From Panopea generosa (lineage: Eukaryota; Mollusca; Bivalvia; Adapedonta; Hiatellidae), in NCBI GenBank assembly GCA_029582155.1, contig CM055895.1, positions 17,102,787 through 17,166,786 of the forward strand: DNA of 64,000 nucleotides. The letters are read 5' to 3'. Positions 1 to 64,000 of this stretch are shown here, in pieces. The notes under the pieces are model-generated. The model saw nothing but the letters and a program-made list of their open reading frames with translations. It did no database searches and was not told the DNA's origin. The translations under genes were made by a program, and so were the position numbers. Position 1 is the first letter of the stretch. Each line of letters begins with the position of its first letter.

Positions 1-39
1 TAAAATAACGCTAAATATTCAATCAATCAATCAATCAAT
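1..39 (+). repeat. 3' end and (CAAT)n tail of a family-A SINE, cut by window start
   Basis: The first bases match the last part of the SINE copies ending near 8157 and 12444 (a stretch reading roughly 'gacgctaaatattc' followed by CAAT repeats). The tRNA-like head would lie outside the window. Confidence 0.75.
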
Positions 40-592
40 ATTTTTTTCGCAAACAAGTGACTTTTTCTGGTGTATACTTTTTAGAAACACACTGTATTTT
101 AGAACATATAGGTACCTTAGGTACCTCAGTAGAAATAAGGATTATTCAAGAATGTATCTTATTTCGTTATTTTTGTTCCTGTAGCTATATAAATGTATTT
201 TAGAACATACGATAAAACAGTATACAATGAACTCATGCAGAAACACATTTTGTGTTAGAGCATTTTGTTTTTAGTTTTTAAATCATATGGCTATTTACAG
301 TGTATTCCAGAACAGAGTTTATTTCATAAATTCATGTAAAGATATTTTGTATTTTAGTCGGAGCAAACAGTTTATATCAAATAAACGCATAGTTTCTACT
401 GCAGTGCTTATTATTTTATTGTGTCGAGTTAAAACTATATTGCATTTTAGTCCGCTCAATTACAAGTCCTAATACAAATTGTATTATAAATCGTTTTGAA
501 CTATATGTTGTAAAAGAAAAAAGTGTGAACTATTATTTTATATTTAGTTTATACTAATTAATTTTAGCTCTATTGCGGTGACAACTCAGAGC

Positions 593-752
593 TTATATGA
601 ACCGCTCTCGAGTCAGCTTCCTGGGTAGAACCAGTACTGAGTGTTGTTTTATGAGATGCCTCGGGTCAAGCGGGGGCTCGGGCTCGAACCTGCAACATAT
701 GGCGTGAGCAGCCAACACTCTATCCATTGCACTACAGCTCCGCTTCATTTTT
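593..752 (-). repeat. tRNA-derived SINE, family C
   Basis: Read on the minus strand, it starts with a tRNA-like head containing box A-like 'tagtgcaatggatagag' and box B 'ggttcgagccc'. A body with the phrase 'cagtactggttctaccc' follows. That phrase also occurs in family D copies (2900, 53795, 59100) that have a different head, so the central module is shared. It is not a working tRNA gene: the sequence continues well past the tRNA end and does not fold cleanly. Confidence 0.7.
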
Positions 753-1924
753 TTTATATTTAAAACTGACACGAGGAAATGTTGATGATGACGCAATCCT
801 GTTGTTTCTTAAACCGTCCACGTCAATCATACATACCTTAATTAAGTATTACACATTAAGTCATCCTATGGATATGTGGTTCTTTAATTGAATTTTATTG
901 CTAAAACATTTACTATATGCTAGTAAAAAGACATTAAAATGCCCCGTGTCGTATTTGGTGGTCTTTTAATTGTCCTACGTTTGTTTTTATTCTGATAGCT
1001 TCCTGCATAGCGCGTTATTTATGGACCGGGCCGCATAATGACATTTTACCATACCGAATACTTTTAACGTTTAAAACTGTTTCCGTCTTTCGCAACCTGT
1101 CACATGATCATTAAGCTATATTACTAATTATACGTAAGACGAGCCGGCTTTTATAACAAGAATGGGATTTATAAATATTTTGTCAACAACATTTATGAAT
1201 TATGAATACTGTGGAGATTCTCGGGAGGCGGGGTGGGGTTATCTTCGGTATGCTGATATTCATCTTACTTGTTAATATTGTTAAAGATGAGCCTTTTAAA
1301 TACCGTAACGTGTGATTTTGTCTGTTGATATCAAGCAAAAACTGCCAGGGACATACGTTGATGTCTGTATGTTATGTAAATGAAAATGCGTACGTATAAT
1401 ATAAATGTTATCTTTATTTCATTTTGATTACGAAAAAAAGAGAGATTGTGCGTACATTGGTTATTCAAATAATATTTTAGAAAGCGGAGCGTTGGTGTCG
1501 TGGATATAGTGTTGGCCGCTTGTGCCAGCGGTTGTGAGTACGACGCCATTATTACACAGCTGTTAGCTTCAGCTATGTTTGTATGTACGTGTATTACATG
1601 TCGCCATTATGTTATGATAACATAGAAATTTGTATATAGATGCTTATGTCGTTTTTATGAACCTAAGTGTAAATAAAATAATTGAAAAAAAAATGAAAAA
1701 GCCTCTGGCAGAGTTGACGATGACCTTTCTGAAACAATAATCAGTACCTGTTCTATCAAGGAAATGGGCTCGAGAGAAACTCATAAAAGCTCTGGATTAG
1801 TTTATTTCGCTGTCAAGCTGAAATAAATATGATATAATTAAAGAGATAATACAACTGACTGGTTAATTCAATTTGCATTATTTGCACTACGATCGCAAAC
1901 ACTCTCGACACCTTCGATATTTCC

Positions 1925-2065
1925 CCGGGTAGACCAAATATACAGCATAAACAACTGAAAGCCACACTCTACCTGTCGTAATAGGAGATCGAACTCACGA
2001 CCCAACGACCTTTGGTCCCATATTCTGACACTAGATCACACACTCAAATTGGTGTGTCTGTGATG
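1925..2065 (-). repeat. degenerate tRNA-derived SINE
   Basis: Minus-strand box B-like 'gtcgtgagttcgatctcc' around 1987-2010 with a partly recognisable head near 2015-2060. The copy is old and its family is uncertain. Confidence 0.35.
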
Positions 2066-2799
2066 ATTTTTCGGTCGCATGATTTTGCTTACTTTAGTGG
2101 TTTTGTTTTATACAAAAAAAAATTAAATTAAGCTTTACCGGGTGTCAAATATGTAATTTCTCTTATAGATGCCTAAGTTCGCAAATATCAGTTTTTGGGC
2201 AATGCCCATGATAGAAATCGAATAACGATTATCACTAATTTGTGGCGTTGCGACTAAATAGGATTTTTATCAGCAATAGCGATTTTAAATTTTTAAATAC
2301 AGACCCCCTTCAACAAAGCCTTGAAGAAAATGTTAAAAACAGTTAAATATATTAATAATATCACAGCCATTCACACAGAGATAGTCTGTGTGAAATGTTA
2401 TAATTATACTGTGAGGGGGGCTAAATTGCATGTTAAATTGCCATTTTTAAAAGTTTAAAAATCATCAGTGTATCCGTTGCAATTTAATGAAACAGAATAC
2501 CCCAATAAAGAGTCGGTCCCCGCGTTCTTCAAGGTCAAAAGTCGTTCCTGAAATAATGGACCGAAACCTAGGAATGTTTCGGTGTAAGGTAAGATGAGGA
2601 ACTTCCAAAATGTACATGATAAGAAAAAAAAAAGGTGTTCTTTTCTTTTTTGTGTGTGTTTTTTGTTTTTTTATAGATTTACTTATCTGTTTTGTTTCTT
2701 AAAGTTCTTTCATTTGTTAACTGCCATTGGACGTGAACTGTTCAAGGATCTTTCATATTAATATTATTTAATCTGTTAAGTGAAACTTACAGGGAATAT

Positions 2800-2985
2800 A
2801 CGTTTAGATTTTTGGACCCATGATCTTGGGTTCGATCCTCCTCCATGGCTAAATGTGGTGTCCTCAAGCAAGGCACTTAGCAAGGCACACGTATGCTTAG
2901 TACTGGTTCTACCCAGGAAGACTTCAAAAGTGACTTGTATAAGCTGTAATAACGTGTTTCACAATCGATGTAATAGAAAAATTAA
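2800..2985 (+). repeat. tRNA-derived SINE, family D, 5' truncated
   Basis: Starts inside the head at 'acccatgatcttgggttcgatcc' and continues through the shared core 'tagtactggttctaccca' to a 3' end reading about 'tgtttcacaatcgatgtaa'. The same 3' end is seen at 53850-53870 and, inverted, at 59040-59060. Confidence 0.65.
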
Positions 2986-3309
2986 ACGGTTCTTGAAACA
3001 CGAAGCATGACGGGAAAATCATGATACTAAAGTTTTGGTGATTAAGATTTCTGATCATACTAACTAGGTGAAGTTGTACAAATTCACAACTATCACGGAC
3101 GTATGTGCCTAAATGTAGTAATTATACATTGGATCTACTCGCATTAAAGTTGTGTTACATGATATTCAACCAATTATGCCTCTTTACATTTATATGTGAA
3201 ATATGATATATTCAAATACAGTTTCACATATATGTGTATATATTGGGGTTACGTGACGTGATGGACGACAAAGTAACAGGGCAACATTTGGTAACATTGA
3301 TATAAATAT

Positions 3310-3341
3310 TATTATCATCATCATCATCATCATCATCATCA

Positions 3342-3394
<53 letters not shown>

Positions 3395-3413
3395 TTCCTA
3401 ATCGTCGTCGTCG
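3310..3413. repeat. compound trinucleotide microsatellite (ATC)n-(GTC)n
   Basis: About ten ATC units pass into roughly 22 CGT units, with a small interruption near 3394-3401. Confidence 0.95.
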
Positions 3414-3554
3414 TGGTGATTATTTGATAATATCATCATTATAATTATCATTATCATTAAATGTTTTAATTTTAAATATTTATGATATACATGTAGCTAT
3501 TACTATTGATTTTATAGCCATTAAGTATATTTTATATATTGGTGTCATTATTAA

Positions 3555-4170
3555 TCATCACCAGCTTCATCATAATCACCTGTATTACAAATATTATCAT
3601 TAGCATCCTTAATTGATACCACGGGCTTCATCATTATCATCATTATTGTATCATGGGCATAACCATTATCACAATCATTAGTATCAAGAGTATCAAGAGC
3701 ATCATCATTATAAGTATCAAGGACATCATCATTATCATCATTATAAGTTTCATGAATATCATCATTATCATCATCATTAGTATCATGGACAACATCATTA
3801 TCACCATCACTATAACTATCATGGCACATCATCATTATCATCATCATTAGTACCATAGACATCATCGTTATCACCATCATAAGTATCATGGACATCATCA
3901 TTATCATCACCATCATAAGTATCATGAGCATTCGTTATTATCATCATCATCATTTGTGGCATGATCATCATCATTATCATCATTATTAGTGTCATGAGCA
4001 TCATCATTATCACCTATCATTAGTATCATGTACATCATCATTATCACCATCATTAGTGTCATGAGCATCATCATTATCACCATCATTAGTATCATGAATC
4101 ATGATCATTATCATCATTGTTAGTATCATGGACATCATTATTATCAGTATCAGTATTAGTATCGCTATAG
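3555..4170. repeat. ATC/ATT-rich minisatellite
   Basis: Imperfect tandem units of about 30-36 bp built from 'catcatcattatcaccatc' and 'attagtatcatggac'. The units keep frames open on both strands (Asp/Met/Ile-rich), but the composition is simple repeat and no gene is implied. Confidence 0.85.
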
Positions 4171-4547
4171 TGAATTACTGAGCACCTACATTTAGAACTA
4201 TTTCTCCAATTTTACTTTGAACATGAAGAGTAATGTAGAATGATCTACAGATGGTAAGGGAAAATGGCTGGTCGTCGGTTTACGATATATACAAACTCGA
4301 TAATTTATCCTTGAAGATAGCTGAAGGCCACTGATTAACGATACCTACTCTCCTTACAAACCAGTGTCCAGTATAAGTAAATGTGCGAAAGTGCACCGTA
4401 TTGTCGTGTTGAATTACTAACCTCCGACATCTGACATGAAGCATCAAGAGATGTTTTACATTGAAATTGAAAGCTAATATGCTTGTTTATAACATAACAT
4501 ATCAGTTTTGACTAGGGAGAAAATAAAAAACAACTTTGAGGCTTTGA

Positions 4548-4778
4548 CTTTTTTTAAATGGGGTTTAACGCCATTTTACCACATTACATGTTGTATTATG
4601 GCATATCCAGTTTAACTGGTGGAGGAAGACCTCAGGATGAATCTAAGTAGAACCACCGTCCTTCCGCAAGTAACTTGCACACTTTCTGACTTAAACTTGA
4701 ACTTACGACTTTAGCGGTGAGAGGTAAGTGAATTTGAAACGGCGCCTTAAACCTCTGGGTCACGGAGGACCCCTTATC
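4548..4778 (-). repeat. tRNA-derived SINE, family B (Leu-like head)
   Basis: On the minus strand it opens with 'ggtcctccgtgacccagagg', has a box B-like segment near 4700, the body phrase 'gaccaccgtcc' inverted, and ends in 'ggcgttaaaccccattt' with an A-rich tail. It is the inverted partner of the copy at 5322-5565. Confidence 0.7.
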
Positions 4779-5134
4779 TCAATTTTAATCTAATTTATGT
4801 GTATCAAGTACATGCAGATTTATGATTTAGTTAAGTTAGTTTCAGCAGTTCAGAGTAAATGATGTTTTTAATATGCTAAGGTCTGAATAGTTTTAAGACA
4901 GAATTTAATAATAAAACATTTTAAACTGAATATATCTTATTCGCATTTAACTACACGTTTATAAAATACAACAGCTTACAAAAGTTAGCTTATACAATTT
5001 TGTCTCAGTCTGATTGCGAAGAAAGCGCACAACTTATATAAGACTTATTAGGCGGTGTATTTGTTATAATTCATTAACATTTTGCTATTGTTGTTAATCT
5101 AACATGTACTGTACCTGTCACTTAGATAAATGAA

Positions 5135-5280
5135 TAATATTAATCGCACTCGGGTGCGTTTCTTAGGTAGTACCGATACTGAGATACTGAATGTTGTTTA
5201 TGAGAGATCATCGGGTCTACAGGCGACCTCTGGTGGGAGCGGACTATAATCTAGCCACTGCACTACCGCCTCATTTTAAA
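5135..5280 (-). repeat. degenerate family-C SINE
   Basis: Aligns loosely over its whole length to 593-752 (core 'ggtagtaccgatactgag', head 'cactgcactaccgcctc'). It lies between the two inverted family-B copies. Confidence 0.5.
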
Positions 5281-5321
5281 ACAGTTCATAACCGTGAGAG
5301 GGATATCTTTATTCATAACAG

Positions 5322-5565
5322 GCCGGGTCCTCCGTGGCCGATTGGTCTAAGGCAGCCGTCTTAAGATCACTACCTTTCACCGCTAAGATCGTAGGTTCTC
5401 TTAAAACTTTACGTGAGAAAATTAGCCATTTACTTGTGGATGGACGGTGGTACTACTTGGATTCTTTCAGAGGTCTTCACCCATCAATAAAACTGGATAT
5501 GCCATATAAAACTTGAAATGTGTTCGAAATGGCGTTAAACACCATTCAGTTAAAAAAAAATTATT
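5322..5565 (+). repeat. tRNA-derived SINE, family B
   Basis: Head 'ggtcctccgtggccgattgg' with 'taaggcagccgtcttaag' resembles a tRNA-Leu acceptor/D-arm region. The body includes 'ggacggtggtactac' and the 3' end 'tggcgttaaacaccatt' plus a poly-A tail. Confidence 0.75.
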
Positions 5566-5921
5566 CACAACTGAATATTTCATAAATAAAAATTTGCACA
5601 TTGCACTTTAGAACAAATATCAAGTACACATACAGTTATTATAACGACAAAAAAGCTTAGTGTCCCCTTTAGCTATACTGTTTGTAACACGAAATATATT
5701 TTGTACTTGACTGTACAAACAATTTCAGTAAATTGTTGAATATACATGTAATGGGATGTACTTTTATTGTATTACAATTCCGAAGTGTTATGCTTCCCTC
5801 CCCCTGGGCATGTGTTATATGCGTATGTTTATGTTTGCTTAGATAAACTGGTGTAATCGCATTGTATTATCCCTTTACTCCATAGATACGCGTTTCCCCG
5901 CACCAATCACATTAGGCCTTT

Positions 5922-5988
5922 GAAAACAGTGCACGAAGAGTTCAGATTGCTCGATACGAGCAATCTGAACACTTCCTGCACTGTTTTC
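5922..5988. repeat. nested hairpin of a foldback element
   Basis: The inner stem is a perfect 14-bp inverted repeat (5940-5953 with 5957-5970, loop ATA). The outer arms are a perfect 12-bp inverted repeat (5922-5933 with 5977-5988). The same outer arms and the same downstream sequence (from 'caaaagccttctatatt') recur at 32487-32600, so this is a dispersed element rather than a local palindrome. Confidence 0.7.
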
Positions 5989-6030
5989 CACTCTGTCAGT
6001 TAATATAAACATAATTCACCCACTAATTCA

Positions 6031-6105
6031 AAAGCCTTCTATATTAAAGGTGTCCAAAGGCGTCTATATTAGAGGTGTCCAAAGGCGTCTATATGAAGTA
6101 AATGT
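6031..6105. repeat. 25-bp tandem repeat, three copies
   Basis: Unit 'tctatattagaggtgtccaa' plus about 5 bp. It is the expanded form of a segment present once next to the related hairpin at 32550-32600. Confidence 0.7.
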
Positions 6106-6844
6106 TAAAGTGTTTAAAGATCGCTCTCAAAGATTGACTGACGCGACTTTATTTATAGAGGGTGACACATTTAGTTTAAACTAACCTTCCATGAGGCCCT
6201 CTATTATTTACAAGATATACAAAAATGAAATACACATATACATGAAATACTCAGTGAAGATAGTATGTTGGCGTAACTTTGAGACGATGGAGTCGTATTA
6301 TAACTCACGAAAATACAGAATCTTGAATTTATTAAACGAGTTTACCAAAAAAGTCTTGCCGAGTAACGTTTATATTAAATGAGTACGAATGTTAAATTCT
6401 TTTATACATCAACTCAGAAAATTGAAACATGAACCATTTCTTAGGTCATTTCTATAAGAAACGAGAAAAAAATCGGTTTTCCAATATTCTGTAAATAGTA
6501 TTTTGTATTTATATTAATTTCCGTCAGGCATCGTATTCATGACGTAACGTCTCAAAATAACCTCATTTTACTGAGACAAATCAGCGTCATTTAGATGTTC
6601 CGGTAAGTCGGACAATAAAGAGGGATTTAACAGGAATTCTTTTTATCATATCACTCGGGAAATTGCTAAGTCACCATTTATTTTTCCGCTCGACCGTATG
6701 AAGAATGAGAAAATTCGCATATATTAGTTTCCGTCAGTCGTCGTAACATCTTAAAATAGCTTCATTGTTATCATGGCAGTTTAACTTCATTTGTATGTCT
6801 GGACATTAGGCATTTTACGTACGAAAGACAAATAACTGTTTTGA

Positions 6845-7325
6845 TATTGATACTCATGTATATATAAACTTCTGTTTACCATGATAGTTTTATACTGATA
6901 ATTCTGTATGCTTTTTCACCAGCTGATATTACCATAACTATATTGTTTTGGTGCTCGTATATATGTATACTTCTGCTTTACCATAATTAAATTGATACTA
7001 AATCTATATGCACATTAACCAGCTGATATTACCATAACTATATTGTTTTGGTGCTCGTGTATATATATATATATATATTTCTCCTTTACCATAATTATAT
7101 TGATACTAAATCTATATACACATTAACCAGCTGATGTTACCATAATTATGTTAATACTGGTTCTTCATGTATATAATATAAACTTCTGTTTCACATGAAC
7201 TATATTGATACTGGTAAATTCATCTGTACGCTTGTTAACCCTCTGATGTTACCATAATTATTTTGATATTGATACTTATATCAATGCAAACTTCTGTTTA
7301 CCATAATTATATTGATGTTGATAAA
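6845..7325. repeat. ~105-115-bp tandem repeat, about four copies
   Basis: Each unit carries 'ttaccataattatattgata', a TA-rich middle, 'acttctg', and 'cattaaccagctgat'. Copies differ by TA microsatellite length (7061-7078) and drift. Confidence 0.7.
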
Positions 7326-7544
7326 CATGCCTGTAACAGATAGTACAATTATGGACGGGAAGCAATTTGTACGTTTTGTACTTAATTTCTGAATCACATT
7401 GACCAATCGACACCCTGGAGCATCAGGGTACAACACGAAGACGCATAGCTCCTGGATTCCCAAAGGTTCGCGATGACAATAATTTGATTTCTACAACCCT
7501 TCGATTTGTCTGACATTTACTGATATTTTCATTTGCATATAGCA

Positions 7545-7830
7545 AGGTCCGGTTAGCACAGTCGGTAGTGCGTCTGGCTATCAATTCATGGATTTTGGGT
7601 TCGAAACCCTCGGCCCGGCTACAGTCTCCGTGGTGATTGGTATACAAGATTGCGTCTCACTGACATTTGTCTCTCACTGTTGATTCAAGTGGGACAGCCT
7701 AGTAGTTGGTTGCGGAGATGAGTTTGCTCGAGTACTGGTTAACCTTCCAGGATCTCAGGATAGAGTTGTTAGGTTAAAATGATCGTATATTAGCCCTCGA
7801 ACATGAACATGATGCTAAAAATTAATATAA
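7545..7830 (+). repeat. tRNA-derived SINE, family A
   Basis: Head 'ggtccggttagcacagtcgg' with box B 'gggttcgaaaccc', body with 'gctcgagtactggttaacc', and a 3' end near 'ttagccctcga'. The terminal CAAT tail is lost. It abuts the next family-A copy. Confidence 0.75.
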
Positions 7831-7837
7831 ACTTGCC

Positions 7838-8103
7838 GGGCCCGATAAGCTCAGTCGGTTACACGTCTGACTATCAATCCAGGGGTCGTGAGTTTGAATC
7901 CCCCGCCCGGCTACAATCTCCGTGATGATTGATATACGACATTGTGTCTTATTATCATTCGTCTGTCACCACTGATTCAATTGGGAAAGTCATCAAATAC
8001 TTGCGGAGATAGGGATGTGCTCGAGTACTGGTTAATCCCAGGAAACAGTGGTAAGGTTAACTGATCGTCTGTTAGCCCTCGATGGCATAAAAATGACGCT
8101 AAA

Positions 8104-8157
<54 letters not shown>
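7838..8157 (+). repeat. tRNA-derived SINE, family A, full length with (CAAT)n tail
   Basis: Head 'cccgataagctcagtcgg', box B 'tgagtttgaatccc', body 'tctccgtgatgattgatata' and 'gtgctcgagtactggtta', 3' end 'gcataaaaatgacgctaaat' and about a dozen CAAT units. This is the best copy in the window. Confidence 0.85.
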
Positions 8158-9253
8158 AATAAACTTACAAATTAATATTCAGATATGTTTTGTTTGTTTC
8201 TCAAACTATGCATGTAAGAATAACGTATGACTCACTTGGTCAATCATTCAAGGCCAGTGACTCAGTCCTTCCCGTTCATGCTGTCGGGGAAAACAACGAG
8301 TGTCTTCAATAACGAGAGAATACCATTTGCCTAATGTCTGTACATAATGACTAGAGATTTCAGTTACAGGTCTGCTGGCCGTATTTAGGAGAAATAGCCA
8401 GACAGACAAATTGATTTTCGCTAAAAACATCAGTATTACTAAAATCAGCATAACAAGCAAGCTAATTCCTACGTATTAACCACCGTAACTCACGTACATA
8501 GAAGCATAACAATATAGAGACACATAGGGCCTATCTATTTTCATTACTTTTGTTTCTCTTGATTCAACATCTATTTCATGTATTATGTTTCCTGAATCGT
8601 GAGTAAGTGCACGTTGCGCTGTTGGTTGTTTTCGGCACCAGTTCTAGGTGCTATAAAAGTAGTTATATGGCGGAAGACCGTCCATGATTGTGGTTGATAA
8701 AATACATGATCAAGTTATTGAAAATTGGTATATACTATCTTAGTTTTTTATTGTCAGCAGAAAAAAAGGTGGATCTTTCGTGAAGCAAGTTTTATCATCA
8801 ACTTCAGTGTTGTTTAATTTTTTTTAATACCATTTACGAGTACTTGTGTTTTTGTTTCTCAGTACCAGTATGCTGTTTCAGTTTAACGGATATAAGTTTG
8901 CATTTAACGGAAGTGACGAAACAACTAAATACTTCTGATGGAGAAGACAATCAAAAACTGTTTTTGGGTGTTTTTTCCGCTTGTTTTTCCACGTTTGTAT
9001 TTTTATTGAACTAAATGTTCAATTGTCGCTCAGATGTCGTCTTATGTTTACTACATTGTCTTAAAAATGTTTTGAGACAAACATTTTTGAAACAAGACTT
9101 TAACCTAGCATAACCCAATATTTTAGTAAATCATGCATGTTTTTAGGTAACTAACATACAGTCTTTTCGGTATTTTATGTTCATGTTTGTTTGTTTAAAG
9201 GTAATTTATTTGTTTGTACAGAGTTGCTCAAAAATACTTATTTTTATTTTCAG

Positions 9254-9481
9254 GACTGTTATAATGTGGCGACGTTCTCCTGACGTTCCCGGATGTACAG
9301 TGTTGCTCATAAGATTGTACGTGTGGATTTTTCTAGTGAAATATTTGGACACGCAAGAACTACCTACGAGAGATACAGATTATGCATTCGGCATTAATCA
9401 AAGGAATTTATTTTATGATAATAACAGAATCCCAGACGGAATAGAAGTATCTCCTTATCTTTTTGTAAACACAACGAAAAA
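9254..9481 (+). CDS. NDNF: NDNF homologue, first coding exon (signal peptide and N-terminus)
   Basis: The exon begins after a good acceptor (pyrimidine-rich tract then CAG at 9251-9253) and ends at a consensus donor GTAAGT at 9482. ATG at 9264 is the first in the exon. The 72 complete codons encode a basic start, a hydrophobic segment at about residues 12-25 that looks like a signal peptide, then 'LPTRDTDYAF' and 'IPDGIEVSPYLF'. These match the conserved N-terminus of NDNF (vertebrate pattern LPTRDEE... and IPDGAEISSYLF). The last codon is split after two bases, and the next exon supplies G to give Lys. NDNF is a secreted, heparin-binding neurotrophic and vascular factor in vertebrates; its role here is inferred from homology only. 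An upstream ATG at 9177 lies in the intron. Confidence 0.9.
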
Positions 9482-9642
9482 GTAAGTAAATAATACCGAT
9501 ATAACTGAATGTATAAATATTGCTTAGGCGGAAATATGGTGGTTGCTGTGCATTCTGGGATATACACATAACCTGAATATAGTGTAACGATAGCAATGTT
9601 TGATTTTTATAACATTACACGTGTTGTATGTAGGATTATTGT

Positions 9643-9826
9643 TGTTGTTGTAAGGTGTTTGACGTCGCTTTTAACAAATTTCCGGTATCACGGCGGCGTC
9701 TTCTTGAGACAGTATTCTAAGCGCTGTCCCACTTTTCAAATCTTTGGTATAATCCTGGCCATAGATCAGACCGACGATCGTCCTTATGCGAGGCGGACGC
9801 TTTACCACTAGACCACCGCTATGGTA
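9643..9826 (-). repeat. tRNA-derived SINE, family E, internally deleted
   Basis: Minus-strand head 'gcggtggtctagtggtaaag' followed by 'cgtccgcctcgca', then 'tataccaaagatttgaaaag', then a jump to the 3' end 'acagtattctaagcgctgtc' (inverted) and a 'caacaacaac' tail. About 100 bp of the middle seen at 13999-14312 is missing. Confidence 0.75.
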
Positions 9827-10828
9827 TTTATAAATTAAAGAAAAACATTCTCTGAATTGCAATCATTCTATCTACTTTTAATCTTGATTTATTCCCACCA
9901 TGTCACTGAGACGGGGTAACAAATATAACCTGACTTCTCCATAATGTTTGTCTGTCTATCTGTCCAATATGTGGTATTGCTTATTCCGCTTTGCAGTTCG
10001 TACAGTAAAACGCCTTACTGGGTTTGTCGATGATGGTATTTTGAATATCTTCAGAGATATGATGATGGAATAATGGGGGAACTTCGCGTTATTTAACACT
10101 AAGATATGATCATTTTTTTTTTGTGATAGTCCTTCATCAAAATTTGTTATAATCCGATGCTGCAGAACTGAAATAACACTATGTTGATACAATATGCGTA
10201 ATGTAGGTAAATATAATCGCATTTGGATTTGTCAGTTTCAGTGAAGTCGATTGCTCAGTTGTTAGTGTGACGAGGTCATTGATATCCAATTTACGTTTAA
10301 CTTAAGCATCCCGATTTATATCCTTCCGATATTGCATAGTATAACATTGGTTAACCGCTGGACTGCGTTCAGTTGTCTTAAACGTTCAGTTTGTTTGCAA
10401 ACGTTTGATAACAGAAGTCATCCGAACACCATGTTCGCTTTAATTGTTTTCTAACAGAGCATAGACCTCCATGAACTGTCAGCTTGTTACTTTAAGGGAA
10501 ATGGAGGGACAGCGCCGATGTAGTCCGATTTCCGGTTCGGTCGCCGTTTGCGTTTATAAACAGAGTAAGCATGCTAAGCAGTACTGAACGCACCCAATTA
10601 TTCGTATGAACCGTACAGTCCTATGTCTCGTAAACCGACTGATTTATATTGAGTGAGCTGATACTTAAAGCATGGTCCACGATAAACATGTGGACATACT
10701 ATGTTTATTGTCTTTGAGTTATGCTGCAAATCCACCAATAAATTAGTGTTAGTGTGCAAGCGGCTTTATATTTTCGATCAACTTTTCATAAACACCTTCT
10801 TAAAAATACATGTATTAAACTTAACACT

Positions 10829-11008
10829 ATACTGTAAAACCTGTGTAAGCGGTCACCTCTATTAAGCAGCAACCTGTCTGAAGCAACCATATTTTTCATT
10901 TCCCATTTCTATACTTTCAGAATAAATCAACCTGTATTAAGCAACAGCCTGTCTTAAAATGCCACATTTGCTCTTTCCCTTGGCTGCTTAAGACAGGTTT
11001 GATTGTAT
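10829..11008. mobile_element. foldback (MITE-like) element with ~28-bp imperfect TIRs
   Basis: The left end 'actgtaaaacctgtgtaagc' is the near inverse of the right end 'cttaagacaggtttgattgt'. The interior repeats the same motif ('attaagcagcaacctgtct'). A second copy is at 30357-30540. No transposase is encoded, so it would be non-autonomous. Confidence 0.65.
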
Positions 11009-12167
11009 ATTTATCATGATGTTATAATTCAACCTATCTTGTTCCTCAAAAATGACGTTACTTTACCTTATGTCACATGTCTTCAAAACTAAGGGGGTGG
11101 GGAAGGCAAGTTACTTTTCTTTTTACAAATAATACCGTAGTTAACTCCCTTAGTTGTTAATTACACCCTAGAACAGCTGCCTTTTTCGTTGAATGAAATT
11201 CTTAATCTTTTTTATACGATTAATACAAATATTATCTATACGTTGGTTAAACATACATATTTTATTCAGATTTATATACATAAGTAGCACGTTCATGAAT
11301 ACATCAGTAAATCGGAGGCTATATACATGCAGCACATCCATCCATCCATCCATCGCCGCCATCCGAAGCAGACTTTAACATCAGTCATACCGATAAGCTA
11401 CGTAAAACGTTACTAGACATGACCTTTATAAACCCTCCAAGTCGCTCTACTCTCACCAAATGTTCATTTATAGACACGTATCATATCACCCGAATGCAAA
11501 TTGATGATAAGAAGATTGCCTCACAGATAAATTCATCCTCATAGATGCCCAGTGTCGTGATATATACTAGCAGTTTATTTTCTTAACACGTACGTGTTTC
11601 CGTCATACTGCACACCTATACCTCCTGCTATGTACATCATACGCGTTCATGCGCACTAATACTCGTATCACCTGTTAGAATAATTCTTAGACGTGGAAGA
11701 TATGTAAAGTACTATTAGTTTGTTCATTCATTCAAATAGCACACCATTGTTATAATACGACCATTTGGAACACGGATTCGCATATTTGGTTCAAAGATTG
11801 AATGCCCTTGTTTCATACAAAAAAACTAGAAGCAGACGACACTTATGATCGACAAAACTCACAAGATGCAGCAGTTTTTTTAAGTATCTCTAAAAATGTA
11901 GTAATCACTAACATGACTAATATGAAAACAGTTTTTGTATTTATCTGAAAGAAATTCATATTTTGAATAATATACCGTTAATATTAAAAACTGCATTTTT
12001 TACTGTAAAACAAGAGTTGATATTACCAGATTGTATGATAAAATGTATTCAGACCACGTTTCCTTGGAATGCGCGTCATAGCAAGGAAATGGACTCGAGA
12101 GCGAAACATTCAACTTCTGATGTTACATTTTACATTGCAAATTAATATATATTCAAACATACAGCCT

Positions 12168-12444
12168 GGTCCGATAAGCTCAGTCAGTTACGCGTCTGAC
12201 TATCAATCCAGGGGTCGTGAGTTCGAATCCCCGCCCGGCAACAGTCTCCGTGATGATTGATATACGACATTGTGTCTCATTATCATTCGTCTCTCACCGC
12301 TGATTTAAGTGGGGAAATTATCAGTTACTTACGGAGATAGGGTGTACTCGAGTACTGGTTAACCTTTCAGTGGTTAGGTTAACTGATGGTCTGTAAGCCC
12401 TTGATGGCATAAAAATGACGCTAAATATACAATCAATCAATCAA
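12168..12444 (+). repeat. tRNA-derived SINE, family A, with CAAT tail
   Basis: Head 'ggtccgataagctcagtcag', box B 'tgagttcgaatcccc', body and 3' end as in 7838-8157, with a short CAAT tail. Confidence 0.8.
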
Positions 12445-13474
12445 ACATACAGGCGAAATGACAACAGGTATTTTTTGCATCGTGTCGGATTGTGTTACAA
12501 GAAAATAACTATATTTATTGACATGCACTGATACGATAATTACTGAAATAAAGTTTTATATCACATAATATATTCGTATTATCATTATTAAAACTATCAA
12601 TATAATTGCATATTAGCATTTCAGCGTATATTACAATTGTTAAATTATCACCACTATAAAGTTTTATAAATCTGTATAATGTCTGCGATTGCATAAGGCA
12701 TATTTATTTATTATTCTAAATACCCCCGCAGGTACTTCTTCCTAATGTACACAGGTATAAAATATCAGGTATCCAAGCAATATAGAAAATCATAAAAAAA
12801 GCTAATGACACCTAATCCTTTTAATGTCCCTGCTACGACTGGAGACAAATATGTGTAAATCAACACAATGATAGATAATTTTTAAATGAAATATTATGTT
12901 TTTATAGGGTATAGTGAATTTTGATAGGAAAAATAACACGAGAAAGCTTATAAAGTGCGTGTTTTAACTAAGTAAGCCATTAGAACGTGAAGATATTGTA
13001 ATTTACTACGATTGCAATTACAAAAAAAAAAAATATTGTTAAGATATAAACAACTGCTCTAATCTCAATTATATCTGTGTTCTCTTATCTTAACTGCCTG
13101 CCTTCTGAAATGAGCTTAATAAATATACTCACTTGCTGATTATTACAATCTTCGTCTTTGGTACATAATTATAATCGGTAAATCGTAGGTGCACGCGGTC
13201 TACATTAACACAAGTGTAATTTACACTTTTCACGAGCAAAAACTGCAGCGCACGTCTGTCGATACCTCTGAGATAAAACCCTGCAGTTGTATAGATAAGT
13301 CAGTGATGTTAAAGGGTCACACTGCAATGTGGATCCCGCATCGAATGTATCTTTTGAAGATATTCATTTTCAAGCGCAGTTATTTGAAACTTCGCATTTA
13401 ATTACTTATTAATTGTTTAATACCCTTTGTGGCAACGGTCTTATTTTGAAAATATGAGGAAAAAAGGATATTGT

Positions 13475-13755
13475 TTTTGTTGTTGTTGTATGGTGTTTAG
13501 CGTGGTTTCTAACAATGTTTTCGTCATATCATGACAGTGTCTACTTGAGCCACAGGCTCATGGTATGATACCCCAATCAGTCATATTGTACTGTCATCGG
13601 GCTGACCAAAGCAATACCTATCCTTTAAATGCTGTACGCCAATCCAGGAAGCTTTTAGTTCCTTTTTCAAATCTGGTATTACCCGGTCGGGGATCGAATC
13701 CACGACCTTACGATTGCGAGGCGAACGTTTTACCACTACACCACCGCTGTGATAA
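13475..13755 (-). repeat. tRNA-derived SINE, family E
   Basis: On the minus strand: head 'gcggtggtgtagtggtaaaa', box B-like 'tggattcgatccccgac', the middle region with 'ggtattgctttggtcag', and a 'caacaacaac' tail. It sits 244 bp from an oppositely oriented copy. Confidence 0.75.
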
Positions 13756-13998
13756 TGATGTAATGTTGGAACTATTTCTATCATACCGATAAAAGCAATA
13801 ACTATTAATAAAATATGTTTCAATTTTATTGACACATATGCCGCAAGTTTAAGATATACGATATAATCTATGCCACTCAATCGGTTATAGAGTAATGTCC
13901 CTTTCCAAAATAAAAATAATAAGGGTAATTATTAAGGGTCTACATACATACTCTATCTTAATCATGCATAATTTTTTTTAGAAGTAACATGATGAGAC

Positions 13999-14312
13999 CG
14001 CGGCGTGGTCTAGTGGTAGAGCGTCCGCCTCGCACTGCGGAAGGTCGTGGGATTCAATCCCTGGCCGGGTCATACCAAAGATTTTAAAAATGGTACTAGA
14101 AGCTTCCTCGCTTAACGCTCAGCATTTAGAGGTCTGGTCTGGTCAGCCCGGTGTCAGTACAATGTGACTGGGTGGGGTATCATACCATTTGTCTGCGGCA
14201 TGATACTCCAGTGTGACAGCGCTTAGAATACTGTCTCAAGTAGACACCGTCGCGATATGACTGAAAAATTGTTGAAAGCGACGCTAAACACCATACAACA
14301 ACTACAACAGAA
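13999..14312 (+). repeat. tRNA-derived SINE, family E, full length
   Basis: Head 'gcggcgtggtctagtggtag' with 'gcgtccgcctcgcactgcgg', box B-like 'gtgggattcaatccc', body to 'gcgacgctaaacaccataca' and an ACAAC tail. This is the reference copy for the family in this window. Confidence 0.8.
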
Positions 14313-14883
14313 ATAACATGAAAAAAATGTGTTGTCTGCCTCTTTAAAATAAGAATTAACACTTCGAAAAAAGTGACAGACGCGCCCCATGTCCGCTATC
14401 GATCACTTTGCCAGGGATTCCATTCTCCCGCTGTTTTTTAAAAAAAATTAGGCCCAGTTGTTGAAGCTGTCACTCATGACGGACCAACAAAGAAAAGAAT
14501 TGTTTTCGGTGTCAGAGAACAACATTTACCTGTGCAAGTTGGCATCGGACCATTAGCTATCAGTGAACGTACTTGTTCATTGTGGCGAAGATAGCGTTGG
14601 GTCTATGATAAGAAATAGAGATATATCTCTGTTTGTGAGATACGTTGATGAGAACTGCTCAAACAATTGTAGATATTCTTAAAAGCTTAACGATGTTGTG
14701 TTAGGTCGGCACCATAACGACACAGACTTTCAGATATCTTGCACACGTACCTTTTTTTTTTTACATGAAACATTAAATGCAAATTTCAATTCCAGCCATT
14801 GCTTAATATGCGAACGGATGATAGTGCGTTTAGTGCCTGTGTGGCATTTTTATATACAGTTTACTTCAGTTGTTAGTAAGCGA

Positions 14884-15173
14884 ATACGGTTAGTTCAGTC
14901 AGTAGCGCGTCTGGCTATCAATAGAGTAGTCGTGAGTTCGAATACCCACCCGGCAATGGTCTCTATGATGATAATTATATATATACGACATTTGCGTCTC
15001 ATTGTCATTCGTTTCTCACGGCTGATCCAAATGGAAAATATATCAGTAACTTGACGAGATTGGTGTGCTCGAGTGCTGGTTAACATTTCATGATCTCAGA
15101 AAACAGTGATTAGGGGATCTAATCGCCTGTTTGTCTCAGACGGTATAAAATGAGAGTTAAATATTCAAACAAA
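14884..15173 (+). repeat. tRNA-derived SINE, family A, diverged
   Basis: Head 'ggttagttcagtcagtagcg', box B 'gtgagttcgaataccc', body phrase 'gtgctcgagtgctggttaac', 3' end 'atgagagttaaatattcaa'. Confidence 0.7.
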
Positions 15174-16118
15174 CTATTCTTGTTACAACTTTGTCATTTG
15201 CGTTTACTTTGCATGCCAAGTCGTTTTGATAATTACATACACTTGCAGCATGTCACTTATATTGTGGAAATACCGCTCCCCACAATTCCACAAAATATGT
15301 TTGCATTCAGTTGACATTTGCTCTTTTGATTCTATTTTTAAACCTAATCAGACATACTAACTATTCAGATGTGTCATTAGTTTTGTTTTTTATTAGCGTG
15401 TGTTCAAATGCATTGGTACCACTGTCAATATTTTTTTGTTTTTTATCGATATAACGCGTGGCCTTTCAGCCGACAATCAACAAATGTGCGGAAAGATAGG
15501 ATTTTCTTATTTAACCTTTTCTTTTATAAATCGTATTTGAATTAACCAAAACGGATCAGACACGAAAGATTCAAGGCCTGGAATTCGTTTTCTGTATTTT
15601 CAACATTCTTTCGGTCATCTTAATACAAAAGACAAATAAATATTCAAATAATAAGATTTCACTCTCGCATCAGGTTGCCAAGCAGCCGCCATATTTTCAT
15701 TAAGATGCTATGTTTGCTTGTCAATAAGACCCCATTCCGCCGGTATACACATACAAAAGATGATCTGTGGATACATTAGGCAAGCGCGTAACCTTTATCA
15801 TAGACACACGTACCGAATTAAAGTAATGAGAAAATAATGATATTAGTGATACTAAAACTTAGGAAGAATGAGAAAGAAATATTGGGTCAACTACAGGTGA
15901 GCTAGTGGAATAGACAAGAACTGCTGAGCTGACTGTAGGGTAAATAAATACGGAGATATAAACAACAAAATAATTATATCATAAATAAATACCAGTTAAG
16001 CCTTGTACTTGAACTGGCTTGTAAGCATGGATACAATAAAAACATTAGTGATTAGGGGTGAATATTATACCAATAACGCATTCAAATATCCATGTTTCTC
16101 TATTTAACTTTTCATTTG

Positions 16119-16201
<83 letters not shown>
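16119..16201. repeat. (CTGT)n microsatellite
   Basis: About twenty uninterrupted tetranucleotide units. Confidence 0.95.
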
Positions 16202-16398
16202 CATTTCAGAATTGAAATGTAGAAATGTAAAGGTGCGTACTCACATCCAACTTAATTTATGTTGCAAAAGAAAAGAAAAATATTCCTAATGTAATTAATT
16301 GAATACACATTGTGTAGTATAATTTATTAACCGAATTTACTTTTCATATAACAGGCAAAAGCCTTAAAAACGGACTAAACGAAAACTAAAGTATTTTT

Positions 16399-16752
16399 GT
16401 TGATCGTAATTGTAAATTATGCATGTGCATCATTTTCGCGGAACGTGGTTATGAGGGATGTTATCGTATCGTTTATATTTGCTGATCATGATTGTAAGTG
16501 ATACATGTGTATGCATCATTTTCACGGAACGTAATTATGAGGGATGCTATCGTACCGTTTATAGTTGCTGATCGTGAGTGTAAGTGATTCATGTGTATGC
16601 ATCATTTTCACGGAACGTAATTATGAGGGATGCTATCGTACCGTTTATATTTGCTGATCGTGAGTGTAAGTGATACATGTGTATGCATCATTTTCGCGGA
16701 ACGTGGTTATGAGGGATGATATCGTACCGTTTATATTTGCTGATCATGATTG
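16399..16752. repeat. 86-bp tandem repeat, four copies
   Basis: Unit runs from 'tgctgatcgtgagtgtaagt' through 'catcattttcacggaacgta' to 'gctatcgtaccgtttatatt'. The last unit is interrupted by the family-E SINE at 16753. Confidence 0.9.
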
Positions 16753-17012
16753 TCCGCTTGAAAGACAGTATTCGCATCGCTGCTACACTGGAGTATTGTC
16801 ATGCCGCAGACACATGGTATGCCATCCGACCCAGTCACATTATAGTGACACCGGCCTAACCAGTCCTAGAACAATCCTCTAAATGTTGAAGCGCCAAGCG
16901 AGGAAGCTTACACTACCATTTTCATATCTTTGGCATGACCCGGCCGGCTATGGAACCCGCGACCGACCTTCCGCATTCGAGGCGGACGCTTTACCCCTAA
17001 ACCACCGCTGTT
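16753..17012 (-). repeat. tRNA-derived SINE, family E, inserted in a tandem array
   Basis: Minus-strand head 'gcggtggtttaggggtaaag' and 'cgtccgcctcgaatgcgg', body to about 'gcagcgatgcgaatactg'. The 3' tail is cut where it meets the 86-bp array. Confidence 0.75.
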
Positions 17013-17627
17013 GTTCAAATTATTTTGTAACATTAATTCAACTTTAAAAAAATTAAATGAAATACAATTCAGCAAATAGATCATATGATACAGTATATAG
17101 TGACGTGAATCGGTTATTATATAGTGTTCGTTAATATGATATTAATGAAAAAGTTGAATGGACCATCTTTTTAATACTAAGGTATGAAATATTACGTTTA
17201 TCACCAATGGCATCAACAAAAAAATGCTACGCAATCAGTGTTATGTGATTTGACAGAATGGGATATCTTGGCATCAGTGAATAATATCGGACAGGAATCA
17301 TGTGATATTACAGTGTTGGGGATATAATCAAATGTTTGTCCGTTCGCATATAGGAGACTATCATCTGATTTGTGACAATTTGTCAATATGATCTAATTTA
17401 TTGGAAAACTTAATCAATGGGTGTGTGTGGAATATATGAATATTGTGAATAAAAATGTCGCAGAGGTCATAATTACGGCGGGCATGAAAGTGTCATGATG
17501 GCATTCGATATATTTGTCTGCTACTTTTTTACTTTTTGTGTGTGGCAATTTAATAAAAAATAAAAGAATATGATTGAATAGTTTTATACTTTATTTGAAA
17601 TTGTTTATACAGTATAAGATACGTCTT

Positions 17628-17830
17628 TTCGTTAATTGCAATGAGTGTAGATAACACATATGTTAATTAATATGCATATTTGTTAGTCCGTTAATTGAAC
17701 AGTGAAAATAGCACACATGTTAATTGATATAAATATTTGTTAGTCCGTTAATTGAACAGTGAAAATAGCACAAGCGTTAATTTATATAAAAAATGTTTGT
17801 CTGTTAAATGAACAGTGAAAATAGCACATA
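17628..17830. repeat. ~57-60-bp tandem repeat, about 3.5 copies
   Basis: Unit contains 'ttaattgaacagtgaaaata', 'gcacacatgttaattgata' and 'aatatttgttagtccg'. Confidence 0.85.
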
Positions 17831-18207
17831 TTATAATTAGTACGCGTTAAAGGAGATTTGAATAGCTTGATTGCAATATTTTCATATTCATCCTGTTGGA
17901 GTCAATGTAAAAAAGTGTGACCTTTCGAACTGAGAGGGATGCTTTTAACAGCGATGTAACTTTTACATTTATTATATTATGTCATTGCTATCTATTGTTC
18001 ATACAATAATAGCAATGGATACTTGTACACGATCCACTTCTAGTTGTTATATTTACTATATCCATGTTTGAGAAATGCTAAAATGATGTGGGTGACTAAT
18101 TAGAAATTTGGCTCAGTATATTTGTACCTAAAACATTTTTACTTTACCAAACTTCCTTATCAAACAATCGCTGATTCGTGTGACAACCCTTACTAGCCTA
18201 CCCTCGT

Positions 18208-18217
18208 CCCCCCCCCC

Positions 18218-18248
<31 letters not shown>

Positions 18249-18253
18249 CACAC
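18208..18253. repeat. poly-C tract followed by (AC)n
   Basis: About 27 consecutive C residues then AC repeats. This length of C run is rare and prone to sequencing error, so the true length is uncertain. Confidence 0.9.
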
Positions 18254-19159
18254 ATATTCGCACAAAAAAGGTTATACTTAATAGTCAAAGTGAAACTTCG
18301 GAAAGAAATAAAAACAAACGCACGTTAAATGTTTGTGCTCCCAGTCTGTCTGAATTTCACGAAACTTAAACGAACATTTCGCTACCTGCCGTTCTGCAAT
18401 CTGCAATTATTCGTATTTGCAATTTTTTTATCAACTGTACTGCGTCACAGGTCAGCACTAATTTTTAAATCATTATTTACCGATCGTATTGCGTCACGAT
18501 TCTGTACTCATGGTTAAGGCAAAATGTATATCTTTTAAGATCTTGGCCAATAGAACTTAAACAGTCGAAATGGGAACAGTCTGTACCTGGATATAAACTA
18601 CACCATAAACAATTACGTCTGATTTCTTTTATCATTTTATATCGGCAATAGATAAAGAGCTGGAAACGGTCTCTAAAGTAAGACCAAATATTTAGTCTGC
18701 AACATTTTTAGTAGATTTCCACCATACATTACAGCATCAGACTTGATGCAATAACATTACATCAATGTAAACCCATACGTATAGCACGCGGATAATCCTA
18801 CCCCTGAAGTCGATGCAGCGCACGGCGATGAATTTCGGTGTATTATTATACCTGAAGCCACCAGTCTGTAGAAACAATTAGCACCGCTTTCAGTTTATGT
18901 TGCTTCACAAAGCCAAGTACACAGTATTTAGTGCTATTATTGCCATACATTATGAGAGAAATAAGCACTTGTTTCGGCGTTCTAATAAAATAAAAATTTA
19001 ATTATGACTTAGCACTTGATAATGGAAGAAGTGTTATACGAACCAAGTGGCAACATATGTATGGCATGTGTGAGGAACACATAATGATGCTGTAGTTGTG
19101 CTCGATATTCATTAAATAATTAAAAAAATCCAATTCCAGATGGAGACATAGCATGCGAA

Positions 19160-19800
19160 TGTAAAACCTAGGTCTCAGTTACAAGAATCAGCCTTACGGA
19201 TGACCGCGGTTGATAAACCTTGACCGTCCTTGGAGAAAACCGTAGTATCTCCGTCCACAACCCTGTACATCCACGAACAACCTGCCATCAATCGGGGAGT
19301 GTCCAAGGAAGTTTCAAACTGAAACTATCGTGTGTAACCTTGGAGTAGCCACAATTTTATACAATTCGTAGTCCTCATCAATAAAACCGTAAACACGACG
19401 TCGATTTTCGTACAACCACCGTCCTATAACCGTTTGTAATCGTATTCAACCTTACCACAGCCGTAACTCGAACGTGACTAATCTTACAAAAGCGTCGATA
19501 TCGTTGATTATCCGTTAATATCCTTACAACATCCGTAGCTTAATCGCCACAATCCGTAGTAAAATCGTTGCATGTCCTTAGTGAACAAACCGTGATATTC
19601 GTAACAATCCTTGCTTATTCGGCTTACAAACCTTACCAAAACGTACTGTAACCCTGATATACCAAAAACCAACTCCGTAGTTATCATACAAAGTAGAAAC
19701 CGTTGCATTTCTTTCAAGGATTACCCCGGATTAGTGATCACGATTAACCGGAATCAACCTTGACCTCAACCGTGGTACATCCTTGACAGTGGGACCCAGA
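19160..19800 (-). repeat. degenerate tract of CCGTA/CCTTA-like motifs
   Basis: Short phrases such as 'aaccgtagtatc', 'caaccttac' and 'caatccgtagt' recur every 10-20 bp without clean periodicity. Base composition differs from its surroundings (C-rich on +, G-rich on -). It may be a decayed short tandem repeat; it adjoins the coding-like segment at 19890-20114. Confidence 0.35.
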
Positions 19801-19889
19801 CTCTATAGCAATACAGAAAAATAAATGTGTGCAGAAATGACAATAGGTACAACACATACACACAGAGGTAATGACACTTGGGTCACCAC

Positions 19890-20114
19890 CTTGGAACTGA
19901 CCATTAGCAGCGGTTACATTACCGTCGATGTCTGGTATTGGCAAACGTGCTGAGATGGTCATGCGATAGTCACGGGTGTTTGTATAGCTGTTATGGATGA
20001 CAGTGATCTTGTTCTATTGTGTTAAAGAAACGGGACCTGCACTGTTCAACTTTGACGTAAATTCAGAGTTTTACGGCTCTTGGCTAGTCAAACCGAAGTG
20101 TGTTGAGTCTGCGA
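19890..20114 (-). pseudogene. unidentified broken exon-like segment
   Basis: The minus strand has an acceptor-like AG (20115-20116) after 'tatttaatgttt', then exactly 225 bases in one frame that read like protein, then G|GTGGTG as a possible donor. Two in-frame stops (TAA at 20071-20073 and TAG at 20014-20016) break it. The part after the second stop is convincing coding-like text, including 'TNTRDYRMTISARLPIPD' and 'DGNVTAANGQFQ'. A second acceptor-like site (pyrimidine run then TATAG) follows near 19805. I do not recognise the family. It lies antisense inside NDNF intron 1, so it would be a nested or inserted gene relic. Confidence 0.35.
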
Positions 20115-20539
20115 CTGAAACATTAAATACATACTTACAAGTAGTTAATACACATGTTCAAATACACGTCCTTATATCTGACATATATTACTGTGCTTAC
20201 GTGTTTAAGTGACATTTTACTATTAATTTTCATAGTAGTTAATACATAAGTTTTAAACAAACGTTTTGTTACAAGTATCTAAAACACATCACCTATATAA
20301 TATAAACGTTCTCAAGGGACCGGTGTCACCAGACATCTCAAACGGTGAGTTTCCCTCATCACAAAAATGTTCACATTCTCTGTATAGTAACATATTATAC
20401 ATTATTAAATAACCGCAAAGATTTGAAGCAGGAATTAATAGTATGCATAATAAACAATAGATATTAAGTTATAGAAATTAAAAAAAGTTAAGGACAATTT
20501 CAATTTAAGATGTTAAGCGAAGCTGGGGCTTGGTATTCC

Positions 20540-22170
20540 TTTACTACCATCTGCATGGGCCGTAGGTACATAAGATTGAGATAAAAAAATGTTAAATCTG
20601 AAATACCATTATTATAATACTTGTTCTTATGGACACAACCAAACCATTCAGTAGTTCTTGTATTACCATCCTTGTAAGCAAGTTAGTACATTAAAGTTTA
20701 ATCTGATATATCTGAAATGTGACCATTATTATTCTCAACCTATCTTTTCAGTTGTTCTTGTATCATCATCTTCATAAGCAGTATAAGTTTGACTTAATCG
20801 GTGTTAGATTATGAAATACCATCATAATATTACTTGTACTTACACAACATATCCGTCCGTTGTTATTGCGCAACCATCTGTACATTGGTTTGACTTAATA
20901 GATCTTGATTCTGAAATGACATTATTATAATACATGTACAACCTATCCGGCCAGTAGCTCTTGTATTACCATCCCGGTAAGCAGTTAGTAGTCAAATCTG
21001 ATAAATCTGAACAGTTAGTACATTAGAGTTAAGTCTGATAATTAGAAACAGTTAGTACATTCGAGATAAGTCTGATAAATCTGAACAGTTAGTACATTAG
21101 AGTTAAGTCTGATAATTAGAAACAGTTAGTACACTCGAGATAAGTCTGATAAATCTGAACAGTTAGTACATTAGAGTTAAGTCTGATAATTAGAAACAGT
21201 TAGTACATTCGAGATAAGTCTGAACAATTTGAACAGTTAGTACATTAAAGTGAAGTCTGATAAATTTGAACAGTTAGTACATTCGAGATAAGTCTGAACA
21301 ATCTGAACAGTTAGTACATTAGAGTGAAGTCTGATAATTAGAAACAGTTAGTACATTCGAGATAAATCTGATAAATCTGAACAGTTAGTACATTAGAGTT
21401 AAGTCTGATAATTAGAAACAGTTAGTACATTCGAGATGAGTCTGATAAATCTGAACAGTTAGTACATTAGAGTAAAGTCTGATAAATTTGAACAGTTACT
21501 ACATTCGAGATAAGTCTGATAAATCTGAACAGTTAGTACATTCGAGATAAGTCTGATAAATATGAACAGTTAGTACATCAGAGTTAAATTTGATAAAATA
21601 TTTGAAATGCCATCATCAGTATACATGTGCTTATAAACATAATTTTTCTGTCCAGTAACTCTTGTATTACCACCCCAGTAAGCAGTTTGTAGTCAACTCT
21701 GATACATCTGAACAGTTGGTACATTAGATTTAAGTCTGATAAACTTGAACAGTTGGTATATTAGAGTTAAGTCTGATAAATAGAAACAGTTAGTACATTC
21801 GAGATAAAGTCTGATAAATCTGAACAGTTGGTACATTAGAGTTAAGTCTGATAAACTTGAACAGTTAGTACATTCGAGATAAGTCTGATAAATCTGAACA
21901 GTTGGTACATTCGAGATAAGTCTGATAAATCTGAACAGTTAGTACATTAGAGTTAAGTCTGATATATCTGAAGTGCTATCACGAGTATACATGTGCTTAT
22001 AAACACAAGCTAACCGTACAGTATCCTCTTGTATTACCATCATCATCAGCAGTATGTACACACATTTGACTTAATCGGTGTAAAGTCTGACATGCCGTCA
22101 AAGTAATGTGCTTGTAAGACAACATAACCTTTAACCTTTCAGAAGCCCTTGTACTTGCACACACGTGTCT
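20540..22170. repeat. composite satellite: ~110-bp units with nested 37-bp array
   Basis: The flanks (20540-20980, 21590-21680, 21965-22150) repeat a long unit with 'tcttgtattaccatc', 'gtaagcagttagtac' and 'tctgatatatctgaaatg'. Between them, roughly 25 units of 37 bp alternate two forms, 'cagttagtacattcgagata' and 'cagttagtacattagagtta'. The 37-bp unit is the part of the long unit that includes 'agttagtacatt' and 'aagtctgata'. Confidence 0.85.
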
Positions 22171-22559
22171 AAAATAATTCGTTGTATCCTGAAATATTTC
22201 AGTATACTGTTTAGTACTACACAACAACAACAATGACAGTTTGTTATTTTACGAATATCGCCTTAAGAGGTTTGTACAGCAGTTTTAAAGAACTTAATCG
22301 TTTTGTTTTGAAAACTTTACGATGCAGTTTTGAGCTTATGAACAAAACGTGTCTCATGTTCACAACTAGTTCCACCTTGTGTGATGAGAACACCAGTTTC
22401 AAGTAATCTCTTTAGATCTGAAAATATGTCTTCATAACATTGTTAGATCCTCTTTTAAAAAGAACACTGCAACGGATTTGGTAACATTTGGTGTTTTTTA
22501 TTCGAGAAAAACACTATTCTATATAAATATAATTCTGTTTATATCAACTATATATCATT

Positions 22560-22597
22560 AATAATTAATTAATTAATTAATTAATTAATTAATTAAT
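22560..22597. repeat. (TTAA)n microsatellite
   Basis: Nine or so AATT units in AT-rich sequence. Confidence 0.9.
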
Positions 22598-23978
22598 GAT
22601 TAAAGATACATGGGTAAGTTATTGCCATTTATACCTATGGTTTGTTTTCTGGGCCGTCTTTTCATAAATATATAATATTTTTCATTGAAACAAATATATA
22701 AAAATAATGATTAATTGGAATTATTGACAATTTATTACGTGGTTGTTTTTATTTATTTGATTTCGTATAGCTGTATGCGTGTAGAAGCGCTCATTGCGTT
22801 TATATATATATATTATATAGCGTTTAGACATATTTAGTTAATCTGTTTTAATGCAAGAATATAATTTTGCTGACTTTGATTGTTCAAATAGATTAAAACT
22901 AAAGTCTTCCAGACCAATGAATCTTGGTTAAAGAGTAAAAAAGATTATTCCTAGACCACTGTGAAATTTGTTGCAGAACTGAAACCTAGTTTATAACGCA
23001 ATTAAATGTATAAATACAGTTTAGTTTCATTATTATTACAGCAATGAATTTCCATTCGTTTAGTGTTTTTTAAATTAAATCGATATGTATATAGCTATAT
23101 CAGAAGGTAGGATTATCCAGTTTGCAGCACAAGATAATCTCACAGTTGAAAAACAAATTCTAGATTTGGCATTACTCCAGGAATGTTTTATAAGACGAGA
23201 TAGGCATTTTGTAATTTACATTTGCATACTGTATGGCATCTTCGAGTAAACGTTGATTATATATATATACTACCTACTCATTCTGAATACATATAGAACC
23301 AGAAAATTAATCTTGTACTTAACTTTACAGTCGGCTGAGTTTCTACCATAGTTCTAAAGTCGTTGCTTCATTCTCGAACAGCCTTACGTTATCCACTGGG
23401 AATATATCCCATTCATACAAAAGGTCACAATCAATTTTGTAATTTTTAGTGATATTCTAGTTATGCCCACACATGGTATTTATGTCGTTTAATCTGTGAC
23501 GTTCTTGCTGGAATATGCATTGGTTATTCAGATAGTTATCCATGTTTTAGCTATTCGTGGTAAGAATATTGAATTATGACCATCACGTATGTAGTACCGT
23601 ACTCACATGGACAGACCGTAATACGGACCCAGCTCTCAGGATTGGGAGATATCAGGTTCTGGGATAGACCTAGACGGACTCTCAAATAGAGAATTAACTG
23701 TCAATCATTTATCGGTTTTATTAAAAATAAACATTCATTAAAAATGAACAGTCATTAAAAGTCAGTTTTTGTGACAACCGATTGACTCTGTGTTAATTAA
23801 GGACAAATTGCGCTTGTATAAGTTATAAACGTATTTTTTTTTATATCAAACTATTTTTCAATTAACATGTTGTAAGTGTTAATGAAATTAAACATAGAGT
23901 CTAGTTCAAATAATGAGATATTTGTTAATGAATTATCACATTTGTTTGAGTATGACGTAGTTTTTTTTATTGTATAAT

Positions 23979-24000
23979 TGTGATATATATATATATATAT
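23979..24000. repeat. (AT)n microsatellite
   Basis: Eleven AT units. Confidence 0.85.
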
Positions 24001-25482
24001 CTGCACAGTAGTGACACCGGTTGAGCGTATTAGCATTTTTTGTTGGACAATACATTAACTCTGGGTGGAAAACTTTTTTTTTTCCAAACTATATACATGT
24101 ATATGCATTATAAGCATATAAATATATTTTATTGACCTATCCGGCTCAATTCAGTATCACTACATGACCACCATCTGCCAGGCTCAACAGGTGGGAAAGT
24201 TATCCGTTTACACATTACAGTTTCCCATCATTATACAAGTCATATAATTGACAATAGAATTGTACATGCCAGACACATGCATTAAGAACATTTGCAAAAG
24301 TATAGTTTATAATTGTCTCTCTTTAACATGGTAAAGTAAGTTTCATATTTAATAACAAATAGCATATTACACGTTGATTTGATGGAACACGGGTACAGTG
24401 TGATCCAACCTTGGGGTCCTTGCTATTTTAATGTATAACAATCTAATTGTCATCTGATTAAAATCTGATGAACTGTCAATTATTTACTCGTCTTATATTG
24501 CACAAAGAAGCTAATTACGTTGATAGTTTCATATAGTTTAGTAACCCCCTTCATAGGTATAGTGGGGTCGAGGCCATCCCACACTAAACATTACAAAAGC
24601 ATATTTGATATTTTATAGTAGGTCATAATGGCCCATTAGCAAAATTGTTTACTTTTACTAGATTATTTAACAACAAAAAATATATTCAATGGCAGACACT
24701 AGTGTGACTTTAAATATAGATATATAATGTATAACAGACAAGGACAAATGGTATTGATAGGAATGCCATTTATATATAATAAAAATTTATTTATAATAAT
24801 TTTACCCTTAATTCAATAGCCTTAAATACATATATAGCTTAGTTCTGATTTTCCTTTTTATCTTATGAATTAAACCAATTTATAGTTTTGAATATACTAC
24901 TATTTTTTAAAAATAGTATGGTGTATTTATGGTGCCAACTCCGTGGATATTATAATTAACTAAGTGCTTCCGTGTTACCTGAACTCAACCCTTGTGCAGT
25001 TCTAAAATACAATCCTGTGGAAAGAAACCCACTTAACGCCACAATTATGATCTGTTAATAAAAAGGTGAACTTTCATTTTGTATCCAATTATCATCTTAT
25101 CTGTATATCTGATAAAAAAGAAACTACAAATGTTTCTATTCAGACATATCTGTAACGTTCCTCGTTATAACACGTAATTTTCTCCACTTAAACCAGGTTT
25201 TATTACAAAAGAGAAACTGTTAATCAAATTTAATTTTTTATTTAGCTTTTACAGCGTATTGACTGATATGAATGAAATAAGAAGTTCAACCTTCGTTCAC
25301 GAATTATTTAAGCTTATGACTGAATATGGCGGAGAATGGTCTTTCTTACAATAATAAATTGAAAAAGGTTGTTTTTTTTTGTTGGTTTTTTTTGGCAATT
25401 TTAATAATATTTAATATATGTGATATTCATTGGTTGTATTATATATTATTTAAGTTACAAATACAATTGTATACGTTTATCC

Positions 25483-27103
25483 ATAATGTCGATATGTTGT
25501 TATACCTAGTGCTGGATGTCGGTATTTTGTTATACCTAGAGCTGGATGTCGGTATGTTGTTATACCTAATGATGCTGGATGTCGGTATGTTGTTATACCT
25601 AGTGCTGGGTGTCGGTATGTTGTTATACCTAGTGCTGGATGTCGGTATGTTGTTATACCTAGTGCTGGATGTCGGTATGTTGTTATACCAAGTGCTGGAT
25701 GTCGGTATGCTATAATTCCTAGTGCTGGATGCCGGTATGTAATAACACCTAGTGCTGGATGTTGCTTTGTTATTACACCTAGTGTTGGATGTATGTATGT
25801 TGTTATACATAGTGCTGGATGTCGGTATGTTATTATACATAGTGCTAGATGTCGGTTTATTATTACACCTAGTGCTGGATGTCGCTTTGTTATTACACCT
25901 AGCGTTGAATGTATGTATGTTGTTATACATAGTGCTGGATGTCGGTATGTTATTATACCTAGTGCTAGATGTCAGTTTATTATTACACCTAGTGCTGGAT
26001 GCCGGTATTTTATTTTACCTATCGTTGAATGTATGTATGTTGTTATACCTAGTGCATGTCGGTATGTTGTTAAACCTAGTGCTGGATGTCGGTATGATAT
26101 TACACCTAGTACTGAATGTCGGTTTGTTATTACACCTAGTGTTGGATGTCGGTATGTTGTTACACCTAGTGCTAGATGTTGGTATGATATTACACCTAGT
26201 GCTGAATGTCGGTTTGTTATTACACCTAGTGTTGGATGTTGGTATGATATTACACCTAGTGTTGGATGTCGGTATGTTGTTAAACCTAGTGCTGGATGTC
26301 CGTATGATATTACACCTAGTGCTTGATGTCGGTTTGTTATTAAACCTAGTGCTGGATGTCGGTATGATATTACACGTAGTGCTGAATGTCTGTTTGTTAT
26401 TACACCTAGTGTTGATGTCGGTATGTTGTTACACCTAGTACTGGATGTTGGTATGATATTACACCTAGTGCTGAATTTCGGTTTGTTATTACACCTAGTG
26501 TTGGATGTTGGTATGATATTACACCTAGTGATGGATGTCGGTATGTTGTTAAACCTGGTGCTTGATGTCCGTATGATATTACACCTAGTGCTGGATGTCG
26601 GTTTGTTATTACACCTAGTGCTGGATGTCGGTATGATATTACACATAGTGCTGAATGTCGGTTTGTTGTTACACATAGTGTTGGATGTCGGTATGTTGTT
26701 AAACCTAGTGCTGGATGTCGGTATGATATTGCACCTAGTGCTGGATGTCGGTATGTTATTACACCTAGTGTTGGATGTCGGTATGTTGTTACACCTAGTG
26801 TTGGATGTCGGTATGTTGTTATACCTAGATCAAGATGTCGGTATGTTGTTACACCTAGTGCTGGATGTCGGTATATTATTACACCTAGTGCTTGATGTCG
26901 GTATGTTGTTATACCTAGTGCTGGATGTCGGTATGTTATTATACCTAGGGTTGGACGTCGGTTTGTTGTTTTACCTAGTGTTAGACATTGGTATGTTATT
27001 ATACCTAGTGCTGGATGCCGGTATGTTATTATACCTAGTTTTGAATGTCGGTATATTATTACACCTAGTGCTGGATGTCTGTATGTTATTACACCTAGTG
27101 CTT
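25483..27103. repeat. 30-bp minisatellite, about 54 copies
   Basis: Unit 'ctagtgctggatgtcggtat' followed by 'gttgttacac'. Because the unit is a multiple of three and lacks stops, several frames stay open for hundreds of codons (for example a repeating LVLDVGMLLY). Variant units (GATATT, TTTGTTATT) alternate in the second half, giving a 60-90-bp higher-order pattern. I see no start context, splice sites or non-repeat coding sequence, so I treat it as satellite DNA. Confidence 0.9.
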
Positions 27104-27769
27104 AAAAGCTGGTTAGCCATATATATCATGCAATTCAGTCTGATTATCAACCAGTCTAACTATCAATCAAATACGAAGTATCCACATTTTTAGCAAAAGA
27201 TTCAAGCAAATATAACGCAGTTAAATATGTAAATATCTTTGGCAAAAATGTTCAACGTTGACAAGGCGCTCATATCTAAGCTACAATAGTCATATTTGTG
27301 AAATGCAGAATATTTAACCAATTTACATAGGTAAAAAGTAGTATTTGTGTATGACAGGCTGTTTCCTGGCTGAGTAAATAAATTATATGCATATTGCAAG
27401 ATAATAGCGTAAACAAAGCAAACCGGGATTCAATCTGCATCTTAACTTAAATGCCTGACAGGGCTGTCACTTCGCCTTGCGGCATTAATAAATTTCCACA
27501 AACGATAAAACGTAAGATGTGAGTGCCGGAACTATTTACATGTATCACCGCAACGGTTATCACTTATCTGGATTACTGGAATTATCATGACATGTTAATC
27601 TTGTAGCAGACATTTACGATTATCCATATACTTATCAAAATTTTGTTAACAGAGCTAAGCCAAGGTTTCAGCCACCGGGCCATCTTTTTAGTGCAACGAG
27701 ATAACAAGATAATATTTAGTAATAATCTACTTGGTATCTTCTTGCACTATTTGGGATATAAACCTATTT

Positions 27770-27781
27770 ATATATATATAC

Positions 27782-27831
<50 letters not shown>
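27770..27831. repeat. (TA)n-(TG)n microsatellite
   Basis: A short TA/TATA run followed by about 22 TG units. Confidence 0.9.
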
Positions 27832-27834
<3 letters not shown>

Positions 27835-30356
27835 ATGCATTATATGCATTTTAAGCAATTAAATCTTCACGGCGCACAGCTCTAAAACAATGTCGTCAAA
27901 TTTGGTAATATTGTCACGTGGTGTAATTTCACATACTTCTTAGTTTTTGGCACCAAAAGTGAAATAATGCCCACGTGACTGAAATAACTCATCAGCAGGA
28001 CTTTATCAAACGGATTTGCATCCTAAACCAACGTTTTAATGTAAAACTTATGTAACTGAAGGTTTGAGAGTGTTAGAATATATAACTTGCCGCATTAACG
28101 TGCTTTCGTCTTCGCAAACTATTTACGCTTTCACAGAGGAACGAGCACCATGTAGCAAAACACCAACCTGTAAATAATATAGAAATGTGTGAATCAAAAT
28201 ACAGTCAGCGTATTGGAACACGTCCATACGCCACAGCGTAGTCTCCTGGATACATACACTCACTGTAAAACAGGGTGGTCTTGAAAATGAACGAGGTGTC
28301 TGTAAAAACAATAGAAATTGACACATACTTTACATGCGCATTATAGTCGTGTATTAATAAGCATTTCATTTTTTTAGGTATTCAGCCTTGACTTACCGGC
28401 TGTCTGGCGCAAGATGGGGTGTTTGTTTCTTCCATTATTGATTATCTGAGTTGACGTTTTTTTTTTGAGGATTTGCATTGCATATTTTAGTCGTTATAAT
28501 ACAGTGCATGTTTTCATTTTCAGTGGGTAGGGTAACGGTATGTTTATATTAAAGGCAATCGAACCGTTTTGAATACTATCAAATTTGAAAACAACAATAT
28601 CAGTATTTGTCTGATATTTCTCGTTCTGTTTGTTAGTAACTTTGTAACTGGCCTTCTTTTGCTTACCTCATTATTAAAGCAGTAACACTGAGATACACGA
28701 CGTGTACACGTTCTTTAAGATTTTTTTTTTGCCAAATCGTTAAACCAAGATATTTTATTTTGTGAAAGGTTTTAAAATAAGGAAATTCCATGTGGTACAG
28801 GAAAGGTAACGTTCTATAGACGCAGTCAGTCTGTCTGTCACACCAACAGCATAAACACGATGTCATGATGAAATAAGAAGAAATTTGACACCTTTTTGTA
28901 CTAATAGAACGATAGTTCTAAACACTATACACATGAAGTGGCAAAAACAACATTTTTGTATTAACATACTGTCATTGATACTGTTTCCTTGGGAAATTGG
29001 ATACATATATTAGTTAATATCAATAGTATTTTTTGCAGTTTTATTTTTACTTTTTATCACTAAACAATTTTATGGATTTCTTAATGTTGACGCTTGTTAT
29101 TTCTTTAATGTCTTTCCCGTTACGACTATCTGTAGTGTAATATTGAGACAAGCCTTCGCTACCTACAACATTAAAGTCAACACCATAACGCGCTACTGGC
29201 CAATCATAACACCGGTACTGTTCAATGGTTGAAGCAGGTCGTATAAATATACCGAATAAAATTATAAACTTCACCATGACAAATCAGTTTTTTCTTCTTC
29301 TTACAATAGGGTTGAAAAGAAGCTGTAATTTGTAAAAACATGCCGCGCATTCTTCACCTTCATTGATATAATAGAGTCGCTAAATGCAGACAGTGGATAA
29401 AACAGACAGTACATAATATATATACACAAAATGTACATCTCAAACACTCTTGTTATTATATACTTTAAAAACGCAAGTTTAGTATCATATGTGTCATATT
29501 ATATTATATCGTTATATTTGATTATATTAAACAAAGACAAATTTTTTGTCTTAAGTCCTATTCTAGTAACAAACCACGATTTGTGTTGATAACTAAACGA
29601 TATTCTAACATGTATATAATAACACAGAGGTGTTCACAAGTCATGCATAAAAAATATAACGCACTAAAAAACTTGCGTTTTTAACGCCGTTAAGTATTCT
29701 TGTAAATTTTAGACGTCTTAACAGTTGCTAGGTTCAGTAGACCTGCAAGTAGGTGGGTTCTTTCGATTACAATGTATTTTTATCCTGGAATTCTTTAATA
29801 TAACTTTCATTTTTATTTAAAAAAAGTAATAAAACTTACCCAACAGGAGATGTAGCATCAAATGCCAAAGTTACCACAACAGCAAAACATAACAGATACA
29901 TAACATACCTACAGTAATCGTTAATACAGGAATAGGTAGCAAACTCGCCACAGAGAAGCGTGCATTTTGATAACGGGAACATAATTTTAAAAAAACTTTC
30001 ATAAAGTCAAAATGTCTTAGACACTGACTGTAAGAATCAGGAAAGATTAGTCAAATTAAACAATTGATAATAAATCGTTGATAGAAATATTGAACATGCT
30101 GTCCATAATTAACACAGGAGACGTCGCAAACGTCTCTCTAGAGACGTGCACTATGCAGTGCCGCAGGAGGGACAGGACTTGAGGAAAAGATCTTAAAGAT
30201 CAAATAATATCTGACAAAGCACAACACGCAACTAAAATAAGAAAATAGAGGACTCGGTTTGATAGGGTCTATGTATGAGGGGTAATGAAACACACACCAC
30301 CACTCACATCATAGCCTCAGTTTAAACCATGGTGTGGTATGTGTATATTTTAGACA

Positions 30357-30540
30357 TACAGTAAAACCTGTATAAACAGTCACCTCTATTAAGCTGCCCC
30401 TTGTCTTAAACACCCACATTGACTATTTCGCATTTCTATGCTTCCAGAGCAAATAAACCTGTATTAAGCAACAACCTGTCTTAAAAGGCCACTTTTGCTC
30501 ATTCCATTGACTGGCTGCTTAAGACAGGTTTGACTGTACA
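30357..30540. mobile_element. foldback (MITE-like) element, second copy
   Basis: Same family as 10829-11008. The left end 'tacagtaaaacctgtataaa' and right end 'aagacaggtttgactgtaca' are near inverse, and the interior again has 'attaagcaacaacctgtct'. Confidence 0.7.
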
Positions 30541-30657
30541 CAAAAATACATTAATAAAAGTATACCGAAGAAGCATATAATTATATAAATAAACAAGGAC
30601 TATATAAAGAATAGTATAAGAACAGTGGGAGTCGCCAATGTCCACAGACTATACATG

Positions 30658-30775
30658 AGTTAAATTTGAGTTATAAAACAACAGTTAAATTACAAAGTAT
30701 GTTACAGCGAATATTGTTAATTTTGAGTTATAAAACAATAGCTCAATTACAAAGTATGTTACAGCGAATTTGGCG
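30658..30775. repeat. ~62-bp direct repeat, two copies
   Basis: Two consecutive units with 'gagttataaaacaa' and 'caaagtatgttacagcgaat'. Confidence 0.8.
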
Positions 30776-32486
30776 ATAGTCGTTTAATGTGTTGACATTG
30801 CAACATGACAGCGAGATGAAGCACGTGTAGCTGTTAATGAAACGAGGAACGACACTAAGAGAATACAAGAACAGATAATTGAAAAAAAAATGTTTTCTTC
30901 TTTTTCATTAAGTTAATAACTTAACGTTGATGTAAATAGCTTATCGAATAATTATAATGTCACTATTTTTAAAGCAACCCGTTTGAATATTAAAACTTCA
31001 CAATTCTCCAGAGTTTATTTTAACAAAATATTGACAATCATTGCACAATTAAATAAAAACCTATGTCACCAACTGCATTTTGTGTATCTTCCTTTGGGTG
31101 CTTTGTATAGTTATCTTCAACATTTCCAGGTTAAGTCTAAAGCCATTTCAAATCGAGATAAAGAAAAAAAATCTTCTTAAATCGTTTGAATGCTGGCAAT
31201 AGTCGAGCAGTTATATCTTTATTATTGTCAAATACTTCTGTAAACGACGACGAGATTGTAATTTGGTGATAAAATTAATATACTGAACATATCAGCTTAC
31301 CCGCCACTATTGTATTTCCAGCATCTTCTTTAAGTAGCTTTATTAAAATGAGTAAATGACATTAACAGACAATTATGTAATAATTCTACATAGCCTACAT
31401 ATTCTTACTTATTCAAGTCCAAATTTCGAAAAAATGTTTTGGATACATTTTTTGAGAGAATACGTAAAAGGTTAGGTAAATAAGATGTCAGGTGGCAGGT
31501 TAGCTGCTCCGTTCAGAATATAAACGAATACGATAGACTGGTGCGATATATATCATCATTGGTTTACATTGCACATATTTTATGAGAATAAAAAAAGCCA
31601 CAGCACTTTTTATGTGAACAAGTATTGAAACAAAACTATTGGAGATTACAATTGAACCTTTGTGTAAACCGATCAGTATACTAAAACGTGTGTGAAAACA
31701 ACCCGATCCCTTTAAAATACCCGAAGAAATACGCCAGCCTGCTAATTGAAATATGACAGTTTCATATTTAGTGTCAAAATATCCGTGAACCTTAACTGGA
31801 ATGTATTATTTTCTATAATGAAATATCAAATGCATACTCGAAATACCACGGCAAATTTAGTATGTGCAAAATTACGACTTATTTACGTTCATGCTTAACC
31901 GTTCTTTTACCAATACACAAATTATTTTATTACTCTGTATTCTTCAATTAATTCCTAAAAAAAACGTCTCATTCTTATGTGTATGTTGCCCACGGTGATT
32001 ATCGTGATTCTCAGATGAATCTATACATCCCTGTCATTTCTAGATAGTATTAAGAACCTGTTTTTTGGTGCATTTTCTGCCTTACCATGTTAATGTTAGA
32101 GAGAGAGGTACACGGAGTTAAATCAATGTTCTGCCAGAGTTATCATCATCCGATAAACATTTGAAGTAAAACCTCTTTTTCTGCATTTATACATATTTTC
32201 TTTAGAATATATCTAAATCGGTTTCCCATTTAAGTGCACGGATAGACTGCGCATACCGTGGTCCGATACCGACAATGTGAACGTTGCATCCTTCAATTGT
32301 TCTTCGAGTTAACATGATAAGCGACGGACACGGTATTATGGAGATAGAAAATAATGTTGGATCATCGGACCAAGCTTAACTCTTTACACCATATGCATTT
32401 TAACTGGACTCTTCCAAACTCAAAAGCCACACATAGTCAATTTCCATCAATAAGTACATTTTAACTATTCATTCTGATAGAACAAA

Positions 32487-32600
32487 AAAAAAACAGTGCA
32501 GAACACTGTTCGTGACGAGCAATCAGAACTGGTTCTACACTGTTTTCAAAAGCCTTCTATATTAGAGGTTTTAAAAGGTGTCCATATGAAGTAATGGGTT
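32487..32600. mobile_element. hairpin/foldback element related to 5922-6105
   Basis: Arms 'aaaacagtgcagaac' and 'gttctacactgtttt' pair. The loop holds 'acgagcaatcagaac', a decayed version of the inner stem at 5940-5970. The sequence that follows, 'caaaagccttctatattaga', is the same as after the first copy. Confidence 0.6.
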
Positions 32601-32642
32601 AAACATGGCACTGGGAAATGTAGGAAGATCTAAATGAAAATC

Positions 32643-32866
32643 AGGGACAGGTTTCACTAAACATCTCAAGCTGTCATCAAACATTTCAATTTCTCTAAAT
32701 TATAAATTTAATTCAGTACACATTAAATGACCACACGTATTTGAAGTTTGAACGCATCCGTGCTCATTGGTAAAGGATAGCATGCAAATTGATTACTCTA
32801 AATGACGTTTAAACATTTCAAAACTTTGAAGTTGAGAGGTTTAGTGAAACTGGGTCCAGGGGTCGT
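32643..32866. mobile_element. foldback (MITE-like) element, family with GGTTTCACTAAAC ends
   Basis: The left end 'ggacaggtttcactaaacat' is the near inverse of the right end 'aggtttagtgaaactgggtc', about 25 bp of imperfect TIR. It contains no coding sequence and is directly followed by the next foldback element. Confidence 0.65.
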
Positions 32867-33110
32867 ATTCACCAACCACTCTTATAATATTCTTAGACAT
32901 AAGCTTGAAAAACCAAATTTCAACATTAGACATCTAGTTTACCATGACATATAGAATACTTATAAGAGTTTATCTGACTATATATTAGGTGTCCCTGCAA
33001 GCTTGTAATTTTTTACCTAAAAAAATGGTCTCTCAATGTGTTTTTCAAAATTCATTCTTGAGTTCAAATCTAATGATATTCTTGAGAATGGTTGGTGAAT
33101 ACTACCCCGG
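32867..33110. mobile_element. foldback (MITE-like) element, family with GGTCGTATTCACC ends, copy 1
   Basis: Left 'ggggtcgtattcaccaacca' and right 'ggttggtgaatactacccc' are imperfect inverse copies. The interior shares 'ttcttagac', 'aagcttgaaaa' and 'gagtttatctgactata' with copy 2. Confidence 0.75.
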
Positions 33111-33355
33111 GGTCGTATTCACCAACTATTCTTGAGAACATTCTTAGACTAAGCTTGAAAATCCATAGTTGAACCATCAATGCTTACCTCACCAGAACCA
33201 ATAGAATAATTGTCAGAGTTTATCTGACTATAAATTAGGTGCCACTACATAAAATATTGATATAAAAAATGGTCTCTAATTGAGATTTTCAAAATTCATT
33301 CTTCATTTTAGGTCTAAGAATATTTTTAAGAATGGTTGGTGAATACCACCCCTGG
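33111..33355. mobile_element. foldback (MITE-like) element, copy 2, abutting copy 1
   Basis: Same TIRs ('ggggtcgtattcaccaacta' and 'ggttggtgaataccacccc') and the same interior order as copy 1. The two copies touch with no spacer. Confidence 0.75.
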
Positions 33356-36300
33356 ACTCAATGAGGTATATCCATATCATTATAATGCTTGTTAATTTCG
33401 AGTTATGTCGAACCGAATGTTGACGGTAAATTACTAAATACAATTAGTTCAATGAAATCATATTTAAACTAACTCCCATGATCTTCTCAATAAATCGAGA
33501 CTGCTAGTTTATCTCCTTGTTTTCATCCTGGTCATCTACGATTTTCATTTCATCTGATTTATTGCACCAGTAGAACATTCTGTCAAACCACATATATTTG
33601 CAATATTTATCAAGGCCATGTTGATATTGTGAGGTTATACCTTAATATATAGTCAAGAGCAAACTAATTTAATTGAATCGCCCGAGGATTTTTTTAATAT
33701 AAAACAAATATAATACTATAATTATGATAAATGAATTCGTTTCAAGTACACAGCGCATCAAATGAACTCGGTTTTAATGAGTTTGTCCGCAAGTGGGTAA
33801 TTCTATTACATCAACCCTCGCGTCCTCTATAACACCATCTCCCAACGCTCTACAGCACCAGTTTCAGTCGGTTTTTCTAATGAGCTCAGCGATTGCAAAG
33901 AACCAGAAAATTTGCAATCATGATGACCTTTTACGACAGAGACCGTATATATTACAGCACAGACAGTTTAATACTTTGTACTTTATGGAAAAGTACACAT
34001 TTGCAAATGTGTCTCTGCTTGTAAGAGAACTACCAATACGAAACAAGCCAAAGACGTTTCATCCCTATATCTGTCAGTTTTCATTTCCATAACTAATGCT
34101 TTATCGTTGTTTTCATTATGCGCCCGCGTGTTGTTCAAGATATTTGTCATGATTGAATAGTCATAAAGCAATGTACTTTGATTTGAACGACTAGCAAAAA
34201 TGTTGAATGTTATGAAAATGCTGACATTGACGGTGATGATGGTAAATGCACTTGAAATGGTTATAATGAACTATATTTGAAAAAAAAATCCTTGTGATTA
34301 CAGAAAGAAAATGGTAGACTTGATTTTAATGAGTCTCCACGCGAGAGGTAATTAAATATGCAAAACGCACCACGCGCTCCAGCACGAGTTTTCACGGTAT
34401 CGCAAGGCGACATCCGTTTTTGAGCCACACTAAATGAGCTGCACCACGATTTCAAAGGACATGGATTAATAATAACGACGCGTTAAAATCTTGAATAAAT
34501 AGTTAACGACACCCACGCAAGACTGCTTTGTGAAAGTCGTGAATATAAGATAAAACGATCTCTTAGAAGCACAGGACTCAACTAAGAAAGGAAAATACTA
34601 GCATCGGTTTTGGAGTTTATTGAGTCTAGAGATGATAATGCTAATGAGGATGCTGGTCTTAAGATTATTTTTTTTTCGCTAATTGTAAGCCATAACTTAA
34701 TAACATCAAATGATAATGCTAATATTATTACTTTTAAAGCGAGTTTCTTAAATAATTTCCAAATCAATTATATAACAAGTGGTTACAATTCATACTAATG
34801 GTATATTGATTGGAACGAACACACGACCCTTTAGTCTAAGATCCAACGCTCAATGGCTAGCCTTCAAGTTCCACTGTTCTGATGGTAACAAAGACATGTA
34901 TATACTCTTGCTGACTCAACATAGTAGGACTAGAGTGTGACTGCCCACACACACACAACGCTATTATAACACAATTATTCTTTCATAACGTATATCCCGT
35001 ATATATCTGTTAAAATAAGATGCTTTCATGAAATTAATGTGTATTTAAATATCAACGTTCAGGGGCAGATTGAGGGTTTATAATGGGTTGGGTGACATTC
35101 TAAATATCACTACTTACTGTGCTTATATTTCTGCCAATGTCTTATCCTCTTGTGATGCGGAGGTGCATGATATAATGGAATGCAGTATAGGACAGGGGTA
35201 TAGTGTGAAATATTGCACGTTGTCTCTTAGTAACTTTTAATGTTGTGTTTAAGGTCTCCTCAAATATATCCAAATTATACAAACAATCATCTATAAGCAT
35301 TCATTCCGGATAGATCTGGCATGTTACTTATGTGTAGGGTGTATGTCTGTTACGCCACTAATCTCAATTCGTGCCTGCAGACCCGTACTCTTAATGCATA
35401 GATAATTAAAAAATATATACGTTCTGGGTATTGTTCAATGCTCAAACTTTCAAACAAATCTTCTGCAGAGAGATAATTAATACATAAAAAACATCAAAAT
35501 ATGTGTTATTTGGTTAGTGTTTTTATTTTGAAATGTCTAAAAGTGTTCGATGTGTTATACTGCACGTACATATATATTGTTTATTCTCTCTTGTTGTTCT
35601 TTAACAACTTTTCTTTTATTGGCTAATGTGTGAGCCTGTTTTTTTTGTGTGTTTTTAAGAATTATATGAACATTGTCTTTGGTTTCCGTATTTTGTCACT
35701 GGTTACAACGAAGCAGCTATATCCAGCTATGTATGGACGGTTTTGCATTTTCTTTACTTTTACTAAATAGCTAAAACATACGTAAGTTTTATTTTGGTAA
35801 TAGTTCATCAACACGTTTCTTCTGTTTCATTTCAAACGATTGCATTTCTTTCAACATATATTGCATTGGAGTTATTTTCAAATTAAACTGGATATTTTTA
35901 AAAAGCATCCGGTGGTTAGGCCATATGCAGGAGGTGGCATTTAGAGGGAATTTAGGTGTAAGTTTGGGTTTGTACAAAATAAACTTGTTTTATGGTGTTA
36001 AGATGCAATATTTGAGTGAAAGGGCACATTGTATGTCGGAATGATAAATCAACGGCGCGTTTTGCGGGATGTACGTTTAAATAATGCGGCAACTCATAGC
36101 ACTTTCCTCTTGAGGGTTTAACTTTACAAAAAAAATCACTGAGGCTGAATTATGAACTTTGAACTTTAAATAAAAGAATCTGTTTCAGTTCGCAAACAAG
36201 TATTTTAAACCATTTGTAATGAATTTTAACAAGCGTTAATTAAAATAAAGCACTTATTTGAAAAGCAATGCATACCTCCCAATGGCAAGTGCCATTTCTC

Positions 36301-36687
36301 TTTCACGTGATCGTGACGTGATCGTGACGTTCCAATCTGACAGCGTCCGCTGGCAATTTCTAAGTTATACCATTGTGTAGAGTGGCCTTTCTCTCTTAAG
36401 CAGATATTTTATATGAAATAAATTATTATAACACATTCTTTTCTTGTCAGGTGATATATAATACTATAGTATAATAATTTAGATAAAATAAATAATACAA
36501 TTATATATCAACAGCATTCATTTACTTTGAAGTAAATAGCTACATTTTATCTATATATCGTTTCAATAACACTAAGGTGCCAAGTGTTTACTTATTTCAT
36601 TTACGTTCTGTACGTTTTTGTACTGATAAATGATTACAATATAACATATTTTAATTGTTTTATCTTATTGTTTTCCTGCTTTTTCAG

Positions 36688-36806
36688 GTTTTTCTTTTTA
36701 TTGGAATCCAAGATTGAGCGCCTGGAGATATCCGTTAGCCCGTGTGCTTCCCCTATTATTTGGCACGTCACCTATAAACCGCATCGAGAAAACACACCCA
36801 TATATG
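36688..36806 (+). CDS. NDNF: NDNF homologue, second coding exon
   Basis: The acceptor is a long T/C tract ending CAG at 36685-36687 and the donor is G|GTAAGTT at 36807. The first base completes the Lys codon split in the previous exon. The exon then encodes 39 codons beginning FFLLES, with 'LEISVSPCASPIIWHV'. This corresponds to the NDNF segment that in vertebrates reads YFFVVEED...LSVTVTPCDAPLEW. The exon ends with one base of the next codon (G), completed as Glu by the last exon. Residues are about 73-113 of the protein. The last ~55 bases of this exon and its donor are the template for the tandem array that follows. Confidence 0.9.
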
Positions 36807-39440
36807 GTAAGTTTAAAGCTCAAACCCAAGTTCTTCTCCTGTCATGTGGCACATTACATACAAATCTCCAGGTGAAAACACACTCAGATATGGTAAGTTA
36901 TATGGCTCAAACTTAAGTGCTTCTTCTGTCATGTGACATATTACATACAAACCTCCAGGAGAAAACACACTCAGTTATGGTAAGTTAAATGGCTCAAACT
37001 TAAGTGCTTCTTCTGTCATGTGACATATTACATACAAACCTCCAGGAGAAAACACACTCAGTTATGGTAAGTTAAATGGCTCAAACTTAAGTGCTGCTTC
37101 TGTCATGTGACATATTACATACAAACCTCCAGGAGAAAACACACTCAGATATGGTAAGTTATATGGCTCAAACTTAAGTGCTTCTTCTGTCATGTGACAT
37201 ATTACATACAAACCTCCAGGAGAAAACACACCCAGTTATGGTAAGTTAAAAGCTTAAGTGCTTCTTCTATCATGTGACACATAACATATAGACCTCCAGT
37301 AGAAAACACCCATATCTTGTAAGTTAAATGGCTCAAACCCAAGATCTTCTCCTGTTATCTGACATTTTACATACAAACCTCCAGGAGAAAACACACCCAG
37401 ATATGGTAAGTTATATGGCTCAAACTTAAGTGCTTCTTCTGTCATGTGACATATTACATACAAACCTCCAGGAGAAAACACACCCAGATATGGTAAGTTA
37501 AATGGCTCAAACTTAAGTGCTTCTTCTGTCATGTGACACATAACATATAGACCTCCAGTAGAAAACACCCATATATTGTAAGTTAAAAAGCTCAAACTCA
37601 AGTTATTCTCCTGTCATGTGACACATTACATAAAATTATAAATCTCCAGTAGAAAACACACCCATATATTATAAGTTAAATAGGTCAGACTCAAGTTCTA
37701 TTCCTGTCATGTGACACATTACATATACACCTCCAGTAGAAAACACACCTATATAATTATGGTAATTTAAATAGCTCAAACCCTAGTTCTTCTCCTGTCA
37801 TGTGACACATTACATAAAATTATAAATCTCCAGTAGAAAACACACCCATATATTGTAAGTTAAATAGGTCAGACTCAAGTTCTTCTCCTGTCATGTGACA
37901 CATTACATATACACCTCCAGTAGAAAACACATCCATATAATTATGGTAAGTGAAATAGCTCAAACCCAAGTTCTTCTCCTGTCATGTGACACATTACATA
38001 TAAACCTCCAGTAGAAAACACACCCATACAATTATGGTAAGTGAAATAGCTCAAACCCAAGTTCTTTTCCTGTCATGTGACACATTACATATAAACCTCC
38101 AGTAGAAAAACACACCCATATAATTTTAGTAAGTGAAATAGCTCAAACCCAAGTTCTTCTCCTGTCATGTGACACATTACATATAAACCTCCAGTAGAAA
38201 ACACACCCATATAATTATGGTAATTGAAATAGCTCAAACCCAAGTTCTTTTCCTGTCATGCGACACATTATATATAAACCTCCAGTAGAAAACACACCCA
38301 TATAATTATGGTAAGTGAAATAGCTCAAACCCAAGTTCTTCTCCTATCATGTGACACATTACATATAAACCTCCAGTAGAAAACACACCCATATAAGTAT
38401 GGTAAGTGAAATAGCTCAAACCCAAGTTCTTTTCCTATCATGTGACACATTACATATAAACCTCCAGTAGAAAACACACCCATATAATTATGGTAAGTGA
38501 AATAGCTCAAACCCAAGTTCTTTTCCTGTCATGTGACACATTACATATAAACCTCCAGTAGAAAACACACCCATATAATTATGGTAAGTGAAATAGCTCA
38601 AACCCAAGTTCTTCTCCTGTCATGTGACACATCACATTAAAATCTCTAGGAGAAAACACACCCGGATATGGTAAGTTAAATAGCTCAAAACCAAGTTCTT
38701 CCTCTATCACTTGGCATATCACATATAAATCTCCAGGAGAAACAAAACACACCCAGATATGGTAAGTTAAATAGCTCATAACCAAGTTATTCCTCTATCA
38801 CTTGGCATATCACATATAAATCTCCAGGAGAAAACACACCCAGATATGGTAAGTTAAATAGCTCAAAACCAAGTTCTTCTTCTATCACTTGGCATATCAC
38901 ATATAAATCTCCGGGAGAAACAAAACACACCCAGATATGGTAAGTTAAATAGCTCAAAACCAAGTTCTTCCTCTATCATTTGGCATATCACATTTAAATC
39001 TCCAGAAGAAACAAAACACACCCAAATATTGTAAGTTAAATAGCTCAAAACCAAGTTCTTCCCCTCTCACTTGGCATATCACTTATAAATCTCCAGGAGA
39101 AAACACACCCAGATATGGTAAGTTAAATAGCTCAAAACCAAGTTATTCCTCTATCATTTGGCATATCACATTTAAATCTCCAGGAGTAATAAAACACACC
39201 CAAATATTGTAAGTTAAATAGCTCAAAACCAAGTTCTTCCCCTCTCACTTTGCATATCACATATAAATCTCCAGGAGAAAACACACCCAGATATGGTAAG
39301 TTAAAAGCTTTAACTTAAGTGCTTCTCCTGTAATCAGACATATTACATACAAACCTCCAGAAGAACACATCGAGATATTGTAAGTTCAAGACTCAAACAG
39401 CTTCTCCTATCATCTGACATATTTCCACAAACTTCCAGGA
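36807..39440 (+). repeat. exon/donor-derived minisatellite, ~30 copies of 86-91 bp
   Basis: Each unit aligns to the end of NDNF exon 2 (36752-36806) plus the first ~30 bases of intron: 'ttggcatatcacatataaa' against exon 'ttggcacgtcacctataaa', then 'gagaaaacacacccagatat', then 'ggtaagtt', then 'ctcaaacccaagttcttct'. By my count about 27 junctions keep GTAAG. The first unit translated in the exon frame gives WHITYKSPGENTLRYG against WHVTYKPHRENTPIYG in the exon. Many middle units change the Trp codon to TGA, while several late units (38700-39300) remain open. Three subfamilies follow in order: 87-bp (36893-37578), 91-bp with 'ataattat' (37600-38640), and ~87-91-bp (38640-39440). All units are in gene orientation. 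Confidence 0.9.
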
Positions 39441-39550
39441 GAAAACACGCATATAAGCGTTACATAACCTTTCCCCGACACTCTTTCTTATAAAATGCAA
39501 AATTGGGAAATTATTTTAAAACTTTATATTTGCGTTTGGATTTAAGCATA

Positions 39551-39826
39551 TTATTGATTGAGTAATTGATTGAATAGTAAGCGTCATTTTTATGCCATCG
39601 AGGGCTAACATACGACCATTTAACCTAACCACTGTTTCCTTAGATCCTGGAAGAACTCGAACACATCCAATCTCTGCAAGTAACTGATAACTTTCCCACT
39701 TGAATCAGCGGTGAAAAACGAATGATAATGAGACGCAATGTCGTAGACTGTGACCGGGCGGAATTCGATCTCACGACCCCTTGATTGATAGTCAGACGAC
39801 CTACCGACTGAACTAATCGGACTCAA
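39551..39826 (-). repeat. tRNA-derived SINE, family A, inverted
   Basis: Tail 'attgattgagtaattgattg' at the left, 3' end 'gcgtcatttttatgccatcg', box B 'gtgagatcgaattccgcc' on the minus strand, head 'gtccgattagttcagtcgg'. Confidence 0.8.
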
Positions 39827-40234
39827 TAAAAGACCATATCAAATAGAGCTCGTAATTTATAACAACTTATTCTAACTTATGTTGATATACCATTATTATG
39901 ACTTTTTTACAACTATGTTTGTGCCTAAAATTGATAATCATTTAAAATACATAATATCAACCATGTTTTGATTGGTTGTTTTTATTCTGTAAATGATATA
40001 AATAAAGTTATGTTTTAGGACCTTTTTAAAGATTGACATGTTCAAATGAATTATCTCGTTTAAAATATTTTACCATTATTTTTATTATTAATATTTTCAT
40101 AATTAACATTATTATTGAAGAAAAAGGAAAACTATTTTGAAAGACGACGAATGCACATGTCTTCTCAAATTATCAGTTTCATCTACAGTTCCGGGGTACC
40201 TGAAGTATACACAAGTATACATGCATACACGCAA

Positions 40235-40342
40235 CGCCAATCCCTTCCACACACGCCTCCCTCGCCACACACAACCACCCACCCACCCACACCCACCCGC
40301 ACGCACGCACGCACGCACGCACCACACACACACACACACACA
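40235..40342. repeat. compound CA-rich microsatellite (ACCC)n-(ACGC)n-(AC)n
   Basis: Consecutive short runs of CCCA, GCAC and CA. Open frames on both strands here (Thr/His/Pro or Cys/Val-rich) are simple-repeat artefacts. Confidence 0.9.
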
Positions 40343-41191
40343 TGCACCTGGCATTTCGTGGACCTAAAATATAATACAATCACATTTGTTTACATTAGAG
40401 AGGAAAAGATGCATATATATACGAAAGTTCCTGCCAATATTCCAAACCAAAAATATTTGTTAGGAATCTTATATTTCAGTAGACTCGACTGAGCTGCATT
40501 CCTATTTATAATACACTGAAAGCTTGGATTGTATCTTTCACCAAATTCCAAAACTATTTATTTGGATAACTAAAAATACACGCATCTTAAAATATAGCAA
40601 ACACAGTTATAAACCCTTACAGCGGGGTAAGGACAATATCAACGCTACTTATATTCGACGAGAGCTAAGTCAAATAAACAAAAAACGAATAATTATGTTA
40701 TTCCATTTCTCTAGAGGCAATAAACCATATTAATCATTCCTCAGACGTTTGATTGATGTTCGTTATACCTAAACACATCGATACGTCTGCTACAGAGCGA
40801 GCACGTATTAAGCAAACATCATATCCGACCTAATGGCACAGTCGTGTAAATCAACGTCTAGTCCCTGAGATGAATTCATCAAGATTTAACTCCGAGCAGT
40901 GACCGGTAGATAAAACAAATATCCTTATTGACCTGGTAGCACATTTGTGCCACAAAATAAGGAAACGTGTGCCCAACAGGAGACTTTGCATGCAAAGCAC
41001 ACATACACAATACAGACACAGTAATACACTCAAACATAGAAATATACATTAAAATGCAACACATTTAGCACTAGTGAATATGTCAACATCCTACAGTAAC
41101 TACTTTTTGTTGATGTTATTTGCTATTTACTTAAGATGTTATTGAATATGGTGGTACCTCCTGCATTGGTGACTCTTTAAATCCCCTCTTG

Positions 41192-41389
41192 TATTGCTTT
41201 TTCCATATCACTTTCTGTGTTGCGTTTTCATGCCTCTTCCTAGGTTGCGCTTCCATATCTCTTCCTGGGTTGCTTTTTCATTCCTCTTCCTGTGTTGCTT
41301 TTTCATGCCTCTTCTTGTGTTGCGTTTCCATGCCTCTTCCTGTGTTGCGTTTTCATGCCTCTTCCTGCGCTGCGTTTTCATTTCCATTG
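41192..41389. repeat. 25-bp minisatellite, about eight copies
   Basis: Unit 'tgtgttgcgttttcatgcct' plus 'cttcc'. Pyrimidine-rich on +. Confidence 0.85.
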
Positions 41390-41881
41390 TATGGATAACT
41401 ATCTTATTCGGGATACTAATAACAAACATACAGACGAAGAAGAAACAACAACCATGACATCTGCTACATAAAATACGTTCAGGAGTATGGCTCCTATTTC
41501 ATTATTTCTAATCATACGTGTAATGTACTTGGTGAGATATTAATGATTTATCCCTTTAATTAGTAACTCGGCATAATAAATAAAAAATATATATTTTGAA
41601 AAGTATCCTTTTGTTTTAATACTAATAGTCTTGAACGGAAGTCGAGTTTGGTATACATTACATCAGAGGAAATATGATAACTAAACAGTTGATGCAACAT
41701 TCAAACGACAAAGCCACCAAAGAACAATTTACAAACTAATACATACGTACATTACATAAATAGATAGGAAGTGTTCGCCGCCTGGGAACGGCAAGCAGCA
41801 ACAGCTTAAACCTAGTTAATGAGCGTATCCGCTTCATTATTCCTCGGTCGTCATATCACAAGACGAGGCAGAGTAAATCAA

Positions 41882-42795
41882 AGCTCTGAACTACTAAGTA
41901 ACAAGCCGAGCCGATACTTCTGAACTAATTAAATGCCGAGCTGAGACTTCTGAACTAATAAAATAACAAGCCGAGCCGAGACTTCTGAACTACTTAAATA
42001 ACAAGCCAATGTGAGACTTCGGAACTATCTTAATAACAAGCCCAGACTTCTGAACTAATTAAATAACAAACAAACCGAGACTTCTGAACTAACTAAATAA
42101 CAAGCCGAGGTTTCTGAACTTCTTAAATAACAAGCCGAACCGAGACTTCTGAACTACTTAAATAACAAGCAAGGTGAGACTTCGGAACTAATTAAATAAC
42201 AAGCCGAGATTTCTGAACTACTTAAATAACACATCGAGCCGAGACTTCTGAACTACTTAAATAACAAGCCGAGACTTCTGGACTAATTAAATAACAAACA
42301 AACCGAGACTTCTGAACTAACTAAATAACAAGCCGATATTTCTGAACTACTTAAATAACAAGCCGAGCCGAGACTTCTAAACTACTTAAATAACAAGCCA
42401 AGGTGAGACTTCGGAACTAATTAAATAACAAGCCGAGACTTCTGAACAACTAATTAAATAACAAACAAACCGAGACTTCTGAACTAACTAAATAACAAAC
42501 CAAGGTGAGATATCTGAACTACTTAAATAACAAGCCGAGCCGAGACTTCTGAACTACTTAAATAACAAGCCAAGGTGAGACTTCGGAACTAATTAAATAA
42601 CAAGCCGAGACTTCTGAACTAATTAGATAACAAAAAAAACCCCGATACTTCTGAACTACTTAAATAACAAGCCAAGGTGAGACTTCGGAACTAATTAAAT
42701 AACAAGCCGATACTTCTGAACTAATTAAATAACAAAAAAAACGGGACTTCTGAACTACTTAAATAACAAGCCGAGATTTCTGAACTACTTAAACC
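41882..42795. repeat. ~30-37-bp minisatellite, about 27-30 copies
   Basis: Core 'gagacttctgaactaattaa' then 'ataacaagcc'. Length variants come from optional 'gagcc', 'aaggt' or 'aaacaaacc' blocks. A recurring four-unit order (aagccgagcc / aagccaaggt / aagccgag / aaacaaacc) suggests higher-order duplication. Confidence 0.9.
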
Positions 42796-43083
42796 GAGTT
42801 TTATTTAAAAAAAATTGCATTAGTCTTAAATATATTTTAGAATGTGAATCGACTACATAGCAAAACATGACCTAGTTACTGTGCAAACTCTACTCATGGC
42901 TGTCTTATTATATTTTCTGTCACTTCAACATCATTCCCTATGTTTATATCGTACTTAGCCAATGGAGAATCGATCGATATGTGTCAACTTCTAAATCAGG
43001 AACCTTTCACATTGTGTCCCATCTAAAACTTACATATATGTCTTTATATTCTCTTCGAAGATCAGGTAACGCTATTAGACCTT

Positions 43084-43305
43084 TTAAGTATCTAGGTTAC
43101 AAAGAAATATTGAGCGACACATTTTAGTCGCGCCGCACGGTACACACTGGATATGGACAAGTACACCATCTATAGTTTGTTCCCCATGATTTACTTGTAT
43201 ACAACCATTCTGGTAACCTAATTGCTTACCGATGTATATAATTGACAAATGCTTCGTCTGAGTTGATGTCAATGACGAAGGAAATTTGAGTTGACGATTT
43301 CATTT
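43084..43305 (-). pseudogene. possible SRCR-like coding remnant
   Basis: On the minus strand, 43084-43272 reads in part 'KQLGYQNGCIQVNHGE' and 'HIQCVPCGATKMCRSIF'. The adjoining upstream sequence in another frame reads 'DINSDEAFVNYI'. Together the order resembles a scavenger receptor cysteine-rich domain (acidic/aliphatic turn, then QLGY, then a Cys-containing second half). A frame break separates the two parts, and the other cysteines of the domain are not visible. The family assignment is tentative. Confidence 0.25.
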
Positions 43306-43820
43306 AATCGTGAATCTCTACAAGGATAGTACGCATTCTTTTTTTTTTTGTATATGTATTTAAATTACATATCCTTCACTGCGGTAGCAGAGCAGAAAGC
43401 CGAATAATGGCATTGGCACTCGAAGAAGATTTGTTTATTCGTCCTATCGTCTTCCGATAAATACAATATCAAATATTTTAATTGAATTCAATGAAAGAAC
43501 AGACTGTTATAGGGGAAAGAGTATAACACAAGAAATCTGTTCACACGTTGGACGCAGTTTTATGTTCTATGATAGTATTACGCATCTTCGGTATATTCTC
43601 CTTTCCGGTTCTTTGATTTTCATTTACTTAGTTTTAAATGGCTTAAATAAGAACATATAAATTGTGTTTCTAGTTTACTTAATCGTGTTCATGGGAACAC
43701 CGAACAAGTCATGCATTCAATAGCATGTACCCTATAAAAAGATAAACTGATAATACGGGACTATCAGTTTTCGTGTACCAACTATTAGTGTTGTTCAACG
43801 GTGTAAAGAAATTATTTCCT

Positions 43821-44220
43821 GTACACGTGTTAGGTTTGATCTCTCCAATTATTCTTACCTGCTCACGTGTTAGGTTTGATCTCACCAATTATTCTTACCT
43901 GTACACTTATAAGGTTTGATCCCACCAATTATTTTTACCTGCTCACGTGTTAGATTCGATCTCACCAATTATTCTTACCCGTACACGTGTTAGGTTTGAT
44001 CTTACCAATAACTCTTACCTGTACACTTATAAGGTTTTATCCCACCAATTAGTCTTACCTGCTCGCGTGTTTGGTTCGATCTCACCAATTATTCTTACCC
44101 GTACACGTATTAGGTTTGATCTCACCAATTATTCTTACCTGTACACTTGTTTGGTTTGATCCCACTAATTGTTCTTACCTGCTCACGTGTTTGGTTCGAT
44201 CTCATAAATTCTTCTTCCCC
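43821..44220. repeat. 40-bp minisatellite, ten copies
   Basis: Unit 'gtacacgtgttaggtttgat' then 'ctcaccaattattcttacct', with alternating 'gctcacgtgt' and 'gtacacttat' starts. Open frames here are repeat artefacts. Confidence 0.9.
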
Positions 44221-46584
44221 TTAAATAAAAAAAAAGCATCACTTCCTGTATGAACAATATATTACGTGTACAGGAATAGTTTATTATATAAGAGCATTTT
44301 TTTTTATTGCGAACACAACAACAGCATCAACAACAACAACACAACAGTAAATAACAATCATAATTACAGATGACTACAACTATTGTAAAGAACAACCTTT
44401 GTATTACCTTTTTTCTACAACACTAGCCGGTTAGTAAGACGTTAGTATGCTACACACTATACAGACAACTGTGAGGCAGTGCGTTAGAGATGAATGCTTC
44501 TGTGAAATCACGTATGCAATTGGGAAACAAAAACTGATAACATATACCCACAGATAAGTATCCCGGTGGTGCCAACTCTTTTTGATAAATGGGTGATTAT
44601 TCTTGCACTTTTTTGTCTAAATGAGATAAGTCTTAAGTGTTTTTTTATATATATATTATAGTTTGCAGTCGACTATATTATATTCATTTAGCATAGATCT
44701 ATGTAATTAATATATATTTTTAAAGATAAAAACACATCTTTTCTTTTCATTAGATACTTTTTCTTTTTCAAATATAATAACTTATTTGGAATTTTGGCTT
44801 TGTTTAAGTAAAATGAGCAAACGTAAAGCATAGCTTGATAAAATTTGGAATTGTATAATTTGAAGATGATATGAAATATGTATTTACTATTGAAAGCCAA
44901 ATTCACAAAACACACACTTTGGAGATATTTGTAGAAACATCCAAATCGTAATTATATAGATTTAAATCTAGTTTGTAATTTGATTTTAATGCACTGTCTT
45001 TAATATTTGATATTCTCGTAAGGGTTCATTAAAGAGAAAAATAAATTGAGCATTTTATACTGTATCATTCGCATGATAGTTTGTATACACACGAAAAAGA
45101 TTTGCATGGATGCAATAACATCATTATTGGTGATATGATACGACCGTGCTCTAGGTATACATTGTGTTAGACAGTTTCTTAAACATGATCATCAAAATAG
45201 TAATCGTGTATTCATCAGGAAATGCAACATGACAATGACTCAGCCACTCCAACACTCCAAAACATTGTTGATATATAGAATACTAACATTTGTAAATACA
45301 TACAAAAGAATTGATGTGACGACGGGATGGGGCAAAAGCGAGGTTGGATGCCCACGTTAACCAGCTTTAAGCTCCCCAATTGGTTCAATTTGACCTGACG
45401 TGAGAGCGACTATCTCTCCGACCATTGGTTACTTGTCGACTTATCGACTTGTTTGATTGACAATCTGCGTTAGGTCAACTGTTTGGGCCTCGACACCTAT
45501 TGTCACTTCTTTATATATACTATAATGAGTATATACTAGTATATTGATTATGATTAAGCTGCCCTTGTGCCTGCGTCATTTAAATGCTGCATCTGCAGTT
45601 AACTATATTGTTCTTATCCTTTATATTCTCGAGTTCCTTCAGCTGGTTTTTCCAATTCTGCGTTTCCTCGTAAATATAAGCGTATCATGTTCAATTCTCA
45701 TTGGAAAGACAATAACGAGTAAACACATTATGTTAATATTCGACAGAATCACGTGTGGTCCTGGATTCCGCGCAGGCGATTTCGAAAATTGCAATTATAC
45801 TGCGTGTTTCGAACAAAAATGCGTCATAGGTGTATTTAATGTACAGGTACACATTTAACTTAACCTAAATATATCATAAACGGCCATATGGCATATAATA
45901 ACAGATGTAATTCAAAACAGTTTATGTAATTAAAGCGACATCGGAATATGCTTATCCCTTCTTCCGTAGATTGGGTAATCATCAATTGTTAGTTTTGGCA
46001 ATGTTAGCACACTACCGTTTTACCTTACCTGAGTTTTACCGCACGTCTTTACCTGATGATGCCTTGGATGAGCTGGACCGATAAGATGAAAAGATAGGGC
46101 TATGACCTTTTCGTCATTTAATAAAGAAACACGTTTAAAGACATTTCAACATGTTTGGGAAATGTTGCCGATAAGTTCTAGCGAGATAGCTGAAGTGCTG
46201 ATATGATCGAGTAATGTTCATTTTGTGTGAGAGATAAATTAGGAAAATATTGGAATTTTAATCTAAATCAAGATATAAAGAGCACGACCATAGTTTTTTT
46301 TGTCTTAAAGTAAGTATTTTTAGCATTCTTTAAAATGCATAGAATGTTTAAGAAATTAATGACTGAAATATAACATATATTTGAAGTTTTGGAATTATTA
46401 AAAAAAAGTTAACGGTCACAAAGACAAAATTGATATTTATATGTTTTCAAAAAAAATGTTTAAAATTTTCGATGACTATGAACAGACGTTTTGATGATGT
46501 TCAAATCTTATTTTGATTTATTAAGTATAAAAAGTAAATTTATTTGGAGAATAAGGTCCCAAAAACATGTACGTGTCAGAGGGT

Positions 46585-46715
46585 TAAGCCACCGTCCTTT
46601 CGCAAGTAGCTGACAAACTTTTTCGCATAAAGATTGTTGACGAGCCAGACTTGAACCTATGATATCGGCGTTGAAATGTCAGTAATCTACAGACGACGAT
46701 CCATAGCACTCGAAC
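46585..46715 (-). repeat. degenerate family-B SINE fragment
   Basis: 'ccaccgtcctttcgcaagta' and a box B-like 'acttgaacctatgatat' align to the inverted copy at 4650-4720. Confidence 0.5.
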
Positions 46716-47249
46716 ACGCAGGAGTTCGAATAGTACATTACACTACCGTGTGGTAATGGTTGCTCGCAAATGGTGCGTCAATATTGAACCTTATTTACTG
46801 CCAGCTAGTTTACAATGCAAAATTAAACAACAAAGGTAACGTCATGCACACGGGCACGATCTTAATTCATTCATTTTTATTTTTCGTGTCTTAATTAACA
46901 GTTTGCTCCATTATACCAGACACATACGCAACCTGGTCGTTCATTATTACGTTAATAGTGTGTTGCTATGCATTTCATCTCATATTAGATCAAGACGTAT
47001 ATGACCCTGGCTTATGTTTTACCAGCATTTACCTAAATACTTTTAAAAACTAAACTTAATTTTGTCTGATTATTTAACTTTTTGTATTGAATATTAATGA
47101 AATAGAATACAGTTTTACTGGAACCAATCTAAAATCATGATCAACTGGCTGTTTTTCTTAGAATATTGTTTTAAGTATTTAAGTATTTGCTGGTAAAACA
47201 GGAGTATGAGTTTTTAAAATTACAAATTAGTTATCATTATACACTTAAT

Positions 47250-48560
47250 ACGTCTGGCACAAGGGACTCCTTATTAAACTTAATGCTGTTGGGATAACAG
47301 GAACTCTCCTATAATGGTCAACTAATTACCTAGAAAATCGTAATCAATGTGTTGTCGTACCCGGCTGTATATCTAATATGTCTAGTTAGAAAGCCGTGGT
47401 ACCTCAGGGATCTATCCTACGGCCTCTGTTGTTCCTGGTTTATATAAATGATATTGTAGAAAATAAGCTTACCTATAAAAGTATTTGCTGATGATACTAG
47501 TCTTTTTATTATAGTAGAATTACAAGATCTTGCCGCTTCTATGTTTAATTCTGATCTCAGAAAGAATCATAACTGGGCTTGTTAATTTTAATAAAAAAAA
47601 CAACAGAATCGATGGTTATTTACCGTAAAATCAACAAACCGATACATCCAAATATTTCGATGAATCATACTATTATACACGAAGTTATTACTCATAAACA
47701 TCTGGGCCTTACTTTTTCTAACAATGGGACATGGCATGAACACATTCAATACAGAAAAGATAAGGCACGGAAATTAATAAACATTACGCGACTTTTAAAA
47801 TTTCAATAAGATAGAAAAACAGTTCTCTAAAATAGGCTAACATTGTCTTGGATAATTGCACTTTGTATGAAGTTAATGAAAATATTCGGTTGGAAGCAGC
47901 AATAATAGTAACGGGAGCAAAAAAAAATGTTTCTATATCACCTCTGTACAAAGAGACCTGTTGGGAATCCTTATAAAACACAAACTAATCCTTTATTACA
48001 AAATGCATAACGGATTATCTCCTTCGTGCCTATGTTCAACATTACCTGAAAATGTTGGGAATCTTATTGGCTATAACCTTCGAAATGCACAAGACCTTTG
48101 GACCTTTTCATGTAATACTCAATTATATTTTAATTTATTCATACCTTCTTCCTGGCATGAATGGAATAATCTTCCACACCGCATACGAGAGTCACATTAC
48201 ATTCATATATTCAAATAAAATATTAACGCTAATAAACAAAATGTACCAAATCACTATTATACATGAACCGAACTGCCCGAATATATCATCCACGACTCCA
48301 TACAAACTGCAGTAACTTGAATCAACATTTATTCAATAAAAGCATAGTTGCAAGTCCAAATTGTCTTTGTAGTGAAATTGAGGACGAATATCATTATTAA
48401 ATCAGGTTCAGATTAGTTCACCAGTATAAACAAAGAATGATGACTGAAATAAAATTAACTTACCCACATGATCCCTCCTTGAATAATCTTCTGTATGGTA
48501 ATGAAAATCTTACACTAACTGAGAACAACTCTATTTTTATGGCAGTTTAAAATAATATTA
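47250..48560 (+). mobile_element. degraded non-LTR retrotransposon (LINE), 3' half
   Basis: Several frames together carry reverse-transcriptase motifs: 'VWHKGLL' near 47252, 'VPQGSILRPLLFLVYINDIV' at 47399-47458, and the catalytic FADDT at 47484-47498. Further on come 'HLGLTFSNNGTWHEHI' (47579-47809) and a C-terminal region with 'YKMHNGLSPSC', 'YNLRNA', 'WNNLPHRIRES' (47961-48216). The end region has Asn-Leu-Asn then C-x-C...E...HY spacing (48300-48410). Stops and frameshifts break it throughout, and the 5' half is absent. The family looks Jockey/CR1-like, but clade cannot be fixed by eye. It lies sense within NDNF intron 2. Confidence 0.8.
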
Positions 48561-49781
48561 TAAAGACTTAACGTTTTGAGTATCGCACACAGTTAAATAG
48601 ATAATGACTTGTCATGTTTCCTACTTACTTGATGATGACGACACGCCTCTAATTGATCTCGGATAGAAAGATACAATAGTTATTGAATGGATTGACTTTC
48701 GGAATTAACCGATAATGAAAGTAAAATCAGTTGAGTCTCTTGCTTTCCTTCTCTTCAGCCAATACTCTCTTTTTTATTTCAAATATTCTGAATAAACAAT
48801 TATTTCTTTTATCAATTTTTGCACATTTGGCCAAATTGAAATTATTTCGGAACAATATGATAAAGTCTATATGAAATGTTAAATAACTGTTATGGAAGCA
48901 GATTTACACAAGCATCTTAAGCTTTTTTCTGTATTCTTTCCGCATAATTCATAAAACGTATGACTTTATGCTTTATTGTTAAATGTATGTACTTATGTGA
49001 ATAAAATAGTGTTTAAACTAATTGTGAAATGAATTAATTATTAGATTTTGTAAGATACTTACCTTAGCATTGATCCACAATAGGTTTAATGTTAATTTGA
49101 TATTTTTTATTCATTCGCTTGCCATTTGTCCAATACGTTTATGCACACCATTACTATCTATGTCCAATACACTGATATACATGAAGGTAATAACCAGTGG
49201 AGCAGAAATAAGGAGAGTGAAATATGCAATAAAATAAAAATAAAATAACACTGTTCAGTAGAGATTTATTTCACAAAAATCCGAGTATTTTCTTCCAAAC
49301 AATAAAGCTATTAAAAGTCAGGTCAGGTATTAATCATTATATATACATGTATAATCGGGTACTTTCACGTGTTGTTTAAACACATTTCAGTAAAACCTCA
49401 GTATGCACTTACAATGTTTCATATAATAGTTTCTCTAATTCAGTGAACATATTGATATTAGGTAGGCAGGCGTTTGTGTGTTGTTGTTGTTTTTTTAAAA
49501 TATATACAAATACGTGTAAATACTCTTAAAATAATCTTCAAACAAGAGAATACACATATTTATGGTATCTGATGAAAAGATTGTTTGAAAGCACAAAACG
49601 GCACTAAAAGAAATAAAAACAACTAAATAGCAGACTCAGTTTTATTAAGTCGGTTCATGAAACACGCAATACACTTCCATACCCCAGGCATAGCTATTCT
49701 CGAGCAAACTCAACATCTGTGTTTGCTTTATTTTACTGTATCATATATTCTGCTTCATTTGTATTATTTTCAATATTGCAG

Positions 49782-51148
49782 AGCTCGGTAATGATGTCGA
49801 GAATACCGTCGTAGGTTACCAGCCTGTCATCAATACAAAAGATGTATTATACACGTTATCTGGTGAAGTAGCTGAAACCCTTCGTCTTGACTCTCCCGCT
49901 ATCGGTGTCTACACACTAGAAATAACGTCCGTCAATACCGACAGCTACGTTGAGATTTATGCGACCACGTCCCCCGATGTCGATCGACTGCCAGAATTAC
50001 CTAAAGATAGTAATATAAGTGAGTTACAAGTAACGTCAGATAGCTTCACCGTAGCGTGGAAGCCGACTCCTGACGAGCGTCATTTTGGGGATGATATTGA
50101 CTACTGTATTGCTATTAACAGAAAAAGAAGTTTCAAGACTTTGTGTTCCGTATTGTCTCATCTAAATGGAGACGCAAAACCAACGTTGCCTCCCGGGAGT
50201 GGATTTGGATTTTCATCTGATTTGTATAGAAAAAGAGTTCTCAAGCAAAGGGCCAAGCCGATATCGGCGGCGAAGAAAGGGTCGATTTTCTTCAAATGTG
50301 TTGGAAAGGAGACAAAGTTTGTTTACAATAAAATTCGAAAGGGAAAAGGATACTACGTCGATGTTTTCGTCACGTTTAAGAAGACTGGTAAATCCAAACG
50401 ATTCAAAGGTATATATATAAAAACGAAACGAAAACGCCGTTTGCCAACTTTAAAAGAAGGAAAGAATAAAACAGTTGTGTTTACTAAAAAGAAAAAAGTA
50501 AGATCGTATTTATTTCATGTTAAGCATTCGACAAAAGATGTTCATCTTGCTATTAGTGCGTGTAGCGGGAATACAAACATTGAGGTAAAATCAAACAATG
50601 GCACATTTCACAAATCAAAAATTAAAAAATCAAAAATTCTAACATTAAAAGACTTGAATCCAGGAAGATATATATTAGCATTATCAAAATCAAGTGTACG
50701 TCGACGGCAAAGTGTTTATATATCAGTAAACACCAAATCCAAAAATGTTCGAATGCCGAAACTACCAAAAGATACAACCGTTAAAGTATTTGACTATCTC
50801 ACAAGTTGTAATAGCATCACCGTTGCGTGGATGGGTACGGCAAAGAAACAAGAATATTGTTTATATAAAACCGAAATGCCCTCAATCAAGTCTACTAAAA
50901 AGTCTTCTTTATTTAAAAAACTAAACCAGTGTGGCGCTCAAACACGACGGGAAATGAACGCGCGGAAAATCACTTGTAAAAAATTCCGATATAGTAAAGA
51001 ACGAGCGGTGTTAGCGATCACGGTAACTGGCCTGAAACCCGACACAGCGTATATATTTGACGTGTTTGTAAATAAAGGAAACTATTTCTCATTTCCATAC
51101 AATAGTGTTCGGACGAAAACCAGTCCAACGTGCTTTCTTCCGACATGA
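49782..51148 (+). CDS. NDNF: NDNF homologue, last coding exon (FN3 domains and C-terminus)
   Basis: Opens after 'ttttcaatattgcag' (AG at 49780-49781). The first two bases complete the Glu codon begun by exon 2, and the frame then runs to TGA at 51146-51148. It encodes residues 113-567, giving a 567-residue protein against about 568 for human NDNF. Visible NDNF landmarks: 'VEIYATTSPD', 'FTVAWKPTP' (Trp ~205) and 'DYCIAINRKRSFKTLC' in the first fibronectin-III region. Further on are 'TVAWMGT' (Trp ~462), 'YCLYKTE', 'ITVTGLKPDTAYIFDVFV' and 'RTKTSPTC' in the second. The middle is strikingly Lys/Arg-rich ('KSKRFKG', 'KTKRKRR'), fitting heparin or matrix binding, and has NKT and NGT sequons. The product is predicted secreted. 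Function in this animal is inferred from homology. Confidence 0.95.
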
Positions 51149-52625
51149 ACGTGTAAATTGAATTAACGGAGAAGAGGTGTATAGCATTGAAACTGATGAG
51201 AGACGTGATTTACTATATGGAGTGCCAAAAAAGCATTACAGAAGGCGTCTACATAATACAGAGCTGTCTGGAAGGCCGCTAACCATGTATAAAGGTTATA
51301 TATAGATTCGCATCAACAGTCAGAGAACACGTCATGCCTACATAGATGTGATGCTCTCATTTGTCCACTGTACTGTCATACCGAAAGCATAGCATTTTTT
51401 TATTCTGTCTTACAATCAATGATTGAATGACTCTACGATCATTCTGTCATATAGTACTGAGAGTGACAGACATGAATTGCATTTTAGAAAGCATTGAAAT
51501 GTACAGGATCTGAGGTTGCACATTTCGATGTTTGTTACATTTTCTCATTTCGTATTGATCTGTTTCAGTGAAATATGAAGAGCGTATAATGACTATGATA
51601 AGTGACTAAATGAACAACTGCTCATTATAAGATAACGATGCTGCATCAACATAGCTTGATTTCTCTAGATGAAACAAAATGTATTTTATCATTTTGTTAT
51701 TATTTGAGGACACGGAAATGGGGGTAAATTAAACTATATACTAAAACATACAATGCTAGTATGTCAGTCGAGAGATCGAACGATACCACTGTATTATTTT
51801 CTATCCAACTTTTGCTACAAAATTTAATTTCACTGCTGCTTAAAACGACATAATGGATGCCAATAACCATAGTAATGGGACGCGAGTAGACCACATTAAT
51901 ATTAAAGCTTAATCTGAAGTTAATAAGACTTGACAGAATAGCTAAACTTCTCTATAGCAATACCGGGATTCAATCGGCGATATGTTTAAGGACATCGTTA
52001 CATCATTTTGAACACATAAAAAACACACATTTTTAAATAGACAAAATTATATGTATATGTCGATATAGATAGACGTGGTAGTGATCACCGGGAAAACAGC
52101 ACGAACAAGAAAATGCAGTTAATGATACTAAATATCATTATGTTCACAAGAATATAAAAAAAAAAACATTCATATTTTTTGGGATAAGTCGAAAACTATA
52201 AAATGAGTTATCTGTGCTATATAATGTCATGAATAACGAATATATTCGTATTTCTTACTGACCAATAACAGTGAAAGTTGGATTAGCCAATCATCAACGC
52301 AGATCGTTTCAGTGTTTATATCATGTTCTGTTCTTTTACATATGCTTTCTTTATTCATATAAATAACACTTCTAAGTTGTGTTGTCTGTTCGTTTAAAGT
52401 AAACAAGGAAAGAACTACATCTTACTTGAAATTGCATTACGCTTGAAGAACAGGAAAAATGTATCTATATGGTCTTCCAATGCAAGATACGAGCGGCTTT
52501 TATTCTTATTATCTTTTTAAAAAACGAAATAGGGTTATAAACTGTAAACACCATTAAAACGTATCGTACTTTTGAATTGTTACTGGTTATACTTCTGTTT
52601 AAATAAAAACGCTTGATTATATAAT
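51149..52625 (+). other. probable NDNF 3' UTR and start of downstream flank
   Basis: No coding sequence follows the stop. The first candidate polyadenylation signals on + are a variant ATTAAA at 51901-51906 and a consensus AATAAA at 52602-52607. Which is used cannot be told from sequence. Confidence 0.3.
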
Positions 52626-53721
52626 TTGCATTCAATAGCGTCCTATAATTTAACCGAATAACATAAGCAAATACGTATACGTAACAATTTCCTTTTGGAA
52701 AGATGTATCTGATGCCATGTTCTATTCTACAAGTCTATGATAGTATCAAAAACTACAAAATACTGTTAAATGGTGGATTATAAAAAATTGTCGTTCAACA
52801 GATATGAGTTGCAAATCAATAGATGTTTATCGAAAGACACATTTACAAAAATTTAAATGTAATATATATTTTTCCGTTGTTTTTAATGTTTATGATTCTT
52901 AAGTAAATAGTATATAATAAACGTACATAGAGAAAAATGTGTCCACACAATTCCCTTAAACAATAAAAAAGCACACCATCCTATATTCTCAAAGAAATAT
53001 CATTTTATAAAAGTTAAAAATCAACATAAATGGATGTGAACATTTTTTAAAAGGAAGTGATCTTAAAGTAATTTGCCGAATTGGAAATACTTTGTCGTCT
53101 GTTGTATTTCCAAAATTTGAAGAACTGTTCAATTAACGACAACGCTAGGGGCGATCTGTCGCCAGAAGCCATTATGCAGGGTGCCAAGTAGTCGTGGTGG
53201 CACCTAACGGAATTCAATCCAATTATTCTAACACGTTTTTGGAAAGAGATCGCAGAGAAAGCATGCTTAATTTACATTTTTATTAAATCTACTGTTTAAT
53301 GATCGGTAGAAAACGTGATAATTATGTACTGGAAAAAACTGACAGAAAACCTTGAAGACTACTCGACTTACTGCACGCTCTCAAGAATTTCCACGAATAA
53401 TTAAAAACTACAGAACTATGGATTTTCCATCATTAAAAAGCAAAAATATGAATTTACCATCATTATAAACCAGTACATTGGTTTTCAAGTGATTGTGATA
53501 AATATCAGTTACATAGAAGGTAATTAAAGTGCTGAAGTAGTGTTAGTATTACAAGTAATATTAATTCATATAGCTACACATTTCTTATTTTTGAGAAAGA
53601 CGACTGTTATACAACTACGTTTCTATACATGAAACAGTTGGTTCTACATGTTGTGAGAAAATGCGGTCACGTAATACAAAATCAAAATTGAAAGTACTGA
53701 TAGCCGATCGTTAATAAATAT

Positions 53722-53885
53722 GCGCGTGGTCCAGTGGTAGAGCACTGAACCCATGATCGGAGGGTCGTGGGTTCGATCTTTTCCCCATATGCTTAGTACT
53801 GGTTCTAACCAGGAAGACTTCGAGCGTGATTTGCCTAAGTTGTGAAACTTGTTTCACAATCGAAGTAAAATAAATAAGTTTAAAC
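53722..53885 (+). repeat. tRNA-derived SINE, family D, full length
   Basis: Head 'gcgtggtccagtggtagagc' then 'gggtcgtgggttcgatc', core 'cttagtactggttctaacca', 3' end 'gtttcacaatcgaagtaa'. No long tail. Confidence 0.8.
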
Positions 53886-53889
53886 TTAT

Positions 53890-54330
53890 TCAATATTTAT
53901 ACGCCTTTCTTACTTGATGGAGAATATTGTAGGATTTGGTTTACTTTATGCAATACTTTTTTAAAAATATGACACAATACAATGTCCACAATATATTTTT
54001 ATTGTTTGGTTTGTTTCTGCTAATACATGAAAAAAAAACATAACGAAATTCGACTCATGAATAAAAAGTAGTTCCTGTCGCGTATGATTATTTTGGCGGC
54101 GGTGATCAACACTACAAAGCCTGATCACGACGACATAAGCAAGACTTTGTCTTTGGCATAAAGTCCGGCTAAAATACCAACAGGTGGTGTAGCATTCATA
54201 GAACACATCCACCAAATCAGTCTAAACATAATTAAAATAAGGAATAATTATAACAAGTACAGTACATCTATAGATAATAGGTGACAACAAAGGTAAACGC
54301 ATTGAAACGGTCAGCCGCTACTAATGACGT
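53890..54330. repeat. diverged duplicate, copy 1 (partner at 55030-55345)
   Basis: Shared landmarks in the same order as the partner: 'atacgcctttct', 'atttttattgtttg', 'acatgaaaaaa', 'ggcggtgatcaacact', 'cattgaaacggtcag'. On the minus strand it reads partly like protein, with breaks. I do not recognise a family. Confidence 0.45.
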
Positions 54331-55029
54331 CACTGTGTCAATTAACCCATGGTTAAAGAATGTATCCAATCACGCTCCTCCCACCCCCGGGCACAAATTC
54401 ATCAATAGGACTCGGACTCAAATCTTGCATTTTTGTAAAGCCCTGTAAACATACAATTATGGGCGATAAAATTTGATCCTGTGACATTTTCTGTTTAATA
54501 ATCATTTAAACTACTTGTTTTTGAAAATAAATATAGTAATTTACCGAAATATTTGAGATTTTGAGTCTGAATCGAGGTCAAGGTGTTGCATAAGGCGAAC
54601 CGGTGTAAATAAAAAAGAGTACCTACGCCTGAGTAGGCTTAGCTCGCTAATTACTGTTTCATTAATTTTCAATTGTTGAAACACAATTATGTTATATGAT
54701 GGAAATCCAGCAAAGTGTTTGTTAACTTATACACACCCGTTCATCATGTTACTACACATAAACTTATATAACATGTTATTAGAAAGCATAATCAAATGTT
54801 AATTTGCATAACTGTAACACATTAAGTATTTAAACGCAGTAAGGTGATACATGTTATGAGAAAATGAAGTATACTGTTATTCTTTCAGTGAATATATTAC
54901 ACAAATGGCTTCAAGCATGTCAAAAATAAACACTGTGCCCAACAGGCAACGTAACACAACCACCGCACCGTGAACACAACAATTTATATAACGGTTACAA
55001 ATATAATCAAAGTACTTAAACTACTGATA

Positions 55030-55345
55030 ACATAGCCTTTATAAATATGCATACGCCTTCCTAGTTTGATTGATATTATTGAAGCGTTGGTTTCTATTTT
55101 GTGCAACTTGTTTAAAAACTATGTTCCCAATCTATTTTTATTGTTTGCTTTGTTGCATATACATGAAAAGAATCGAAGAATAAAATGTAGGCCCTTGCTC
55201 GTTTGTTTATTTTTGCAGTGATCAAAACTGCAACACTTTATTATGCCGGTATAAATAGAGCTATACCTTTGATATAAAACTGACATACAAAAATACAAAC
55301 CGAGTTACCACATTGAAACGGCCAGTTGCCTCAACTCTCGCAATT
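55030..55345. repeat. diverged duplicate, copy 2
   Basis: Landmarks 'atacgccttcct', 'atttttattgtttg', 'acatgaaaag', 'gcagtgatcaaaact', 'cattgaaacggccag' in the same order as 53890-54330. Confidence 0.45.
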
Positions 55346-55819
55346 CCATCTGTTGTCACATTATTGAACGAGGAAGTGTATATAAATGATCAAACAATTC
55401 AATATGTCTTGAATCGCAGACACAAGGCGAACAGCCATTGTCAATTTCAGCTGACCATCATCCTTTGCCCATCAGTCGTCTGTCCTTCAACTTGTTTACT
55501 GACTATAGTTCACATATTATATTGGTTCTTGAACTGATAATACTTTTAGGGTTTAGGCTCTTGCATCGTCAAATGATTTCGTTTCTTTTTATATACATGT
55601 ATATCACGTGACTATTTAATTGAACTAAGACCATTGTTGTGTAACACAGTTATTGTAACTGTTTTGCAGAGGAAACGTTTGTTGTTTGCTTCTATTGCTG
55701 GAACATTTTGTTTTTGAAACACTATCATATATACATGTAGGTGTTAATTAATTGTATTATACAAACATAACTATTGTTTTAAGTTATATAACTGTGCTAA
55801 TTTTATAAATAAAGCATAT

Positions 55820-56720
55820 ACGTTTTAACATATACTGTGGTAACAAAATAAGGTGTTATTATGTCACATTTAGTAGCGATATACAATAATGCTTACATTA
55901 CATGTATTATTATGAAAACAAATCCAAGTGTGAACTTGCTTAATTGTCTCACATTTATCGAAATATATTTTGTCGATCATCACAACGTATATTATGCAAA
56001 CAAGTATTATCTTGTATAGTTGTAACATTTTATGAACTTAAGTACAATTAGACGTACATCAGACGTACATCACATGTATTGTGTGGAAACAAAATAAAGT
56101 GGCAACGTGTATGTATACTGTTTACACTTTTACAACCGAAATATGATAATTGAACGGCACGTGTATTGTGGATACAAAATAAACTGATAACGTTGATGTA
56201 TATTTTGTTGTTACTTTTATTACCGAAATACAATTAGGCGAACATAAAATGGCAACGTGTATGTATACTGTAAGCACTTTCAAAACCGGAATATGATAAT
56301 TGAACGCCACATGTATTGTGGAAACAAAATAAACTGATACCGTTGATGTATATTTTGTTGTCACTTCTATAACCGAAATACAATTAGGCGAACATAAAGT
56401 GGCAGTACGTATGTAAACTATACTGTTCTCACTTTTATAACCGAAATTGATTTTTATGAACGTCACATGTATTGTGGAAACAAAATAAAGTGATAACGTA
56501 TATGCATACTTTTCTCATTTTTATAACCAAAATACATTTTTATGAACATCACATGTATTGTGGAAACAAAATAAAGTGATAACGTATATGCATACTTTTC
56601 TCATTTTTATATCCAAAATACATTTTTATGAACATCACATGTATTGCGGAAACAAAATAAAGTGATAACGTATTTGTACGCTATTGTCACTTTTATAACC
56701 GTAACACAATTAAGCAATTT
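55820..56720. repeat. ~86-150-bp satellite, about seven units
   Basis: Units start with 'cacatgtattgtggaaac' then 'aaaataaagtgataacgta', a TA-rich middle, 'cacttttataaccgaaatac' and 'aattaggcgaac'. Clear copies begin near 56069, 56157, 56306, 56465, 56550 and 56637, with weaker ones to the left. An open minus-strand frame at 56122-56466 is a by-product. Confidence 0.85.
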
Positions 56721-57294
56721 TCACATATGCAACCGGGGTTGATTCTCGTTTTAGAGCTCACTTCGTTACATAATTTTGTTCCTGTCATGTTTCATTTTAC
56801 CATCACATTTCTTCATCACTGAAAATACATATAACATTACATAAATACAAAGTTTACAATTTATCACATACATCAAATCATCTTACAATTTATGATCATC
56901 ACAATACACATTAAAAATACATTAAACTAAACAGTACAATAATTTTAACAATATTTTATATTTTATTTTGATTTTATACATTTTGTACATTATCTTTTGC
57001 TTATAATTCGTTACATAATTTAACATTTTATTACATTTAATTATCGTTATAGCCAAGAACAATAATGCCATGTACAATAAACAAGACAATCATTGCAATA
57101 AAGAATACAATGTCGGGTCACTTACAAATTTATGGTACTATGATGGTGAACTACTCTTTTGAACTACTTGTCAGACAATCAAGCTTTATCCTAAATTTAA
57201 CAAAAAAAAAAAAGAAACAATTCTGTCATATTTGTACATCATGTACATATATAAACTAAATCTACATTTTCCTTATAACTTCTAAACGAGAAAA

Positions 57295-57433
57295 ACAACA
57301 TTACAATATATAAATATTCATTCTATGAATAAACGGAAACACAACATTACAATATATAAATATTTATTCTATCAATAAACGGGAACACAACATAACAATA
57401 TATAAATATTCATTCTATGAATATTTCTCACAG
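57295..57433. repeat. 46-bp tandem repeat, three copies
   Basis: Unit 'acaacattacaatatataaa' then 'tattcattctatgaataaac' and 'gggaac'. Confidence 0.85.
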
Positions 57434-58059
57434 TCATTTCTTCCATAAATGTCTTAAATTTAAATACGCGGACACATGCACACATATATTTCTGTCCTAT
57501 ACATGTTACATCACATCAATACTAATTACATGGTTACTTACGAAGATGTACGCACTGACAAACCTACATTTTAAATTTTGGACATTTACATATATTCTAT
57601 GACTCGTATTTAACAATTAATAGCTGTAGGGTAGATTATGGTAAAATAATATTCAAGTTTTATGATTCCAATGCAAACGTATTTAAAAACTAATTAATAA
57701 CACATTTTAGTAATACTCGTTATGTTTAACTTTATGATGAAAAAATGAATATTAACATAGGAACAATCTTATATGTACTTCACATTTTTCATCTTTTAAA
57801 TTACAACATTATAAAATAAAAATATATAACTCACCCCAAATCTACAAATTCTTATTCAACACGTATTTATTTCTTATCTTAGCATGTTTCCCTATCACAA
57901 CAAATTCAATATTATTTCAAGTATTTCTTACTAAATTCACTTCTTCCTCTTCCAAGTAATTCATCCCTCAGGAACTGAGTATTCTCGAATTGAGTGTATG
58001 TACATGTGGCGTTGAGGACAAAGTGCACTTAGTTAAAATCACATAATATACAGGTTAAA

Positions 58060-58195
58060 AACTGAGTTCTAGGATGATTCCTTCATGGCGTCCCGCAACC
58101 CCATCTTGAAGGATGGTAGGTTGGGAGTTGCGATCAGTCCAGCAGGAAGGCTGTTCCAGAGTCTGATGGTACTCGGGAAGAAATGTTACACTTCG
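58060..58195 (-). mobile_element. 3' end of a degraded non-LTR retrotransposon
   Basis: The minus strand encodes 'FFPSTIRLWNSLPAGL' and 'TPNLPSFKMGLRD', then a stop. This is the usual C-terminal signature of LINE reverse-transcriptase proteins (FxPxTIxxWNxLP...F). The rest of the element is not recognisable, and it is a different lineage from the copy at 47250-48560. Confidence 0.7.
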
Positions 58196-58449
58196 AAATT
58201 CCTTTTTTGACTAACTAAATGCTATTTAAATTTTGATATTATACTGTTTTGGAGGTAAAGACCTACGGCCATTGAAGTTGTATAAAACTGAATGACCTGG
58301 TGCAGCTGACCAAGTAACATATTAGTACATTATTTTCTATTTGAATATTGAACTAATCACTATTCAATACCATATTTGGAAAGTTAGACATCATAGCTAA
58401 AAATAAATATACAAAGATCTTGTAAAAGTGAACATTACTCAGTGTCAAG

Positions 58450-58980
58450 ATACACACTACCGCACGTGTATTGTGGAAACAAATTACACACTACCACGCG
58501 TGTATTGTGGAAACAAATTACACACTACCACGCGTGTATTGTGAAAACAAAATACACACTACCACACATGTATTGTGGAAACAAAATACACACTACCACG
58601 CGTGTATTGTGAAAACAAAATACACACTACCACGCGTGTATTATTGAAACAAAATACACACTACCACGCGTATATTGTTGAAACAAAATACACACTACCA
58701 CGCGTGTATTGTGGAAACAAAATACACACTACCACGCGTGTATTGTGGAAACAAAATACACACTACCACGCGTGTATTGTTGAAACAAAATACACACTAT
58801 CACGCGTGTATTATAGAAACAAAATACACACTACCACGCGTGTATTTTGGAAACAAAATACACACTACCACCCGTGTACTGTTGAAACAAAATACACACT
58901 ACCACGCATGTATTGTGGAAACAAAATACACACTTCCATACATGTAGTGTGGAAATAAAATAATATATATGCATAGTGTT
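58450..58980. repeat. 34-bp satellite, about 15 copies, ending in one long unit
   Basis: Unit 'tacacactaccacgcgtgta' then 'ttgtggaaacaaaa'. Because 34 is not a multiple of three, three successive units give a repeating 34-residue open frame. The last copy (from about 58936) continues into 'gttgtcac', 'atccgaatataattagacg', which is the long unit of the 55.8-56.7-kb satellite. Confidence 0.9.
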
Positions 58981-59029
58981 GTCACTCTACATCCGAATAT
59001 AATTAGACGATAACTATTTTATTAGTTTA

Positions 59030-59232
59030 AACTTATTTATTTTAAATCGATTGTGAAACAAGGTCTTACAACTTAGGCAAATCACGCTCGAAGTCTTCCT
59101 GGTTAGAACCTGTTATAAGCATATGCGGAAAAGTGTCTTGCTCAAAGACACCACACATAGTCGTGGCGAAGGATTGAATCCACGACCCTTCGATTATGGG
59201 TTCGGTGCTCTACCATTGAACAACGTGCTCCA
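59030..59232 (-). repeat. tRNA-derived SINE, family D, inverted
   Basis: Left side 'cgattgtgaaacaaggtctt' is the inverted 3' end, then inverted core 'cttcctggttagaacctg', box B region 'attgaatccacgacccttcg' and head 'gctctaccattgaacaacg'. Confidence 0.8.
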
Positions 59233-59876
59233 CAATTATTTTATTGAAATATAAGAAATATCTATGAGTATCAAGTCCACTATCAGACGAGTAAAGAATT
59301 TCTATTTCATCTATATCCCTCAGTTGCATACAATGATGCTAGATATTCAAACAATTTATTTCATTTCTTATACTGACTGCAAATTCTACCACTTTATGAA
59401 CATTTTCTCTAACAAGGATGCCCTAACTGGTCTTGTTTCAAAGAAATCTATAAACATTTATTATACATTTCCTTTTAGACTATTTCTGAAAATTATGTTT
59501 CTTCATGACACAAAATCTGAATTTTAAATTCCCCAGGCTGTATTCTGGAAAGGAAAACACCTCTGCTAAATGGTTGAAAGACATTTCGTTGTACACATTT
59601 GTGATCACTCAAAAGTACCCGATAGAATGATAGATAAAAACATACAAGGAAACATCATGAACTTTCCCTCATACTTTTAAAACTGTCGTAGCACCTTTAG
59701 TAATGTAAACAGTTCTTACACAATAGTTTCTCACATTTGACGTTTCAAATGGTAAAATTTCCATTTCGTTGAATGTTCATACTAAATATTTCTGATGTGT
59801 GAACATGAGTTCAATATAAGACGTAGGCTACAAATCGCTTTTACCATTTCGGTGTGTTCTTTTAAAGCATCGATCA

Positions 59877-60192
59877 GACCATTGTTGGACTAAGAACCAG
59901 TCTGAGACCATTGTTGTACTAGGAACCAGTCTGAGACCATTGTTGGACTAAGAACCAGTCTGAGACAAATGTTAGGTTAAGAACCAGTCTGAGACCATTG
60001 TTGGACTAAAAACAAGTATGAGACCATTGTTGGACTAAGAGCTAGTCTGAAACCATTGTAGGACTAAGAACCAGTCTGAAACCATTGTAGGACTAAGAAC
60101 TAGTCTGAAACAATTGTAGGAATAAGAACCAGTCTGAAACCATTGTAGGGCTAAGAACTAGTCTGAAACCATTGTAGGACTAAGAACCAGTT
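59877..60192. repeat. 29-bp minisatellite, about 11 copies
   Basis: Unit 'gaccattgttggactaagaa' then 'ccagtctga'. It ends about 150 bp before the first reading frame of the Polinton-like remains. Confidence 0.9.
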
Positions 60193-60339
60193 TGCTTTAT
60201 AGCCTTAGCTTACTGGATACATTTTAAAATATATAGGCCTAAATAAAACAATTTCGGAAGTTTTTTTGGAATTTTCAAGGCTTTTTTATTTTTTTTTTAT
60301 ATAATGTGGGTGTGTTTTTAATGTCAGTTATAGTTTTAG

Positions 60340-60618
60340 GGATTTAAGGTTGTTCTATCAAGAAACATATTGCTTTTTTCAATAGATTCAGCATTAAAAT
60401 TTCACGATAGATTTGTTTTGGACAAAAATGATAAAATTATTTTTATAAAAACAATTTCTTATATAGTAGGCATAACTGGTATTACCCAAAATGAAACCAA
60501 AACACTTAGAGTTATTTTTAATCACGGTTTGTAATCTGAAATCAAAATTGACCTAAGTTACAATACCGGAAATGTTACATCGCTCATACAGCATATCGAC
60601 AAGATCGAAAATTTATAA
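60340..60618 (+). pseudogene. broken reading frame at the left edge of the Polinton-like element
   Basis: One frame is open from 60340 and reads like protein ('KFHDRFVLDKNDKIIF', 'GITQNETKTLRVIFN'), has TAA at 60532-60534, and continues in the same frame ('DLSYNTGNVTSLIQHI') to TAA at 60616-60618. Its end overlaps the start of the next gene in a different frame by about 47 bp, as in compact viral-type genomes. I do not recognise the family; a virion or capsid-associated protein is possible from context. No convincing ATG is visible, so the 5' end may be lost. Confidence 0.4.
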
Positions 60619-61483
60619 GGGGGAACAAGTTACAATCTTTAGGTTCAGCGGAGCTACTGAGAAAGGCAAAATGGACGTAGAGAAGTGGACTCGTCATTTC
60701 AGTCTATTGGCTGAACGCAAACTACGAAAGGATCCAAGAGGATTTTACGTTGTTGATCAATTAAATGGTAAAGAAAACCCATTACTGACACCAAATGAAA
60801 TACTGGACACAATGCCATTCCGTTATAAATCCAATGTTGGATCGATACTATCACATCTGATAAAAGATCCGGAGAAATTATTAACGTGGATTGATGCTGG
60901 TGAACTAATTTATGAAGGAACGTCCATACCAGAATCTAAAATTACAGACTTGTTGAAATGTAGTCAAAACCAGTATAAGGACTATGACATCATTGGAGCT
61001 TCCAAGTTATACAGCGGATTTAAGGAAATAAGCATGTCAATTAAGCTGTACAAAACACCGAAAACAGCACAAAATAGACCATTTTCGCCAGGCATCCCAA
61101 AACGGAAAAAAATTAAAAAATTGGTTTCATACATTTAAACGGAGAACACCAGAGTCTACAGACGTTATCATTATCTACTTGAATTGGGAACAACGAATGT
61201 GAGAGACAGAAAACTGATGATTGAACATATAATTCCTGACCAACTGGATTCAATCAGTACTGTTGCGCACCATATTGTGGAATCCAGGATACCTATTATG
61301 GATAGAGATTCAGATTATTTTCATCGGAAGAGGCGAATACTGAGAGTCATTGCTGGACATGTCGTGCCATTCAGAAGGAAACGCAGCCTGTTGTTAAATC
61401 AACACAAGATTATCCCGAGACTACTACGGGCATTCTATTTGAGATATACCATGCGAAAAGAAATAAGGACACGAGAGGAATAA
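60572..61483 (+). pseudogene. basic protein of the Polinton-like element, split by a stop codon
   Basis: ATG at 60572 (an in-frame stop lies just upstream at 60554). The frame runs 188 codons to TAA at 61136-61138 and then continues in the same frame, without any ATG, for 115 more codons to 61483. The two halves therefore look like one ~300-residue gene with a nonsense mutation. The first half has 'MDVEKWTRHFSLLAERK' and a very basic end; the second is rich in Arg/His ('RRILRVIAGHVVPFRRKR'). No catalytic motif is visible and I do not recognise the family. It lies 58 bp upstream of the ATPase gene on the same strand. The alternative, two separate genes with the second starting at a non-ATG codon, is less likely. 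Confidence 0.6.
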
Positions 61484-61541
61484 ATATTGTCAAAGTTTAT
61501 AAGGGGACTATTTGCACTAACGACACTTAAAAAGAGGCAAG

Positions 61542-62594
61542 ATGAAAACAATTTCTTGCACAGTGTGTGATCAGACATTTTGTAGTAGATACAATCTCAT
61601 GAGACATAAGAAAAATAAACACTTTGAAGAGCAACCACAGCATAAAGATTATAAAAGCTGGAGATTACCACCAGGAATCCCAGAGTATCAGGGAGCGCCG
61701 GGAACGCATTTAGGAGCGCCGGGAGCGCATTTGGGAGCGCATTTGGGAGCGTCAAGAGCGCATTTGGGAGCGCAAGGAGCGCATTTTGGAGCGCATTTGG
61801 GAGCTCCGGAAGCGCATTTAAGAGCGCCGGGAGCTCCAGCGTTTAAGTTCAAACATCCTTGTTCCATAGTTTTAACTGGACCAAGCGGTAAATCGGTGTT
61901 GACCAAGAAGATATTACTCGATAAATACATTCTACCTCCGCCGCAAAGAATCATATGGTGTTACGGACAACACCAACCTCTCTACGACGACATGAAGAGA
62001 CACTTACCAGAGGTTGAATTTGTGGAAGGGATCCCGAATTTTATAGACCAAGACACTTACCTGGATGTGGCAGTACGAAATTGTATCATTCTGGACGATT
62101 TGATGGGAGATGCAAAGAAAGATGAACGCGTTGCTAATCTATTCACGAAAGGATCACACCATAGAAACCTGACAGTGTTATATTTAACACAGAATTTGTT
62201 TCCACAAGGAAAATCATCGAGAGATATAAGTTTAAATATCAAATATTTGGTGTTGTTCAATAACCCTGTGGACAGAATGCAAGTTTCCAATTTTGCTCGA
62301 CGTATAAACCCTACCAATATTCATCTCTTCATGAACACGTATAAACGAGCTGTAGAGAGCCCGTATGGAAATTTAGTTGTTGATCTACAGGCCAACACAT
62401 CGGAACAAGATAGACTGCGAGAAAATATTCTGAATGGAAATAAACCTTATGAACATGGCTCTTCGACATTACCGGTTGTCTGCGATTCAGACACATACAT
62501 GTCAAAAGTTATAGGGACACACCACTATATTATCATCAAGACTCAACCAGTTGTTCCTCCGAAGAAAGTGATTATTCCGAAGATTGTGACATAG
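61542..62594 (+). CDS. packaging-type ATPase of a Polinton/adintovirus-like element, with C2H2 finger
   Basis: An intact 350-codon frame. Residues 6-27 form a C2H2 zinc finger (C-x2-C-x12-H-x4-H). Residues ~50-100 are an unusual Gly-Ala-His-Leu repeat. From ~105 follows a P-loop ATPase: Walker A TGPSGKS (113-118 GPSGKS), Walker B 'CIILDDLM' (Asp 185-186), and a sensor-like 'YLTQNLF' (214-220). After these comes 'FNNPVDRMQVSNFARRI'. This order and spacing is that of the FtsK/HerA-type genome-packaging ATPase (A32-like) of Polintons/Mavericks and adintoviruses, which would drive DNA into capsids. It sits between broken genes of the same strand, so it is probably a relic that happens to remain open. 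A host gene containing such an ATPase is unlikely given the neighbours. Confidence 0.85.
   Translation: MKTISCTVCDQTFCSRYNLMRHKKNKHFEEQPQHKDYKSWRLPPGIPEYQGAPGTHLGAPGAHLGAHLGASRAHLGAQGAHFGAHLGAPEAHLRAPGAPAFKFKHPCSIVLTGPSGKSVLTKKILLDKYILPPPQRIIWCYGQHQPLYDDMKRHLPEVEFVEGIPNFIDQDTYLDVAVRNCIILDDLMGDAKKDERVANLFTKGSHHRNLTVLYLTQNLFPQGKSSRDISLNIKYLVLFNNPVDRMQVSNFARRINPTNIHLFMNTYKRAVESPYGNLVVDLQANTSEQDRLRENILNGNKPYEHGSSTLPVVCDSDTYMSKVIGTHHYIIIKTQPVVPPKKVIIPKIVT
61689..61842 (+). repeat. coding GC-rich minisatellite inside the ATPase gene
   Basis: Units of 12-15 bp, 'ggagcgcatttg' and 'ggagcgccg', repeat in frame to give GAHL and GAP blocks. The tract is far richer in G and C than the rest of the gene. 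Confidence 0.85.
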
Positions 62595-62596
62595 AT

Positions 62597-62900
62597 ATGC
62601 CTATTTGTGACTACTGTGGGAACATGTTTGGGGATATACATGCTTTACAGAACCACGTGAAGCAATGGTGTGTAGAAAGAAAACGGAAACTGGATCAAGA
62701 TGTTGACACACAAATGACAGACGAGCCGAAAAAGAAAAAAATGGATAACGTTACCAAACGATGATGAAAGTGATAAAGAAGAAGAGATTAATGATGAATC
62801 ATCTGACATAGATAACAGTCAGGAGGATGAATAATCTGAAGATGATGAAGGAGAAGTGTTTTCTGAGTCTGTGTGGCAACGTTTATATATAATAATTTAG
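62597..62900 (+). pseudogene. small zinc-finger protein with acidic tail, frameshifted
   Basis: ATG at 62597, two bases after the ATPase stop codon. 'CDYCGNMF' and 'LQNHVKQWC' give a C2HC-type zinc finger, followed by a basic stretch 'DEPKKKKMDN' that resembles a nuclear localisation signal. The frame ends at TGA 62762-62764. A strongly acidic Asp/Glu/Ser-rich frame runs on in another phase from about 62760, with a TAA at 62834-62836 and its final stop at 62898-62900. I infer one ~100-residue gene broken by a frameshift and a nonsense change. Its finger resembles the one at the start of the ATPase. Function unknown; it could bind DNA or RNA. Confidence 0.55.
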
Positions 62901-62970
62901 TTTGAATAGGGTTATGGTTGTCCTATTTCAATGTAGTTCATACCATAGAAAATGCGAATAAATGCATACA

Positions 62971-62976
62971 AAAAAA

Positions 62977-63027
<51 letters not shown>

Positions 63028-63028
63028 A
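62971..63028. repeat. (TAAA)n microsatellite
   Basis: About 14 TAAA units separating the + strand ATPase cluster from the minus-strand Fic pseudogene. Confidence 0.95.
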
Positions 63029-63087
63029 AATAGTTAGTTCACGTGTGAGCTAGTTCGCACTACGATTCCCACTGACACTGTAGAATT

Positions 63088-64000
63088 TTAAACGTTCGGT
63101 TTAGAGTGAAATGTCCAATATTTTATAGGTTGTGTCTCAACTATGGATTTTAAGTAGTCGTTCCCGTGATACGGATTCACACACGTCGGAAATGGCGTCA
63201 ATATATCGTGTAAGTAATAGTTTAAAAATCTAGCCATTCTACCATTTTCCATCACTAAACGGGTGTAAGTGAATAAAAGAAGGACGAACCTAGCTGAAAA
63301 CTTTTATCATTAACAAAACATAATTTTTATTCACACCTTCTCGAGACAATTTATCTTCTAGGTATTCGTATAATCCAATAAGGTCGGTTATAATGATTTA
63401 ACGTCACCTGGGGATGGGTACTGTACTTTTTCGCAGGTCATCGGACATATAGTAAAACGATCACAATCCGACAGCTCTCCGGGGTTTCTGATAAGGCTTT
63501 TCATAAGTAGTCCATGTCCACGTTCAATAATGCCAGGTGTGAGCAAAGCCCCGTGTCTGCTGAGGTTTTTTAAAAAAAGTTCAGTACGTTCAACACGTTT
63601 TTAGTTTCTGTAAATCTTTTAGAGTCTTTATCTGAAGAAGCACATTCTAAAGCACGTTTAACACTTACAGAGTCTTGAAACCCCCACATCTTTCTCACAG
63701 CACGCTTTGCGCAATAACTTTAAACCGTAGATCCATATAAAATCATTACTTTACTCTATGTTTAATGATCTAAACTTTACAATGTCACTGTTCATCTTGC
63801 TAGTGTTTGTTTCCGATGATATCTCTAACTTTAGAAATGTTTCAGCGAGATGTTGACCCTTTTTTATTAATTCTCATTGATTTTCATTAGGATCACATGC
63901 CATATACATCTTTTTCTCATGATACGGTATGGTAAAGCACGGTACAATATTACATAACCCCATCACAAAAGCATTTCCATATTCTGGACTTCTAAGATGA
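63088..64000 (-). pseudogene. Fic (fido) domain protein, broken, 5' end beyond window
   Basis: Read from the right edge, the minus strand encodes N-terminal sequence ('SPEYGNAFVMGLCNIVP', 'VKFRSLNIE'), then 'RKMWGFQDSVSVKRALEC'. Next come 'LLTPGIIERGHGLLMKSL' and 'RNPGELSDCDRF', the typical start of a Fic domain (T-x-x-x-I-x-x-x-H and PGE-R). 'YPSPGDVKS' and 'GLYEYLEDKLS' follow. The catalytic segment 'FIHLHPFSDG' is at 63249-63274 and 'NGRMARFLNYYL' continues in another frame, ending at a stop at 63088-63090. Intact Fic proteins carry HPFx(D/E)GNGRxxR and transfer AMP to target hydroxyl groups. Damage includes stops at 63874-63876, 63751-63753 and 63290-63292, frame breaks near 63725, 63570 and 63400, and one in the catalytic loop at 63242-63250. 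No introns are seen over 900 bp. Host gene copy, retrocopy or cargo of the neighbouring element are all possible. Confidence 0.75.

Follow-up and report, generated by a model that had tools for sequence, protein, structure and literature searches.

The second intron of the NDNF gene opens with a minisatellite whose repeated unit is the very edge of the preceding coding exon. Known here from the sequence of one assembly, this array belongs to the mirages, a kind of structure described in amphioxus, and is longer than the globin examples. We consider, with a probability of about three in four, that this mirage-type minisatellite would have arisen from one duplication of the boundary followed by amplification of the copy, and that it would be near-neutral, with an occasional use of decoy donors giving rise to truncated products.

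The array behind the second coding exon

The window (the whole stretch of 64,000 nucleotides that was analysed) carries on its + strand an NDNF gene of three coding exons, whose joined coding sequence is open for 567 amino acids. The exon structure was deduced from the reading frame, the splice consensus and the domains; the frame is kept across the proposed intron boundaries, the junction of exons 2 and 3 being of phase 1. Intron 1 has a length of 27 kb and intron 2 comprises 12,975 bases, the first 2.65 kb of which are filled by the array. The name of the gene, already given in the preliminary description, is borne out by three Pfam matches of the 567-aa product, all above cut-off: PF24354 (NDNF_N, 35.3 bits, residues 52-176), to which exon 2 contributes, PF10179 (first Fn(III), 81.2 bits) and PF19433 (NDNF_C, 139.6 bits). 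A search of PDB sequences yielded two weak matches only, with E values of 0.004 and 0.04. The features are the following.

9264..9481, + strand: NDNF coding exon 1, from the ATG to a phase-2 donor AAA/GTAAGTAA, based on the open joined coding sequence and the Pfam NDNF domains
36688..36806, + strand: NDNF coding exon 2, acceptor TTTTTCAG/G, donor ATG/GTAAGT, ending in phase 1
36744..36806, + strand: part of exon 2 homologous to the unit (copy zero), residues about 93-112, ASPIIWHVTYKPHRENTPIY
36807..36812, + strand: genuine 5′ splice site of intron 2, GTAAGT, deduced from the frame and the exon 3 acceptor, U1 pairing -9.1 kcal/mol
36807..39465, + strand: mirage-type minisatellite, 29 donor-bearing copies and a degenerate last unit
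36807..37577, + strand: proximal block, units 1-9, 86-87 bp except for 78 and 85 bp
37578..38583, + strand: middle block, units 10-20, 91-93 bp, subfamily II
38584..39379, + strand: distal block, units 21-29, 84-91 bp, subfamily III, the last one grouping with I
49782..51148, + strand: NDNF coding exon 3, the last coding exon, acceptor TATTGCAG/AG, stop TGA at 51146-51148

Each unit corresponds to the terminal 63 bases of exon 2 together with about the first 24 bases of intron 2, donor included, and measures 84-93 bp, with a single exception of 78 bp. TRF reports 30.1 copies at 36786-39448. When the sequence is cut at every donor, 30 junctions are obtained, the genuine one at 36807 and 29 others, the first of them at 36893 and the last at 39380. 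The true exon-intron boundary forms the edge of the array, and the units lie in the same orientation, on the + strand. GTAAGT is found at 27 of the 30 junctions, the genuine one included, the three altered ones reading ATAAGT (once) or GTAATT (twice); its density on the + strand reaches 10.2 per kb in the array against 0.24 per kb elsewhere, and none is present on the - strand of the array. The AG at the CTCCAG position is kept in 28 of 29 units, and the piece comprised between CCAG and GTAAG has 21 nt in 13 of them, 25 nt in 12, 19 nt in three and 26 nt in one.

The three blocks differ in composition. Seven junctions of the proximal block fall into subfamily I, while those at 37319 and 37578 (units 6 and 9) fall with II. 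In the middle block the AG to GT pieces have 21-26 nt and the reading frame is open in none, and in the distal block six of nine units (22-27) retain TTGGCAT, the part of the exon around its tryptophan codon.

These counts agree with the preliminary description, which had reported about 30 copies placed directly behind the genuine donor and in the same orientation, about 27 junctions with GTAAG and a mini-exon piece often of 21 nt; the WHITYKSPGEN peptide that it had noticed in the first and in late units is also read from the sequence. Its composition of the unit, exon end plus donor plus intron, stands as well, with a correction of the exon share, which is 63 bases instead of about 55, the start lying 8 bases further upstream, at 36744.

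The homology between exon and units is seen directly. When exon 2 is compared with the pieces that precede the 29 later junctions, positions 36744-36806 show 70-80% identity in most units, and the intron part, compared over 26-27 bases starting at the donor, averages 85% identity with the genuine copy. This likeness, on which the preliminary description had made its own reading depend, exceeds what chance would give: the best local alignment of exon and unit scores 61, while none of 500 dinucleotide shuffles goes beyond 26, each shuffle being credited with its best score over all 29 units, and the other NDNF exons reach a maximum of 22 in 74 windows. A chance resemblance is ruled out by this comparison. 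At the other end of the range, the weakest unit scores 25, just under the shuffle maximum, and the best local match covers only 19 bases (100%) in two units and 32 bases (84%) in one.

Furthermore, an ungapped scan of both strands of the window found up to 50 of 63 matches inside the array and at most 32 of 63 outside it. In the assembly, which amounts to 1,474,161,289 bases in 39 contigs, a search in which the best candidates were scored returned 29 unit matches from one candidate stretch, all of them within the array. A dispersed repeat or a transposon carrying GTAAGT was set aside on the grounds that the best candidates included no further genomic match, an absence that is not a proof.

Splice signals and their predicted use

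The genuine donor has a U1 duplex energy of -9.1 kcal/mol, and 19 of the 29 copies reach -9.1 or -9.9, the remaining ten donors of the array being weaker (-2.5 to -6.4 kcal/mol). Two thirds of the array donors would be, from an intrinsic point of view, equal to the genuine one, and would be expected to bind U1. The true donor would be used in most transcripts: exon definition most likely picks it, because it is the one nearest to the strong acceptor of the exon and to the coding signals. Since the whole array sits behind the true donor, the coding exon was not disrupted, and splicing of the intron would eliminate the array as well.

Joining exon 3 to any of the other donors is predicted to truncate NDNF, in 29 of 29 extensions, at 148-151 aa. 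The first extension would stop at 151 aa, 33 nt inside exon 3, and the other 28 at 148 aa, with 63 to 2463 nt left between the stop and the junction. If the nearest of these donors were used now and then, the products would be longer by 86, 173 or 260 nt, most of which would be predicted targets of nonsense-mediated decay, and the net effect would be a small and tolerated loss of correct mRNA. All in all, the array would probably do little harm and represent a by-product of the copying of DNA.

The same donors could be regarded as decoys, U1 bound to the copies lowering or tuning the productive splicing of NDNF exon 2 and establishing, through truncated and decay-prone mRNAs, a dosage control that depends on copy number. 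The equality of 19 of 29 donors with the genuine one, the truncation of every extension and the position of 28 of 29 stops, 63 nt or more upstream of the junction with exon 3, would suit such a role, as would the conservation of GTAAGT. By letter frequency, CTCCAG (0.989) and GTAAGT (0.983) are the two best-conserved of 82 six-column blocks, the observation that speaks most strongly for a function. When changes are counted on the tree, the pair shows 6 changes against 15.3 expected from random columns (P about 0.009), which also speaks against near-neutrality. However, under rotation, which preserves the blocks, the two together come fifth of 87 and either one by itself eighth of 87, so that GTAAGT, second by letter frequency, is only eighth by tree-counted changes; and the amphioxus mirages are reported to leave regular splicing undisturbed (PMC3087553, PMC3902484). 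Altogether, we regard the decoy role as unlikely. The case for selection on the splice signals, which is post hoc, is a weak one that would leave some room beside the near-neutral reading.

The units might also constitute a reservoir of in-frame microexons in which CTCCAG, 21 nt and GTAAGT add GENTPRY-like heptads in phase 1-1, perhaps in neurons. Eleven of the 29 units, seven of them among the first eight, hold AG, GT, 21 nt and an open frame, and each of these mini-exons is predicted to add seven GENTPRY-type residues, giving a product of 574 aa; the other 18 are out of frame, interrupted or without AG or GT, and this majority weighs against such a reservoir. An open mini-exon frame is to be expected, because it is inherited from the exon. 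CTCCAG is the top block by letter frequency, and eight mini-exon columns, GAAAACAC, show no change at all on the tree, ahead of both CTCCAG and GTAAGT, an observation that would favour microexons and count against near-neutrality. However, the body of the mini-exon accumulates 1.48 changes per column, a figure that is 1.37 for the 54 columns lying between the donor and CTCCAG, and the 11 mini-exons with an open frame differ by one synonymous and three replacement changes; coding constraint was not seen for the body as a whole. The acceptor-like CTCCAG pieces, in turn, have a mean pyrimidine share of 0.59 (range 0.47-0.65), weaker than the tracts of exon 2 (0.88) and exon 3 (0.65). A microexon reservoir appears quite improbable in view of these data, and it is also improbable that the array works as a multi-junction splicing device, delivering neuronal GENTPRY heptads or diverting transcripts to decay with an output set by copy number.

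Another conceivable function would be that dense U1 sites prevent transcripts from being cleaved and polyadenylated too early within the long intron. The array does present such a density of U1 sites, and AATAAA or ATTAAA occur in it at 0.75 per kb, the value for intron 2 as a whole being 3.24 per kb, but the low density of these hexamers may simply reflect the unit sequence. Besides, intron 1, with its 27 kb, is devoid of any GTAAGT-carrying array of at least five copies. We consider this protective role very improbable. The only GTAAGT-carrying repeat of intron 1 is one of 3.8 copies and 86 bp, at 16426-16753, with three GTAAGT on the + strand.

Proposed origin and amplification of the unit

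The direction of the copying was addressed through the conserved domain. The NDNF_N match of the 214-residue N-terminal piece falls from 27.9 to 15.1 bits when residues 93-112 are masked. Masking residues 113-132 or 133-152 costs 1.6-1.7 bits and masking 153-172 costs 4.3 bits, while with residues 73-92 masked the match drops off the list. Because the masking of residues 93-112 takes away 12.8 bits, the exon end, and not the array, is likely the source, the polarity going from exon to array. That an older satellite was instead exonised, a history which the restriction of the homology to that exon end and the units would allow, is hardly credible given the 12.8 of 27.9 bits that the domain match owes to those residues and the genome search, in which the unit was reported nowhere else among the best candidates.

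As to how the copies multiplied, the closeness of the units to each other is also seen directly. Their identity to the exon copy is 66-84% and to the nearest unit 81-100%, the exon is the closest match of none of the 29, and at eight columns a base common to at least 90% of the units is missing in the exon. These two last observations fit better with one duplication of the boundary and subsequent amplification of the copy than with repeated copying of the exon, although the units might also seem alike because of substitutions that occurred on the branch of the exon itself. The preliminary description had proposed a repeated duplication of the exon/intron boundary; the origin from exon and donor is supported, with the polarity given by the masking, whereas the repetition is not supported, no unit being nearer to the exon.

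The tree separates three subfamilies, proximal, middle and distal, with many inner nodes of low support. The very last junction joins the proximal group (support 62), the middle group contains mostly 91-93-bp units plus two shorter ones, and the distal group gathers 87- and 91-bp units. The exon leaf has a branch of 0.18. This unrooted tree was discarded as proof of a single origin, for any single leaf falls outside the rest, and nearest-neighbour identities were used instead.

The first event would have been a tandem duplication of about 86 bp, which began at 36744, included the donor and ended some 24 bases inside intron 2, and by which the first copy would have landed directly behind the true donor. 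From then on the copy, and not the exon, would have been amplified into 29 units and three subfamilies, presumably by unequal exchange or slippage. The subfamily structure observed in this one assembly is compatible with a mirage-like instability of length between alleles.

Amphioxus mirages and other relatives

Minisatellites are very common around this gene, which makes the occurrence of one at an exon edge less surprising than it would be in an ordinary genome. The window and 200 kb taken from both its sides (G000:C2:17000001-17100000 and 17170001-17270000, pieces L009-L028) were run through TRF with a period of at least 20 and at least five copies, and gave 57 arrays with a summed length of 58,865 out of 264,000 bases, about 22%, a few hundred bases being counted twice. 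GTRAGT is present in at least 70% of the copies in two of the 57. The special feature left is that the unit itself is an exon edge. Two arrays rich in GTRAGT were considered as further exon-edge cases, and a look at their flanks and open frames led to the recognition of no exon edge at either: a G-rich 30-bp repeat at L019:5002-6746, and an array with a 27-28-bp unit at L013:2943-7505. Single arrays of more than 100 copies exist in L009, L013 and L017. In NDNF intron 1, a minisatellite of 54 copies and 30 bp (25486-27102), whose unit holds GGTATGT, carries GTAAG, GTATG or GTGAG at 24.7 per kb and no GTAAGT.

Other features were observed in the window. Adjacent open frames on the + strand at 60557-62764 look as if they came from a virus-like element or a large DNA transposon, a 357-aa frame holding a P-loop type GPSGKS; they may resemble Polinton-type packaging ATPases, and one of the two frames scanned gave weak zinc-finger matches in Pfam, below cut-off. 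The open frames at 47573-48315 are reminiscent of the tail of a retrotransposon reverse transcriptase, and the two of them that were scanned against Pfam gave no match at 0.01. A similar stretch, SDYQSRGRE, at 39620-39838 (-) and 12042-12260 (+), suggests copies of a dispersed, perhaps tRNA-related element; scans of the whole window with Rfam, at the gathering threshold, and with ARAGORN for tRNA genes returned nothing.

A minisatellite with multiple splice donors, reportedly described by Turri et al. in 1995, is said to concern 6-16/IFI6; judging by the title of that work, several splice donors would be found in one transcript, as in the NDNF array.

The closest relatives of the array are the mirages, i.e., minisatellite-like duplications of intron/exon boundaries found in amphioxus Adh3 and in the globins BflGb6 and BflGb9 (PMC3087553), PGBD5 and TnC being added, beside Adh, by a second account (PMC3902484). 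The preliminary description had called a satellite born from a splice junction unusual, which is half right, given the several amphioxus genes in which mirages are reported. According to the first account, duplication can affect the 5′ as well as the 3′ boundary, AG and GT persist in many units, RT-PCR suggests that regular splicing is undisturbed, and two haplotypes of BflGb6 carry 6 and 3 repeat units (PMC3087553). Both the amphioxus cases and the NDNF array consist of tandem copies of an exon-intron boundary beside the genuine junction, many of them with their splice signals and with clusters of more similar repeats. We classify the NDNF array as a mirage because its unit spans the boundary, the genuine boundary is an edge copy and AG and GT are retained, these being the features testable here. 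It lies at the 5′ boundary of a 13-kb intron and differs in size, with about 29 copies in 2.65 kb against the 6 and 3 units of the BflGb6 haplotypes, and in divergence, its units being 66-84% identical to the boundary copy whereas the BflGb6 repeats are 81-100% identical among themselves. Among the open-licence papers searched we found no report of a mirage in NDNF, or of mirages outside lancelets.

A further kinship exists with intron gain, either by tandem genomic duplication of AGGT segments (PMC3443670) or via tandem repeats in human duplicated genes (PMC2812944). In these works, splice signals are multiplied by tandem duplication, as in the NDNF array; however, in intron gain duplicated exonic sequence makes a new intron, while in NDNF one existing intron is enlarged.

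The array indicates that the edge of a coding exon can seed a satellite, and if its host is other than a lancelet, mirages would extend beyond the group where they were described. With 20 donors of nearly equal U1 pairing, the genuine one and 19 copies, within 2.6 kb, it would offer a natural test of the choice of 5′ splice sites. Furthermore, the 11 in-frame mini-exons may be seen as raw material for new exons, in the manner proposed for the amphioxus globins, where a model of new exons and introns born from mirages has been put forward (PMC3087553). The value of the array would reside in this natural experiment on donor choice and exon birth, in a structure of an already described kind.
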